From: Athripsodes cinereus | Lineage: Eukaryota; Arthropoda; Insecta; Trichoptera; Leptoceridae | Assembly: GCA_947579605.1 (NCBI GenBank) | Contig: OX388315.1 | Location: 372,001-436,000, forward strand | DNA length: 64,000 bases | Direction of reading: 5' to 3' | In this document: piece after piece, positions 1 through 64,000 of the stretch | How the letters are laid out: every line of letters begins with the position of its first letter | How positions within the stretch are numbered: position 1 is the stretch's first letter | The notes under the pieces: generated by a model | Databases searched by the model: none | Told to the model about the DNA's origin: nothing | The model's input: only the letters and a program-made list of their open reading frames with translations | Program-made: the position numbers and the translations under genes

Positions 1-300
1 AAAAGATGATAAATAAATTAAATCCTTCTATTGGTATACCTACTTAAACTGACTTAATATTTCAAATGGACAAGGCAGATGGTGAAAAGATTACAATGAA
101 AATAAATTTTGTCTAATTATTTAAAGACTAAATTTAAACCTAGCTTGGGAAATAATTATCAAATTTATAAATCAATGCAATGAAAATAAAATTCAATACA
201 CAGGAAAAATGGGATTTTCACTCCTCTTACAAAATTTCATACTATTATAATGAAATACAAATATATTATTACTATTAAACAACACGTTTAGAGGATGTAA
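1..300. other. AT-rich sequence, no gene seen
   Basis: No convincing exon or repeat was recognised. Because the dynein intermediate chain gene runs leftward through here, this is most likely its intron. Confidence 0.5.
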
Positions 301-485
301 ATTCACTGTGTCGGTGTTTAGGTAGTAGAATTCCAAAGCGAAATAAATAAAACAAGTGTTTTATTCTACTATTGATTTATTTGATGAGAGAGACGTCTTT
401 CGTCTTATTAGGATGTCTTATAAGATATCCTAATAAGACGAAAGACGTCTTTCTCGTCGAATAAATCAATAGTAGAATAAAAAAC
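301..485. repeat. Foldback (hairpin) repeat, family H copy 1
   Basis: Two long imperfect inverted arms meet near position 423, and both contain GACGTCTTTCGTCTTATTA or its complement. The outer end starts ATTCACTGTGTCGGTG. Related copies lie at 25673-25830 and 59835-59985. There is no coding capacity, so it looks like a small non-autonomous DNA element. Confidence 0.7.
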
Positions 486-639
486 AGGATGTATATGTTA
501 TAAAAGAGATCATTCATCTCAATATTATTTGTCTCATGAAGGGTGATATATAAACACACATAATTATTTAATAGACTCAAAATTTGACTACGTAGGTTAC
601 AAATATACTACACTCTACCATTACAGCATAATGTCAAAT

Positions 640-870
640 GCTTTTATAGCCATTCATTGCATAAATAAATATCTCATAAGTAGCCAGCGAGATTATCCTC
701 TCTGTGCAATAAAAAAAATAAGACATTTAGGATGGGTGAGATGTCTCAATGCTCAATCATATGTTAATTGTCTTATATGTGAGGTTCTACAAACACCTGC
801 CTATTACGGGACACTCAAAAACTTGCAAAAAAGTGAGAGATCTATTCTTTACCAGGGTCTCCACGGAGTA
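640..870 (-). repeat. SINE family A copy, minus orientation
   Basis: Read on the minus strand, this follows the family order: head (TGGAGACCCTGGTAAAGAAT), 'tcctgtaataggcaggtgttt', a 'gatgagac...cacccatcctaaatgtctta' core, then 'gagaggataatc'. Its 3' tail is degraded. It sits in the dynein intermediate chain intron. Confidence 0.65.
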
Positions 871-985
871 TATAAATATTAGAAATTGATATTTTCACCA
901 TCTGCGATGCTTTCTGACAAAACAAATCACTCTTAATATAAGAATGTATGCATAGAACATGATTTTAATAGTTGTTGAGACTAAC

Positions 986-1110
986 CGTCCCGATCATGTC
1001 CCGAGGATGTAGCCGTCTGTGTCTGTTTAGTGTATGTGACGCACTCCTTGGGGGGAATGTTGGTGGCCTGCACAGACACTACGCTCAACTGGGGGGCAGC
1101 ACGACGTTGA
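986..1110 (-). CDS. sw: Cytoplasmic dynein 1 intermediate chain, exon 3
   Basis: The 125-nt exon is flanked by acceptor TTTTGTAG and donor GTTAGT on the minus strand. It adds one base to the split Ser codon from exon 2 and then reads QRRAAPQLSVVSVQATNIPP followed by KECVTYTKQTQTATSSGHD. The VQATNIPPKE and YTKQTQT segments are conserved in animal dynein intermediate chains, just ahead of the light-chain binding region. No downstream exon was found between here and the left edge, so the WD40 part of the gene is off-window. Confidence 0.95.
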
Positions 1111-1401
1111 CTACAAAAGAATAAATCACAAAATTTGTAAATTAAGTAATATTTAACAAATGAAAACTAAATTTACTGGGTCAATTTTTTTTATGTAATC
1201 AATGCTTTACTTAGTTGATTACTTGCCTTAGTTGATACAATTTTATTAATAAGAGTATATAATATACATATTATATAATTGTGAATTTATTTCTAAAGCA
1301 CAACCAACAGCAAAAAACCGGCTTGCACATAAATTGCGCAAATTTTAATATTGGCAAATTCATTTGTAAATTGTAACAAATTCAACGCATTACATACATA
1401 C

Positions 1402-1580
1402 CTGTGTAGTGAAGGGAGTAAACTGGAATCTGGTGTTCCTGTTGCATTGGGGAGAGATGATAGAGGGGGTAGAGAGGAGAGGGAAGATAGCGAAGACAAA
1501 ACCTCATGTACAGGGGCCACTCCCAAAGAAGACAGCATATCATTGAGACTCTCACTACCTACACCTGTAGTAGCACGAAT
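1402..1580 (-). CDS. sw: Cytoplasmic dynein 1 intermediate chain, exon 2
   Basis: The 179-nt exon begins in phase 0 after acceptor TGTTGTAG (IRATTGVGSESLNDML) and runs into LSSLGVAPVHEVLSSLSS, then a serine/leucine/proline-rich stretch. It ends at donor CACAG|GTATGT with two bases of a Ser codon that exon 3 completes. 'MLSSLGVAPV.EVLSSLSS' is a hallmark of insect and vertebrate dynein intermediate chains. This serine-rich stretch is where isoforms and phosphosites concentrate in the family. The acceptor was chosen because it is the only nearby AG that keeps phase 0 with exon 1. Confidence 0.95.
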
Positions 1581-1693
1581 CTACAACACATTTATACAGC
1601 TTATTACATTAAGTAAAGCCTACATACCACAGAACATTAGGTACATTGAAACAGATTGAGAACATTCTCAACAGTAATAATTGTATGACTCAC

Positions 1694-1807
1694 AGCTGCT
1701 TCCTCAACATCTTTCTGTTCCTTTTCTCTTCTCCTTCTGTCTTTTTCTTCTCTCAGCGCTTGGAGCTTCGCCTTCTTCCGCTCCAGCTCCGCCTTTCTAT
1801 CAGACAT
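1694..1807 (-). CDS. sw: Cytoplasmic dynein 1 intermediate chain, exon 1 (start codon)
   Basis: The 114-nt exon encodes exactly 38 residues: MSDRKAELERKKAKLQALRE followed by EKDRRRREKEQKDVEEAA. It ends at donor GCT|GTGAGT. This charged N-terminal coiled coil binds the dynactin subunit p150Glued and NudE in the family (known biology, not visible here). The intermediate chain is the cargo- and dynactin-binding scaffold of cytoplasmic dynein 1, the minus-end-directed microtubule motor. An AG directly upstream of the ATG (TTACAG|A-ATG) suggests a 5'UTR intron, with the promoter further right near 2 kb. Start choice is strong because the family begins M-x-RKAELERKKAKL. Confidence 0.96.
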
Positions 1808-2035
1808 TCTGTAATTTTCATAAACAGGACCACATTAACAGTTATGTTACACCATGGCATTAACATTTATTGAACCATGACTTCAAAGATGAATAATATT
1901 CAATTCATGAAAAAATAATTGATACATTTACTACTTAAAATGTGTAATAACTTATTACCTTGCACAAAATCACAATAAAACTCTAAATTTTCAAAAATCT
2001 TAAATTTCTCAACACATCGCCGATACGTCAAAGTC

Positions 2036-2043
2036 TGACGTCA
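2036..2043. promoter_or_regulatory. Perfect CRE palindrome (TGACGTCA), possible dynein intermediate chain promoter element
   Basis: An intact CREB/ATF consensus site lies about 230 bp upstream of the dynein intermediate chain ATG, next to a locally GC-richer stretch (about 2020-2085). No TATA box is evident. A role in transcription is inference from position only. Confidence 0.35.
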
Positions 2044-2274
2044 CGGTAGACATTTTGTTTTGTGCAAAAACGGCGGCACCAACATAATAACACAAAAGAG
2101 TGTAACCATACCTCCAAAATTTATTCCCGATAATCTTTGTCTACTCAACACTTTTACCAGTTTTATATGAACTAAACTTTTGGGACTAAATTCGGAGAAA
2201 TTCTATATAAATTCAGTCAATTTATTGTTAACTGGTGGAAATTATATTAGCATACCTACAAACTTTGCAAGCCC

Positions 2275-2452
2275 ATTATGTATTTCAGTTAATAACAGAT
2301 TTCTATCATTTATTATTTTTTTATAAAAGTTATAATTTCTGTTAATACTTTAGTCAATACGATATAATATATAGCTCCGTATATTTTTAAAAAATGAAGG
2401 GCAAAAAATTATTTATGATAGAAATCGGTTATTAACTGAAATACGCAATAAT
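2275..2452. repeat. Foldback MITE with ~45-bp terminal inverted repeats
   Basis: The left arm contains GTATTTCAGTTAATAAC and the right arm its exact complement. Pairing extends, imperfectly, through the TTTCTATCAT segments. There is no ORF and no clear target-site duplication. Confidence 0.7.
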
Positions 2453-3649
2453 AATCATAATAAAAATATTCATTGCACAAAAAAACAATAGTGAAAAAAA
2501 ATTAAAACATTATTACTGTACAAATAAATAAGTGCAATGGGCGAATTTATGGCGCTATATCTTCTAACAAATTCAAAGGGTAGCTGTTTCGATTCTATTT
2601 CAATCACTCTAAGGAATAGAAAGTAACAGAATTGAGTCGATTCGAGGAAGAAAGACGAAGCCGCCAAGTAGGTAAAAATTTTTTTTCGTGCAATGTATGC
2701 GCGCTATCACGAGGAATATTTTGATATATATTTCATATTTTTATATTAATCAATTATATAAAAAAATAAAAAATTAATCAAATAAATACGTTCTATCTCT
2801 TTCTAGCGAAACGTCCCTACCCAGTTTCTTCTCTCCCCCTTCCCTAGTTTCTAATACCCTTGTTTACGCTTAGTAGAAGTTTCATTCATTCTCAAACCGT
2901 GGTGCCGCGAGTGTTGATATGTTTATTTACTACTCACTATTTTTTCTGTTTTTAAGAAATCATACTGGAAAATATTTCCGGATACCCTAGACGGAGAATA
3001 TCCAGACCAGAAAGTTGGGAAATCAACGTTAATAAAAAAAAAGAAATGAAGGGAAAGAATACACGTCCAAAAAGACGAAGCAAAACATTCCAGCCCGGTA
3101 ATGGACATTATTATAAACACATACATAGTGTGGCAATATCTTTGGGAGTACAGTTCAGTATATTTCTTGGAAATCCTAGGTATTTAAATACATATCAGTG
3201 AGCTATGTACTAATATTAATAATAATAAAAGTCTTTATTCCCCAATAAAAACAATATACGAAAATAAACAATTTAAACTAGACAAACAAATTTTGTGCCA
3301 TGGGAAATTTTTTTTCTAGTGTTTTAGAAAATAATTGATAACATTAACATTTGGTTAAGCTTAGGAATATACATAACTATCATCTGTACGCGTCTACAAT
3401 ACTAAACATTTTGAGAAGCTCCGGCGGGCGTTGCAAACACCGCTATACTCATATCAGTGATGTTCGCTGCGTATTCATCCAGGTATAAAAGCTTAAAACT
3501 GTTGTATTGAAAACTAAGGGTTTGGTTGGGTCGTCTTTCTTCCAGTAATGGCCTCTATTATAATAAACAATGTCCTTCTAACCCTTTCCTACTCACCGCA
3601 GAAATAGGTATATTGTTAGTTGAAAATATAAAACTTAAGTACGAAGTAG
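2453..3649. other. Gene-free AT-rich stretch with two retroposon tails
   Basis: A degraded copy of the 'gggcgaatttat...atcttctaac' retroposon tail lies near 2515-2600. Near 3215-3300 is an (AAT)n tract followed by 'ctttattccccaataaaaac', the 3' end of a minus-oriented LINE or SINE. The segment at 2795-2920 is less AT-rich but has no convincing exon. Confidence 0.45.
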
Positions 3650-4091
3650 CAGAGGCGTAGCTAGGGTCATCTGCGCCCGGGGACAAAATCTGCGTCCCTT
3701 CTCGGAATCCCCAAGAAATGTTTGAAATTTTACGGTTTATGGTTCATTTTCAAAGCATGAAGCATTATGAAGAATAATATTTGAACCCGAATTGATCTTT
3801 GTTAAAAAAAAACGCCATCAGCAATCCTGCACTGTGAATGTGTAATTTTGTTTATGAGTAGAATGGCGGCCCTTAATGCTCAATGGGGGCGCCAAAATCG
3901 TGTTTGCCATCTGGTTTGAAATGAAGATATTTGTGGAGCTCCAAAATTTAATCTTGCAAATGTATTTGGGATACATTAGTTACATCAAAATAAAATTTAA
4001 AAAAATATTTTTAATACTCATTTTGGCGCCCCCTAATATGGCGCCCGGGGACATATGTCCTCCCCTGCCCCCCCCCCTAGCTAAGCCACTG
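3650..4091. mobile_element. hAT-superfamily MITE with 8-bp target-site duplication
   Basis: The ends are inverted repeats: left CAGAGGCGTAGCTAGGG, right complement CAGTGGCTTAGCTAGGG, with CGCCCGGGGACA further in on both sides. The flanks carry an identical 8-bp duplication CGAAGTAG at 3642-3649 and 4092-4099, as expected for hAT transposition. The 442-bp interior has no transposase. Confidence 0.9.
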
Positions 4092-4252
4092 CGAAGTAGA
4101 TATTGTGAAACGTTAGTTTATGCATTGTAGTTACTGCCACGTATATTGTATTCTTGCATTGATTTGGTAAAGTGGGTATATTTATTTATTTTATTCTTTA
4201 ATATAGACTCTATATTACAAAATAAAACAGTGTCATATAAATATCAGTTATA

Positions 4253-4314
4253 CAATTCATTCATACTCGCCCTCTGTACATTGCAATGTACAGAGGGCGA
4301 GTATGAATGAATTG
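4253..4314. repeat. Perfect 62-bp palindrome without spacer
   Basis: Every base pairs from the centre (4283/4284) out to 4253/4314. The arm carries TACAGAGGGCGAGTATG, a variant of the retroposon tail seen elsewhere in the window. It therefore looks like an inverted duplication of a retroposon 3' end. Confidence 0.9.
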
Positions 4315-4324
4315 AATTCACGAG

Positions 4325-5022
4325 TATGAATTCTCTTACTAATTGTTTGATGCTCACTCCATTTATGGCAATGTTCGCAGTCGCTTCCTCTCTTCCTACG
4401 ACCATACATTTTGTTTTTTCTTTATTTATTTTCATGTTGTACTTTGACAACAGTATACTTTCCATTCAGCTCCATCTCGTCTGCGAGCAGTGCTATGTCG
4501 TCAGCATATCTAATCATGTCGACCTTTTTATTAATTGTTATTCTCTTTTCTAGAATAAGTCTGAGACTCAGGATTGCATCTCTTGTACCAGTCTCCTTGC
4601 GGAATCCAAATTGATCTTCTGAAAGTATTAAGTTTATTTTATTTTCCGCCCTTTTCATTATAATGTTGGTGAGTATCTTAGAAGCGTGTGATATCATGCT
4701 TAAGGTTCTGTGTTGTTCGCACTTTGTGGTGCCTGCTTTCTTAGGAAGCGCTCGTATCAGACATTTGGCAAAGTCCTCAGGTACCTATCTCTCCTGTGTC
4801 GTATATTTTGCAGACAAGCTTATACAATGTATCAAGCATGCCTTTTCCCGCACATTTAAGCAGCTCTGATGGAATCAGGTCGATACCTGGTGCTTTGCCG
4901 TCTTTCAACTTTGCTAATGCAATATCAAATTCACTTCTTAAGATGTCATCTCCATTATTTTCTACGTCATATTCTGCTTCTAGTGCATTGCTTTCCTGGA
5001 GTATGTTCTTTCCTTTGTACAA
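4325..5022 (-). pseudogene. Non-LTR retrotransposon reverse transcriptase, rearranged fragment
   Basis: On the minus strand, residues typical of LINE reverse transcriptase appear in order: ALAKLKDGKAPGIDLIPSEL, LYKLVCKIYDTGEI, then in another frame SEDQFGFRKETGTRDAIL, and MIRYADDIALLADEMELNG containing the catalytic YADD. The block between 'EKRITINKK' and 'MIRYADD', which normally holds the first catalytic aspartate (F-D-x-x-x-A-F-D), is missing. Frame changes separate the pieces. The copy is dead and carries no endonuclease domain. Confidence 0.9.
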
Positions 5023-5099
5023 TTGTTCTGATTGCGGCTGATTACGACAGGCATAATAGAAAAAACGCAGGGGGGCTGGCAGACATCATGGCTGCACAA

Positions 5100-5262
5100 T
5101 AATATAAGAGATTGCACTGAATGAGGGGTGTGGAGGAGTTGTTCCTAATAATATCATCTATAGATATAGTTTCAGACAGCGAAGGGCCGAGGAAGTATAT
5201 GCCAGAGTAATCGCCAACGTCGAAGGGAGCTGAAAGGGCACTTACAGAAGAAGAATATTTTT
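5100..5262 (+). repeat. LINE 3'-terminal fragment
   Basis: It contains 'gccagagtaatcgccaacgt' and 'gctgaaagggcacttacaga' followed by 'agaag', a LINE ORF end of the kind common in Lepidoptera. It is too short to place in a clade. Confidence 0.4.
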
Positions 5263-5579
5263 TTGTAGGCTAACAATAGGCCGAAACGCACTTTTTTCAA
5301 CGTCGGGTCTACAATGTAACAAAATAAAATCGGCAAAGTAAGTATTTACTGATTTTTCAACTTTTACAATTTAGTTTTCTTCAGCTGAGTGTAGCTGTAA
5401 TGGGAGAATAAACGAAATTGTCGAAATTGCACAATATGGCAACATTATCTTCTTTGTCTGTCACGGGAACTCAACTTGTCAATAATATTTTGTTAGGTTC
5501 CGGCGTCTGGTACATCGTTTTGTTTATAATCATTTGGAATACATTGCGGATATTATAATTAAAATAATATTTAGTGATA

Positions 5580-5705
5580 TGCCTCCCGTAAAGGATGACA
5601 GTGTTACGGAGAAATTATTCATGGATTTGGTGAACAGTTCAGACAGAAATACAATTAATGCTAACTCAGTTGACATCCGCGCCTGTAATAAGCCTGCAGC
5701 TAAAG
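5580..5705 (+). CDS. Candidate 5' coding exon (42 codons) of unknown gene
   Basis: An ATG opens 42 codons (MPPVKDDSVTEKLFMDLVNS, then SDRNTINANSVDIRACNKPAAK). It ends at a strong donor, AAA|GTGAGT, in phase 0. Base composition is richer than the flanks, and two upstream-region stops precede the ATG. No family was recognised. No partner exon lies nearby on the plus strand. The first clear downstream plus-strand exon is coronin exon 2 at 40576, which also begins in phase 0, so this could be a distal alternative coronin start. It could equally belong to an unrelated gene or be chance. Confidence 0.4.
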
Positions 5706-6204
5706 TGAGTAAAACTAATATTTTTTCATTCGAAATTACCGCATTATATATATAAGTACTATTTCTTAATATGTATAATTGTAGACTATATAATAGCCTT
5801 GTATGTTTTTGCAGAATGTATATGTTGTGCTGTTTAGTTTTACTTTGATTCATAGTTTTTGATTTGTTGCACTTCATTGAATTATTAATTATTTTCACAC
5901 ATAAATTTTAAATTAAACTTTTTTTTATGTGTAATACACACTCCATACAATGTTAGTACTTAAATATCTTCTGTACTTACAAAAAAGGAAAAAATATTTT
6001 TCCTTTTTTTTTAGATCAATTTCCACGTAAAAGAAAACCAAGAAAATTTTCTCTGATAAAATTACTTAGTCTTTTAATGATAATGCTCCTGTTAAAATTG
6101 CGCCTATATTTTTGATGTTTTGTCTTGATATCAAAATTAACATTTTCCGGTTAATTAGAAAAGTCGCCTTTGAGATAAGCTCTCTCTCTGTATATTTGTA
6201 AGAA

Positions 6205-7034
6205 TAGGTGTCCCACTCTTTTCCTTGAGTTGGATAATGTCTTGTTTAAGGTAGGTGTTTGTAAACAATAATACAAAAGACATTTAATCATTTTCAATTC
6301 ATTAGTGATGAGGTAGGTATGACACCCATTCTGGATGTCTTAGGCCCGAAATTACAATCAGTAGCTTATCGTGGAGCTTTGGTGAGGAGGCTTAAAAGTT
6401 AAGTCGAGCTTACTGCTCACACGAGAATTTCAATCAATATTCCAATGCGACTTGACTAAGCCGCAAATATGGTTAAGTTGGTAGCCCTACTAGTTATTTT
6501 ATCGTGATTTTGTCTATGCATTAACCTTACATCTGTCATTTTTCGTGTTGATGTTTTGATTTTGTGAACGCTCTTGGATTTTTTCGTTACCGACAAAACA
6601 GGGTAAGTAACGAAAAAATCCAAATAGAAGCGCAAATGAAACAACCTTAGCAACAACAAACAAAAAGCGTAATGATGGCGCGAACATATGACATTAATGT
6701 CAGTGTGTTCTTCTTGTAACTAGTGGCGCCTCCTGGTGATGAAAAAATCAACTGAGTTTAAGCGAGCTTAACGTTGTTGAGGACACCCCCGGGTATTCCT
6801 TAACTTAAGGAGTAGGTTAAGTCGCAAATTCGTGCTAAGGAGACATTGTAATTCGCGTAATTTTGGTAAGCGAAGCTTTATGTGTTCCTTAAGGTTAAGG
6901 AGGATCTTAAGCCTTCATTGTAATTTTGGGCCTTAATTTTCAATTAAGACATCAGGATGAATCATTAAGACACTGAGGACAACATGCATCTTTTAAGTGC
7001 AGTTAGTCTGCTGGCTTCCGTTGTTGTGGTATAG
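6205..7034 (+). repeat. SINE family A copy split by a MITE
   Basis: The left part (6205-6342) runs from 'gtcccactcttttccttgag' to 'cacccattctggatgtctta'. The right part (6933-7034) resumes with 'ttaattttcaattaagac', then 'gaggacaacatgcat' and 'gtctgctggcttcc'. The interruption is the MITE at 6343-6932. Confidence 0.75.
6343..6932. mobile_element. PIF/Harbinger-like MITE, TTA target duplication
   Basis: Terminal inverted repeats are GGCCCGAAATTACAAT on the left and, as complement on the right, GGCCCAAAATTACAAT. The element is bracketed by TTA at 6340-6342 and 6933-6935, the 3-bp TWA duplication of PIF/Harbinger. A small inner hairpin (TTGGATTTTTTCGTTAC and complement) sits at about 6570-6622. 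It has no transposase. Confidence 0.8.
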
Positions 7035-7580
7035 AAAGTGTAATTTTATGAGATTTTTCAATCTATGTATGGATGATATTTTCCACTCATTGATGTTTCC
7101 TAAAATTTGCTCATAAATACCTAGTTGTTTTTTTGCATTATAATAATATGATTGTACAAATGTATTTTTATTTTTTGATAAAGCAAATCAGAGTTAGATC
7201 ATGTGATGTGTACCTTTACATAATATGTACAGAACAATTGTAATTATTTTTCCTTATTTAGTAAATGTAATAGTGCATAGCTGAATATTTTTTTTGTGTT
7301 TGTGCCTCAGTGGTGTGGCCTCCATACAAGCCCAAAAGCTTGGCTTCTACTAAGATTTTAAAGTATGAAAAATGTTAAAATACACGGTAACAAATTTAAA
7401 TTTCGCACTCCACCTAAGACAAACGTGTAGCATTTTGTTACAAGGAAACATACAAAACAGCGCACTACAAATCCACAGACTATGTAGTCTGTGCGTGTGG
7501 GACAAATCTCAAATGCTGAGCTTTTTCTGTTATATTTTGTCTCGCTTTGCACATGGATTCCATACTGGTATTGTATAGAT

Positions 7581-7916
7581 CAGTGTTTCCCAACCTTCTT
7601 CTCGTCGCGAACCAAAAGTAATATCCAACAGAATTTGGCGAACCCCCTATGTAGTCGTTAATGATAGGCAAAAAACAATAAAATTTTCTTTATATGCTGC
7701 ATAAAATATAGGCAGTATACATAAGTTCAAAACAACAGCGTGCAATCTGCATTGTATTTGGTGTGCTTTTTTTATTTTTTTTGTGTTTTTGTTTTTTTTC
7801 CTTTTGTTTTTCTTGGGCCATTTAAAATCCCGCCATTACGCTATTATTTTCGCGAACCCCCTTTGTAGACATAGCGAACCCCCAGGGGTTCGCGAACCAC
7901 CGGTTGGGAAACACTG
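7581..7916. mobile_element. hAT-superfamily MITE with 8-bp target-site duplication
   Basis: The ends are CAGTGTTTCCCAACC and, as complement of the right end, CAGTGTTTCCCAACCGGTGG. The flanks carry identical GTATAGAT at 7573-7580 and 7917-7924. The interior is T-rich with repeated 'gcgaacccc' motifs near the right end. It has no transposase. Confidence 0.9.
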
Positions 7917-8059
7917 GTATAGATAATAGGTACATACAGTATCCTGACTATGTTAAAATTATCAAAAGCCGGGAATGTTGCAATGTTTTGGATATAATGG
8001 CATTCCAAATACTTCAACCATTGATTGATTTCCGATTGATCACAGAGGTTAATCAAATT

Positions 8060-8555
8060 TAGGTGGAATGAGTGACCATAATTATGTAGTTAGACTAAAC
8101 TCAAAACAATTAATACGCAGTTATACAAAATAACTGCCAACTCAATTTATTATTATTGTTATAATTTAATGAGGTTCTTGTTATGAAATAACATATTTTA
8201 TAGTTATTTATTCAATAATTTTACATTGAGGACGGGCTTACCCAGTATGAAAACTGTTGACATGTCACTGGTCTATTTGTGTGTATAAATTATTTTATTG
8301 ACATAATCACAAAGATTTTTATCATGTCCACAATGACATTTTGATTGCACGCAAATAGTTGATTACTTATCATTTTATTTTGATTAAATATTTCTATACA
8401 AAGAATACACTATCACGGCATTTCCCACTTCATGTGAGGTAGCCAGGATACTAAATCCATATAATTACCATATGAGCTACTATCAACAAATACTGGGATA
8501 CCTGATTTACTAATACCTGCTTTTTTTGAGACACTCGAAAAATTCTATCCATCCA
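8060..8555. other. Gene-free AT-rich stretch
   Basis: No exon was seen. A 'tcacggcatttcccacttca' segment near 8415 resembles a minus-oriented SINE family A tail. Confidence 0.4.
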
Positions 8556-8559
8556 TCCC

Positions 8560-8820
8560 ATCACGGCATCTCCCACAATTGGGGTAACCAGCAGATCAAT
8601 TACTTGTTATAAATATGCAAGTCTTCGTCTTATCCATGTCAATAAAAGTTAAGACATTCAGGATCGGTGGCATACCTTAACGCTGAACTCAAATTTTAAA
8701 TGTCTTAATTTGTGATGTTTTAAGAATTCCTGCCTTTACAGAATACTCTAAAACTTAGAGATAAAAGTGGGAGGCCTATTCATTGCCGGGGACTCCACAC
8801 AACAGTGAAAGTATTCCCAA
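8560..8820 (-). repeat. SINE family A copy, minus orientation
   Basis: It begins with the tail complement 'catcacggcatctcccacaa' and runs through 'gacattcaggatcggtggca' to a degraded head near 8810. Confidence 0.8.
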
Positions 8821-8871
8821 TATAATGGATTAAAATTGAAATAATTTCATTTTTAATAAAAGATAATTTGA

Positions 8872-9000
8872 AAAAACCCGAATATACCCCAGACACCCTC
8901 ACAGCAAGCAATTTGCTTATATGGTGATGGCGGAGTTGGTAGTAGTCTCTCAATTGAATGTTTAGGGCTCCACCAAAGTGCAGACCATCTTAAAGTTGAT
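8872..9000 (-). repeat. tRNA-derived SINE family C copy, minus orientation
   Basis: It shares 'ccctcacagcaagcaatttg', then 'cttatatggtgatg', with copies at 26868, 43850 and 63040. The tRNA-like head is partly lost. Confidence 0.6.
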
Positions 9001-9690
9001 TAACATGCTGACTGCATTGTGAATCTATTTTAATTAATCTATATTTACTATGGTTCACGAGCACTGCCTATTTGCATATTATTAATTTTATGCATATTAT
9101 TTTGTATAAACTGTTGATCATCAGGGCGTGTGATTGCCTTAGTAACATTATCTAAACATACATCTCATGAAATATTACGGTACACAGTGAAAGTTCTCTA
9201 ATTACCATATTGAAAATTTGTTTGTATAAGTTACCAAATTTACTTCGTTTACAATTTATCTTCTGATTGATTTATTTAAGATGCATTGATTATTTGTTAA
9301 TTTTAAAGTTAATTATTTTTATTTTCTGTGTGGTAGATATAGTCTCTCTGTATAAAATTACAGCATTTTCCGTAAGTGGTGTAGCCAGTGAAATAACTAG
9401 AAAATATTAAAGTGAACATAAACAAACAAATAAATAATACTTCATTGGCATCAGAACAGTAAACAAGTGTAAATGATATTAACAAACGCCAGGCTTATTA
9501 TATATGCAATTTTTTTCAGCAACCTGATTTTTTTTTATATGTATGTATAAATAATATAATTGCTAAATAAAATTCAAATTACGATATAAAATATCAATAT
9601 GTAAATAAACACAAAGCAAATGTATAACAAGAATAGGGAGGTGAAATGAAAAGGAGAGAACCTACTTGTCTTAATTGTTTACATACATAC
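9000..9690. other. Gene-free AT-rich stretch
   Basis: No coding exon or repeat was recognised on either strand. Confidence 0.45.
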
Positions 9691-9694
9691 TTAC

Positions 9695-9850
9695 CATCAC
9701 GGCGTTTTCCTCGTAGGGTAGGCAGAAAGGATTGAGCCACACTTTGTCTTATTCTTGCATACACCTTTTGCTTCCATCACTGTCATACAATTCCTCATGC
9801 ATGCTCTCCTATTCTCAAGACGTGTCCTTCCTTTAGAATCTGGTCCATAT
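9695..9850 (-). repeat. LINE family L 3' end, minus orientation
   Basis: It starts with 'taccatcacggcgttttcct' and runs 'gtagggtaggcagaaagga', then the antisense of the conserved C-terminal words (ACMRNCM and KGRT). It is the same family as 38545-38970. Confidence 0.7.
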
Positions 9851-10635
9851 GATTTTTTTCAGAAAAAAGGGTAAAGTGAGGTGTCCAGAGATTTTTGGGC
9901 AGTTAGAGGGTGAAGACCCCAGAATTCCCAATGTCAATGCTGCACATAAATACTCCCTCCCAAAATAGGAACATCTCCACCAGATCCACTCTCCACCAAG
10001 GGAGACAGGACAACACATACCTGAATATTTCAGGAGTTGTAATCTTCTATTTATCCACACACATAAACCAAAAATTGTGCTGACTGGAGGGCTTGAAAGG
10101 CCAGCTGGACAAAACCGTCATCGTCATGATAGTCTTTAAAACTACTGCTTATCTTCAATTTGACTTTAACAGCTTAAATTATAATAACAAACTTATTCAC
10201 ATGCTTAATCCTTAGCAAAAACCATACCAATATACATATTAGATATTCTGTGAGTAGATTGCAATCTAGAAATCTTTGTTCTGTTTTATATAGCTACATT
10301 GATATATAGCTAATAATATATTATTTCAACAAGCAACTAAACAATTCACATGTTTAATTTCCTTCTGTTCTTAACAAATAATTGATTCCACATTTAATTT
10401 AAAGTGTTTTGTTGTTTATTTATTTAATTACCTGTACTCATGTGTTCTCGTATATCACAGAGTTGTATTGTGGGAACTGTGCGTTTGTGCATAAATATAT
10501 CTCACACGTATACCGTATCATTGATAGTTTTTGCTGTCTGGCAAGTTGGGTGCATATTTTATTGTATGTGTGCTGTTACAGTTTATACCTGGAATTGCTC
10601 AGAGAAGAGCATATTATTATATTTGTGATCGATTC
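9850..10635. other. Gene-free AT-rich stretch
   Basis: No exon was recognised. Short open frames here have no domain signature. Confidence 0.4.
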
Positions 10636-10785
10636 ATACCATCACGGCATTTCCCAAAAGTAGGGTAGCTAGCAGAATAAATGTAAAAGTTCATCACTAT
10701 ATAGAAGATGCTAAAAATATCTTAACTGTGATGTTTTACGATCATCTGCCTTCACAGGACAGATTTTTTTTGACAGAGATTTCTT
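10636..10785 (-). repeat. SINE family A fragment, minus orientation
   Basis: It opens with 'accatcacggcatttcccaa', then 'tagggtagctagcag', and decays before the head. Confidence 0.7.
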
Positions 10786-10904
10786 TCGTATTTCAAGAAC
10801 ATTATCAATCTGATTTGAAATTACAACCAACTCGTATATAAATAAATAACGGTAAATGATTACAATGAAAAAGAAGCAACAATATATATTTTTTGAAAAG
10901 ATAT

Positions 10905-11062
10905 ATCTGGGTTTTTGTTATAAACCCAAATACGACCGTATACACCTTTCACAGTAAGCTAAAACTCGTATCGTGAAAGGGAAGTTTGCCGGCACCTGGG
11001 ATCGAACTGTATACCTCTTGTGCACGAGGCCGAGACTCTACCTTGAGACTACCGACGAACTC
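10905..11062 (-). repeat. tRNA-derived SINE family C copy, minus orientation
   Basis: On the minus strand a tRNA-like head carries a box-A-like TAGTCTCAAGGTAGAG and box B GTTCGATCCCAG. It is followed by 'ctgtgaaaggtgtatacg' and a 3' part ending 'aaaaacccagatata'. Close copy at 13100-13235. Confidence 0.75.
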
Positions 11063-11064
11063 AA

Positions 11065-12680
11065 AATATATATATATGTACCTATCCTTTACTAGAAACT
11101 CCATGGAATACACACAAACTAACATTTAATTTATATTATGTTTGCATTGTTATCTTCATTGTTGCATTGTATTCAACATCAAAGTGCTAATTGATGATTT
11201 AATATTTGGAATATTTCTATGTTAGGTAGATACGAGTAGGTATATTATATTATATTGCACTACTGATGTGCCCTGATTAATTCATGGAAATTCTTTCTTT
11301 ACTATGCCAAATGTGTTTTTATAATTAATGCATTTTATTTGAACATATCATTCACAACTTGCTTTATTTTATTTTCTGTGAGGAATTTAAAAATAAATGT
11401 ATTTTGTAAGAAGATGAAAAAATTGTATATATTGAAAAAAACACATTTGTTTTTAGTAGTTTGACAATGACTTTATAAGTGGAAACCATGTCACTACTCA
11501 TAAAAATCTTTTAGGTGAAACTAAAACAATTGTGTTTTTTTTCCATATATTAACATGGAGTTTTACAAAATTAATGTTGACTGAATAAATGAAAAAAATG
11601 TTTTGCATGAAAAAAGACTTTCTTATGTAGGTGTTTATTAAACATCTCAAATATAAGACATATTTTAACATCTTAAATTCACCCATCCTGAAACTATTAT
11701 TTTTTATGCCACAGAAAATACAACTTGTATGTTTATTACGTATTATAGTCAGTTTATCTGCTACCTCATTTTTAGATGATGCCGTGGTGGTACAGATAGA
11801 CACATCTGTTCATGTAAATTTTGGTTGTAAATGTAATACTTATGTAGATGCTGGATTTTGTTTTCGGTTGAAAATTCAAGATTTATGATGGAATTAATGT
11901 TATTTTGTTAATTATTTTTTATATATTAGAAGCAATTTTTTTAAAACATACCTTCATATTTAATACAATCAATATACAAAGGTTGCTTATCGCATAGGTC
12001 CAATTTCTTCCTACCTACCTTAAAATGGTTTTTTTTTGTCAATACCATTTTTATATGTATATACGCATTATCCACAATCTTGTAGTGGTGGATAAATTCT
12101 CTGTTTTCATTCTCGATTTCTGCAGTGAGTCTCGGAGACAATCACTAATCAACACTACGTGCTCTAGAACTTAAATAATGATAAACGATTCAGCAAACAG
12201 AGGAATAATATTGCTGAATTTGTTATCTCTGCATTGTGATAATATATTTTCTGTATCATATATAGACAGTCTGTTCCTGTGATGGATAAAATTAATAACC
12301 TTTATTGTTGACTAGTTTTTCTATTTTTTTAACACTCTTGTTCTATCTTTTGTGCAACGCATTATCCTGTATAGCTGTTGTTTGCTTGCACAGAATAAAT
12401 GAACGCTGTATCAATGTTATTTCCCTCCACCGTATGGAATGGTTCTCATGATACAGTACCTAATATTCACATCATGTATTACATACATACACAACTAACT
12501 AATCATTACAATGGGAGTGTGATATCAATAATGTGCATACAACTCCATATATAAAGGTGTTGTGTACTTGAATTGTGTTGCATTACTTTTAGAGTGCCCT
12601 TCACTCAATGTTGTGACCCCAAGGAAACGCCATATTGTTGCAGCTCAGATTTTTCACAAGTTGATCATTCATTCATTCAT
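11065..12680. other. Gene-free AT-rich stretch
   Basis: Several open frames of 66-101 codons occur, for example around 11500-11890. They are AT-driven and lack splice signals or recognisable domains. Confidence 0.4.
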
Positions 12681-12684
12681 TCAC

Positions 12685-12800
12685 ACTGTCATGGTATTTG
12701 CCACAAGTGGGATAGTCAATGGAGTAACTGCGTGTAGTAAATATACAAGTTTCTTCTCTGTGTGATAAATGTTAAAAAAATCCTGGATGGGTGGAATTGA
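12685..12800 (-). repeat. SINE family A fragment, minus orientation
   Basis: It contains 'catggtatttgccacaagtg', then 'ggatagtcaatggag', and 'cctggatgggtgg' of the family core. Confidence 0.6.
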
Positions 12801-13099
12801 TCAAAAACTTGACCCATTTTCTCTATTTTGTTCATTTCAATCCACAGTTCTTACGCTGATTACAAGTTGATTTTGAAAAAGTGGTTAATTGGCCTTTATT
12901 GCAAATGAAAATCTGATGCACCCAAATCACGTAGTTCTCGCATATCTGCGCTTTCTTGCATCCTCTATCTGAATTGATTTTAACATAAAAATTGTTTAGT
13001 ACCATTTGCCCATAATATGGCCTCAAAAACAGCATATTGTGAAATCTATCGGAATAATGAATTAGATTAATGTCAGGGGATGAATTAAACACAATATCA

Positions 13100-13235
13100 T
13101 CGGTAACCTGGAGGTAGAATCTCTGCCTCGTGCGCGGTTCGATCCCAGGTGCCAACAAACTCCCCTTTCACAACACAAGCTTTTAGTGTATAAAATTGAA
13201 TTTGGGTTTATAATAAAAACCCAGATACATCCTAA
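13100..13235 (+). repeat. tRNA-derived SINE family C copy
   Basis: It has a tRNA-like head with box B GGTTCGATCCCAG, then 'cccctttcacaacacaagct', and a 3' part 'gggtttataataaaaaccca'. It is the same family as 10905-11062 but in opposite orientation. Confidence 0.75.
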
Positions 13236-14005
13236 AAAAAACTAATCTACATCTCTGCTTCATGTAAAGAATTTGAATATAAAAATACAAACTCGTCCAA
13301 TATTTTTGACTTGATATTAATTAATTACTCTATATTTACTTCTGTTTCGCATTATTTTATTTTTGACTGCTTTTTTGGCTTTATATTAATTAATTACTCT
13401 TTATATAACTTATTATTTTATATTTGACTTGTGATTTCTGATTATCGTGTATGTTTGTATTTGTTGTCTATTATTCTGATGTTTGTTAACATGTAAAAGG
13501 CTCACGCCGTATATTGATGTAAAATAATAAAATAAATAAAATAAAATATTCTGTTAGTAAACAACAATTTTGTATCATGGACACGTAAATATGTACACAC
13601 TGTAATAATAATAATATTAATTATAATAATACATACATATGTATGTATGGATGTCCAATATCTATATTCTCAGATGATGAGGTAATGGACATATTTTTTA
13701 TTGTCATATGTACATAGGTACCTATATGCCAGGCCATGTAAATATCATAATACTGTACTCTGTGTGTATATATATAATTATTATGATGTAATTATTATTC
13801 TGTGCACAATACTGCCTCATATACATGGTATAAAACTTGTCTATTCATCACTTGTTATTATTTGTTGATTCATAGATTTTGTGGTGCATAATATTGTTTC
13901 AGGGAAAAATATTAAGATTAGTATTTCAGTTATGACTAACTAAATTTTTTTGTTGAATTTATTGTACTAATTTTTTTATCTTTTAACTCTTTTTTTAACT
14001 TTTAA
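13236..14005. other. Gene-free AT-rich stretch
   Basis: Low-complexity AT-rich sequence with short (AAT)n and (ATAC)n runs. No exon seen. Confidence 0.45.
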
Positions 14006-14190
14006 CTGTTCGAAAAATAAAGACATTTTGCATCTCAAATTCAGCGATGAGGTTTGCCACCCATCCTGAATGTTTTAATTTTTGTTGGCACAGAGAAGAC
14101 AGCTGGCATGTTTATAACATGCAGCTGGTCTGCTGGCTACCCCACTTGTGGGATATGCCGTGATGGTATAGTAGTAGTAGTAGTAGTAAT
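14006..14190 (+). repeat. SINE family A copy with (TAG)n tail
   Basis: This is the 3' two-thirds of the family: 'gttcgaaaaataaagacatt', 'cagcgatgaggtttgccacc', 'ggctaccccacttgtgggat', 'atgccgtgatggtatag', then (TAG)n. Confidence 0.85.
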
Positions 14191-14411
14191 TTTTTGTTAT
14201 TTGAATACTGTATAATGTTGTAAATTTGCCATGTATTGTAAAAGGCAAATGCTGTTTATTGTCCAAAATAAATAAATAATGTAATATTTTCTTTTTATGA
14301 GTTCTTTTTAGAAGAATCCACTGTGGTACCTACAAATTTGTGGATGATGGTTTATTTTGTTGTATTTGTTTTCAATTATAGGGGTTTGAATTAAATATAT
14401 TTTAATGTTTT

Positions 14412-14640
14412 GTGGAGCACCCAGATAGTATATTTTTATGTTCTGCCGAGCACCCGTCAAAAATTTTTCAAGTGTCCTCTGAAAAACCATATGTTCAAAA
14501 AATAAAGACCATCACCCATCCTGTACTTCTTTTGTTGGCACGGAGAGGAGAGCTTGCATGTTTATTACATGCAGCTGGTCTGCTGGCTACCCCATTTATG
14601 GGATATGCCGTGATGGTATAGTAGTAGCAGTAATATATTT
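14412..14640 (+). repeat. SINE family A copy with (TAG)n tail
   Basis: The head 'gtggagcacccagatag' is present but the middle is disturbed. The 3' half from 'ggcacggagaggagagcttg' to 'gccgtgatggtatagtagta' is well preserved. Confidence 0.85.
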
Positions 14641-14918
14641 AAAATAACTGACCATTAGAAAATAAACAAAATTGTCTCTGCAGAGTCCCTGACAAATATC
14701 ATATGTCCCTCACTCTTTTCTTTAAGTTTTCCAGTGTCCTGTTAAAGGCAGAGATTAGACATTTAACATCCATACTGAATATCGTCGTTGCATATTCAAA
14801 AAGAAGTATGTGCCAACATTTTTATTCAGGATACTCTTAAAAAACTGATCATTAAGGCATAAAAATTGTTGTTTGGCCTTTTTATTGGCATGTGATTTTA
14901 TTACTAAAATATTAAATT

Positions 14919-15736
14919 TGTAACACTTAATATTACTTGTATTATTCCCTGAAGGGGAATGTAGAGAGTCAACACTTAAAACTAATTTGGGCGCCAGGTG
15001 TACTCCTGAAGGGGTACACCGAGAGAGTTCAAAACACTGTTTAGCAAATTCACAATTTATTACAATCACTTGACAATTGGTACAATACTGTATAAAGAAA
15101 GTAACACTATTAGTAAAACAATAACGAAGACACCTCCAGGCTAGGTTAGATGGATATTGAGGTAGTCGGAGAGAGACTAGGTAATAAGGGTCGCTACTAC
15201 TGTATGGCACCAAGAGTAGGCACATCTCGGACAGCCAGGGAGTAGCGGGTAGGTATAAGGAAAGTTACCTTATAGCAACAAGAGTAGGTACTTCTTGGAC
15301 AGCTATAGAGGGTAACGGTAGGTAAGGAGAATTACTTCATAGCAACAAGAGTAGGTACTTCTTGGACAGCTAGAGAGTAACGGGTAGGTAAGGAGACCTT
15401 GGCCCTGGAAGAGCCACCGCGATTCTCTCTTTCAGTATGACGGGCTCCGTCTTTTATACCCTTGACTCCGTACTGGACAGCTGATGGATACCTTGGAAGT
15501 GGACGGTGTGATAGTGGGAGAGGTACCTGTTCCTGAACTCCGCCTATCTACTTCCGCTCGGATTGTTCTAGAAGCTTCTAGAACATTCGGGAACATTCTG
15601 GAGGCTTCCATCACTGAGACATCTATTGATGAACCTGGCAACTAATCAGGTACTTCCTGTATCTTGACAGCGGCTGTCAGTCATGATTGGCAGGTTATGT
15701 TATTATTATGCTATGTCGAAAATACGTGGTGTTACA
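14919..15736 (-). repeat. 3' LTR of the element (818 bp)
   Basis: It is identical in length to the other LTR. On the minus strand it holds a TATAAAAG box at 15451-15458, an AATAAA signal at 15056-15061, and three degenerate ~65-bp tandem units (about 15206-15400, 'caagagtaggtacttcttgg'). Confidence 0.95.
15056..15061 (-). terminator. LTR polyadenylation signal AATAAA
   Basis: A canonical AATAAA on the element's sense strand, about 400 nt downstream of the LTR TATA box. The equivalent in the 5' LTR is at 20310-20315. Confidence 0.55.
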
Positions 15737-15781
15737 ATCTCCCCTTCTGGATCTGAAGGCGCCCCGACGATGATCCAGCAT

Positions 15782-18196
15782 CTAAAGTGCAGCTAGATAT
15801 AACATTGTCGGGTGTCTCCCCTTACAGGCTGTCCTGCTGAATACGTGGCAGGTTCCCCTGTTTGAAGATTGGAAAATATGTTGCTTGAAGATCAGGCTGT
15901 CCTGCCGAAAGCGTGGCGGGTTCCCCTGTTTAAAGATTGGACAATCTATTGGGTGAGAGTCAGGCTGTCCTGCCGAAAGCGTGGCGGGTTCCCCTGATAG
16001 TTTGTAATCTGATGATAGCAGGTCAGGCTGTCCTGCCAATATAAGGGCTGGTTCCCCTGACCTCTTGGATGCTATTTTCTTCGAACGTCCTCTTGGGTTC
16101 ATTGACTGGTGGTCCTGCTGGGTGAATTGGCAGGCACTACTGCGGGATGAATGACAGTCAACCTTAATGGTTGCTGAGAGATGAGCAGCAGGAAATCCTG
16201 TTGCTGAATTGGCAGACATCCCTGTTCGATGAGTTGGCAGGTGCTGCTGGTTTTCGGGTGGTCTTACTAGATGAAACATCAGGTGTTCCTGCAGAATGTT
16301 CACCAGGTGGTTCTGCTGGATGAGCTGGCAGGTACGACTGTTATTACATTGGCAGCTTCTCCTGCGGGACATTTGGCAGGTTCTGCCTCTATCTGAGTGG
16401 CGGCTTCTGCAGCTTGGATGCTCCCCTTGGACCAAAACTGCTCCAACAGGATGTATACGAATCTCCTCCCCTTGGACAGAACGTGTCCACTGCTGTGTCC
16501 ATGAGACGTATACCTTGTGGGCCCCACTCCTTGTGTTCTGGGAGATCTTAAAAGGAACATCATCTTCTGCCGGATCTCGGAAAGAGCTCGCCATCACTAC
16601 CAGTGATGTACGAAACCAAAGAAGGAAAAACATTCTTATCTGAAAACATAGAAAAAGAATAACATCTTCTATCATCTTTGCTACCTCTCCAGGGGAGGTA
16701 ACAGTAGGTACATCCGTCTTCTGCGGAGGATCTCGCGCTGATTTTGCTATCAGGATATGCCTTGGTGACATCAGCATCATGGAAAACATGGCAGGAGGGA
16801 CATCCATCTTCTGCTTAACCATTCGCATTGGGTTCAGCACCAGGTCAGTCCGTGGTGCCACTGGAGGTGGTGTGGTCTTCACTGGAAACAGCAGTGGTGG
16901 CACCTCCATCTTGCGAAGGACATTTGCGATTGCGCATATCGGTTTATAGTCGCTACCTGAGGCAGATTGCTGCAAGGGATCACCCTTATACTTCAGTGAA
17001 CAGGTTATTTCAGGCGACTCTACGAAGTACCAGGCCCTCGGTGGTAGGTTCAGTACCAGTCCTGCGTCTTCGACAAATCCAACTCCCAATAGAGTCCGGT
17101 TATCTCGGGACTCTGGGAATACTACGAAAATTGTTGGTACCATGACCTCGTGCAGTGTCACTGGTACCCTGGTGGTCAGGATGTCCTGGACCTTGGCAGA
17201 GCCATCACCCAACACGGCTGTGATCCTCTGCCTGTGAAACTGTACTCCACTATTCTTCAAACAGTTGTATAAATAAAGGGATGCGACACTGGATTTGGCA
17301 CAGCTGTCTATTGCAGTCCCTTCATATTCTCCTACTTGGATGGGGACGGATGGTCGATCTCGAGCATCCGTGAAGTCAAGGGAGCAGAACGACATCTCAT
17401 GCGTTCCTCCCTGAAGTTGGCCTCCTCTGCACTTAGGGCACCTGCTGCGCCTCACTCCTGGGGTACCGCAGCCGTAACAAGCAAACTTGGGTGCGAGAGT
17501 GTTCGTCGAGTGACTCTGTCCTTCACTCTTGAATCTTGGTGGTTGGTGTGCCACCCTTTTCCTCTTCCAGCACTTGTCTTCGGTGTGGCCCCATGATCTG
17601 CAGATCCTGCAGCGTCGCTTAGCCTTCTGATCTTCAGATTCTTTCAGGAACTGCTCTACTTCTCGAGCCAGTATCATCAATGCACTGAACGATTTGAAGG
17701 ATGTTCTGGGGACTCTACCGCGGATTCGAGAATTCAGCTGCCCATACACCATGTCAAGCTGTTGCTCTTCCGTACGGATTGGTCCAGGCAATTGGGCTAA
17801 GAGGACTCTCTTCTTGGTCAGGAAAGTATCTGTTAGCTCGTCGGGTCTCTGCTTCACATTAACAATCTCCTGGATCAGGATGTAACCAGGCTTCCTAGGA
17901 GCAAATGCATCTCTGATCCGCGCCTCAAAGTCTGTCCATTTCCGAACTTCATGCTTCACTCCCTGCCACCATTTGCCAGCCTCGCCCCTCAGCAGGATGG
18001 TGACACCAGTAAGTGCATCTTGATCCTCAATATGTTCAATGGCTTTGAACACCTTCACCGTATCCAAGAACGTCTCAATTATCTCCATGTCACGAGTGCC
18101 ATCATAGTAAGCAGCGCAGCTTGCAAATGAGCCGGATCTTGGCGCCACCATGGACATCAGGTGCTGGAACTGTTCCTGGCTTAAGTTGACTGACAT
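15782..18196 (-). CDS. gag: Arc/dArc-like Ty3 Gag with zinc knuckle and aspartic protease domain
   Basis: The frame is 804 residues from the likely start (MSVNLSQEQFQHLMSMV). Residues ~25-185 form a Ty3-type capsid (YYDGTRDMEIIETFLDTVK, GEAGKWWQGVKHEVRKW, KKRVLLAQLPGPIRTEEQQLD) that closely resembles insect dArc capsid proteins. Residues ~193-207 hold a CCHC knuckle (CRICRSWGHTEDKC), and ~237-259 a second Cys pair motif (CYGCGTPGVRRSRCPKC). A retropepsin-like domain follows (VGEYEGTAIDSCAKSS near 297, RTLLGVGFVEDAGLVLNL). Its catalytic D-T/S-G reads D-S-C, so protease activity is doubtful. The last ~380 residues are repetitive (KMEVPP, KMDVPP, KTDVP, SGEPA..AGQPD units) and show no pol motif. 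The frame is open upstream to 18784, but the family start and a plausible acceptor at ~18260 favour 18196. The product should package RNA into capsids. Confidence 0.92.
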   Translation of the reverse strand: MSVNLSQEQFQHLMSMVAPRSGSFASCAAYYDGTRDMEIIETFLDTVKVFKAIEHIEDQDALTGVTILLRGEAGKWWQGVKHEVRKWTDFEARIRDAFAPRKPGYILIQEIVNVKQRPDELTDTFLTKKRVLLAQLPGPIRTEEQQLDMVYGQLNSRIRGRVPRTSFKSFSALMILAREVEQFLKESEDQKAKRRCRICRSWGHTEDKCWKRKRVAHQPPRFKSEGQSHSTNTLAPKFACYGCGTPGVRRSRCPKCRGGQLQGGTHEMSFCSLDFTDARDRPSVPIQVGEYEGTAIDSCAKSSVASLYLYNCLKNSGVQFHRQRITAVLGDGSAKVQDILTTRVPVTLHEVMVPTIFVVFPESRDNRTLLGVGFVEDAGLVLNLPPRAWYFVESPEITCSLKYKGDPLQQSASGSDYKPICAIANVLRKMEVPPLLFPVKTTPPPVAPRTDLVLNPMRMVKQKMDVPPAMFSMMLMSPRHILIAKSARDPPQKTDVPTVTSPGEVAKMIEDVILFLCFQIRMFFLLWFRTSLVVMASSFRDPAEDDVPFKISQNTRSGAHKVYVSWTQQWTRSVQGEEIRIHPVGAVLVQGEHPSCRSRHSDRGRTCQMSRRRSCQCNNSRTCQLIQQNHLVNILQEHLMFHLVRPPENQQHLPTHRTGMSANSATGFPAAHLSATIKVDCHSSRSSACQFTQQDHQSMNPRGRSKKIASKRSGEPALILAGQPDLLSSDYKLSGEPATLSAGQPDSHPIDCPIFKQGNPPRFRQDSLIFKQHIFQSSNRGTCHVFSRTACKGRHPTMLYLAAL
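15820..16400. repeat. Tandem repeat array in the 3' part of the gag frame
   Basis: Units of about 70 bp built on CAGGCTGTCCTGCC, then GTGGCGGGTTCCCCTG, recur four times at 15826-16060. They continue as degenerate 'ggcaggt.ctgctgg' units to about 16400. They keep the minus frame open and encode the AGQPD/SGEPA repeats. Confidence 0.85.
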
Positions 18197-20172
18197 GTTG
18201 GCATTGTCTGTTGAGGAATCAGTCACACTCTTGGTGTAGTGATTAGGCTTGGACTCCTGCTTAAAGCAAAAAATTAAGGCAAGCACAACAAACTGAATTG
18301 CTTTAAATGAGTTCAACAAATATACAAATAAAAATAAACATAATAATGTGCACTGCTTTGTTTTAATCAAGTCTCTCAGATGCACAAGTAACAACATAAT
18401 ATATACACGCAGTATTTGGCTCTGGTTTACTTTAATTGAGTCCCTCAAATACATTTTGAAAATAGTAATAATATGTTGTAAATAAAACACACATAGGTAT
18501 GACAGAGATTGTCCATATAATGTCCAATGCGCTTTGTAGATAGTATATAACTTAACACTATATACGATAACATTAACTTTTGCTCTATTAAATACACAAA
18601 TAACAAGGTATGTATATATACACTGTATTGTTTTTGGTAAATTCATCAAAACACAATAATAAACAATAATAAAGTACATGCAACACGATTTGCAACTCGT
18701 AAAGTTCCAGACTTCATTTATTATAAACACAAATAATGATATGCACAGGTTCGCTTTTAATATAAGTCCTCCAAGTACACACATACAATAATTAAATATG
18801 ATTTGCTGTAAAACAGTTCATCGCACATAATAATATATAACAATGAAATACGATTTGCTGTAAAAGAGTTCACAATTAATGTTATGCACAGGTTTGCTTT
18901 GAATATAAGTCCACCAAATACATACACATAGTACGAGCAACGACATATAATATTATACAAAAGTAGAAGAAATAGAAATAATAATAAACATTTAAGCTAT
19001 GACACTTCGTTATAAACAACAACAAAAACACGCATGTTCATAGATCAAAGGTAATAGAAAGAAACTGTCCACCGAATTATAGACACGAAATAGTTCACTC
19101 AAATAGTCTGATAGTGAGCCGATTATTTTAGCACAAGTTTACAGATATTGCATTTGCACAACAATGGCCGACAGGTGCACTCTCAATAAAGCACTGAGTA
19201 ATTACTACGGGGTTCACACCGTATATTTGCTTTACATGTGCAATGCTACACCTTTATATAATTATTCATCACAAAATTTATTTTGTTTGTCAATGTGCAA
19301 TGCAACACCTTTCTAATATTTTAACAAAATTCAATCGCACACACTGTCCAGCATTTTGCAAAATGCATTATGTACACAAAGATATACATGTAGGTACATT
19401 GTACATTTGATAATACTTGACAATACAATTTTACGGTGCGCCGTCACTTTATTCTTTCACAGTACACCGTACAATACAACTACGATTATTGTCACGATCA
19501 ATTATTTGTAACACGTACATATCTACGAATGATTATTAAAGTACAGTGCAACTAGGATTAACACAATATTATCTATTATTAATACTATCATTTACGAATG
19601 ATTATTATATTATAGTAGGTACAGTACAACTATGATTAACACTATTATTGAAAATGATTGTTAAAGTACCGTACAACTAGGATTATTCACAATCACGGTC
19701 AATATAAGAAATAACAAAACACTTCATTGCAATGTTTATAAGTACAGTAAAACTACGATTATTCACTATACGTATTTTTAACACTTTATCTTGGATTACC
19801 GAAGATATCAAATAGTTCATATTTATTATACATGAAGAACACTGTTCATAGTAACTACAGTCAAACTATGATTATTCGCTTTACGCATTTTAACACTGTG
19901 ACTTTGATAACTGGATGACCGAGAATATCAAATAGTTTATATTTATTTTACATTCGAGGACACTGTTCATAGTACGTACAGTCAAACTACGATTATTCAC
20001 TATACGCATTTTAACAATATGACTGAAAACTGGATTACCGAGAATATCAAATAGTTTATATTTATTTTACATTGAAAACACTGTTCATGGTACGTACAGT
20101 CAAACTACGATTATTCACCATACACTGATAACAGTTCAGGGTCGTATTCTCGCCACGAGTTGGGCCGCCAAT
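18197..20172 (-). other. 5' leader of the LTR element with tandem repeats
   Basis: AT-rich leader without recognisable genes. Degenerate repeats occur at 18250-18960 (open in the gag frame, encoding CVYLEDL-like and LRDLIK-like units) and at 19540-20120 (units with 'gtcaaactacgattattca'). A CAG acceptor after TTTTTTGCTTTAAG near 18260 suggests splicing in the leader. Confidence 0.6.
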
Positions 20173-20990
20173 TGTAACACTTAATATTACTTGTATTATT
20201 CCCTGAAGGGGAATGTAGAGAGTCAACACTTAAAACTAATTTGGGCGCCAGGTGTACTCCTGAAGGGGTACACCGAGAGAGTTCAAAACACTGTTTAGCA
20301 AATTCACAATTTATTACAATCACTTGACAACTGGTACAATACTGTATAAAGAAAGTAACACTATTAGTAAAACAATAACGAAGACACCTCCAGGCTAGGT
20401 TAGATGGATATTGAGGTAGTCGGAGAGAGACTAGGTAATAAGGGTCGCTACTACTGTATGGCACCAAGAGTAGGCACATCTCGGACAGCCAGGGAGTAGC
20501 GGGTAGGTATAAGGAAAGTTACCTTATAGCAACAAGAGTAGGTACTTCTTGGACAGCTATAGAGGGTAACGGTAGGTAAGGAGAATTACTTCATAGCAAC
20601 AAGAGTAGGTACTTCTTGGACAGCTAGAGAGTAACGGGTAGGTAAGGAGACCTTGGCCCTGGAAGAGCCACCGCGATTCTCTCTTTCAGTATGACGGGCT
20701 CCGTCTTTTATACCCTTGACTCCGTACTGGACAGCTGATGGATACCTTGGAAGTGGACGGTGTGATAGTGGGAGAGGTACCTGTTCCTGAACTCCGCCTA
20801 TCTACTTCCGCTCGGATTGTTCTAGAAGCTTCTAGAACATTCGGGAACATTCTGGAGGCTTCCATCACTGAGACATCTATTGATGAACCTGGCAACTAAT
20901 CAGGTACTTCCTGTATCTTGACAGCGGCTGTCAGTCATGATTGGCAGGTTATGTTATTATTATGCTATGTCGAAAATACGTGGTGTTACA
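20173..20990 (-). repeat. 5' LTR of the element (818 bp)
   Basis: This is the promoter-bearing LTR in the sense of the element. The TATAAAAG box is at 20705-20712, and the same three internal tandem units are at about 20460-20655. One difference from the other LTR was seen (20331). Confidence 0.95.
20705..20712 (-). promoter_or_regulatory. LTR TATA box
   Basis: TATAAAAG on the sense strand of the element, about 275 nt inside the upstream edge of the LTR, in a GC-richer segment. It fits a PolII promoter. Confidence 0.6.
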
Positions 20991-21139
20991 AATTTTAATT
21001 TATTTATTTCAATTTTACAGGATACATACAGTTTATACAAAAAATATTAATATTTGATACTAAGAATAATGTTAAAAAATGATGATAATGTCATAATAAA
21101 CAGTTTATTCTAGAAACGCCAAAACATTTATAAATCTAC

Positions 21140-21265
21140 ATACCCCATTATGAATATGCATCGACGATATCTTGTTTTTTATTAGGAGATAGAAAACGAC
21201 CTGTATGTTTTTACACATAGTTAGTTTGCTGGCTATCGCATTTGTGGGATATGCCGTGGTTGGTG
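21140..21265 (+). repeat. SINE family A 3' fragment
   Basis: It preserves 'ttagtttgctggctatcgca' followed by 'tttgtgggatatgccgtgg'. The 5' part is decayed. Confidence 0.7.
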
Positions 21266-21705
21266 GTCTAGACAGATTGATAGATAAATACTTACCAAAA
21301 AATTAAATAAAAAAAAATGTCTTGAACAATAGTCCCTGTATGAGATGTGTGTGGTTATTACTTTAATTAGTTAGTCAGGTTTATATGTGTGTATATATGT
21401 ATTGTTATAAATAGAGATGATGGAAATGTCCAAATTATCATAATGCCACAATATCTATCCATATATATCTCTGTATATATTATGTATATATAGTTACAGC
21501 CAATACAAAGCCACAACTTGCTATACAGCATCACACACACACGCACTCATATACATGTCATTGCATATTACTATCATGTTAATACACTTTTGTTATAATA
21601 TGTAATCAGGAAAATATTTTTATATTCCAGTTGTGGGACTAGGTTCTTTATATTGGACGTGTTTCCATAATAAATAGGAATATACATTTATTTTTTTAAT
21701 TGCAC
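21266..21705. other. Gene-free, low-complexity stretch
   Basis: TA/TG-rich sequence with (ATAT)n and (CA)n runs near 21360-21560. No exon seen. Confidence 0.5.
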
Positions 21706-21709
21706 GGGT

Positions 21710-21950
21710 CTATTATGCCCTGCGATCTATAAGATCTATTGTACTCCCTCTACTTAGCTTTTCTAGTGTTGCCAGTTAAAACGAACCCTCTAGTCTCAGA
21801 GATATTATGCAGTCTAGAAACTTGAGAGAATCCAAGGTGTGGAGAGATTCCACGTTTACCCAATGCCTGCCTAGGGTTTTAATTCTTGCATGGAATTGCA
21901 ATCGGCCAAGAGGTGCCGAGAAGTCTTGAACATTTTCTCTTCACAACACT
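21710..21950 (-). repeat. Dispersed repeat R1, inverted relative to 30380-30670
   Basis: The segment with 'ctacttagcttttctagtgt' and 'gagaatccaaggtgtggaga' is the reverse complement of 30380-30670. The shared unit has LINE-like internal features but no long ORF. Confidence 0.75.
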
Positions 21951-22049
21951 AAATTTGACAGACGTGTTTGCCCTACAAACATTTTAATTTTTGTGTAATT
22001 ACTAAATATAAAGTGATCAAAATCTGTATAACTGACAAATTAAACACTG

Positions 22050-22302
22050 CACATCTTTCTCGGTGCTCCCGGTAAAGAATTGGTCTCCCACTCTTCTCCG
22101 TAGTAAGTTTTCGAGTGTCCTGTAAAAGGCAGGTGTTCGAAAAAATTAAGACATTTTACATCTTAAATTCAGCGATGAGGTTTGCCACCCATCCTGAATG
22201 TCTTGATTTTATGTTGGCACGGAGAGGACAGCTTGCATGTTTCTTACATACAGCTGGTCTGCTGGCTACCCCATTTGTGGGATATGCCGTGATGGTATAA
22301 TA
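22050..22302 (+). repeat. SINE family A, nearly full length
   Basis: Head 'tcggtgctcccggtaaagaa' then 'ttggtctcccactcttctcc', a B-box-like 'ggtgttcgaaaa', core 'gcgatgaggtttgccaccca', and tail 'ggatatgccgtgatggtata'. This is one of the best copies for a consensus. Confidence 0.9.
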
Positions 22303-23485
22303 AAATAAATAAATAAAAACATCTTTCTCAAGATGTAAAATGTCTTTATGTTCAAAATTATAATTACATTTTTGCCCAATAAAAGATTCATACAATTAGT
22401 ATTACGAAATAACTGAAGTCCAGTATCCGATTAACATGTCTTGCCTATTGCAAACTGACACCCTTTCTGTATATGTCAAAATTATAAAATACGCCAAAAA
22501 AAATAGTTATTAAGTATACATGTGTAGTTTATAACATAATCTGCTCATAAATACATAATTATGTTTTAGGATTAAGTTACAAGTATTAACACAATATTTT
22601 AGGATGCGCCCTTGAAGTGGATTTATTCCACAAAACGGCCCATTATAAGTTGTCTATTATTATTATTATAAATTAGTGCCTTAAAATTAATGATACCTTC
22701 TAAAAATATTGAACTTGGCACAAATCGTCCCACAAGGGATGGGATGACGTAATCTTATCAATAACAAAATAATTACATTTCTTCATATTGAAGACTATAT
22801 AATGTTGTATTCATCGTGTATTGTAGAAGGCAAAGGCCTTGTATTATTGAAATTATCAGATAATATTGAGGAGTCTATGTATATTATTATGAACAGTGGG
22901 ATACAAACATCTGGTGTAGGCAACCCAATAGTAGTAGTGAAAAATTGCACAATGATACAATATATTATGGTGTTATTGTTTTTATGATATTGTTTCTCTC
23001 ACACACACTATTAGACTCATTTGTACAATACATATTGATGGTTAATTTGCAAAACCTCTCAACCCACTGTTTTTCAAAAATTAGTAAAATCCAATTCTTT
23101 ATTCTCCTGCAAAATCTCATAGACCACAGATAACTGTATATGAGTCAAATCTAAAAACTCCTCAACACAAATATTTTGAAAATTAGAGCAAAAACTCTCA
23201 ACCCACAAATTTTTCGCAAATAAGAGCTAGTTGCTCCATTTTATTTACAAACTATTAAATAAAACAAATAATGCAAAATCACTATCATTGATTGATTGTA
23301 GGAATTTACAACAGTTTACATGCTCTCCTGTAAAATTTCGTTTATGTGGGTTGAGAGATTTTGCAAGTTAACCATCGATATTTATATGTCTGTGTATCAG
23401 AGCTGGATAGAAACAATTAATGAATTAATAAGTTAATTATTAACTTATTAATCATTTAAATTGTGATTAACTTTTAATTTACTCC
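22303..23485. other. Gene-free AT-rich stretch with a LINE tail remnant
   Basis: At 22600-22650 the words 'cttgaagtggatttattcca' and 'caaaacggcccattataag' recur near 25430 and, degraded, 46575. They mark another retroposon 3' end. No exon seen. Confidence 0.45.
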
Positions 23486-23489
23486 TTCC

Positions 23490-23740
23490 CGTGGAGCACC
23501 CGGTAAAGAATTGGTCTCCCACTCTTCTCTGTAAATTTTCCAGTATCATACTGTAAAAGGCAGGTGTTGGAATTTTTTTGACATTTTACACCTTAAATTC
23601 AACGATGAGGTTTGCCACTCGCCCTGAATGTCTTCTTCATTTTATATTGGTACAGAGAAGACGGCTTGCATGTTTGTTCTATGCAGCTGGTCTGCTGGCT
23701 ATCCCACTTGTGGGATATGCCGTGATGGTATAGTATAGTA
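23490..23740 (+). repeat. SINE family A, nearly full length
   Basis: Head 'cgtggagcacccggtaaaga' is intact, as is the tail 'gggatatgccgtgatggtat'. Both serve as family reference ends. Confidence 0.92.
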
Positions 23741-24465
23741 AGTTGCTTGTTGATGGCAACAGTTGCTGGTGGTACAAGCCTTCGTGGGATAGATAGATAA
23801 TTTAAAAAAAATTGTTTGGAAAACTAAAAAAAATTATGTTGTTTTCCGTTAAAACAGGCTTCTTTTAAAAGCCATCTTAAAAAAGGTCACTTTTAATACC
23901 CATCATTAGTATTATTATTTTTTTGAAAAATACCGAATGACCCTATTTTATAATCTTTGAAAAAAACATTTTTTTTACCCATTACCTGTTCCTTTTTTAA
24001 CCAGCCTTCCCATGTTGTGGGAAGTGGCACGATGTCAAATTTTTTGTACTTAGGAAATTGAAAATTTTTGTACTCTTTGAATTAATTGTAAATTGCGTTA
24101 CATTTTCTAAAAAAATTAATACCTTAACTAGTAATGAAGTAAACTTTTTCTTAAATGAATTAATGATTAAATGAATTTAATTTTTGATTAACAGACTCAG
24201 CTCCACTGCCTATATAATCATCTCACATCATATCCCTAAACCAGCACTCTTCTCTTCAAACTGCTCAACTATTACTGTATATACTAATTAACTTATTAAA
24301 TATTATAGTACCAACTTTAATTAATTAAGCAGATTAAACGTAGCTACTAAATTGTATGCTCTGTGGAGTTCAAACCAAAGAAAAGGTCCCCAACTCTTTT
24401 ACATAAGTTTTTTCATGTCCAGCGTTCCGTAAAAAAGTATGGTACCACCTGTTCGCAGAACTTCA
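23741..24465. other. Gene-free AT-rich stretch
   Basis: A and T homopolymer runs dominate. No exon or clear repeat boundary. Confidence 0.45.
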
Positions 24466-24469
24466 CTCA

Positions 24470-24660
24470 TTATACATATTCATCATCATCATCGCCCTCA
24501 ATGCTCCTCTCGGGAGCACAGGGCAGAAACCAGCCTCCTCTATTCAGAGCGTCTCTGTGCCAGTCGCGTCACCTCTTCCCACGACATTCCCTGCGCTCTG
24601 ATGTCGTTGTCATACGAACGGTGTATTGTGAAAGAGGGACGCCCGGACTGACGTAACCCT
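24470..24660 (-). repeat. LINE C-terminal fragment, family E
   Basis: The minus strand reads MSWEEVTRLAQRRSE-stop-RRLVSALCSREEH, a typical LINE ORF end. It shares its sequence with 45450-45555 and 56150-56300. The internal stop shows decay. Confidence 0.7.
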
Positions 24661-24879
24661 TACGGACGGATGAACAGTGCTCTTTTTGGCCAACTATCAT
24701 TGTAATACACTCCTGTAATACATATTACATCTTCAATATTTTTCCCCCAGAAGCCTCGGGATGATATCACTAAGTTGCTCATCAATAATTCATCCTTCCG
24801 ATAGACATTGTGGAGAGTTATTCACGTTGCTTTAATACAAGTGTGAAATCTTTCTGTGTGACATTCATTCATTTATACC

Positions 24880-25085
24880 ATCACTTGGCAGTTCCCACAA
24901 ATGGGGTAGCCAATAAGTTGACCTCATGTAGTGAACGCACAGACTGTTGTCATTGTGCCATTTAAATATGAGACATTCTGGATAGGTGGCATACCTCATC
25001 CCTGAATTGAAAATGTTCTTATAATGATAATAATAATTTTACAGAACACTCGTAATGTTACAGAAAAGTGTGAGAGATTTACAGC
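24880..25085 (-). repeat. SINE family A copy, minus orientation
   Basis: It runs from 'taccatcacttggcagttcc' through 'gacattctggataggtggca' to 'gaaaagtgtgagagatt' of the head. Confidence 0.8.
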
Positions 25086-25670
25086 AAAGAAAATTAGGTT
25101 GTCTTACGTAAATAAAAAAAGAAATTAGGCAACTACCTAATGTTTGAGAATGTATGGTATTGAGAATGTTATATGAGTGATGATGACCCAAGTTGATGAT
25201 GTGTTAATAGTGTGTAAAGTGTGTGGTGTGTTTGGAGGGGCGGGGATGGGAGGAAGAATTAGCAATTAGTTTATGAGCTATATCTTGTCATATATTATGT
25301 ACATGTGTTATCATGTGTACAATGTCCTATTAACCCATCATCTCATTACTGAAACTCTGGAGAGTGCAGAGGTATTCCAAGCGAGGTTAAAGACCTCATT
25401 GTTTGGGAGGTGTTGTGAATCTTAAACGGACCCTTACAGTGGTTTTTCCACAAAACGGTGCATAATTTATTGTAAAACAAATTGTCTTAGTTATTATTAT
25501 TATTTATACTGTTACTCTGGACATCTCAATGTGTAGGTATTTTGTTTGATTGTAATTTGTGTATTTTATGGTGTATAAGGGTTGTTAGTGTATCATATTA
25601 TGTATGTTGATAAAATTCAGGAGTCCATAATAACCTCTAAACTAATTGCCAAAGAATGATGTTGTGTAAC
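25086..25670. other. Gene-free stretch with one retroposon tail
   Basis: 'gtggtttttccacaaaacgg' near 25438 matches the tail word at 22620. No exon seen. Confidence 0.4.
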
Positions 25671-25672
25671 TT

Positions 25673-25830
25673 ATTCACTGTGTCGATGTTTAGGTAGTAG
25701 AATTCCATAGCGAAATAAATAAAACAAATCTCATGTCGAGATTGACAATGTCCTAACAAGACGAAAGACGTCTCTCTTGTTAATAAATCAAATAGTAGAA
25801 TAAAACATTTGTTTTATTTATTCCGTCATG
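25673..25830. repeat. Foldback repeat, family H copy 2
   Basis: It shares the end 'ttcactgtgtcgatgtttag' and the inner 'caagacgaaagacgtctctc' with 301-485. The hairpin is partly degraded. Confidence 0.75.
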
Positions 25831-26865
25831 TTGTGTAACAATAGGTATATATATATAGTGAGGTACAATTATTCATTTGCTTGGTCTGCAATGAGTTCGG
25901 ATTTTCTTCTCCATTCCTCCCTATTTTCTGCTTGTCTCTTTAATTTTATCAAAATAAGTCATTCAACATTTTCAATTCAGCAATAATGAGACGTGTCAGC
26001 AACCCCAAATGTTTTTTTTCTTTATTTACTTATTTATAGCTATAATAACCATATATCGGCGTGACAGCTAGAAAGCCTTTTCGCCGATACATGTTAACAA
26101 TATAAAAAGCATTAAAAAAACAACAAAAAAAACATTACACACTCACCGAGCACAATGCGAGAAACACCCCGATCATAATGCTCACCATGCACCATAGAAT
26201 AATACGATATTTATGTATTTTAAAACAATGCACGTGGTGCGTAATATCAGTAAACACCAGTATCGGGGTACCATACACGCATAACGGATTGTACGAGTAC
26301 ACTCATACAACCACAGATATAACTTACATCTGGTGTGCATACACTACATATGGCATGGAGAGGCTGATTTGTTTGTTTATTACATGGATTCACTTCACTG
26401 GCCACCCCATTTGATAGAAAGAAATATACTACATCACAATTAAAAAATTATATTCTCGTTTTGCCAAAATAATTGAGCCGCTAAAGCTAACTGAATCTTC
26501 TATAATACCTACATATACATATATATTGTGTTAACTCACTATGTCAATATTAACTCAGTTTAAGTTGGCACGGCTTAAAACATTTTTATGTAACACCATC
26601 CGATAACTTGCACTTTCCATTTCACTATCGTATGTAGTTTTTATTTATTTATTTATTTATTTATTCACAATGCTCACTCAAGTGTCCAATAGACAGTAAC
26701 TAAAGTATGTGCCTTTACAGTAATTTAATTATTATTCAAATAGCGGATTAATTATGTAAAACACATAAAAACACCACAGCGTTAAAGTTATTCTAATTTA
26801 AATGATGCAATGTCCGTCTACAATCACAATCAATAGAATTTTATAGTTAATACAACACCTTACTG
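25831..26865. other. Gene-free stretch with a simple repeat
   Basis: (TTTA)n at 26641-26665 and a possible retroposon remnant near 26030-26110. No convincing exon. Confidence 0.4.
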
Positions 26866-26867
26866 AT

Positions 26868-27015
26868 TTGAAATACACCCAAAAACTCCCCAGACACCCT
26901 CACAATAAGCAATAATATGCTTGTGTCGTAAGGTTGGAGTAGGTCGGCAGCGGGTGGAATGGAGCCGGGGTTTCTCAATCAAAAGTCAGAGACTTACTAT
27001 CAAGCCACCAACCAC
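26868..27015 (-). repeat. tRNA-derived SINE family C copy, minus orientation
   Basis: 'ccagacaccctcacaataag' and 'atgcttgtgtcgtaagg' match the family body. The tRNA-like head is at the right end. Confidence 0.65.
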
Positions 27016-27044
27016 TTCAATGTGAATAAATCTATATCTATATA

Positions 27045-27205
27045 TCTATACCCTCATGCCATGTCCCAGGTCGGGTAGGCAGAGAGAACGGAACTCCATA
27101 TAGATCTATCCTTATATAAATACTTCTTTAGCTTCTTCTACATTCATCCAGTTTCTCGTACGTGTATGCCAATTTTTTTTACTCAACACACGACCGTCTT
27201 TAAGA
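27045..27205 (-). repeat. LINE family L 3' end, minus orientation
   Basis: It starts 'taccctcatgccatgtccca', then 'gtcgggtaggcagagagaac', antisense to the ORF end. It belongs to the GTGAGGGTA-tail subtype. Confidence 0.7.
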
Positions 27206-27309
27206 ATTTGATCCACGTTTAATAAATAAATAAAATATTGAAATGGAAAGTGTAATTTATTGATGGTTTCAGAATGATGATGATTATTCTGGATCGTTTT
27301 GTTTTGACG

Positions 27310-27500
27310 CCGTTTAACAGTCCATAGACCATCTCAAGGGCGCCGGTGAGTTTTCAATTTGCTTCTGAAACTGGTGACAGTCTGATTGTCTCTTGATGGC
27401 ACCGGTAGGCGATTCCACGTAACCGGCCCATCAACATCAAAAGCCCCCTCTTAGCAGTTAGATTTACTGGCTCTATTGGGCTCAGTAAGTCTATTACAGG
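27310..27500 (-). repeat. LINE C-terminal fragment (CR1/Jockey-like)
   Basis: The minus frame reads AFDVDGPVTWNRLPVPSRD, then SFRSKLKTHRRP-stop. This 'GP..WN.LP...R..SF...LKTH' ending is typical of CR1/Jockey-type LINE proteins. A stop codon precedes it, so it is dead. Confidence 0.7.
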
Positions 27501-27751
27501 ATATTCCAAATGTTATGTTAGGTAATGGTGTATTGTCACCCTCTTGTCACAACGCATCATGTATATTGAGAAGAAACATATTATTTTTCTACAACGATAT
27601 TAAAAACAATGACATTTTCTGAGGATGATGCAGATGCAGGAAAAATAAAATAATTGAAATTTTATAACATAGGTTTACTGCACCCATCCTGAATGTCTTA
27701 ATTTATTTATTGGCACCGAACGCACACCATGCATGTTTATTCTTTATTGTC

Positions 27752-27990
27752 GGCAGGTGTGGCGCGGAGGTAACGCTCTTGCCTTTGAGTCACGAGGTCC
27801 CGGGTTCGATTCCCAGCCAAGGCAAAGTGAAGAATGACCCTTTTCAAATTGTCCTGGGTCTGGGTGTTACATGTATATGTGTGTAGTGCATTGTATATGT
27901 GTGTATTGTCGCGTTAGTACCCATAATACAAGATTCATCTTAGTTTGGGACTAGCTCGATCTGTGTGAATTGTCTATGTATGTATGTACC
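27752..27990 (+). repeat. tRNA-derived SINE family B copy
   Basis: A clear Pol III promoter head: box A in GTGTGGCGCGGAGGTAACG and box B GGTTCGATTCCC about 43 nt later. It is followed by 'gtcctgggtctgggtgttac', 'acccataatacaagattcat', and a short tail. A diverged copy lies at 50885-51080. Confidence 0.88.
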
Positions 27991-28685
27991 TACTTTGAAA
28001 AAAAATGTACCCACAAAATTTTTTTACAAACGATTTCAAATATTTGTCCATGAACAAATTCAACACATGCAGTTCTTTTGCTGGTTGCACCACTTGTGGA
28101 ATATGCTGTGACAGTAGGTATAGATTATAAACTAGCTAACAAGTTATAATATTGTGATCAGGGATTGTATGTATGTATGTTTTATGGTGAGAGTTGTTTG
28201 TAGCACTGAGTTGAGCTATTGTATTTACATTCATTCATTGTTTTTGTTTCTCTTCTCTTGTTACAATATTCATACCTATATTATACATTGTTTTTCCTAT
28301 TATCTGTTTCCCCCTTTATGTGCTGCCTGTAGTACACACAGTACACTACTAGCCACTATTCGCAGTGCAGCTGTGTGCTGTTCTGGATTTATTATTGTTT
28401 ATTTACAACATTGGTTTTTTTGTGTTTGTGCTGTTATTTATTTATTTATTTATTCCAAGTGTTGGATTATAAATTGTGTTTTTGCATCTAAAAGTAATTT
28501 GTCATTGTATGGAGTGCGAAATGTTGCAGTTTTAAATAAATTGTACTCATTTATTTATTTAAAAAAAAGTTCACATCTGTGCAGCCTCTAAATAAATTAA
28601 ATTAATCTTAATGATATAATAATATAAATATTACAAAGCAATATTTTTAAAAGAAGTTAATTGTATTATAAGCAAGAAAATAATG
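27991..28685. other. Gene-free AT-rich stretch
   Basis: A T-rich open frame at 28154-28591 has neither splice signals nor a domain signature. It is not called as a gene. Confidence 0.4.
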
Positions 28686-28989
28686 TACTTTTGGAATAAA
28701 CTCGCCCTCTGTAAATTGATTATAAATATTTAATGTGATACTTTTTTTTGTGTATAACCTCTTGTACTCAGTGTAAAGTAAAGAATAAATAAAATAATAA
28801 TAACAAAACCTTAATCCTGACTGAGATTAATTAGAAAATGAAGCAAATAAAAAACAAATTATTACATAAAAAAAATTATTCAAACTAAAAAAAGAATCGA
28901 TTTAAAAAAATAGACCAATAATCCAATACCGAAAACAATTATTTTAAACAAAAAATAATATGTTCCAAGCATGCATTTACAATTAAAAA

Positions 28990-29210
28990 TAAATTGGGGT
29001 AGCTAGCCCGGACTTACTGCAAGTAATAAAAACATGCACATTGTCCTCTCCGTGCCGTTCAAAATAAGACAAAAAGGGTGGGTGGCATGTCTCATCGCTG
29101 CATAATAGATGCTAATTGTCTCATACATGAGGTTTCATGAACACCTGTATTTTGCAGGACACCCGTAAACTCACAGAAAAGAGTGGGGGGTCAGGATCTC
29201 CATGAATAAA
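28990..29210 (-). repeat. SINE family A copy, minus orientation
   Basis: It contains 'acatgcacattgtcctctcc', 'gggtgggtggcatgtctcat', and the head complement 'cacagaaaagagtgg'. Confidence 0.8.
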
Positions 29211-29777
29211 TAAAATACGCTTATATATATTTATTAGACTTTTGTTTTATTTGTTTGTTTGTTTGTATTATTATAATATTTATTATGACTGTTTTACTCC
29301 TGCATAATAATATGTTTTATTTTCTTTTTCTTTGCAGTGCTATGTGGTAGCTATTGAATAGTATGATGATGTGTTATGTGATGTAGACTTATAATATAGA
29401 ATATATATATCATAACGTGTTGTAACTTATTTGGAGTACATAGGTGTGTTATGTATGTACTATGTAGTGTTAAATGCATTTCAATTTTTAGTACAGTATA
29501 TAGTTTTATTATAATTATTATATTTTAATAATAACTTATAGTGCGATTGTGTTTTATAATCGTAATTAAATATTATTATGATTATGTCTCTGCGAGTATT
29601 TTGTGTGTATGTGTGTTTGTGAGTTATGCTCTCTGCATATATATAAATCCGACATGCATATAGTGGAATGAACCGTCCTATCCTATCATCGCTGAAAGAG
29701 GACATTCTCCGGAAGAAGATATTATTTTTATTCACACACTTTGATTGAATCACTCATCTCCGAGTTGCTGGTTCAGG
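29211..29777. other. AT-rich stretch, possible coronin 5' region at its right end
   Basis: Repeat-free by eye. The last ~150 bp (29640-29777) are less AT-biased and precede the ATG at 29778, as a 5'UTR would. Confidence 0.35.
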
Positions 29778-29792
29778 ATGACAAACTCTCAG
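29778..29792 (+). CDS. coro: Coronin, candidate first coding exon (MTNSQ)
   Basis: ATG ACA AAC TCT CAG ends at a consensus donor (CAG|GTATGT) in phase 0. The first certain coronin exon at 40576 starts in phase 0 with L-W-F-R-G-V-R and lacks its own start codon. Joining the two gives [16 protein letters not shown], about the N-terminal length normal for short coronins. The intron would be 10.8 kb. The call rests on phase, donor quality and context only. Confidence 0.5.
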
Positions 29793-30099
29793 GTATGTTG
29801 TGACTGCTTTTTGCTTTCTCTTGTTTTGTTAATTTATTTATATGCATATTGCTGTTATTATTATTATTCATCTTATTGTTTTGCTATTTAGCAACAAGGC
29901 TATTGTTGTATCACCTTTCTTTAGTAAAGTTTTTTACATAGTTGATTATATAAAGTCTAAAATGTTTGCCATTCTTACATCAATAGAAGTGGGGTATTCA
30001 GCGGAAACCTTGTTACAAAAAAATTGGTAATTTTTGACCCATCAAAAATGTTTAACTATACAATCACAGTTTTGCCGTTTATAAAGTGAAATAAATAAA

Positions 30100-30280
30100 T
30101 AAATATCCCATAAGTGGGGTAGGGTGACCAGAAAAAAGTAGATCTTCTTTTCCATGCCAAAAAAATAAGTAATTCAAGATGAATGGCATCCCTCATTGGT
30201 TAATTGTAGATGTTAATCATCTTATATGTGAGGTTTTACAAACACACCTGCCTTTACAGGACATTTGTAAATGTATGTTT
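30100..30280 (-). repeat. SINE family A copy, minus orientation
   Basis: 'atcccataagtggggtaggg', 'attcaagatgaatggcatcc' and 'cctttacaggacatttg' follow the family order on the minus strand. Confidence 0.75.
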
Positions 30281-30379
30281 GATAAATTAAAAGGTTAATT
30301 ATTTAATGAATTGAGTCACTTCTTCTGACAATGTTTCTAATACTCTATAACATTGTCATAGGGACATTGTGTATGTATT

Positions 30380-30670
30380 GTAAAATAAGGGCTATTTAGA
30401 TATCATGAGGCATCTGTAGAGGAAAGCAAGACTCTTCGGCAGCTCTTGGCAGATTTTAATGCCGTGGGGTTCGCAAGAATTGAAACCCTAGGTAGAATTG
30501 GCACTGGGTAGAAGTGAAATCTCTCCATACCTTGGATCCTCTCAGTATTCCAGACTTCATAAGATGTTTTCTGAGACTAGAGCGTTAGCTTAAACTGGCA
30601 ACACCAGAAAAGCTAAGTAGAGGGAGCACAATAGATCTTATAGGTCGCTGTGCATAATAGAACCCATTCA
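30380..30670 (+). repeat. Dispersed repeat R1
   Basis: This copy of 21710-21950 in the opposite orientation extends further 5'. Shared words include 'aagctaagtagagggagcac' and 'aatagatcttataggtcgc'. Confidence 0.75.
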
Positions 30671-31059
30671 ATAAAATAAATTGACATCATAATCTTCATG
30701 AATAATGAAAAAAATACAATAAGGGGATGTCTATCAAAACTTATTGTTTTGGAAACATTTACAATGTGCATTTTGGTCAGTTAATTCTATCGTGACATTA
30801 TCAAAAGGTAATTTGTTTTATATTAGGTTGTATCTATTATTATTACAGTTACCTACACACTTTCTATATATTTTCCCTCACGCCATGTCATGTTTCCCCA
30901 TGGAGTAGGTAGAACTAGACTTTCCAGACATTTTACAACAACTAGACTGTGCACTTTTGATCAAAACGCAAGCAAAAATATGCTTTCCGCCGTGGGTATA
31001 AGGTCTATATTCCTATTCATTATTTTTTTTTATTCACACAATTTCACTCACAATTTGAC

Positions 31060-31180
31060 CTCCAATTTCCGCAGCCACCGGATCGCGTTGTCTGTAACTC
31101 CTGAAGTTCTCCTTGGAATGTGTGTGTGGGACACGGGTTTATCATGTGGTGTACACGTTGGTGAATCAATATATTCCTAT
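31060..31180 (-). repeat. LINE fragment, same family as 54743-55140
   Basis: 'ttccgcagccaccggatcgc' and 'gaagttctccttggaatgtg' match the RNase-H-end LINE copy at 54743. Only the last ~40 codons remain. Confidence 0.75.
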
Positions 31181-31534
31181 GAATAAATAAAGCGTACCAC
31201 GTGAGATAACATAACCTATTCTATTTTTCCTAGGGCCATCCTTTGGGGATTTACTTTTTTAACATATTGCCAGTTCATAATATCTCAGTTGGCACAGTTT
31301 TTCAAGGAAGTGCAGTCTTTTATTATGTATTACGTCTATGAGACTTTCTCATTTCCATCAGATAGGTATATTATAGTTTATTATTAAACCCTTCCATGTC
31401 CCCCTAGTAACATAACAAGACACCTACTCACTGCATTATTTTGTGTGTATACCAGTGGCGGGGTTAAGAGTTTTTATATTGCTCACCCTTTCGTAGTAAA
31501 TATTAATTAACCAAAGTATCTCGTTGTTTGTTTT

Positions 31535-31770
31535 GTGAAGTCCCCGTTAAAAATAGGTCTCCCACTCTTTTTTGTAATATTTCAGGTGTCTGTTCGTAAA
31601 ACATTTTGTGTAGGTAATATATTTAACATCTTGAATTCAGTGATGAAGTTTGCCACCCATTGTGAATATCTTTAACTCTTATTGGCATGGAGAGGATGAC
31701 TTCCTTGTTTATTTACATGCGGTTAGTCCACTTGCTACCCCACTTGGGAGAAATCTCACAGTAATATTTT
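31535..31770 (+). repeat. SINE family A copy, diverged
   Basis: 'aataggtctcccactctttt', 'gatgaagtttgccacccatt' and 'gctaccccacttggga' are present in order. The terminal GATGGTATAG is lost. Confidence 0.7.
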
Positions 31771-31813
31771 TTTAATACAATATACGACAATTGCCTTTAT
31801 AAGTATACAGATA

Positions 31814-32005
31814 GGAAACTGCCGCGACAATAGAGAACGATGGGGCTTCCTACAGGACGAATCCGGAGCATGTGACTGTGGTGCAGCACAGACTATGCCA
31901 CACTTGTTGGAGTGTCCATTGTGCCCTGTCACTTGCACTATGGAGGATATTTTTGACGCATCTCCACCTGCTGTGCGTTTTGCGCAGTACTGGAGATCAG
32001 TTTGA
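31814..32005 (+). repeat. LINE C-terminal fragment with CCHC-like end
   Basis: The plus frame reads NCRDNRERWGFLQDESGA, CDCGAAQTMPHLLECPLCPV and RFAQYWRSV-stop. 'C.CG..QTM.HLLECPLC' is the conserved Cys/His end of a group of insect non-LTR retrotransposon proteins. Confidence 0.8.
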
Positions 32006-32700
32006 TGGGTTTTTTCTCTGGGTTTCGACACGAAAAATAAATAAATAAGTATACAGATAAACTTTACAATATCACACAATCATTCAACACATGTACATAT
32101 TAAAAGATATGAATGAATAAACAATGTTTTATCATATTGTCCAATGTATAATTTGGATACAATTCACAAAAACTGTGATGGGAGAATAGAAATTTAAGAT
32201 AGATTCCATTTTATCCATTGTAAGACGAGTTCCAGAAATTTTGTATTGGAGCGGGGGGAGTTAGAAATTAGAGATGTTGTTTTGTCCAGTTTATGTTAGT
32301 TCTAAGAAATTAAGTAACTCTCATCCATATAATCCATGGTATTTTTCATGTATGTGTGCAGTGCTTTTTTTTGCATGTACGGAAAGTACACCACTGATGT
32401 ATACATACTAAATATAACATACATAGATAGAGATATATAGGTATAGAGAGAGAGAGGTGTTTGTTGATATTTAGCTATATAGGTCACTAACTCACAGACT
32501 TATACACAATACACAAATCAATATAGGGTCCCCTCTCCAACAGTCATCATCCCACTGTCAATATCCCATTTATTTTACTACCACTACTATCAAACCCAGA
32601 GAACTATCTCCATCTAATGGAAATTTTAATTTTATATATACCCTCCTTTACAAGAGACTTGTTTCTATAAGGAGGATGTTTAAATTTAAGTTTTAATTAT
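32006..32700. other. Gene-free stretch
   Basis: AT-rich with (GA)n near 32445. No exon. Confidence 0.4.
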
Positions 32701-32704
32701 TTTA

Positions 32705-32840
32705 TTTATTCATTCTTTACTGTACATTGATTAAAAACAATAAATTACATGAAAGGTATACATTCAAATTAAACACAATCAATATACAGAGGGCGAGTTT
32801 ATCGCAAATGCTCGATCTCTTCCAACTAACCCAAAAATTA
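32705..32840 (-). repeat. LINE/SINE 3' tail, family D, minus orientation
   Basis: 'gagggcgagtttatcgcaaa' and 'cgatctcttccaactaaccc' are the diagnostic words of the tail repeated at 39700, 40255, 44860, 55550 and 60735. Confidence 0.8.
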
Positions 32841-32964
32841 AATAGTCTATGTATTGCTATATCTGTATTGTTTGTTGTGTTTAATAAAATTATTATTATA
32901 TCATCACAACATCTCCCACAAGAGGCAGTAGACTCACTGTATGTAATAATAAATCTATATCTAT

Positions 32965-33290
32965 TTATACCTTCACACCTTTTTCCAAGTGGAGGTAGGC
33001 AGAGAGAACAGAATGCTATATTATTTCTCGCCATAACGCCATACATATCTATCCTTAAAAACTTCTTTCGCTTCCTCCACATTCATCGAGTTTCTCATAC
33101 ATGCACGCCGATTTCTCTTACTCAACAAGCGGCCGTCCTTTAGAATTTGATCCACGTGATCAAGCCACGTGGTTCTTGGACGTTCACGCTTCCTCACACC
33201 CCCTTTCAGATGAATACATCCTCTTCGTTATTCTTTCACCTTGCATTCGCTCAACATGTCCAAACCATGTAAAATAATTTAAATGCAAAA
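32965..33290 (-). repeat. LINE family L 3' fragment, minus orientation
   Basis: From 'taccttcacacctttttcca' through 'gtaggcagagagaacagaa' to 'tttcaccttgcattcgctca'. It lies head-to-head with the plus copy that starts at about 33300. Confidence 0.75.
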
Positions 33291-33299
33291 TAGATAAAA

Positions 33300-34030
33300 A
33301 CCATGGTGTTTGAAAGAGCATACAAGAGAACATTGTGACAGGTTATGATTGATAACGAAGTGTTAGAACAAGTTGACAAATGTGTGTACTTGGGTAGTTT
33401 GTACACAAGAGATGGGAAGTGTGAAAGTGATATTGAAAGGAGAAAAGTTGCTGGCAATAAGGTAAATGGTGCAATTCGACCAATAATTTCAAACAGAAAC
33501 ATATCTACCACGGCTGGAAGATTAGTGCACTCTGATATCTTAGTGCCAACACTAATGTATGTAAGTGAGATGTGGACATGATTAAAGAAAGATGAAAGCA
33601 ACATAAATGCAGTAGAAATAAGACCCTTGAGCGGGATGTGTGGTAAAATTCTGAGAGACCATGTACGTAATAGTGCTATACAAGAGGAATGTGGAATGGA
33701 AGTTGGTGTAGAAACGAAGATGAATGTAAACAAATCACGGTGGTTTGGGCATATGGAAAGAATGAATGAGGACAGAATGACAAGAAAATATATTTGGATG
33801 AGAGGAATGGTGCTGGGAGACTATATGATCCTTGCCATCCAAGAATCGAATAGCAGGATCATATAAACCAGATCCTACAAGACGGACACACGTTAAGCAC
33901 ATTGAATAGGAGAGAATGCATGAAGAATTGTATGACAGTGATACAAATGAAAAATGTATACAAGAATAAGAGGAAGTGGAGCTGGATCCTTTCTGCCTAC
34001 CCCACAAGGAAAGTGACGTGATGGTATATA
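33300..34030 (+). pseudogene. LINE family L C-terminal copy, decayed
   Basis: It reads VLEQVDKCVYLGSLYTRDGK, VHSDILVPTLMYVSEMWT-stop, then RWFGHMERMNEDRMTRKY, and ends at 'cctaccccacaaggaaagtg' with 'acgtgatggtata'. A stop and several frame changes show it is dead. The 'YLGS..T.DG..' and 'W.GH.ERM..DR' blocks are typical LINE ORF ends. Confidence 0.85.
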
Positions 34031-34034
34031 TGTG

Positions 34035-35015
34035 TATACTTAAATAGGTACCTATAATTATTATGCCAGGTTAATCACGTAGATACAGCTGACTGAGTGA
34101 GTGTGATTTGTGAGATCAATATTATATACATAAGTACGTACATATGTATTACATGACACTGTGTTATCTGTGATAGTGTATGTATATATGTATGTATATG
34201 TCTCTCCCCTGCTGTCAATATTATGTCAATCTTTATCACACTATATACTAGTATGTACGTACATACATACATATCTGTTATATATATCTGCATTACTATT
34301 AAAAGAACCTCATCTAATTTGCTCTCTGACAAGAGTGGGATAAATAAATAAATAAATCTTTTTTGGTCAAAATTTAACATAAATGTACAATAATATAAAA
34401 CATTACACAAAATGAGAATTGACGAATTTAGACCAACAGGTGGACTTTACTTGTTGCTGAGCAATTTCGGAACATGTGACGATATGTCTTGCCCAGCTCC
34501 ACTTTAAAGTGGCTGCCCTCTTGATTTCCTCTATGGTCTTGGTATACTCTCTTATCCATTGGTTTGTTTTTCGGTATTAAACTAAACGAACAATGCAAAA
34601 AAAAATCCAATCTTGGGACCCACTTTTTAGCTGTTATAGAGAAAAGAGGTCATAAATATTGGTAATGCTCAGATTCTCTAATAGCGAGTCATGGAACTAC
34701 TTAATGCTCAGGGCCCAATCAATTTTCACCATAGTTTGGGAACCACTGCTTTAATGTTTTATATTTAATTATGTTATAGGTATATATATTATATAGTATT
34801 GAAGTGTGTGTGTGTGTGACGGATGGGATGATTGAAGTGTCTTCTTTAATCTATTCCTCTGTTTGCATTGGCCACATACATAGTGCCTGTAGGTATACAA
34901 AATCAATCAATATATTGTACATACCTACCTATATTACATATCTACATCAGCTGATTGTAGAATTCCCTAATATGTATTATGTGAAGCTTTGAGATAATGT
35001 AACCTTTATACTCTA
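34035..35015. other. Gene-free stretch with simple repeats
   Basis: (TATG/TACA)n near 34180-34280, (TG)n at 34805-34820, and the end of a hAT-like element 'tttgggaaccactgct' at 34734-34750. No exon. Confidence 0.45.
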
Positions 35016-35019
35016 CTAT

Positions 35020-35395
35020 AATGTACTGTACTCTCATTCCTTATCATAAGTGGAGTAGGCAAAGAGAATGGAACATCATATTGTTCTATTCTTACATACT
35101 TCTTTCGCTTCTTCCATATTCAGGCAATTTTTCATATGTGGTCACCGATTTCTCTTACTCAACATGCCGCCGTTCCTGAGAATTCGATCCACGTGGTCAA
35201 ATCGCTCAGTTCTGATACTTCCGCACTTTCTCACACCTCCTCTTTCAGATAAATACACCCTTTTCGTCATTGTTTCATTATTCCATTCTCTCGAATGTCC
35301 AAATCATTGCAACTTATCGACACGCATTCTATCCACAACACTCCTCTCACATCCACTCATTTTCCTATTATCCTCATTCCTCACTCTATAATCTT
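35020..35395 (-). repeat. LINE family L 3' fragment, minus orientation
   Basis: Antisense words 'gtggagtaggcaaagagaat', 'gaattcgatccacgtggtca' and 'ctttcagataaataca' match the other family L copies. Confidence 0.75.
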
Positions 35396-35424
35396 TCCAA
35401 TACTTATTTTTTTTTTTTGTGGTG

Positions 35425-35612
35425 TTCTCACACTACTTTTGCACAAAGACATTACATTCACTTAGCACCACGAATATACAATAAAATAATCCCAGACATA
35501 CTTGACTTACTATTACCAAATAACAATAACCTAAATAAATTACTCACGAGGTGGTTGATGGACAGGGGCAGAGAGTTGTGTGAGAATGATCTTATCCATA
35601 TTACAAAATAAA
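35425..35612 (+). repeat. LINE C-terminal fragment
   Basis: The plus frame reads FAQRHYIHLAPRIYNKIIPD and ends RELCENDLIHITK-stop, then 'aataaagcc'. 'H.IH.AP.IYN..P' is a common LINE ORF ending. Confidence 0.6.
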
Positions 35613-35869
35613 GCCTTAATGTAATGAGCGAGTATGTGTAGTCATATTATAATTTGTGTTGTTTATTCTTAATTATTAAATTATCTTATTTTTTATACTT
35701 TAAATTCTTTATTATGTTATTTTGTTTTATTATTCTTTTGATTATTTTATAGTTATTGTGTTGTAAAATGTAAAAAAAAATTTAGTATTGCCCCAGAACA
35801 GATTTCGATCTAGTGGGGCATTATATTCCAATATGATTTTTACTGTTATTTAAAAATGTAAAATTTTGG

Positions 35870-35900
35870 AAATAAATAAATAAATAAATAAATAAAATAA
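35870..35900. repeat. (AAAT)n simple repeat
   Basis: A run of AAATA units, probably the tail of an adjacent retroposon. Confidence 0.8.
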
Positions 35901-35919
35901 TAGGACTATCACTGTTTTG

Positions 35920-36125
35920 TATAAGTTGATGAGTGTTCTGTGAAAGATATAGGAATTTGTGAAATACTTTGAGTAAAACATTTAGCATCATCAATTCAGC
36001 AGCGATGAGGTATACCACCCATCCTGATTGTCTTTATTTTTTATTTGTACATTGAGAATAATTTATTATTACTAAAAGCCATCAAGCAGGCAGCTAGAGC
36101 TGGTGTGCTGGAAATCCACACTACT
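35920..36125 (+). repeat. SINE family A copy, diverged
   Basis: 'gcagcgatgaggtataccac' then 'ccatcctgattgtcttta' is the family core. Both ends are decayed. Confidence 0.65.
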
Positions 36126-36129
36126 GATG

Positions 36130-36340
36130 TCACTCTACACTGTCAAGCCCGTTCTTGAACAAATTAGTGTTCCTTGCAACGACCAATGCAGCAGGCAAGC
36201 TATTCCACTCACCCACAACTCGGTTTACGAGGAAATGTCTTCGAGGATTCTGAGTGAATTTGTCCTTTACCAGTTTCAGGCTGTGTCCTCGCAAGTGCTC
36301 ATTCTGGGTTCTGTGGAACATGTTCTTCAGCTCTGAATAG
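36130..36340 (-). repeat. LINE C-terminal fragment (CR1/Jockey-like)
   Basis: The minus frame reads ELKNMFHRTQNEHLRGHSLK, then HFLVNRVVGEWNSLPAALV and FKNGLDSVE. 'RGH..K......R..F..NRVV..WNSLP' is a common ending of CR1/Jockey-type LINE proteins. Confidence 0.85.
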
Positions 36341-36595
36341 TTTATTTTTATTTTTATTTTATTTTTTTATTTTTTAAATATTTACGGCCAAAGCCTTTAA
36401 CATGTTAAACCTCTGTATACATACAAAACATGTAAACAAAGGAAAGATCTGTTACAAAAAAGACACAAAACAATTAGACTAAAGAAACGAAAGTTTTACA
36501 GACATGTTATAATTATAATCATGTTATAATTATAAAAAAGATACAAAATTGTTAAAAAAAATTTGGTAAAGACATTACAAAATCAAAGGTATATA

Positions 36596-37524
36596 TCGGG
36601 TGTTTTTTTTAGACTTGTGGTTTTCAATCTGGCAATACTTTTTTTGGAGTTGGTCTTCTTGAGAGCTGTTACTTGATTTATGCTCAGTTTGGTTTGCCAT
36701 TTCATAATAAATATACTTACTCCTGAACTAGCGCCTCGCACATTCGGTGAATGGGCCCAAAACGAGATAGCCATCGATCCCGATTTTCACAAGAAAATTT
36801 TGTTCAGCGATGAAACTCACTTATGGTTGAATGGGTGGGTTAGTAAACAAAATTGTCGCATTTGGAGTGCTGATAATCCACAAGCCATTGTTTGGACACC
36901 GTCACATCCTCAAAAAGTCACTGTCTGGTGTGGTCTATGGGCAGAGGGAATCATTGGTCCATATTCCTTCAAAAATGAAGCCGGTCATAATGTTACAGAC
37001 AATGGAGAACGCTTTAGAGCCATGATTAATGATATTTTCGTGCCTGAATTGGAAGATGTTGATGTGGACGACCTTTGGTTTCAACAAGACGGCGCTACAT
37101 GACATACAGCCAACGAAACAATGAATTTATTGAAGGAAACTTTTGGAGAGCGCATTAGCTCACGTCGTGGACCTGTGGCGCCGCCTCCAAGATCGTGCGA
37201 TTTTACACCGCTGGACTATTTTTTGTGAGGTTATGTGAAGTTACTTGTCTACGCAGATAAACCCGAGACGATTGACGCCTTGGAAGAGAATATTCAGCGC
37301 GTTTTTGCTGACACACGGCTCCAATTGCTGCAAAAGTGATCGAAAATTGGGGCTCTCGGCTGGACTTTATTCGAGCCAGCCACGGCGGACACTTGCCTGA
37401 AATCGTTTTTAAAACATAATGGCAAACTCTTATCTTTATAATAAAGCTAAATTCTTGGCCATAACATTCAATTATATGCGTTTAATTTCTTCTTGAAAAC
37501 CACAGGTCTAAAAAAAACACCCTT
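36596..37524 (+). mobile_element. Decayed mariner-type (DD37D) element with ~30-bp inverted ends
   Basis: The left end GGGTGTTTTTTTTAGACTTG and the complement of the right end, GGGTGTTTTTTTTAGACCTG, continue into TGGTTTTCAA on both sides. TA dinucleotides flank the element (36594-36595, 37525-37526). At 929 bp it is shorter than a full element because the N-terminal DNA-binding part of the transposase is missing. Confidence 0.88.
36700..37419 (+). pseudogene. Mariner-family transposase pseudogene
   Basis: Catalytic-domain motifs appear in order: ILFSDETHLWLNG (first Asp), WFQQDGAT (second Asp), SCDFTPLDYF (third Asp). By count there are 36 residues between the second and third Asp, i.e. DD37D spacing. 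Damage: an in-frame TGA at 37100 where the family has Cys, a TGA just after DYFL in place of Trp, and a frameshift near 37320. After the frameshift the C-terminus continues VIENWGSRLDFIRASHGGH to a stop at 37417. The N-terminal HTH domain is absent. Confidence 0.92.
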
Positions 37525-37526
37525 TA

Positions 37527-37712
37527 AATGTCAAATATAGTAAAAAGTCAATTAGTTAAAATTCATAAGTTAAAAATTTGGTCAAGACATTACAAAGAGA
37601 AATCAAAGTGGTATAAAATTGTCAAATATAGTAAAAAGTCAGTTAGTTAAAATTCATTAGTTAAAAATTTGGTCAAGAACATTACAAAGAGAAATCAAAG
37701 TGGTAATGGTTG
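37527..37712. repeat. Two-copy tandem duplication (~93-bp unit)
   Basis: The unit with 'tgtcaaatatagtaaaaagt' and 'gttaaaaatttggtcaaga' occurs twice with few differences, right beside the mariner end. A related half unit precedes the mariner at 36550-36590. Confidence 0.85.
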
Positions 37713-37739
37713 TTAAATATCTCATAGACCTCAATCTCC

Positions 37740-37830
37740 TTTCCATAAGAGTTGCATTTTTACTAAACATGGTTAGACTGCTGGCTACTCTGTTTGTGGT
37801 AGATGCTGTGATGGTTTAGTTATAAAGATA
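37740..37830 (+). repeat. SINE family A 3' fragment
   Basis: 'ggttagactgctggctactc' then 'gatgctgtgatggttta' is a diverged family tail. Confidence 0.55.
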
Positions 37831-38159
37831 GAAGTTTTGAAAAAAACAGACTCGCTTAAATAATAGACAATGGATTATATATAGGCCATATTTTCACAAT
37901 GAATACATCATCAAGGGAATTATAAATAATATAATGCAGCGTGTAATACATACGCATTAGTGGTGAGAACACTTTCCACATTGCACAGCACTGCATCTCT
38001 GTGTTACACGTGGGAACCGTGCACTATTGTTACAATGCACAGCTGGTAATAGTGCATAACTCATATGTTATTGTTAAAGAGAATATGTGTATAATCAGGT
38101 GTATGTATTGTTTAGAAATTTTGTACCAGTACACTTCTCAGCAAATATTCTTTTTCGAG

Positions 38160-38290
38160 TGCCGTGTTAGGTCCCTCCCGGCTGTCACTCTAGTGTCGGC
38201 TTCCCTGTTCTGTATTATCTGGAACAGTTCCTCCACTGATATTTCCCAGCCAGGACATTCCCCTTCTTCCCACTCTACGTCTGTGTTTTA
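38160..38290 (-). repeat. LINE C-terminal fragment, related to 56605-56740
   Basis: Antisense 'cagccaggacattccccttc' corresponds to the '...MSW...' block of LINE ends of the type GRRK-SWL-NIREW. It is shorter and more diverged than the copy at 56605. Confidence 0.5.
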
Positions 38291-38404
38291 TAATTAGATG
38301 CAGCAAATTGTATTTGTCATTATGCAAATATGTCCTAAATAAGCCGACTTTCTTTGTATGCAAAAATTAGAGTTTTTAAATCCCACCTTAACTAATTTTT
38401 GTCT

Positions 38405-38480
38405 CTGTATACCATCACAGAATCTCCCACAAATGGTGTAGCCAGTGGACTAGCTGTATGTAATGAACATGCAAGGCATT
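38405..38480 (-). repeat. SINE family A 3' fragment, minus orientation
   Basis: 'taccatcacagaatctccca' and 'gtgtagccagtggactagc' match the tail complement. Confidence 0.6.
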
Positions 38481-38544
38481 CTCTATTGCTTAAAAAAGGC
38501 ATGTGTTTTAAATATATAACATTTGGTTCCTATCTCTTAAATGC

Positions 38545-38970
38545 AGTGGAAATGCAGTGGAAATGAGATCGTTGAGAAGGATGTATGTTAAAAATCTGAG
38601 AGATTGTGTGCGTAACAGTGATATAAGAAAGGAATGTGGAATGAAAGTTGGTGTAATAACAAGGATGAATGTAAATAAGTTAAGATGGTTTGGGCACGTG
38701 GAAAGAATGAATGAGGACAGAATGACTAAGAAGAAATATTTGGCTGAGAGGAATGGTGCTCGGAGACGTGGACGTCCGAGGATTAAATGGCAAGATCATT
38801 TAAATCAAATCCTACAGGACGGTCACGTGTTGAGCACGTTGAACAGGAGAGCATGCATGAGGAATTGTATGACAGTGACGGAAGCGAAAGATGTATGCAA
38901 GGATAGAAGGAAGTGGCGCTCGATCCTTTCTGCCTACCCCGCGAGGGAAGCGGCGTGATGGTATGTATGT
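38545..38970 (+). repeat. LINE family L C-terminal end, open and well preserved
   Basis: The frame 38557-38958 is open for 133 codons: MRSLRRMYVKNLRDCVRN, LRWFGHVERMNEDRM, GARRRGRPRIKWQDHL, ending RSILSAYPAREAA. The 3' end is 'taccccgcgagggaagcggc', 'gtgatggtatg' and a (TATG)n tail. The copy is 5'-truncated and carries no RT domain. Confidence 0.88.
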
Positions 38971-39164
38971 ATGTATGTGGTTCCTATCTCTTGCATAGGA
39001 AATACATCTTTCTATCTATACAACAATTTAGTTAAATAGGAACTAGGAATGTTTCATTTGCTGAGAAGTTTTGTGTCTCCCTATTTACATGTGTATATAC
39101 CTTGCAATATGATGCTAGACCAATTAATTCTAAGTGTTTGTGTGTGGGTGTGTGTCTGTGAGGT

Positions 39165-39232
39165 TATCTAGAAGAATGTTCACCTCTCCAGTCGTTGCAC
39201 TTTGCTACTCTGCTCTAACCACTACACTAATC
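39165..39232 (-). repeat. tRNA-like SINE head or tRNA pseudogene
   Basis: On the minus strand TAGTGTAGTGGTTAGAGCAG is an excellent tRNA D-arm/box A. The box B position reads GGTGAACATTC, one or more changes from GGTTCGAATCC. No full cloverleaf forms, so it is not called as a tRNA gene. Confidence 0.55.
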
Positions 39233-39495
39233 ACTCAATCACTCCACATGACCCTGACACCTAGCAAACATACAAACAGATCATTATGTACGTACAATCA
39301 GATGACTTAGTGCAACAATGTATTAAACAACTACAATCTCAAACAAAGATTAGATCAATGCTTTGTATTGAGATAATATTAACAGTTTTAATGTGGAGTG
39401 TGAGTTAACAAACGGAGGTATCACAGAAGAGAATTACCTTTAGTTGTTCAATTATTTTACTAAAACAAAAATATCATTTCTAAGTTTATGAAACA

Positions 39496-39612
39496 AGCTA
39501 TCCCGTGGAGTCCCCGCCAAAGAATAGATCTCTTTCCCAGTGTCCTGTACGAGTCAGGTATTCGTAACACATCCCATATAGGGATGCGGGTTCAAGTCCC
39601 GTCCGGGGCACT
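39496..39612 (+). repeat. SINE family A head joined to a tRNA T-arm-like segment
   Basis: The family A head ('cccgtggagtccccgccaaa') runs to 'gtcaggtattcgtaacacat'. Then comes GCGGGTTCAAGTCCCGTC plus CGGGGCA, which looks like a tRNA T-arm and 3' acceptor strand. The rest of the tRNA is absent. Confidence 0.6.
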
Positions 39613-39694
39613 ACCAAATAAGGTGACATTGTCTTTTCTAAGCCTTATGTGGTAGTTTAATGTGTTAAATTTGAATGGGTATTAATAAATAATT

Positions 39695-39800
39695 TAAACT
39701 TTATTGGTATCAAAATATGTAGTATACAATTATACAGAGTACCAGAGGCGAGATTATCGCATATGAGATTTCTTTCAACCAACCGGGAAAAAAATAAAAA
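39695..39800 (-). repeat. Retroposon 3' tail, family D, minus orientation
   Basis: 'actttattggtatcaaaata' leads to 'gaggcgagattatcgcatat', then 'tttctttcaaccaaccg'. This is a diverged copy. Confidence 0.7.
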
Positions 39801-40194
39801 TAGAAAATGTGTATGTATAGATATAAAAATCAATATCTACTAAATAAAAGCCATTTTTTCCAATTTTGTGGTTTGATACATTGTTGCCTATTACCATTAT
39901 ATTATTAATGATGTACTTATGTGTATTAACATTTGCAATTGTGAAAACAACTTTTTGTTTGCTTGATTGTACTTTTGTTTATTTCTCATAGATTATGCGG
40001 AATGAAATGGCTCTCCCACTCTTTTATGTCAGTTTTTGAATATCCTGTGAAAGGCTGGCATACGTGAATGGTGAAGTTTGAAAAAAATTAATCACTATTT
40101 GTTAATGTATCGGTTACATATTTTAGTATATCTGCTCACCACTCCGGTTATGAGAGACATTGTGTTGGTATAGATGTAAAAAATATATTCAGGT

Positions 40195-40320
40195 GCCATA
40201 AACTGATTATGTTCCCATCTGAAAATATATTTTGTTATATTTTTTACTTAACAATAATTTATTGTACGACAAGGTATCATTATTGCTGATTTGCAATTTC
40301 TTCCAACTAATCCACTGGTT
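40195..40320 (-). repeat. Retroposon 3' tail, family D, diverged
   Basis: 'tttattgtacgacaaggtat' then 'gcaatttcttccaactaatc' near 40257-40315. Confidence 0.5.
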
Positions 40321-40575
40321 GATATCATTTTTGCAGTTTACAAAAAAAGTACTTACAGACTTACCTGTGCCTTGGAGCACCCAGTAAATAATTTGTTGTC
40401 AATACAAATTAATATGTCATCAAAAAGAGCATATCAAGGACTAAAACACTATGTTCATAAGTCACTTTGGCCAAAATTTGACATAGTGTAGTATCTTTCT
40501 GACATACACGTATACAAAAAAATTTAAGCTTCAATTTATTATTTAGTTACATTGTTTATATTTTTTGTATTATAG

Positions 40576-48739
<8,164 letters not shown>

Positions 48740-49184
48740 TGGGGAACCTTATATCTGTAATCACTAACTTGACACTGCTAAATCAGAGTTTGCCTTCCCA
48801 GCACAGCAACAGAAAACAAGCAAGACTCTCAAACAAGTATCTAAGCTATGTAAAGTTTGCGGTGATGAAGAAAATCTTAAAATTAGGATATTCCAATACA
48901 TTGTTTTGATTATTTGACACTTTGTTTTGAAGTCATTGTGATAATCTTCTGGACTTTGAAAAACGAGATTCAATGTGTTTTCAATGTATAATTAATCTAA
49001 AGATTTTTCTAGCGTTTTTATAAACATATATTTATATGGCATGTATTTTACATCCTGTATAGTTATTACATGTAGCTATTCCACTAACTACCCATTTGTG
49101 GAAATAGCACGATAGATTTTCTTCATCGCCACAATACAAAATAAGTATGTGCGCTTACGCTGCGTTATGTCAAAATAATTTCAT

Positions 49185-49190
49185 AATAAA
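49185..49190 (+). terminator. coro: Possible coronin polyadenylation signal
   Basis: The first canonical AATAAA after the stop codon, 446 bp downstream. Many more occur further on in AT-rich DNA, so the true site is uncertain. Confidence 0.3.
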
Positions 49191-49269
49191 TATTGTTTTA
49201 TAATATTTGCTTCACATTGACTGACGCTGCTTTCAATGTATCAGTAATATAATTACATTAAACACTGCT

Positions 49270-49304
49270 GGGTGTATGTGTGCGTGCGTGTGTGTGTGTG
49301 CGCT
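49270..49304. repeat. (TG)n microsatellite
   Basis: A GT-rich run with a few interruptions, about 35 bp. Confidence 0.85.
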
Positions 49305-50880
49305 GCCTATTTGAGATTTAATATATATATATATTTAAGTACGACAGAGGCGAGAATATATTTGATACATGTGGTGAGAGGGAGACGACAGATGGATGAA
49401 GAGATATAATTATAATAGGTATGTAGATTGTGTATTTTGTATATTTTTTGAATAATTTAGCTGAGCATGTGATACCTATATATTATATAAATATATATGT
49501 GTGTGTATTATAAAGCATTCGGTAGCCTTATCATTCATTTGGTCACTTATAGGTTCTCATTATTGATTGTCAATATAAAAATATTGTGAATGTTGAATTC
49601 ATTGATTAGATTGGAGGTTGCAAGAAATGGAAAATAAAAGTTTGCTAAACCCAATTCACAATGGATAAAATGTGATGGTAAAATTATAATTAAATAAATA
49701 AATCAATAAAAATAAAAAAATATTAAATCCTATTTACACTAGATAAAATGGAATTTTGGACCCTATTAACACATCGACAAAACTACCGAGGAGCGGTGGC
49801 AGGCTTCGGCGGCGTAGATGTCGTGGAGGCAGCAAGCGTCGATGAATAATATATAAGTATTTGTTGAGTCAATAGTGTCTTATTAGTACTCTGATGAGAA
49901 ATCTTAAGTTCTCTTTGTTTAGTGTAAGAATATTTAGTTTTGTTGGAGCATAATAGTACAAAATAAGTATTTTTGATGACCATTTAGTGACCATGTGTTT
50001 GAGGAGCCTTAGATTAATATTGCAGTGTATTATAATATAATTTAGTATTAATTATCATTTTTTTTAATATCCATCTATTTTTAATTTAATCTGATTCTGC
50101 AATACAATATTATTATCGCATTGTACCTTTCCATTGTTGATCTTATTATTAAATCTTTTTCTTGTATTTCAATGGCAAACTTTTGATATAAATTTTTATA
50201 ATGGCAAGTTTATAAATCTAATTGTCATTTTTGATATTCTGACATATTTCAATACATCTATTATTATCGTACATTGTCATTTTTTTATTATGTAATAATC
50301 ATTCCAATATTACAAAAAAATTCATTCCGTTTTTGAATATTTAAAATTTTACATATTTATTATTCCTAAAATTTACAATTAAAATTTGTTAAATTTTAAT
50401 TAAAACAAAACAAATGGGAGGACTACTTATTTAATATTTTTTGAAACTGTATTTTTGTTTTTATTTTATCTTATATACTCTCAGAAACAAATGACAGTTT
50501 AAATGTAACAAATGAACAAAATTGCGTCAATTTGTAATTCTGTTAATCAAGATTTTTTTGTTTAATTTTAAATTTAGAATACATATTTTTATGTACGTTC
50601 GATACATTCTGAATATCTAAGACACTTTTATAATATCATGTAAGAGCACAAATTTTTAAATTTATATTTAAACAGGCGCACAAGTTGTTACATTCTATTG
50701 CATGCACAATATAAAGTATACACATCTGTTGTACAAAATAATTTAATTTTGAAGTGTTGTGATTTCTGTACGGACTCACTTTAACAGTTCTGTCTAAACT
50801 AGAATTTTAAGCAAATGTTTTTTTATTCTCTTTTCTTTCATTGTAGATATAGATAAAGAATAAAACTCTCATTTTCGGGC
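49305..50880. other. Gene-free AT-rich stretch
   Basis: Very AT-rich, with one GC-rich islet at 49780-49850. Possibly coronin 3'UTR in its left part; otherwise nothing recognised. Confidence 0.4.
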
Positions 50881-50884
50881 ATTT

Positions 50885-51080
50885 TAGAGTGGTGGTAATA
50901 TTCTTTCCTGTGTGTCACGAGTTTCGGATTCGATTCTCAGCCAGAGGAAAATAAAAAATGGATTTTTTAAAATTCTCGTTGGTCTGGGTCTTACGTGTAT
51001 CTAGTATGTAGATACCCATAATACAAGCTTCATAATTATCTTATTCCTGGGCTAACTTCATCTGTGTCCATATACTAAAT
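50885..51080 (+). repeat. tRNA-derived SINE family B copy, diverged
   Basis: Box B region GGATTCGATTCTCAG, then 'gttggtctgggtcttacgtg' and 'acccataatacaagcttcat' match the copy at 27752. Confidence 0.8.
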
Positions 51081-52435
51081 GTCATTGTGAATTTATTTTT
51101 TTTATCTCTCATTCCTTTTCTATATTTACAATGCGTAGAAAAGAGACATTTCTTTTATTCATTTTAGTTGTGTTCGGATGCAACTAATAAATAATTTCAG
51201 TAATTTTTTTATATACCAAATTAATATTGGTAAAAGTTGCACAAACTTATACGGTTAAATTATTTACAAATTAAATGACATTAATTGGTTTGTAGGCAAA
51301 CTGTTGATTGACAACTAAAGGCATCTTATAGTTTATATGTAAGTAGTTTAAACTATCAACCAATATAAGAAAATCAATTATAACTACAAATCATGTTACC
51401 CGCATTTATTTTTTGCATCAAAATGGTGCTTAATGCATTGGTTTATTTGTCTTTTTACTTTTCACTACTTTTTCAATGTTTAAGGATTTTCCGTGTATGT
51501 ACTTATGTTATTATTGATATTTATATATTTTATTGTATCTTTGATCTCTGTTTACACCAAATATTTTGTCATTTTATTTTGTTTGCGCGTGATTGTTTTT
51601 TTTAAGAGGTTGACGGTTAGTAACAAATATGTATTTTATCATGTCACAAATGAAATTGTATCTTCGCAAATTTTGACAAATTTCATTGTGTTTGTTTTGA
51701 TACAGAAGAAATTTCTGGTTTGCTAGAAAACTCCTTCGCAGTGCATCTTTTGTACAACAATGAATTGAAAGTATTAGAGAATTTTCAAAAAATACTTCAA
51801 AATAGTTCAAAATCAGTTTAGTTTAGAACACATTTTTCTCATCCCTGTGATTCCAGGAGAGATGTTAAGGGTAAAAGTGTTAATGAAATAATATCAAGTG
51901 TTTGTCAACCAATTTCAACATTACATCTAACTTTTAATGTAAAAAATGTGAATATGCCACAAACTACGGGACTTTACACGTTCAGTCTTGTATAAATCAT
52001 TTCTGTCCATCACGGTTAATGAAAAACTACAAAATATCTATACCATTATGGTATATCTCGTATGCGGGGTAGCTAGCAGACTAATTGCATGCAGTAAACA
52101 TGCAAACTGTCTTCCTTGTGCCAGAGATTCAGAAGGGATTTGTATGAGATTGAGTGTGTACATACGTCCCCCATTAAGTATATATTATTTGTGAAGTGTT
52201 ATTATTATTATTTTATAATTCATTTTGTTTTATATTTAGATTTATTATTGTGACTTGTGATTTTGTCTTTTTAATTTTGAGGTTTGGTATTTAAATTTAA
52301 CAAGTCTATTTGTAGTAAAATGCCAGTAAAGAATATGGTTTAGATTTGAATACTTTTTGTAATAACATTGATTTTCTCGGCTATTTTCCACGCAAATTTC
52401 ACAGTACCTATGTACAGTTTTGGAATATTATTATC
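51081..52435. other. Gene-free AT-rich stretch with a SINE A remnant
   Basis: A minus-oriented family A fragment lies at about 52028-52135 ('taccattatggtatatctcg', 'gcggggtagctagcaga'). Open frames around 51393-51810 are T-rich chance frames. Confidence 0.45.
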
Positions 52436-52436
52436 A

Positions 52437-52840
52437 GGCTGTTTCACCACCTCTGGATAAAGTGGCAGATAGCCAATCCAACATAAATCTAACTGATAAA
52501 ACGAAAAATGCGTTTCACGACTCCCCGACAGCGCTATCCTATAGATAAAGGTCTAGATAAGTTATCCGGCGGATAAGTCTTAGATAGTGTTAAACTGTCA
52601 AAAAAAATTTACATGTGCGTTGCCTAGATATATTCCTAGGCAACGCACGATATATTCCTAACTACGTGCATACATTCATACAACAAACACATGAAATTAC
52701 AACGTTGCCACTGCTATCTGGTGGATAACAATCCGTAAGAAATCTGTAGGTGGTGAAACGCTCGCTTCAGTTTATCTTGTAGATAAATTTATCCTAAGGA
52801 TAGTTATCTAGAACTTTATCCAGAGGTGGTGAAACAGCCC
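52437..52840. mobile_element. MITE with ~28-bp terminal inverted repeats
   Basis: The ends GGCTGTTTCACCACCTCTGG (left) and its complement (right) continue through ATAAAGT. The interior contains a further hairpin (GTGCGTTGCCTAG and complement at ~52617-52655). No transposase and no clear target duplication, so the superfamily is not assigned. Confidence 0.88.
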
Positions 52841-54735
52841 GTATGATTGAAAATTCATCATACTCTACTGATACCATTACGGCTTTTGGCCAAGGTGATC
52901 CCAAAACAAACAAAACAGTTACAACAGTGTTTCCACTTTCCGCATAAATTCAGCGTACGTTATGTGGACTATGCCTATATTCGAAGCGATATTATTAAAC
53001 AATCAAATTGCCTTTGCCATTGGTGACTCTGCAATAAAGTTGGTTCTGCTTGCAGGTGGATAGAATAACATGTTGGCGTGAACTTTTGTATACGATGCGG
53101 ATATATAAAAATTGAACTTACTCAATATTATTGGATTACTTATAATGCCATTCAGAAATTTGAAAAAATGTTGTGCATAAACACATTTCTACGATGTTTC
53201 ATTTTTAAAAAACTTAACACTATTTTTACATACATAGTTGCAAAAATTTACACTTTTAGATATGTTCAATTTGGATACCACACCATGTTGTAATATATTT
53301 TTTTCAATATTTTAATTATGACTTTACTTATGTACATTTTATTCTGTTGTTATGTCATTATTATTTAAGTAGTATCATTATTATTTTTGTATGATTTGTT
53401 ATGTGTACGAAATTCAATTCTATATATTGCACATATTTGATTATTATTTTTTTAATATCAATTTGATATTTTTCTATAATTTTATAATATATAAATAATA
53501 TTGACTGTCTATATGAATGCATTTAATATTTTTTACTTGGATATTCATGAAATCTTGGATGAAAAATTCTTAAAAATCCTGTTATGTTTTAAAGTTATCA
53601 GATTTTTGATAAGTCGATTAAAAAAAATACATTCTAGTGATATCTTTGCATTACACATTTTCTTTATATTGTCAATGTTTTTTTTACCTTATTGTACCTA
53701 CAACGTACACTTTGATGATTTGCATAAAATATGAATTAATAAAATGGTGAATATTCAGATATTTTAAAATACTTCTGTCAAATTTTTTACTTGGTTTATT
53801 TATAAACTATTTGACAATAAAATCAAGTATTTCATTTTGGAAGGCTGCTACTAATAGATAAAGTATGCAAAGGGATATATAAATGAATTAATAAATAAAA
53901 TAATATTATGTGTAACAAATGTAAATTTTAGTGAATATTCATTATATTTTGTAATGATTAGTGATGTGATGGAAATGAGGTCTCAAACTAAATTATTATA
54001 TTATATTTGTAAAATGGAGAGAGTTTAGATGCTGGACACGTCTTACTGAAACTCAATCTTTTATTTATTTATACATTATTGTATGAAATGTTTTGGCAAA
54101 TTGTTAATAATTCTGAGAAATATGTCACAAGCATTAGTGATCAAATTTTTCTAAAGGGCTGTGAATACTTCTTTTGAAACTGTGCTGTAAAATACAAATA
54201 TACATAAATACCATTGATTTAAAACTATATAGCAAGATATATGTTTCTTTATGAATATGACCATTGAGTTAACAAGAAAAGGCAAATAGTAGAGAGCCTC
54301 GGAAAGAAATTGAATTTTTTAAAAGTTTAAAAAAATATAGTGCCCTCGAAGTCATCTCAAGGGTAAATAGTACATTATTACAATTTTTGTAATTTCTATA
54401 TCAATGGCCCAAATTTATATGTCGTAGATTTGTCCAGAAAAAAAATAAATTTATTTTTCTAGCTTATCGACATGTAGAAATTTATATTCTTGCATTTACA
54501 TAAACTGCTTACAATGATATCATAACAATTTTATAAAGTGATTCTTAGTATCAAATATTAAAATTCAAAACTTAAAGAATAATATCACATGCCAATAAAA
54601 AGTCCAAACAATTTTAATGCCCTAATGAACAGTTTTTAAAGAGTATGCCAAAATAAAAATGTTCGCACATATCTCTTTTTGAATATGCAGCGACAATATT
54701 TTTTACAGAAATTGATTTCATATTCATTCTACTTA
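52841..54735. other. Gene-free AT-rich stretch
   Basis: No exon, SINE or LINE was recognised. 52870-53060 is less AT-rich and could be an old element fragment. Confidence 0.4.
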
Positions 54736-54742
54736 TGGTCGC

Positions 54743-55140
54743 TCACAACTTGGCCTCCAAATTCCGCAACCACCGGATCGCGTCATCCGTGAATGCGTGT
54801 AAGTCCTGAGGTTCTCCTTGGAATGCATATGTGGGACACTCGTTGATCAGATGGTCGATAGTTTGTGTCATTCCACATGTGCACGCTGGTGAATCAATCC
54901 ATCCCCATTGATATAAGTTGGAAGCTGTACAGCCTACATCACATCTTATACTATTTATTGTACACCATATTTTCCTGGGAAGTATAAATCCAGGCAGTTC
55001 TTCTGTTGGATCTGGTACTAGGGTTTGGTTTCTTACTGACTATAATGTCCAAAGTTCTCTCCACCTATCTTCAGTACTGCAGTCCGAGCTTTGAGCAGCA
55101 ATGTACATCCAATTCAGTTGATTGAGTTTCACTAGACATG
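54743..55140 (-). pseudogene. LINE RNase-H-end C-terminal fragment
   Basis: The minus frame ends GFILPRKIWCTINSIRCDVG, CTASNLYQWGWIDSPACTCG, QTIDHLINECPTYAFQG and DLHAFTDDAIRWLRNLEAKL-stop. 'W...DSP.C.CG..QTI.HL..ECP' is typical of the ends of Jockey/R1-type LINE proteins. The upstream part (DCSTEDRWRTLDIIVS) is in another frame, so the copy is broken and 5'-truncated. Confidence 0.88.
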
Positions 55141-55549
55141 TGTGGATATTTATTAACAATGTGTGTCTGTATGTTTTTATAGCCTACCTGCATATAATGT
55201 AAAACATAATAATAATTATTATTATAATATTTTTCACTAGATATTGGTAAGGCGTAGTGATGTGTACCTGTCTCTAAAACATTATTAGTGAGTTAAATTT
55301 CTCAGCCTTTGTTTCATGATCAATACAATTAGTTGTTTTCCATCTCATTTGCTGCTGCATTATAAGCCAAGTTGAAACATATTGCGTATCTTTTGTACTC
55401 ATTATTACAAAACAATAAATGAATCGTTCTTCATTTGAGAAACCACATAAGTCAGTCAATATAAACTTTTCGGAAATCCCTAAAAACTGTTTGTTACAAA
55501 AATTTTGAATGAAATGTTTATTAATTTATTCTTTTTGCTCATCATCATT

Positions 55550-55650
55550 ATAATATAACAGTGTTAACAAAGCAATACAAAATTTAATATACTAAGACGA
55601 TATGCAGTGGCGAGATTATCACTATCAAGTGATGTTTCCATCTAACCACG
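55550..55650 (-). repeat. Retroposon 3' tail, family D, minus orientation
   Basis: 'cagtggcgagattatcacta' then 'gatgtttccatctaacc'. Diverged. Confidence 0.55.
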
Positions 55651-55814
55651 AATGTTGATAAATAACTCAAATCAAAATGTAACTTATAGTGTATTTTTTT
55701 ATTATATTACTTAAGTGTTTATTTTTTGATGAAATATTTTATTTGTTTATTAATTTGTTAATTAAAAACCTTCATCATATTCGCTTAAAATCTGATTTAT
55801 GAGGTTTCTCAAAT

Positions 55815-56031
55815 GGCAGCGTCCACACAGCTGGATGAAAATGTCAATCAATCATTCGGTGACAATTTGGAGCATTCTTCGAAGAAATGTTCGAATGAAT
55901 GCCCTCTTCGCCTGTCCTTATATGGGTAATGAAGGCATTTCTTCAAATATTTCTTCGGAGAATGCTCCAAATTGTCACCGAATGATTGAAGATTGATTGA
56001 CATTTTCATCCAGCTGTGTGGAAGCGGCTAA
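55815..56031. mobile_element. Foldback MITE, arms nearly the whole length
   Basis: The left arm GTCCACACAGCTGGATGAAA continues through 'caatttggagcattctt'. The right arm is its complement with few changes. The ~215-bp element could fold into one long stem. Target duplication not resolved. Confidence 0.85.
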
Positions 56032-56139
56032 AGACCAATTCAAATATAATGAAAAATTGGTTAATTGGTTGTTTAACAATATTGTTTTTACAATTAACCA
56101 TTGTATGAGGTTATATATATGTAAATTTAACACACAAAA

Positions 56140-56305
56140 TTACATCCCTCTTTCACAACATACCGTTCTATGAAACAACATCAGAACACTTGAAATGTTG
56201 TGGGACAAGGAAACCCAGTCGGCGATGAGGCGCTCTGAATGGAGGAGGCTAGTTTTTGGCCTGTCCTCCCGAGAGGAACGTTTAAGTGTGAGATGATCTT
56301 CTAAT
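56140..56305 (+). repeat. LINE C-terminal fragment, family E
   Basis: The plus frame reads EMLWDKETQSAMRRSEWRRL then VFGLSSREERLSVR-stop, the same LINE end as 24470-24660 (minus). Confidence 0.75.
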
Positions 56306-56604
56306 AGGGGATATGAATTGTATTGATCCATGATTAATGTGTATGTATATTATGTTAAGTCCTTTAGTTATGTAGATCCTGTGTACCTACCTGTGATTAT
56401 ATTATCACTGCCTATCTAATTGTATAACATAAACATTAATTAATTAATGTTCTCTATATTCCCACATATATTATGATCATTACTGACATAAATACTGACA
56501 GCCTTACTCACAAAAGGAAATGTATATTTAGACCTGACTATCTAGAAGTATCTAAAATTAGCCCTGATTAAATGAAAACCTTACTCGCAAATCAATTTGT
56601 TCTA

Positions 56605-56740
56605 CAGTACAGTTGGTGGTCATTCCGGCGAAAACCTTCCTGTCCTGTGCTGCTCTGAACAGGTCATTCACTGTCCTCGTTCCGATCCACTCTCTAATGT
56701 TGCTCAGCCAGGACATCTGCTTTCTGCCAACTCCCCGCAG
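56605..56740 (-). repeat. LINE C-terminal fragment
   Basis: The minus frame reads RGVGRKQMSWLSNIREWIGT then LFRAAQDRKVFAGMTTNC. 'GR...SWL.NIREW......LFR.A.D' is a common LINE ORF end. Confidence 0.8.
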
Positions 56741-57198
56741 TGCAGTTACGTATCATTATACCAAAAATTCCATAAACACAACAAGAGTGAACTAACAACA
56801 CTAGAATACATGTATGTGTTGCTATGGTAACCGAATGGTCCTGATTGTTTTGTTTTGGACGTCCTCATTAATATTTTATGAAATTTATTCATTAACGGCC
56901 GGTCTCAATAAGCGATCTATCTCCGAACTTTTGTTAAAATCGATCTATCTTTCCGTTTTTCCGTTTCAATAAACAAAGCTGAGACAGAATCGCTATCCAA
57001 ATTCTCTATCTATCTCTCGGAGTGCTGCGAGTTATAGAATGTATGGAAATCAACGAAAATGCGTTTCAATATCCTAACTCAAGTTGCTTGTCGTATCCGT
57101 GGTAACAAATTTTTATATGATTTTGTTATCGCCGGATTTTGACAGATTGGCAGTGGAGTTAAGTGTTTTGACTTTTTGAGGTTGTGGTAAAATAAAAA

Positions 57199-57360
57199 AT
57201 GTTTTCAAGTGATGAATTATTCGAAGCTGGAGTATTTTATTCTGACGAAGATCCTATGAAGCAATACCAGAGAATTGATTATATGTCCGAACTTTCAAGC
57301 AAAGAGTTCACATACCGGTTCCGTTTGAACAAAACTGAAGTGAATAATTTGTTGACATAA
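57199..57360 (+). pseudogene. Harbinger (HARBI1-like) transposase, N-terminal fragment
   Basis: 53 codons from ATG: MFSSDELFEAGVFYSDEDPM, then SSKEFTYRFRLNKTEVNNLL and a TAA. 'EF..RFRL.K..V..LL' is the N-terminal block of Harbinger transposases. In-frame continuation IVPTLRVTSSR after the stop supports a nonsense mutation. The DDE catalytic domain is deleted. Confidence 0.85.
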
Positions 57361-57679
57361 ATAGTGCCAACACTACGTGTAACATCTTCTCGTTACATAT
57401 CCTATAAGCTTTCTTTATTCATATGTCATGTCCACAGTTAATACATTATTCTTTAGTCATTTCATCATCATCTAGGATAGATAGGAATAAATAATAAAGT
57501 CTAATATGTGAACATTTTTTGGTTTTAATTGATAGCTTAATAAATATTCAAACATGAAACAAAACTAATTTATTATTTATCCATACATTTATATATACCT
57601 TTATATTTTATTTTACAAAAATACACGGCACAAGCCTTTACCATATTTGGATACAATTATACTAATATAAACAACAATC

Positions 57680-58185
57680 GCTTCCTGGCAGCTTTCTTCA
57701 AATTCTCCCACTTCAGTCGCAGCTGCTCAGAGCGCCGAAAATCTCCCGTGTCAGCAGAATATTGGCTCGCAATCGCCTTCTACGTCTTTTAATTTGTTGT
57801 TGGTTGCGTTGGTGGATTTGGTAATAACCGATATTTGATTATATCCAGCCCCTCAGGCTGCCCACTGTGGCGCCTCCAGTGTAGACAAACTTCTGCAGTG
57901 TAGAATTCGGATAAATGGAAGTCCCCAGACTTCTGCACTATCCGGGTGGTCGGTGGGTCTCCTTCAATATATATCTAACAACAACAACACCTGGTCCTTT
58001 CCAAGAGGTTTTGCTTTCACCTGAAAATTAAGGCATTTATTTATCAGATATACAACAAGGCTGGTGTTATTTCTTACAACTGCACAGAACTGTGACACGG
58101 ATTCCAGCATACAATATAATACAACATATATTATATTATATGATCATTAAAAAGAAAACAGTATTATTTACTTACATTTAGTGAC
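57680..58185 (-). pseudogene. Harbinger Myb/SANT-like protein, remnant exons
   Basis: On the minus strand MESSLN ends at donor GTAAGT (about 58172). Then, after acceptor TTTTCAG, VKAKPLGKDQVLLLLDIY and a stop. Further on, AIASQYSADTGDFRRSEQL then RLKWENLKKAARKR (57690-57790) is the conserved C-terminal helix of the MADF/Myb-like domain ('QLR.KWENLKK.ARK'). Stops between the pieces show decay. Confidence 0.8.
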
Positions 58186-58449
58186 GATTCCATATTAATT
58201 TCGTTATTTACAAATGCAGCAGACAATACACGCACCGAAAAAGATGACACGACGAGAAATGACAGGAAAATCAACACCGCCACACGGTAACTATGGTAAT
58301 CGGAAGGAACAGCGATACGAATCCTATCTATCTCTGGCCACTTACTTTTTCTTTATTGAGACGCGGGTCGAAGAACGATACAAATTGGAATTTTATCTCG
58401 GATCGCGTTGACAAGGCTACCTCGGTTATGTTATTGAGACCGGCCATAA

Positions 58450-59080
58450 GTTAAACTGTTCTCTTTTGTTTTATACATAGTAAATAGTAAAATATTCAGT
58501 CATAGAGAAGTTTAAAAAATATAATCTAATTGATGATCTTTTGTTTTATAGTGTTTGGTGTTTGACTATTTTTCGTGATAGAGAATTCTTATTTCAATGG
58601 AAAATTTGAATTGTTCATCAATATGAATTATGTTCCATAATCACTTTCACGAATCTTTCAAATGGCAGCTGTTGTTCCTAATGTCAGAATGCACCAGAAA
58701 CAATTAACAAGGAACATTTTTAATCAGACATTAATCAAGTCAGACTAACTCTATTTTCTGTTTGTGAGTGAGGGATCAGTTAGGCAAGTATAACAGTTGT
58801 TGTAATAGCAATTATTCCATATTTGTGAGTAAGTTATTAATTTTTATAAACTTTATTCCCTGTAAGCTTTTGCTCTGGCTTTGAATTGTATTCCTGGGTC
58901 GTAATGTCATAGGCTATAACAATTTTAAACATGTTGACAAATAATCATTGTTTATTATTTTTCCATGCTGTTAACTGTGCATTATTTGTTCTTAAAGTTT
59001 TTAGCGTTATATAAAAGGCATGCATTTGTAAAAAAATCACTAATATGATATTAATATCTTTATGCATTGGTGGCATATCT
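58450..59080. other. Gene-free AT-rich stretch
   Basis: No exon or clear repeat recognised. Confidence 0.45.
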
Positions 59081-59084
59081 CATA

Positions 59085-59235
59085 ATTTCTCTAGGAATTA
59101 TGAGATATGCCACTCATTCTAATTTTTTTATTGGCACGGAGAGAATAAATCGTGTGTTGATTACATCCTGTTTGTTGATCATGGATGTGTTATAAAACGT
59201 GAACACTGCCCTATTTTTAAGTCAGTAGAGTTTCT
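59085..59235 (+). repeat. SINE family A fragment, rearranged
   Basis: 'atgagatatgccactcattc' and 'attggcacggagagaataaa' come from the family core. An inverted partial copy ('ggtggcatatctcataattt') directly precedes it at ~59070. Confidence 0.55.
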
Positions 59236-59830
59236 CTACTTTGCTTCATCCTTTCTCCCTACCCTATTTAGGATGTAGCATAAGTGTTTATAGTATAGTT
59301 TAACTTTATCATCAGAAAAAAATTTGTATGTATGGTCTTTGATGTACCGACCCTGAGCATGAAATAAATGCGCTGTTCTTATTAGCGATATAATTATAAT
59401 GTACGGCAGTTATTTATTGTTTTGCATATAATGTGCAATCACTGAAGGTTTCTTTGTTTTTACCATTTCATGCCTTGTATTGTATTTTAACATGATGTAA
59501 TTATGTTGAGCGTAAATAGTTTTTTGATGATTCCTAATAATAAATAAATAAACAAATGCATACACAATAATTTATTTTTATAAACGATTTGTAGAAACCT
59601 TTTGATATTTACACCAATCTTTCCTTGATCCATTTTCTACTCTCTGCTCTATATAGATATTTAACATGTACCAATTTACTCATTTTAAAAAATTAACTTG
59701 TATGTAGTTTTTTGGAAAAATAGGTCTCTTACTATTTTTTACTGCAAGTTTTTTAGTGTCCTGTGAAAGGAAAACATCACATTAAAGACATTCGTGCTGA
59801 ATTCAAAATCAAATTTAAAATTAAAACAAA
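59236..59830. other. Gene-free stretch with a SINE A head remnant
   Basis: 'aataggtctcttactatttt' near 59720 and 'cctgtgaaaggaaaac' near 59760 resemble the SINE family A head. No exon. Confidence 0.4.
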
Positions 59831-59834
59831 ACTA

Positions 59835-59985
59835 AGGTGATTTTTTATTGAGATATGTCTTTCAAAAACATTGTCAATTGATTAAGAAAGGACGTCTCTT
59901 TTAAAAAAATCAATATAGTAGAAAAAAACATTTATTTTAATTTCATTATGGAACTCTATACCTGAACACTGACATAGTGAATTTT
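59835..59985. repeat. Foldback repeat, family H copy 3
   Basis: 'aaaggacgtctcttttaaaa' and, at the right end, 'ctgaacactgacatagtgaa' correspond to the family H interior and terminal sequence. Diverged. Confidence 0.65.
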
Positions 59986-59989
59986 TAAT

Positions 59990-60085
59990 TCAGCGATAAG
60001 GTATGCCATCCATCCCGAATGTCTTATTTTTTACTGCCATAAAAAGAACTGCTTGCATATTTATTACATACAGTTACGGCTTGTT
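59990..60085 (+). repeat. SINE family A fragment
   Basis: 'ttcagcgataaggtatgcca', then 'tccatcccgaatgtctta' and 'gcttgcatatttattacata'. The 3' end is lost. Confidence 0.65.
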
Positions 60086-60589
60086 CCATTAAAATAGTCT
60101 TTAATTTTTAAAGTGCCTTCGAATTTCATAAAAAAGATAAAAATCCGAAATGAAAAAAATTAATATTACCTACCTACAATTTTAAAGATTCCTCAAGGAA
60201 ATTGTTTATTTGCTACGTTACGCTATGCTGTTGGTGAACGATACAATGGTTACCAAGATAATTTATATAAACAACAGTTGTCAAAGTTATTATAAATATT
60301 GTATATAATGACATCTGCCGTGTTCTGAAATGTAACCGAGATGAATTATTTAAATTTAAAGTTAGTTCAGGAAATGGAAAACTAACTTTGTCTTTTATGA
60401 AACCGGATATAGGTCTGTTATCTGATTACCTCACATGTGATGCTATCTATACATAGACTTTATGGGGAATAATCTAAAAACAATTTATTTATTGAATAAA
60501 TTTATTGAAAATGACTATTTACAACATGAAAATACATTTAAAAAAATACAAACTATTGGCATCACATAATATGTACTCAACAAAATATG

Positions 60590-60692
60590 GCTCCTTAGCT
60601 TATGCACAATACTATATATTGAGAAGAGTTGAAAATGTGGCTCCTTAGCTTATGCACAATATGTACTATACATTGAGAAGAGTTGAAAATGA
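60590..60692. repeat. Two-copy tandem duplication (~52-bp unit)
   Basis: 'ggctccttagcttatgcaca' through 'gagaagagttgaaaatg' is repeated back to back, differing mainly by a short insertion. Confidence 0.9.
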
Positions 60693-60716
60693 TATCATTA
60701 TAATGGAATGATGATA

Positions 60717-60865
60717 ATAATAATAATAATAATAATAATAAACTTTATTGTACAAAATATATGGATACAAATGATAAAGTTACATGGTATAAACGAATAA
60801 TTTTGCACAATGGGCGAGTTTATCGCAGGGATGCGATATCTTCCAACTAACCCAAATGCTCTATT
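60717..60865 (-). repeat. Retroposon 3' end, family D, with (ATT)n tail
   Basis: The best copy of the tail in the window: (AAT)n at 60717-60741, 'aaactttattgtacaaaata', then 'gggcgagtttatcgcaggga' and 'atatcttccaactaaccc'. Its own 3' end is the (ATT)n on the left. Confidence 0.85.
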
Positions 60866-61471
60866 AAGAATATCTTTTTATAAGGTGGATTGACGATCTT
60901 CGCTGGAACTGCGAGACAGTTTTCAGTTGTGTCACGACTGCTGATGGCTATGATGGAATACATTTATAATGAAATTTACAAATTCACGATATTTACTGCT
61001 TTGCTCGACAATGCACTCTTACAATTATAGTTATATAGTGCATAGTACTTCATTTGGCCATCCTGACCCAATAGAGTGCTATCTTGCAGTTTCTTCTATA
61101 CAATTAGTACACAAACATAACATAAATATATTTTCCAAGTCATTCATAAATTAACACAACACAAATATATTATTATACCTAATTGTTGATTGTAATTTAT
61201 ATAAATAATTAAATTCATTATGAGATTCTTTGTTTCGTCATGACATATCTGTTAATTCATACAAGGATTTATTTCTGGTTTGCTAGCGCAGTAAAATACA
61301 TATTAAAATTTTCAAGATTAAGTTATTTATAGTTTGGCATAATTATATGAACAAAGTAAAGAAATTATACAATATACCTATTACAAGATTCTACTTTATG
61401 ACAAATTCAAGTAAAATTATACTTTCCCCATTACAATAAGGTCTATATTCTTATAAATTAATAAAACATAC
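60866..61471. other. Gene-free AT-rich stretch
   Basis: No further exon of the candidate gene at 61472 was recognised on the minus strand. Confidence 0.4.
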
Positions 61472-61668
61472 CAGATGATCGCAAAAGTGTAAGGATAGCA
61501 TCCTTTTCTAACCTTTCCTGGTACATAAAGGTAATAACAATATTGTTGGAGTCACAAAAAGTTTGTATAGCACTAAATGTGTGTTGGAAAAGAGACAGCG
61601 CCTTGACTATCTCAGGTGGCACGAATTCTCTTGAAAGGGAACAGTCTTGCTGTGTACAGTGACTTTGT
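61472..61668 (-). CDS. Candidate coding exon of an unidentified gene
   Basis: A 197-nt stretch open on the minus strand between AG (TTGCTTGAG|A) and a strong donor (TCTG|GTATGT). Starting in phase 1 it reads QSHCTQQDCSLSREFVPPEI, VKALSLFQHTFSAIQTFCDS, NNIVITFMYQERLEKDAILT and LLRSSG. Codon use and amino-acid composition look like real protein and unlike the AT-driven frames around it. I do not recognise the family. It lies 1 kb downstream of the Ly6 gene on the same strand, but that gene has already ended, so it would belong to another transcription unit whose other exons I could not find. Confidence 0.5.
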
Positions 61669-62220
61669 CTCAAGCAACAATAATATATTACATTATTAAT
61701 ATGATACATTGAAGGTATATCTACCTATTGCACTAGATATGTAAGTATGTAACATGTACTTAATAACAGAGTCTATTTGATCAGGAATTTGTCAACTCTT
61801 GACCACATAAAGTGATTCATACTGTAGTAGGTCTTCTGTATCATGTATCAGAAAGGTTGACTGTTGATTACATTATTACTGTTACATGATTGGTTGTATA
61901 ATAACAATCATGTAAATTTCCAGCAAAGTCCTATGGATGATAAGGAAGAATATCTTCCAATTAAAAATTACTTCGCAATAGAAAGTACTGTGCGATTTTT
62001 CAAAATATTAAACCTAATCAAAACTTCAGATAAAAAATTTCTTTGAATTTTGCGATAAAAAATTTCATTGTACAGTAAAAACAATGTATGTTAGCTGCAA
62101 AATTGAAACTTTAAATCTCTCAATTTATAAAGTTCTCAAAATATTTAAGTCTATAAACATCTACAGAGTTCTGAATTTAAAATACAAAATTTAATTTAGT
62201 AAAAAATGTAAAAGATGACA
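61669..62220. other. Gene-free stretch
   Basis: A TTTCCAG acceptor-like site at 61916-61922 on the plus strand precedes ~40 open codons (QSPMDDKEEYLPIK...). This is too weak to call. Confidence 0.35.
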
Positions 62221-62224
62221 AAGA

Positions 62225-62420
62225 GGATATACCTATCTAAATGAAGGGTGTGAGGAAGCGCGGATGTCCGAGAACCACATGGATCAAACTCTCAAGGATG
62301 ACCATGTGTTAAGTAAGAGCAATCGACAATGTGCGTGTATGAGAAATTGTATGAATTTAGAAGAAGTGAAAGAAGTAGGTAAGGATAGATCTATATGGTG
62401 TGAGGGTATAGATAGATAAT
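62225..62420 (+). repeat. LINE family L 3' fragment, decayed
   Basis: 'ggaagcgcggatgtccgaga', 'gtgcgtgtatgagaaattgt' and 'agtgaaagaagtaggtaagg' then 'tggtgtgagggtataga' match the family L end. Confidence 0.75.
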
Positions 62421-62653
62421 AATACTTAAGTATATAATTTTGAAGACTGTTTTTTATCCTTAAATACAAAGTAGGTACAAGTTCTATAAATCAAAATGAT
62501 TTGAAAGCAACTCAGTCAAAATATCATTTAACATTTAAAAATCATTAATACTATATTTTATAAGTTCACTTTTGTACGCTTGGAATGTAAAACTGACAAG
62601 ATTTGTCATGATAAAATTATGTACAAAATATTTCATTATAAACTATATATATT

Positions 62654-62862
62654 TTATCTGGCTAGAAGATATGCGACTAGTAGTGTGACAGGTAATGCTA
62701 ATAGGACAGGAGAAACGGAAAAGATCCCCGCGGAGTTGCAACCGTCTGTACCACAAGTGAAGACGCAGGATCTGTACTCCAGTTGGTCACCACTGTGCTT
62801 GACATAGTTGCAATAGTTACCCAGATCCAGGGCTGAGCAATATCGCTTGGTCCCTATGCCAC
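62654..62862 (-). CDS. Ly6/quiver-like GPI-anchored protein, last exon
   Basis: After acceptor CTTTCAG it completes Gly and reads GIGTKRYCSALDLGNYC, HSGDQLEYRSCVFTCGTDGC and NSAG, then a hydrophobic tail ending VAYLLAR-stop at 62654. The spacing RSCVFTC-x3-GCN is the conserved end of insect Ly6/uPAR-domain proteins (quiver/sleepless, crooked and relatives). The hydrophobic end after Asn-Ser-Ala-Gly is a GPI-attachment signal. These proteins act at the cell surface or in the secretory pathway, for example in septate junction assembly or ion-channel control; which role applies here cannot be told. With the upstream exon the mature part has ten cysteines. Confidence 0.93.
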
Positions 62863-63039
62863 CTGAAAGTACATAAATAATTTATTAGAAATTTATTGAT
62901 AGAATATCAAAATGATGCAGAAATTTATAAGGAAGTTAATTTTGATTTTCAAATACTTTTTGATCAAATTTTAACCAAGACTTTGTAGCTTATAATTTTA
63001 TTTATTTAATATATAAATGTTAAAGTAATAATATTTGGG

Positions 63040-63228
63040 TTCCAAGTTAAAATATTTAAAGATAGATCTGGGCTCACGACGGATCCAGATACACCTTGAA
63101 CACATTTACACAAAGTATAGCTACAGCTGGTGTTATGAAAGTGAAGAAGATCGGCAGTGGGATTCGATCCACACTCTTTCCATTTGGAAGTCGAGGACTT
63201 AAGCATCAAGTTGCTCACCACAACATAG
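63040..63228 (-). repeat. tRNA-derived SINE family C copy in the Ly6 intron, minus orientation
   Basis: On the minus strand box B is GGATCGAATCCC and the head 'gtggtgagcaacttgatgct'. The body is diverged; the 3' part reads 'gtgagcccagatctatc'. Confidence 0.7.
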
Positions 63229-63674
63229 ATATAAATGTCTACTACTAGAGAATTGATTATAGGTATTTAGTCTTTTATAAGAAAAAAAAAAGAAGATGAA
63301 AAAGTTATTCAATTATATGCATTGCATTTCCCATTACATTGTTCCATCACCAACTTTAAACAACAACAAAAAAAATGAATAAAAAATTATGGGTTAGTAA
63401 TCACTTAACAGTTTGGTACAATATGCATAATAATTCAATCAGATATCTCAATTGGAGAATTGTGTTTCCACAATGTTAATATTATGCAAAATCTATTTGA
63501 AAGAAGTAAGAAAGGCAACGACTATCCACTTGAGAAGTCTGATTGATTTTGTCATCCGTGCGTTGTGCCCAAATCCAGTAAACAAGCAAATAATTAGTAT
63601 ACATATATAAAAATTGTTTGGATCAAATATATCGCAGTATCTTCGTATGGAATGAAAATAAAAAGAAAACTAAC

Positions 63675-63824
63675 CAAGTAGCGCAGTACTTTTGATGCAA
63701 TACTGAGCCTCAAACACATTGTCACAATCCTCTGGCTCAAATGTGTTGTCTGGCTCATTGATGAGGAGATCTGTACAGTCAATGTGTTGAGCAGAATCAC
63801 ATTGGAAACATTTTATACATGATG
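63675..63824 (-). CDS. Ly6/quiver-like GPI-anchored protein, second-last exon
   Basis: 150 nt between acceptor AAATAG and donor CTTG|GTTAGT. It reads SCIKCFQCDSAQHIDCTDLL then INEPDNTFEPEDCDN and EAQYCIKSTALL, and ends in phase 1 to fit the last exon (LL-G-GIGT). 'IKCFQCDS...DC.D' is the first Ly6 finger. Cleavage of the signal peptide is expected near SCIK. The start codon and signal peptide are on an exon to the right of the window. Confidence 0.93.
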
Positions 63825-64000
63825 CTATTTGTTACATTATGATGTTATCCATAGTGCAGCGTGCAACAAGATAAAGGAACATATTCACCATTGGTTAGCA
63901 TAAGTTGTCACTTTAGGTTAGTATGTGCTGTCATCTTAGGTTAGTTTACAATTTTAGGTTAGAAAATAACGTCGGATATTTGAAATTATTATTGGTTAGG
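63825..64000. other. Intron of the Ly6 gene
   Basis: AT-rich; near the right edge 'ttaggttagt' words repeat four times (63895-64000). No exon seen. Confidence 0.5.

Follow-up and report, generated by a model that had tools for sequence, protein, structure and literature searches.

A young pol-less Ty3/Gypsy element with a dArc-type Gag in Athripsodes cinereus, probably copied with the enzymes of an autonomous relative

Capsid genes such as Arc are derived from the Gag of Ty3 elements, and dArc1 and dArc2 of Drosophila are host genes. Plant TR-GAG elements (terminal-repeat retrotransposons with GAG domain) are defined by LTRs and a single gag frame without pol domains, and CM-gag, a repeated element of the insect Culex pipiens published in 1997 (cited in PMC3286476), reportedly has gag as its sole gene, going by the title. 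Transposition of a TR-GAG element of the ATCOPIA63 subfamily was observed in Arabidopsis ddm1 (PMC8704663, excerpts), and most LTR recombinants of Arabidopsis Onsen fit a first DNA template switch via R homology between two co-packaged RNAs (PMC5668417, excerpts).

A stretch of 64,000 nucleotides of A. cinereus (assembly GCA_947579605.1, contig OX388315.1, positions 372,001 to 436,000; the window) was analysed, in which an LTR element occupies 14919-20990 with the minus strand as sense strand. Like TR-GAG elements, it has LTRs, one gag frame, no pol and an autonomous relative in the genome; its frame also contains a protease region and a tail. By analogy, it would work like the plant elements. 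The TR-GAG of ddm1 belongs to the ATCOPIA63 subfamily (PMC8704663, excerpts), whereas the window element is an insect Ty3/Gypsy element with a dArc-type capsid and, unlike TR-GAG as portrayed in these excerpts, has an apparently decaying protease region, a novel tail and an LTR mosaic with its autonomous partner. Onsen recombinants arose between Onsen family members (PMC5668417, excerpts), whereas those reported here join a pol-less family to an autonomous subfamily. The whole is best explained, with a probability of roughly 0.85, by a trans-mobilised pol-less Ty3/Gypsy family with a useful capsid of its own and a partner's enzymes; the window element would be a recently inserted member of this non-autonomous family, which lost pol some time ago and kept gag.

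Structure of the element and traces of pol

The following features were annotated, with the primer-binding site (PBS), polypurine tract and nucleocapsid motifs read by eye:

14915..14918, unstranded: target-site duplication AATT, left copy
20991..20994, unstranded: target-site duplication AATT, right copy
20173..20990, minus (sense) strand: 5' LTR, 818 bp
14919..15736, minus strand: 3' LTR, 818 bp, differing from the 5' LTR at one position
20707..20712, minus strand: TATA box of the 5' LTR (LTR position 279)
20310..20315, minus strand: AATAAA polyadenylation signal (LTR position 676)
20153..20170, minus strand: PBS of the native, pol-less type, TGGCGGCCC...
18197..20152, minus strand: AT-rich leader, with 121-bp tandem repeats at 19742-20123
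17651..18196, minus strand: capsid of dArc/Ty3 type, Gag codons 1-182
17327..17650, minus strand: nucleocapsid region, codons 183-290; its CCHC and CxxC motifs resemble zinc knuckles
16967..17326, minus strand: protease region, codons 291-410
16706..16966, minus strand: post-protease region, codons 411-497, aligning to the autonomous polyprotein
15785..16705, minus strand: pol-less-specific tail replacing pol, codons 498-804
15738..15748, minus strand: polypurine tract AGAAGGGGAGA

The LTRs (TGTAAC...GTTACA) differ by a single mismatch (T15077/C20331) and the 4-bp duplication is intact, in agreement with the young insertion proposed by the first-pass annotation. Transcription is predicted to start near LTR position 305-310 and R to end near position 695, giving a predicted R of about 305-695. 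TG...CA paired LTRs, a short target duplication, PBS and polypurine tract are present as in Ty3/Gypsy (Metaviridae) elements, as is a Ty3-type capsid (PF19259 and PF03732 above cut-off); the RT-RNase H-integrase order is absent from the window copy but present in the autonomous relative (copy L019), and membership is thus one by descent. Rfam and tRNA scans of the window gave no matches. An AG-ended splice acceptor candidate before Gag was dropped, being not conserved in L019 by eye.

An open frame runs from 18817 to 15782 (1011 aa stop to stop), with the first Gag methionine at 18196; the longest ORF in 300 base shuffles of 15782-18266 had 250 aa. In Pfam, the capsid piece scored above the cut-offs for Retrotrans_gag and Ty3_capsid. 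The earlier wording "capsid only" was too narrow, for the frame also encodes the nucleocapsid, the protease region and the tail. Compared with L019, the protease region is one residue short, two before the Asp of its IDSC motif, which we take to be the catalytic Asp.

When the whole interior was scanned against Pfam in six frames, with stops read as X, the two gag families and two weak matches below cut-off (E 0.055 and 0.12) were obtained, and reverse transcriptase (RT), RNase H and integrase were absent, as previously noted. Hidden pol domains were accordingly rejected; "no pol" holds at the level of domains, while short scraps of pol lie below profile detection:

16663..16683, minus strand: 21-bp remnant of the sequence immediately preceding the RT domain
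16421..16452, minus strand: 32-bp RNase H region remnant (GAVLVQGE)
15958..16092, minus strand: 135-bp remnant of the C-terminal extension that follows integrase, 94% to the autonomous copy

The last scrap comprises 48 residues and is followed by 68-bp tandem repeats. The window frame and the autonomous frame end at the identical point, which together with the scraps shows descent from a Gag-Pol element.

The pol-less family and its relatives

The family-specific tail was found at 22 places in the 716-Mb genome, window included; in the 21 others the same replacement tail is present whole or in pieces, with 80-97% identity. Gag state was read in 18 copies (tail-bearing C14:16896117, C9:31812139, C16:21161265 and C11:7240617 left out): gag is kept in 6 and also lost in 12. 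Among the six gag-bearing copies, gag is near-identical (1-6 differences in 627 bp) and 12-13% diverged from the autonomous gag, and 16 of the 17 other pol-less copies belong to an LTR lineage of their own. The possibility that most genomic copies carry pol, this one being merely deleted, applies to the wider autonomous relatives alone; the pol-less form is a separate multi-copy family.

LTR pairs were compared in four of the six gag-bearing copies, with one difference in the window, none in L024 and L032, and one (besides one gap column) in L037; the latter three also have 4-bp duplications. These values imply recent movement. The window leader differs by ~5-6% from the other gag-bearing copies (L047 aside) and the tail by 4-11%; set against LTR pairs with 0-1 differences, this indicates segments with different histories, and interior divergence was abandoned as a measure of age. 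Among the gag-less copies are pairs whose scores over a 380-bp stretch of the LTR are equal or almost so; gag is thus dispensable in cis. The gag-bearing copy L047 has lost its start methionine.

The related subfamily gave 41 capsid matches at 88-89%, 26 of which have a surrounding frame of 1597 aa or more (one with a TAG), and L019, the copy profiled, encodes Gag, RT, RNase H and integrase. Judged by its coding sequence, this subfamily is autonomous in build, and the proposed genome search for a full-length partner with pol thereby produced a candidate. Five of 12 fetched copies share a deletion of most of integrase (ref 4403-5170). The PBS TGGCAGCCC... was present in 12/12 autonomous-subfamily copies; TGGCGGCCC... 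is common to the window element, L054, L055 and L058. Among 40 scored of 425 candidates for an autonomous element with native R-U5, there was no pair long enough for a full-length element, and none lay near the 41 autonomous capsid matches by eye.

Another Gag-Pro-only family, of 3.1 kb, is present in the same genome with five paired copies; the Gag-Pro frame is open in 5/5 and differs by 1-29 bases (1-14 residues), with no obvious constraint by eye over the whole frame. Among open-access titles, abstract openings and passages, no description of these two families was found.

The capsid piece matched dArc1 (E=3.7e-39) and dArc2 (E=3.8e-38) in the PDB; other Arc chains there, presumably mammalian, reached 2.6e-4 at best. 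Both dArc proteins share with the window element a two-lobed Ty3-type capsid. A protein search, scoring the 7,996 candidates that share most words, matched insect Ty3/Gypsy elements with an Arc-like Gag (Plutella, Hyposmocoma, Anthophora and others) at 33-48% Gag-Pro identity over 56-76% of the query (best 22 of 36 matches); RT, RNase H or integrase domains accompany the Gag in several of these database proteins, unlike in the window element. The capsid-piece protein search gave 3 proteins, and dArc letters for the tree were hence taken from the PDB alignment. The capsid tree placed the window element with its autonomous relative from this genome and with moth and butterfly gags (SH-aLRT 95, 20-row set), and dArc1/2 with other insect Ty3 gags, where forks are weakly supported. 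In the 40-row quick tree (P0026, P0034 and P0036 dropped; support under 80 on 13 of 34 inner branches), the window capsid and dArc1/dArc2 did not form a group separate from other Ty3 gags. The resemblance to dArc/Arc noted in the first-pass annotation thus stands as relatedness, but the window element is not dArc's nearest mobile kin: it lies in another subclade and is a mobile multi-copy LTR element, not a single host gene without LTRs.

Chimeric LTRs and copying in trans

In both window LTRs, U3 and 5' R are mostly native and are joined to 3' R-U5 from the relative; a native PBS comes next. The mosaic was read at 135 diagnostic columns from 15 native and 12 autonomous LTRs; the native set was used without L025 (LTR rearranged) and without L035 (test case). 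From position 475 on, the window LTR is of autonomous type at 102/102 diagnostic columns, many of which are shared-indel columns:

20173..20516, minus strand: autonomous-type 3' part of R and U5 of the 5' LTR (LTR positions 475-818), from diagnostic columns
14919..15262, minus strand: autonomous-type R-U5 segment of the 3' LTR, from diagnostic sites, the LTRs differing at one base

The L035 LTR changes from native (up to 310) to autonomous (from 342) with 0 misfits, and its copy, like the window element, has the native PBS; a solo LTR on C6 switches between 475 and 552 with 5 misfits. The window U3 further carries an autonomous-type block (190-248), so that a single-breakpoint model leaves 10 misfits and more than one exchange is indicated. 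In front of the PBS, the 2-base spacer has the native form AT, although AA from the donor would be expected under simple strong-stop transfer, and a base a short way behind the PBS is of autonomous type (GAGAA vs native GCGAA); a repair step or further switches would be needed.

LTR chimeras with different breakpoints in R fit first-strand transfer between co-packaged RNAs, and the polymerase of the window element was therefore probably borrowed from a partner. The proposal of the first-pass annotation to this effect is most likely right, with a candidate partner in the genome and chimeric LTRs that fit co-reverse-transcription with it. The pol-less RNA would be transcribed from its own U3, packaged with RNA of the autonomous Gag-Pro-RT-RH-INT relative in particles holding the relative's enzymes, and reverse transcribed and integrated in trans, the LTR chimeras suggesting co-packaging and intermolecular minus-strand strong-stop transfer. 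From the substitution patterns described below, the own capsid protein may be made and useful, perhaps in mixed particles or by favouring its own RNA, while protease and polymerase would be supplied by the partner.

Selection on the capsid and alternative explanations

On the pol-less branch, the capsid accumulated 3 amino-acid vs 12 silent changes (P=1.2e-5 against neutrality) and the protease 8 vs 4 (P=0.41; capsid vs protease, Fisher P=0.022), where the conditions for polarising silent changes differed from those for replacement changes and some of the branch may be older than the loss of pol; L018, with most of its capsid region deleted, was left out of the codon set. In the nucleocapsid, changes appear neutral on either branch (6:4 and 5:2). 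The protease difference between the two branches had P=0.0046 by window-only count but P=0.077 by the strict one. Within the six gag-bearing copies the capsid gives a small signal (4 silent, 2 replacement; P=0.039). The capsid thus looks constrained on the pol-less branch, and protease substitutions there fit neutrality.

An ordinary internal deletion, by which pol disappeared from one autonomous copy shortly before or after it inserted and no lasting pol-less lineage exists, would account for the pol scraps and the common frame end, and other deletion classes do occur among the autonomous copies (the five without most of integrase). The tail at 21 other places, the separate LTR lineage and the near-identical gags of six copies, well apart from the autonomous gag, make it very improbable; as a single-copy event it was ruled out by the family search and the LTR lineage. 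A host-domesticated Arc-like gene lying by chance between LTRs is hardly credible: closeness to dArc1 is outweighed by young intact LTRs, a target duplication, multiple dispersed copies and a capsid that groups with mobile Ty3 gags, not with dArc1/2. DNA-level gene conversion instead of template switching would suit the more than two blocks of the window LTR, as well as the native spacer and the autonomous-type base after the PBS, which misfit the simplest strong-stop model. It is nevertheless quite unlikely, since the identical mosaic stands in both LTRs between intact target duplications, a second full copy and a solo LTR have their final breakpoints elsewhere in the predicted R, and native sequence resumes at the LTR end in both full copies.

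A pure RNA parasite moving in trans, whose Gag contributes nothing and whose open frame is a relic of recent common descent, is somewhat unlikely. In its favour, members without gag also seem to have moved recently, substitutions in protease and nucleocapsid are compatible with neutrality, L047 lacks the start methionine, the capsid signal among the six copies is small, and the frames of the second family show no obvious constraint. Against these stand the capsid changes (3 amino-acid, 12 silent) of the fixed pol-less branch and the Gag-Pro frame open in all five paired copies of the second family. We therefore prefer a trans-mobilised family with a useful capsid.

Tentatively, pol-less insect Ty3 elements may persist as capsid-keeping parasites, in which the capsid is selected for its continued service to the element, in mixed particles or by selective packaging, protease and polymerase decay and all enzymes come from a partner; Gag-Pro without pol would have arisen in two or more dArc-type families of this genome, halfway between a complete retrotransposon and an Arc-like capsid gene and still mobile. 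The gap addressed is why a capsid is kept after loss of pol. Here, young mobile capsid-bearing elements without polymerase occur with a candidate helper and with LTR chimeras suggesting the copying route, and the contrast of a seemingly constrained capsid with an apparently neutral protease makes the remaining need of a pol-less element for Gag testable.

The window element and its coding content

The element under study was delimited by its paired LTRs and flanking duplication and was read in minus-strand sense:

14919–20990, minus strand: LTR retrotransposon, pol-less and capsid-bearing (paired LTRs, AATT duplication)
after the AT spacer behind the 5′ LTR, minus strand: PBS, TGGCGGCCCAACTCGTGG
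between the long frame and the 3′ LTR, minus strand: PPT, AGAAGGGGAGA

As described in the first-pass annotation, the two 818-bp LTRs differ at a single position, and an intact 4-bp duplication, AATT, flanks both sides. On the sense strand, the 5′ LTR is followed by the AT spacer, the PBS, a 2-kb AT-rich leader with 121-bp repeats, a single long frame (1011 aa stop to stop), the PPT and the 3′ LTR. The Gag methionine at 18196 opens 804 aa, ending at the stop at 15782. The capsid piece matched Pfam Retrotrans_gag and Ty3_capsid and, among solved structures, dArc1 (E = 3.7e-39) and dArc2 (3.8e-38), with other Arc chains at 2.6e-4 at best.

A six-frame Pfam search over the whole interior returned gag and two weak sub-cut-off matches but no pol domain, in agreement with the earlier claim that RT, RNase H and integrase are missing. 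The further description of the interior as gag-protease only holds for domains but not for remnants. Compared with L019, the reference autonomous copy, the frame is 86% identical over the first 497 codons, then diverges, and rejoins at 88% over 48 residues behind the integrase, near the common frame end. Two short pieces of pol lie in between, one of 21 bp from upstream of the RT domain and one of 32 bp from RNase H.

The element sits in a repeat (14778–14918) that is dispersed through the genome, with 40 of 1953 candidates scored; a related copy at about 54500–54700 in the window resumes 53 bp after the joined junction. A short dispersed repeat of about 200 bp, perhaps a SINE or MITE, was found in many copies by comparison within the window, roughly 69–92% alike:

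8555–8790, 14007–14185, 14513–14635, 22062–22308, 23493–23741, 43607–43820, no strand assigned: short dispersed repeat copies

Autonomous relatives and the pol-less family

The assembly (716 Mb, 160 contigs; window at C11:372001–436000) was searched with the window LTR and gag for a full-length partner, as had been proposed, and the autonomous subfamily was obtained as candidate. Among the best 40 of 475 LTR candidates scored, rows other than the window's own were 96–97% identical, many of them paired 4.8–8.0 kb apart. Twelve fetched pairs (L009–L020) showed 0–3 LTR–LTR differences and a matching 4-bp duplication in 11, the exception being L018 (AACT vs CACT), in which a deletion runs from inside capsid up to where RT begins. 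A frame of 1597–1627 aa in a 7.5–7.7 kb element was present in five (L011, L012, L013, L019, L020), and L017 likewise kept the long frame with a shortened leader. The L019 frame, searched in three pieces, contained capsid, RT, RNase H, integrase zinc-binding and core, and an SH3-like domain. Another five (L009, L010, L014, L015, L016) share one deletion of about 0.77 kb (reference 4403–5170, about 11-bp overlap at the junction) which, going by its position, takes out the zinc-binding domain of integrase and the larger part of the core; the frame is still open in four of them, and L014 also has a longer leader. These are a separate, recently active defective class. Among the best 150 of 353 capsid candidates scored (93 matches), at least 41 were 88–89% identical: the frame reached 1597 aa or more in 26 of them, once with a TAG, and measured 1338–1370 aa in 11, with 4 falling in neither class. 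Three in 1597-aa frames (G000:C22:10085998, 10094621 and 10103244) are spaced by exactly 8,623 bp, which suggests tandem duplication of a segment bearing the autonomous element.

That most copies carry pol holds only for the wider autonomous relatives; the pol-less form is a multi-copy family of its own and not one deleted copy. With the best 40 of 118 candidates scored for the pol-less tail (window 15785–16713; 54 matches), at least 22 places including the window were found, leaving out matches of about 135 bp since that tail end is common to autonomous copies. Besides the window, 17 copies were fetched (L024–L042, two of them twice). Gag is retained in five (L024, L027, L032, L033, L037), and the same six copies, window included, were recovered independently by capsid search at 99–100% capsid identity. 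LTR pairs of L024, L032 and L037 differ at 0, 0 and 1 positions (one gap column in L037), with duplications AGGG, GTTG and GAAG; L027 has TTAT on both flanks. The other 12 (L025, L026, L028–L031, L034–L036, L038, L039, L042) have also lost gag, with the right boundary at element position 3965–3972 in all and the left at 2369–2442 in ten, L025 and L031 differing. In the six of these whose orientation is visible (L025, L026, L035, L036, L038, L039), a tail frame of 348–383 aa persists.

LTR chimeras and the probable source of polymerase

Against the window LTR, 16 of the 17 other pol-less copies were 0–6% different per bin over positions 1–470 (9–13% at 200–300), about 8–10% at 470–600 and about 20% at 600–818; unlike theirs, the R-U5 of the window LTRs is of autonomous type. 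The mosaic was scored at 135 diagnostic columns (15 native vs 12 autonomous LTRs), which are not independent, many being gap columns of shared indels. The window LTR is native at 12–104, autonomous at 190–248, native at 297–448 and autonomous at 102/102 columns from 475 on. The LTR of pol-less copy L035 is native to 310 and autonomous from 342 without misfits, and a solo LTR on C6 is native to 475 save a block at 75–99 and, but for one column, autonomous from 552. With a TATA box at LTR position 279 and AATAAA at 676, R would lie at roughly 305–695, and the switch into the final autonomous block falls within it in all three chimeras. In both full copies this block stops at the LTR end, and the PBS behind is of native type. 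As both window LTRs carry the same mosaic, it arose no later than the last reverse transcription.

Such R-U5 chimeras with a native PBS would result if autonomous minus-strand strong-stop DNA were transferred onto pol-less RNA; in PMC5668417, LTR recombinants of Arabidopsis Onsen are mostly read as the same type of transfer. Three features depart from the simplest form of this transfer: the AT spacer is native, U3 contains an additional block of autonomous type, and a single base right behind the window PBS is autonomous-type. That base slightly lowers the confidence in transfer in trans and makes gene conversion at the DNA level somewhat less unlikely, though still improbable. Copying of the pol-less family in trans by enzymes of the autonomous relative, with co-packaged RNAs, is the preferred reading (probability about 0.85). 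The earlier idea of a polymerase borrowed from another element is probably right: the genome has a candidate helper, and the LTRs record an exchange with it.

Selection on Gag-Pro and relation to Arc

Window vs L019 dN/dS was 0.14 (codons 1–210), 0.35 (codons 211–290), 0.21 (protease region) and 0.66 (post-protease region). Differences that were fixed in the six pol-less copies and in eleven copies of the autonomous subfamily were assigned to branches with the help of a third family, L065. Under neutrality, replacements would make up about 75% of the changes.

Polarised fixed differences (amino-acid:silent), and those set aside as not polarisable
Capsid: pol-less branch 3:12; autonomous branch 4:13; set aside 7, 2
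Nucleocapsid: pol-less branch 6:4; autonomous branch 5:2; set aside 7, 2
Protease: pol-less branch 8:4; autonomous branch 0:3; set aside 6, 2

On the pol-less branch, capsid departed strongly from neutrality (P = 1.2e-5), with no departure for protease (P = 0.41) or nucleocapsid (P = 0.22). Capsid vs protease gave P = 0.022 on this branch, and protease between branches P = 0.077 in the strict and 0.0046 in the window-only count. Within the six gag-bearing copies, silent:replacement changes were 4:2 in capsid (P = 0.039), 4:7 in protease, 3:7 in nucleocapsid and 3:16 post-protease. We read these counts, which are small, polarised under different conditions for silent and replacement changes, and taken on a branch that may partly predate pol loss, as suggesting that the pol-less lineage still had use for its capsid protein but not for its protease.

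A second Arc-like family in the same genome has a capsid 52–53% identical to that of the window and copies of 3,093 bp. Its member L059 (G000:C22:2629263–2632355) has two identical 536-bp LTRs, the duplication GCAG, and an interior whose one long frame is Gag-Pro, 549 aa in length. An LTR search (32/32 candidates scored, 33 matches) gave five pairs 2,556–2,557 bp apart, identical or near-identical, on C22 (L059), C14, C12, C11 and C10; their Gag-Pro frames are all open, 1–29 bases and 1–14 residues apart. L060 (pair 3,552 bp apart, two LTR differences) has, by eye, RT and RNase H but lacks integrase. The rest were one broken copy, single LTRs or pieces, and no member among the 33 matches was long enough for full pol. 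The database protein P0001 (683 aa, 2.6-kb JGI contig) has, by eye, an Arc-like Gag-Pro frame with pol as RNase H and integrase-end scraps only, so loss of pol with gag kept may recur elsewhere.

The capsid had been likened to dArc/Arc, and the dArc1 match agrees. In the proposed capsid tree with dArc and Ty3 Gags (40 rows, 37 different), the window capsid groups with L019 (support 100) within a 20-row set (support 95) whose species-named rows are moths and butterflies, and dArc1/2 (support 98) lie elsewhere, near beetle, moth and butterfly gags, with weak support there. By its capsid sequence, the element is related to dArc but is not its closest mobile kin. Arc-like gags fused to pol domains were found in database proteins of several insects, and the relation of dArc to Ty3/Gypsy capsids is already published (PMC8121366).

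The element in the window is genuine: a Ty3 retrotransposon that moved recently, lacks pol, carries a capsid and has an identified candidate helper. It works like the plant TR-GAG elements, gag-bearing LTR elements without pol (PMC8704663). The kind is already known; of interest are its dArc-type capsid, the chimeric R-U5 and the contrast between capsid and protease.
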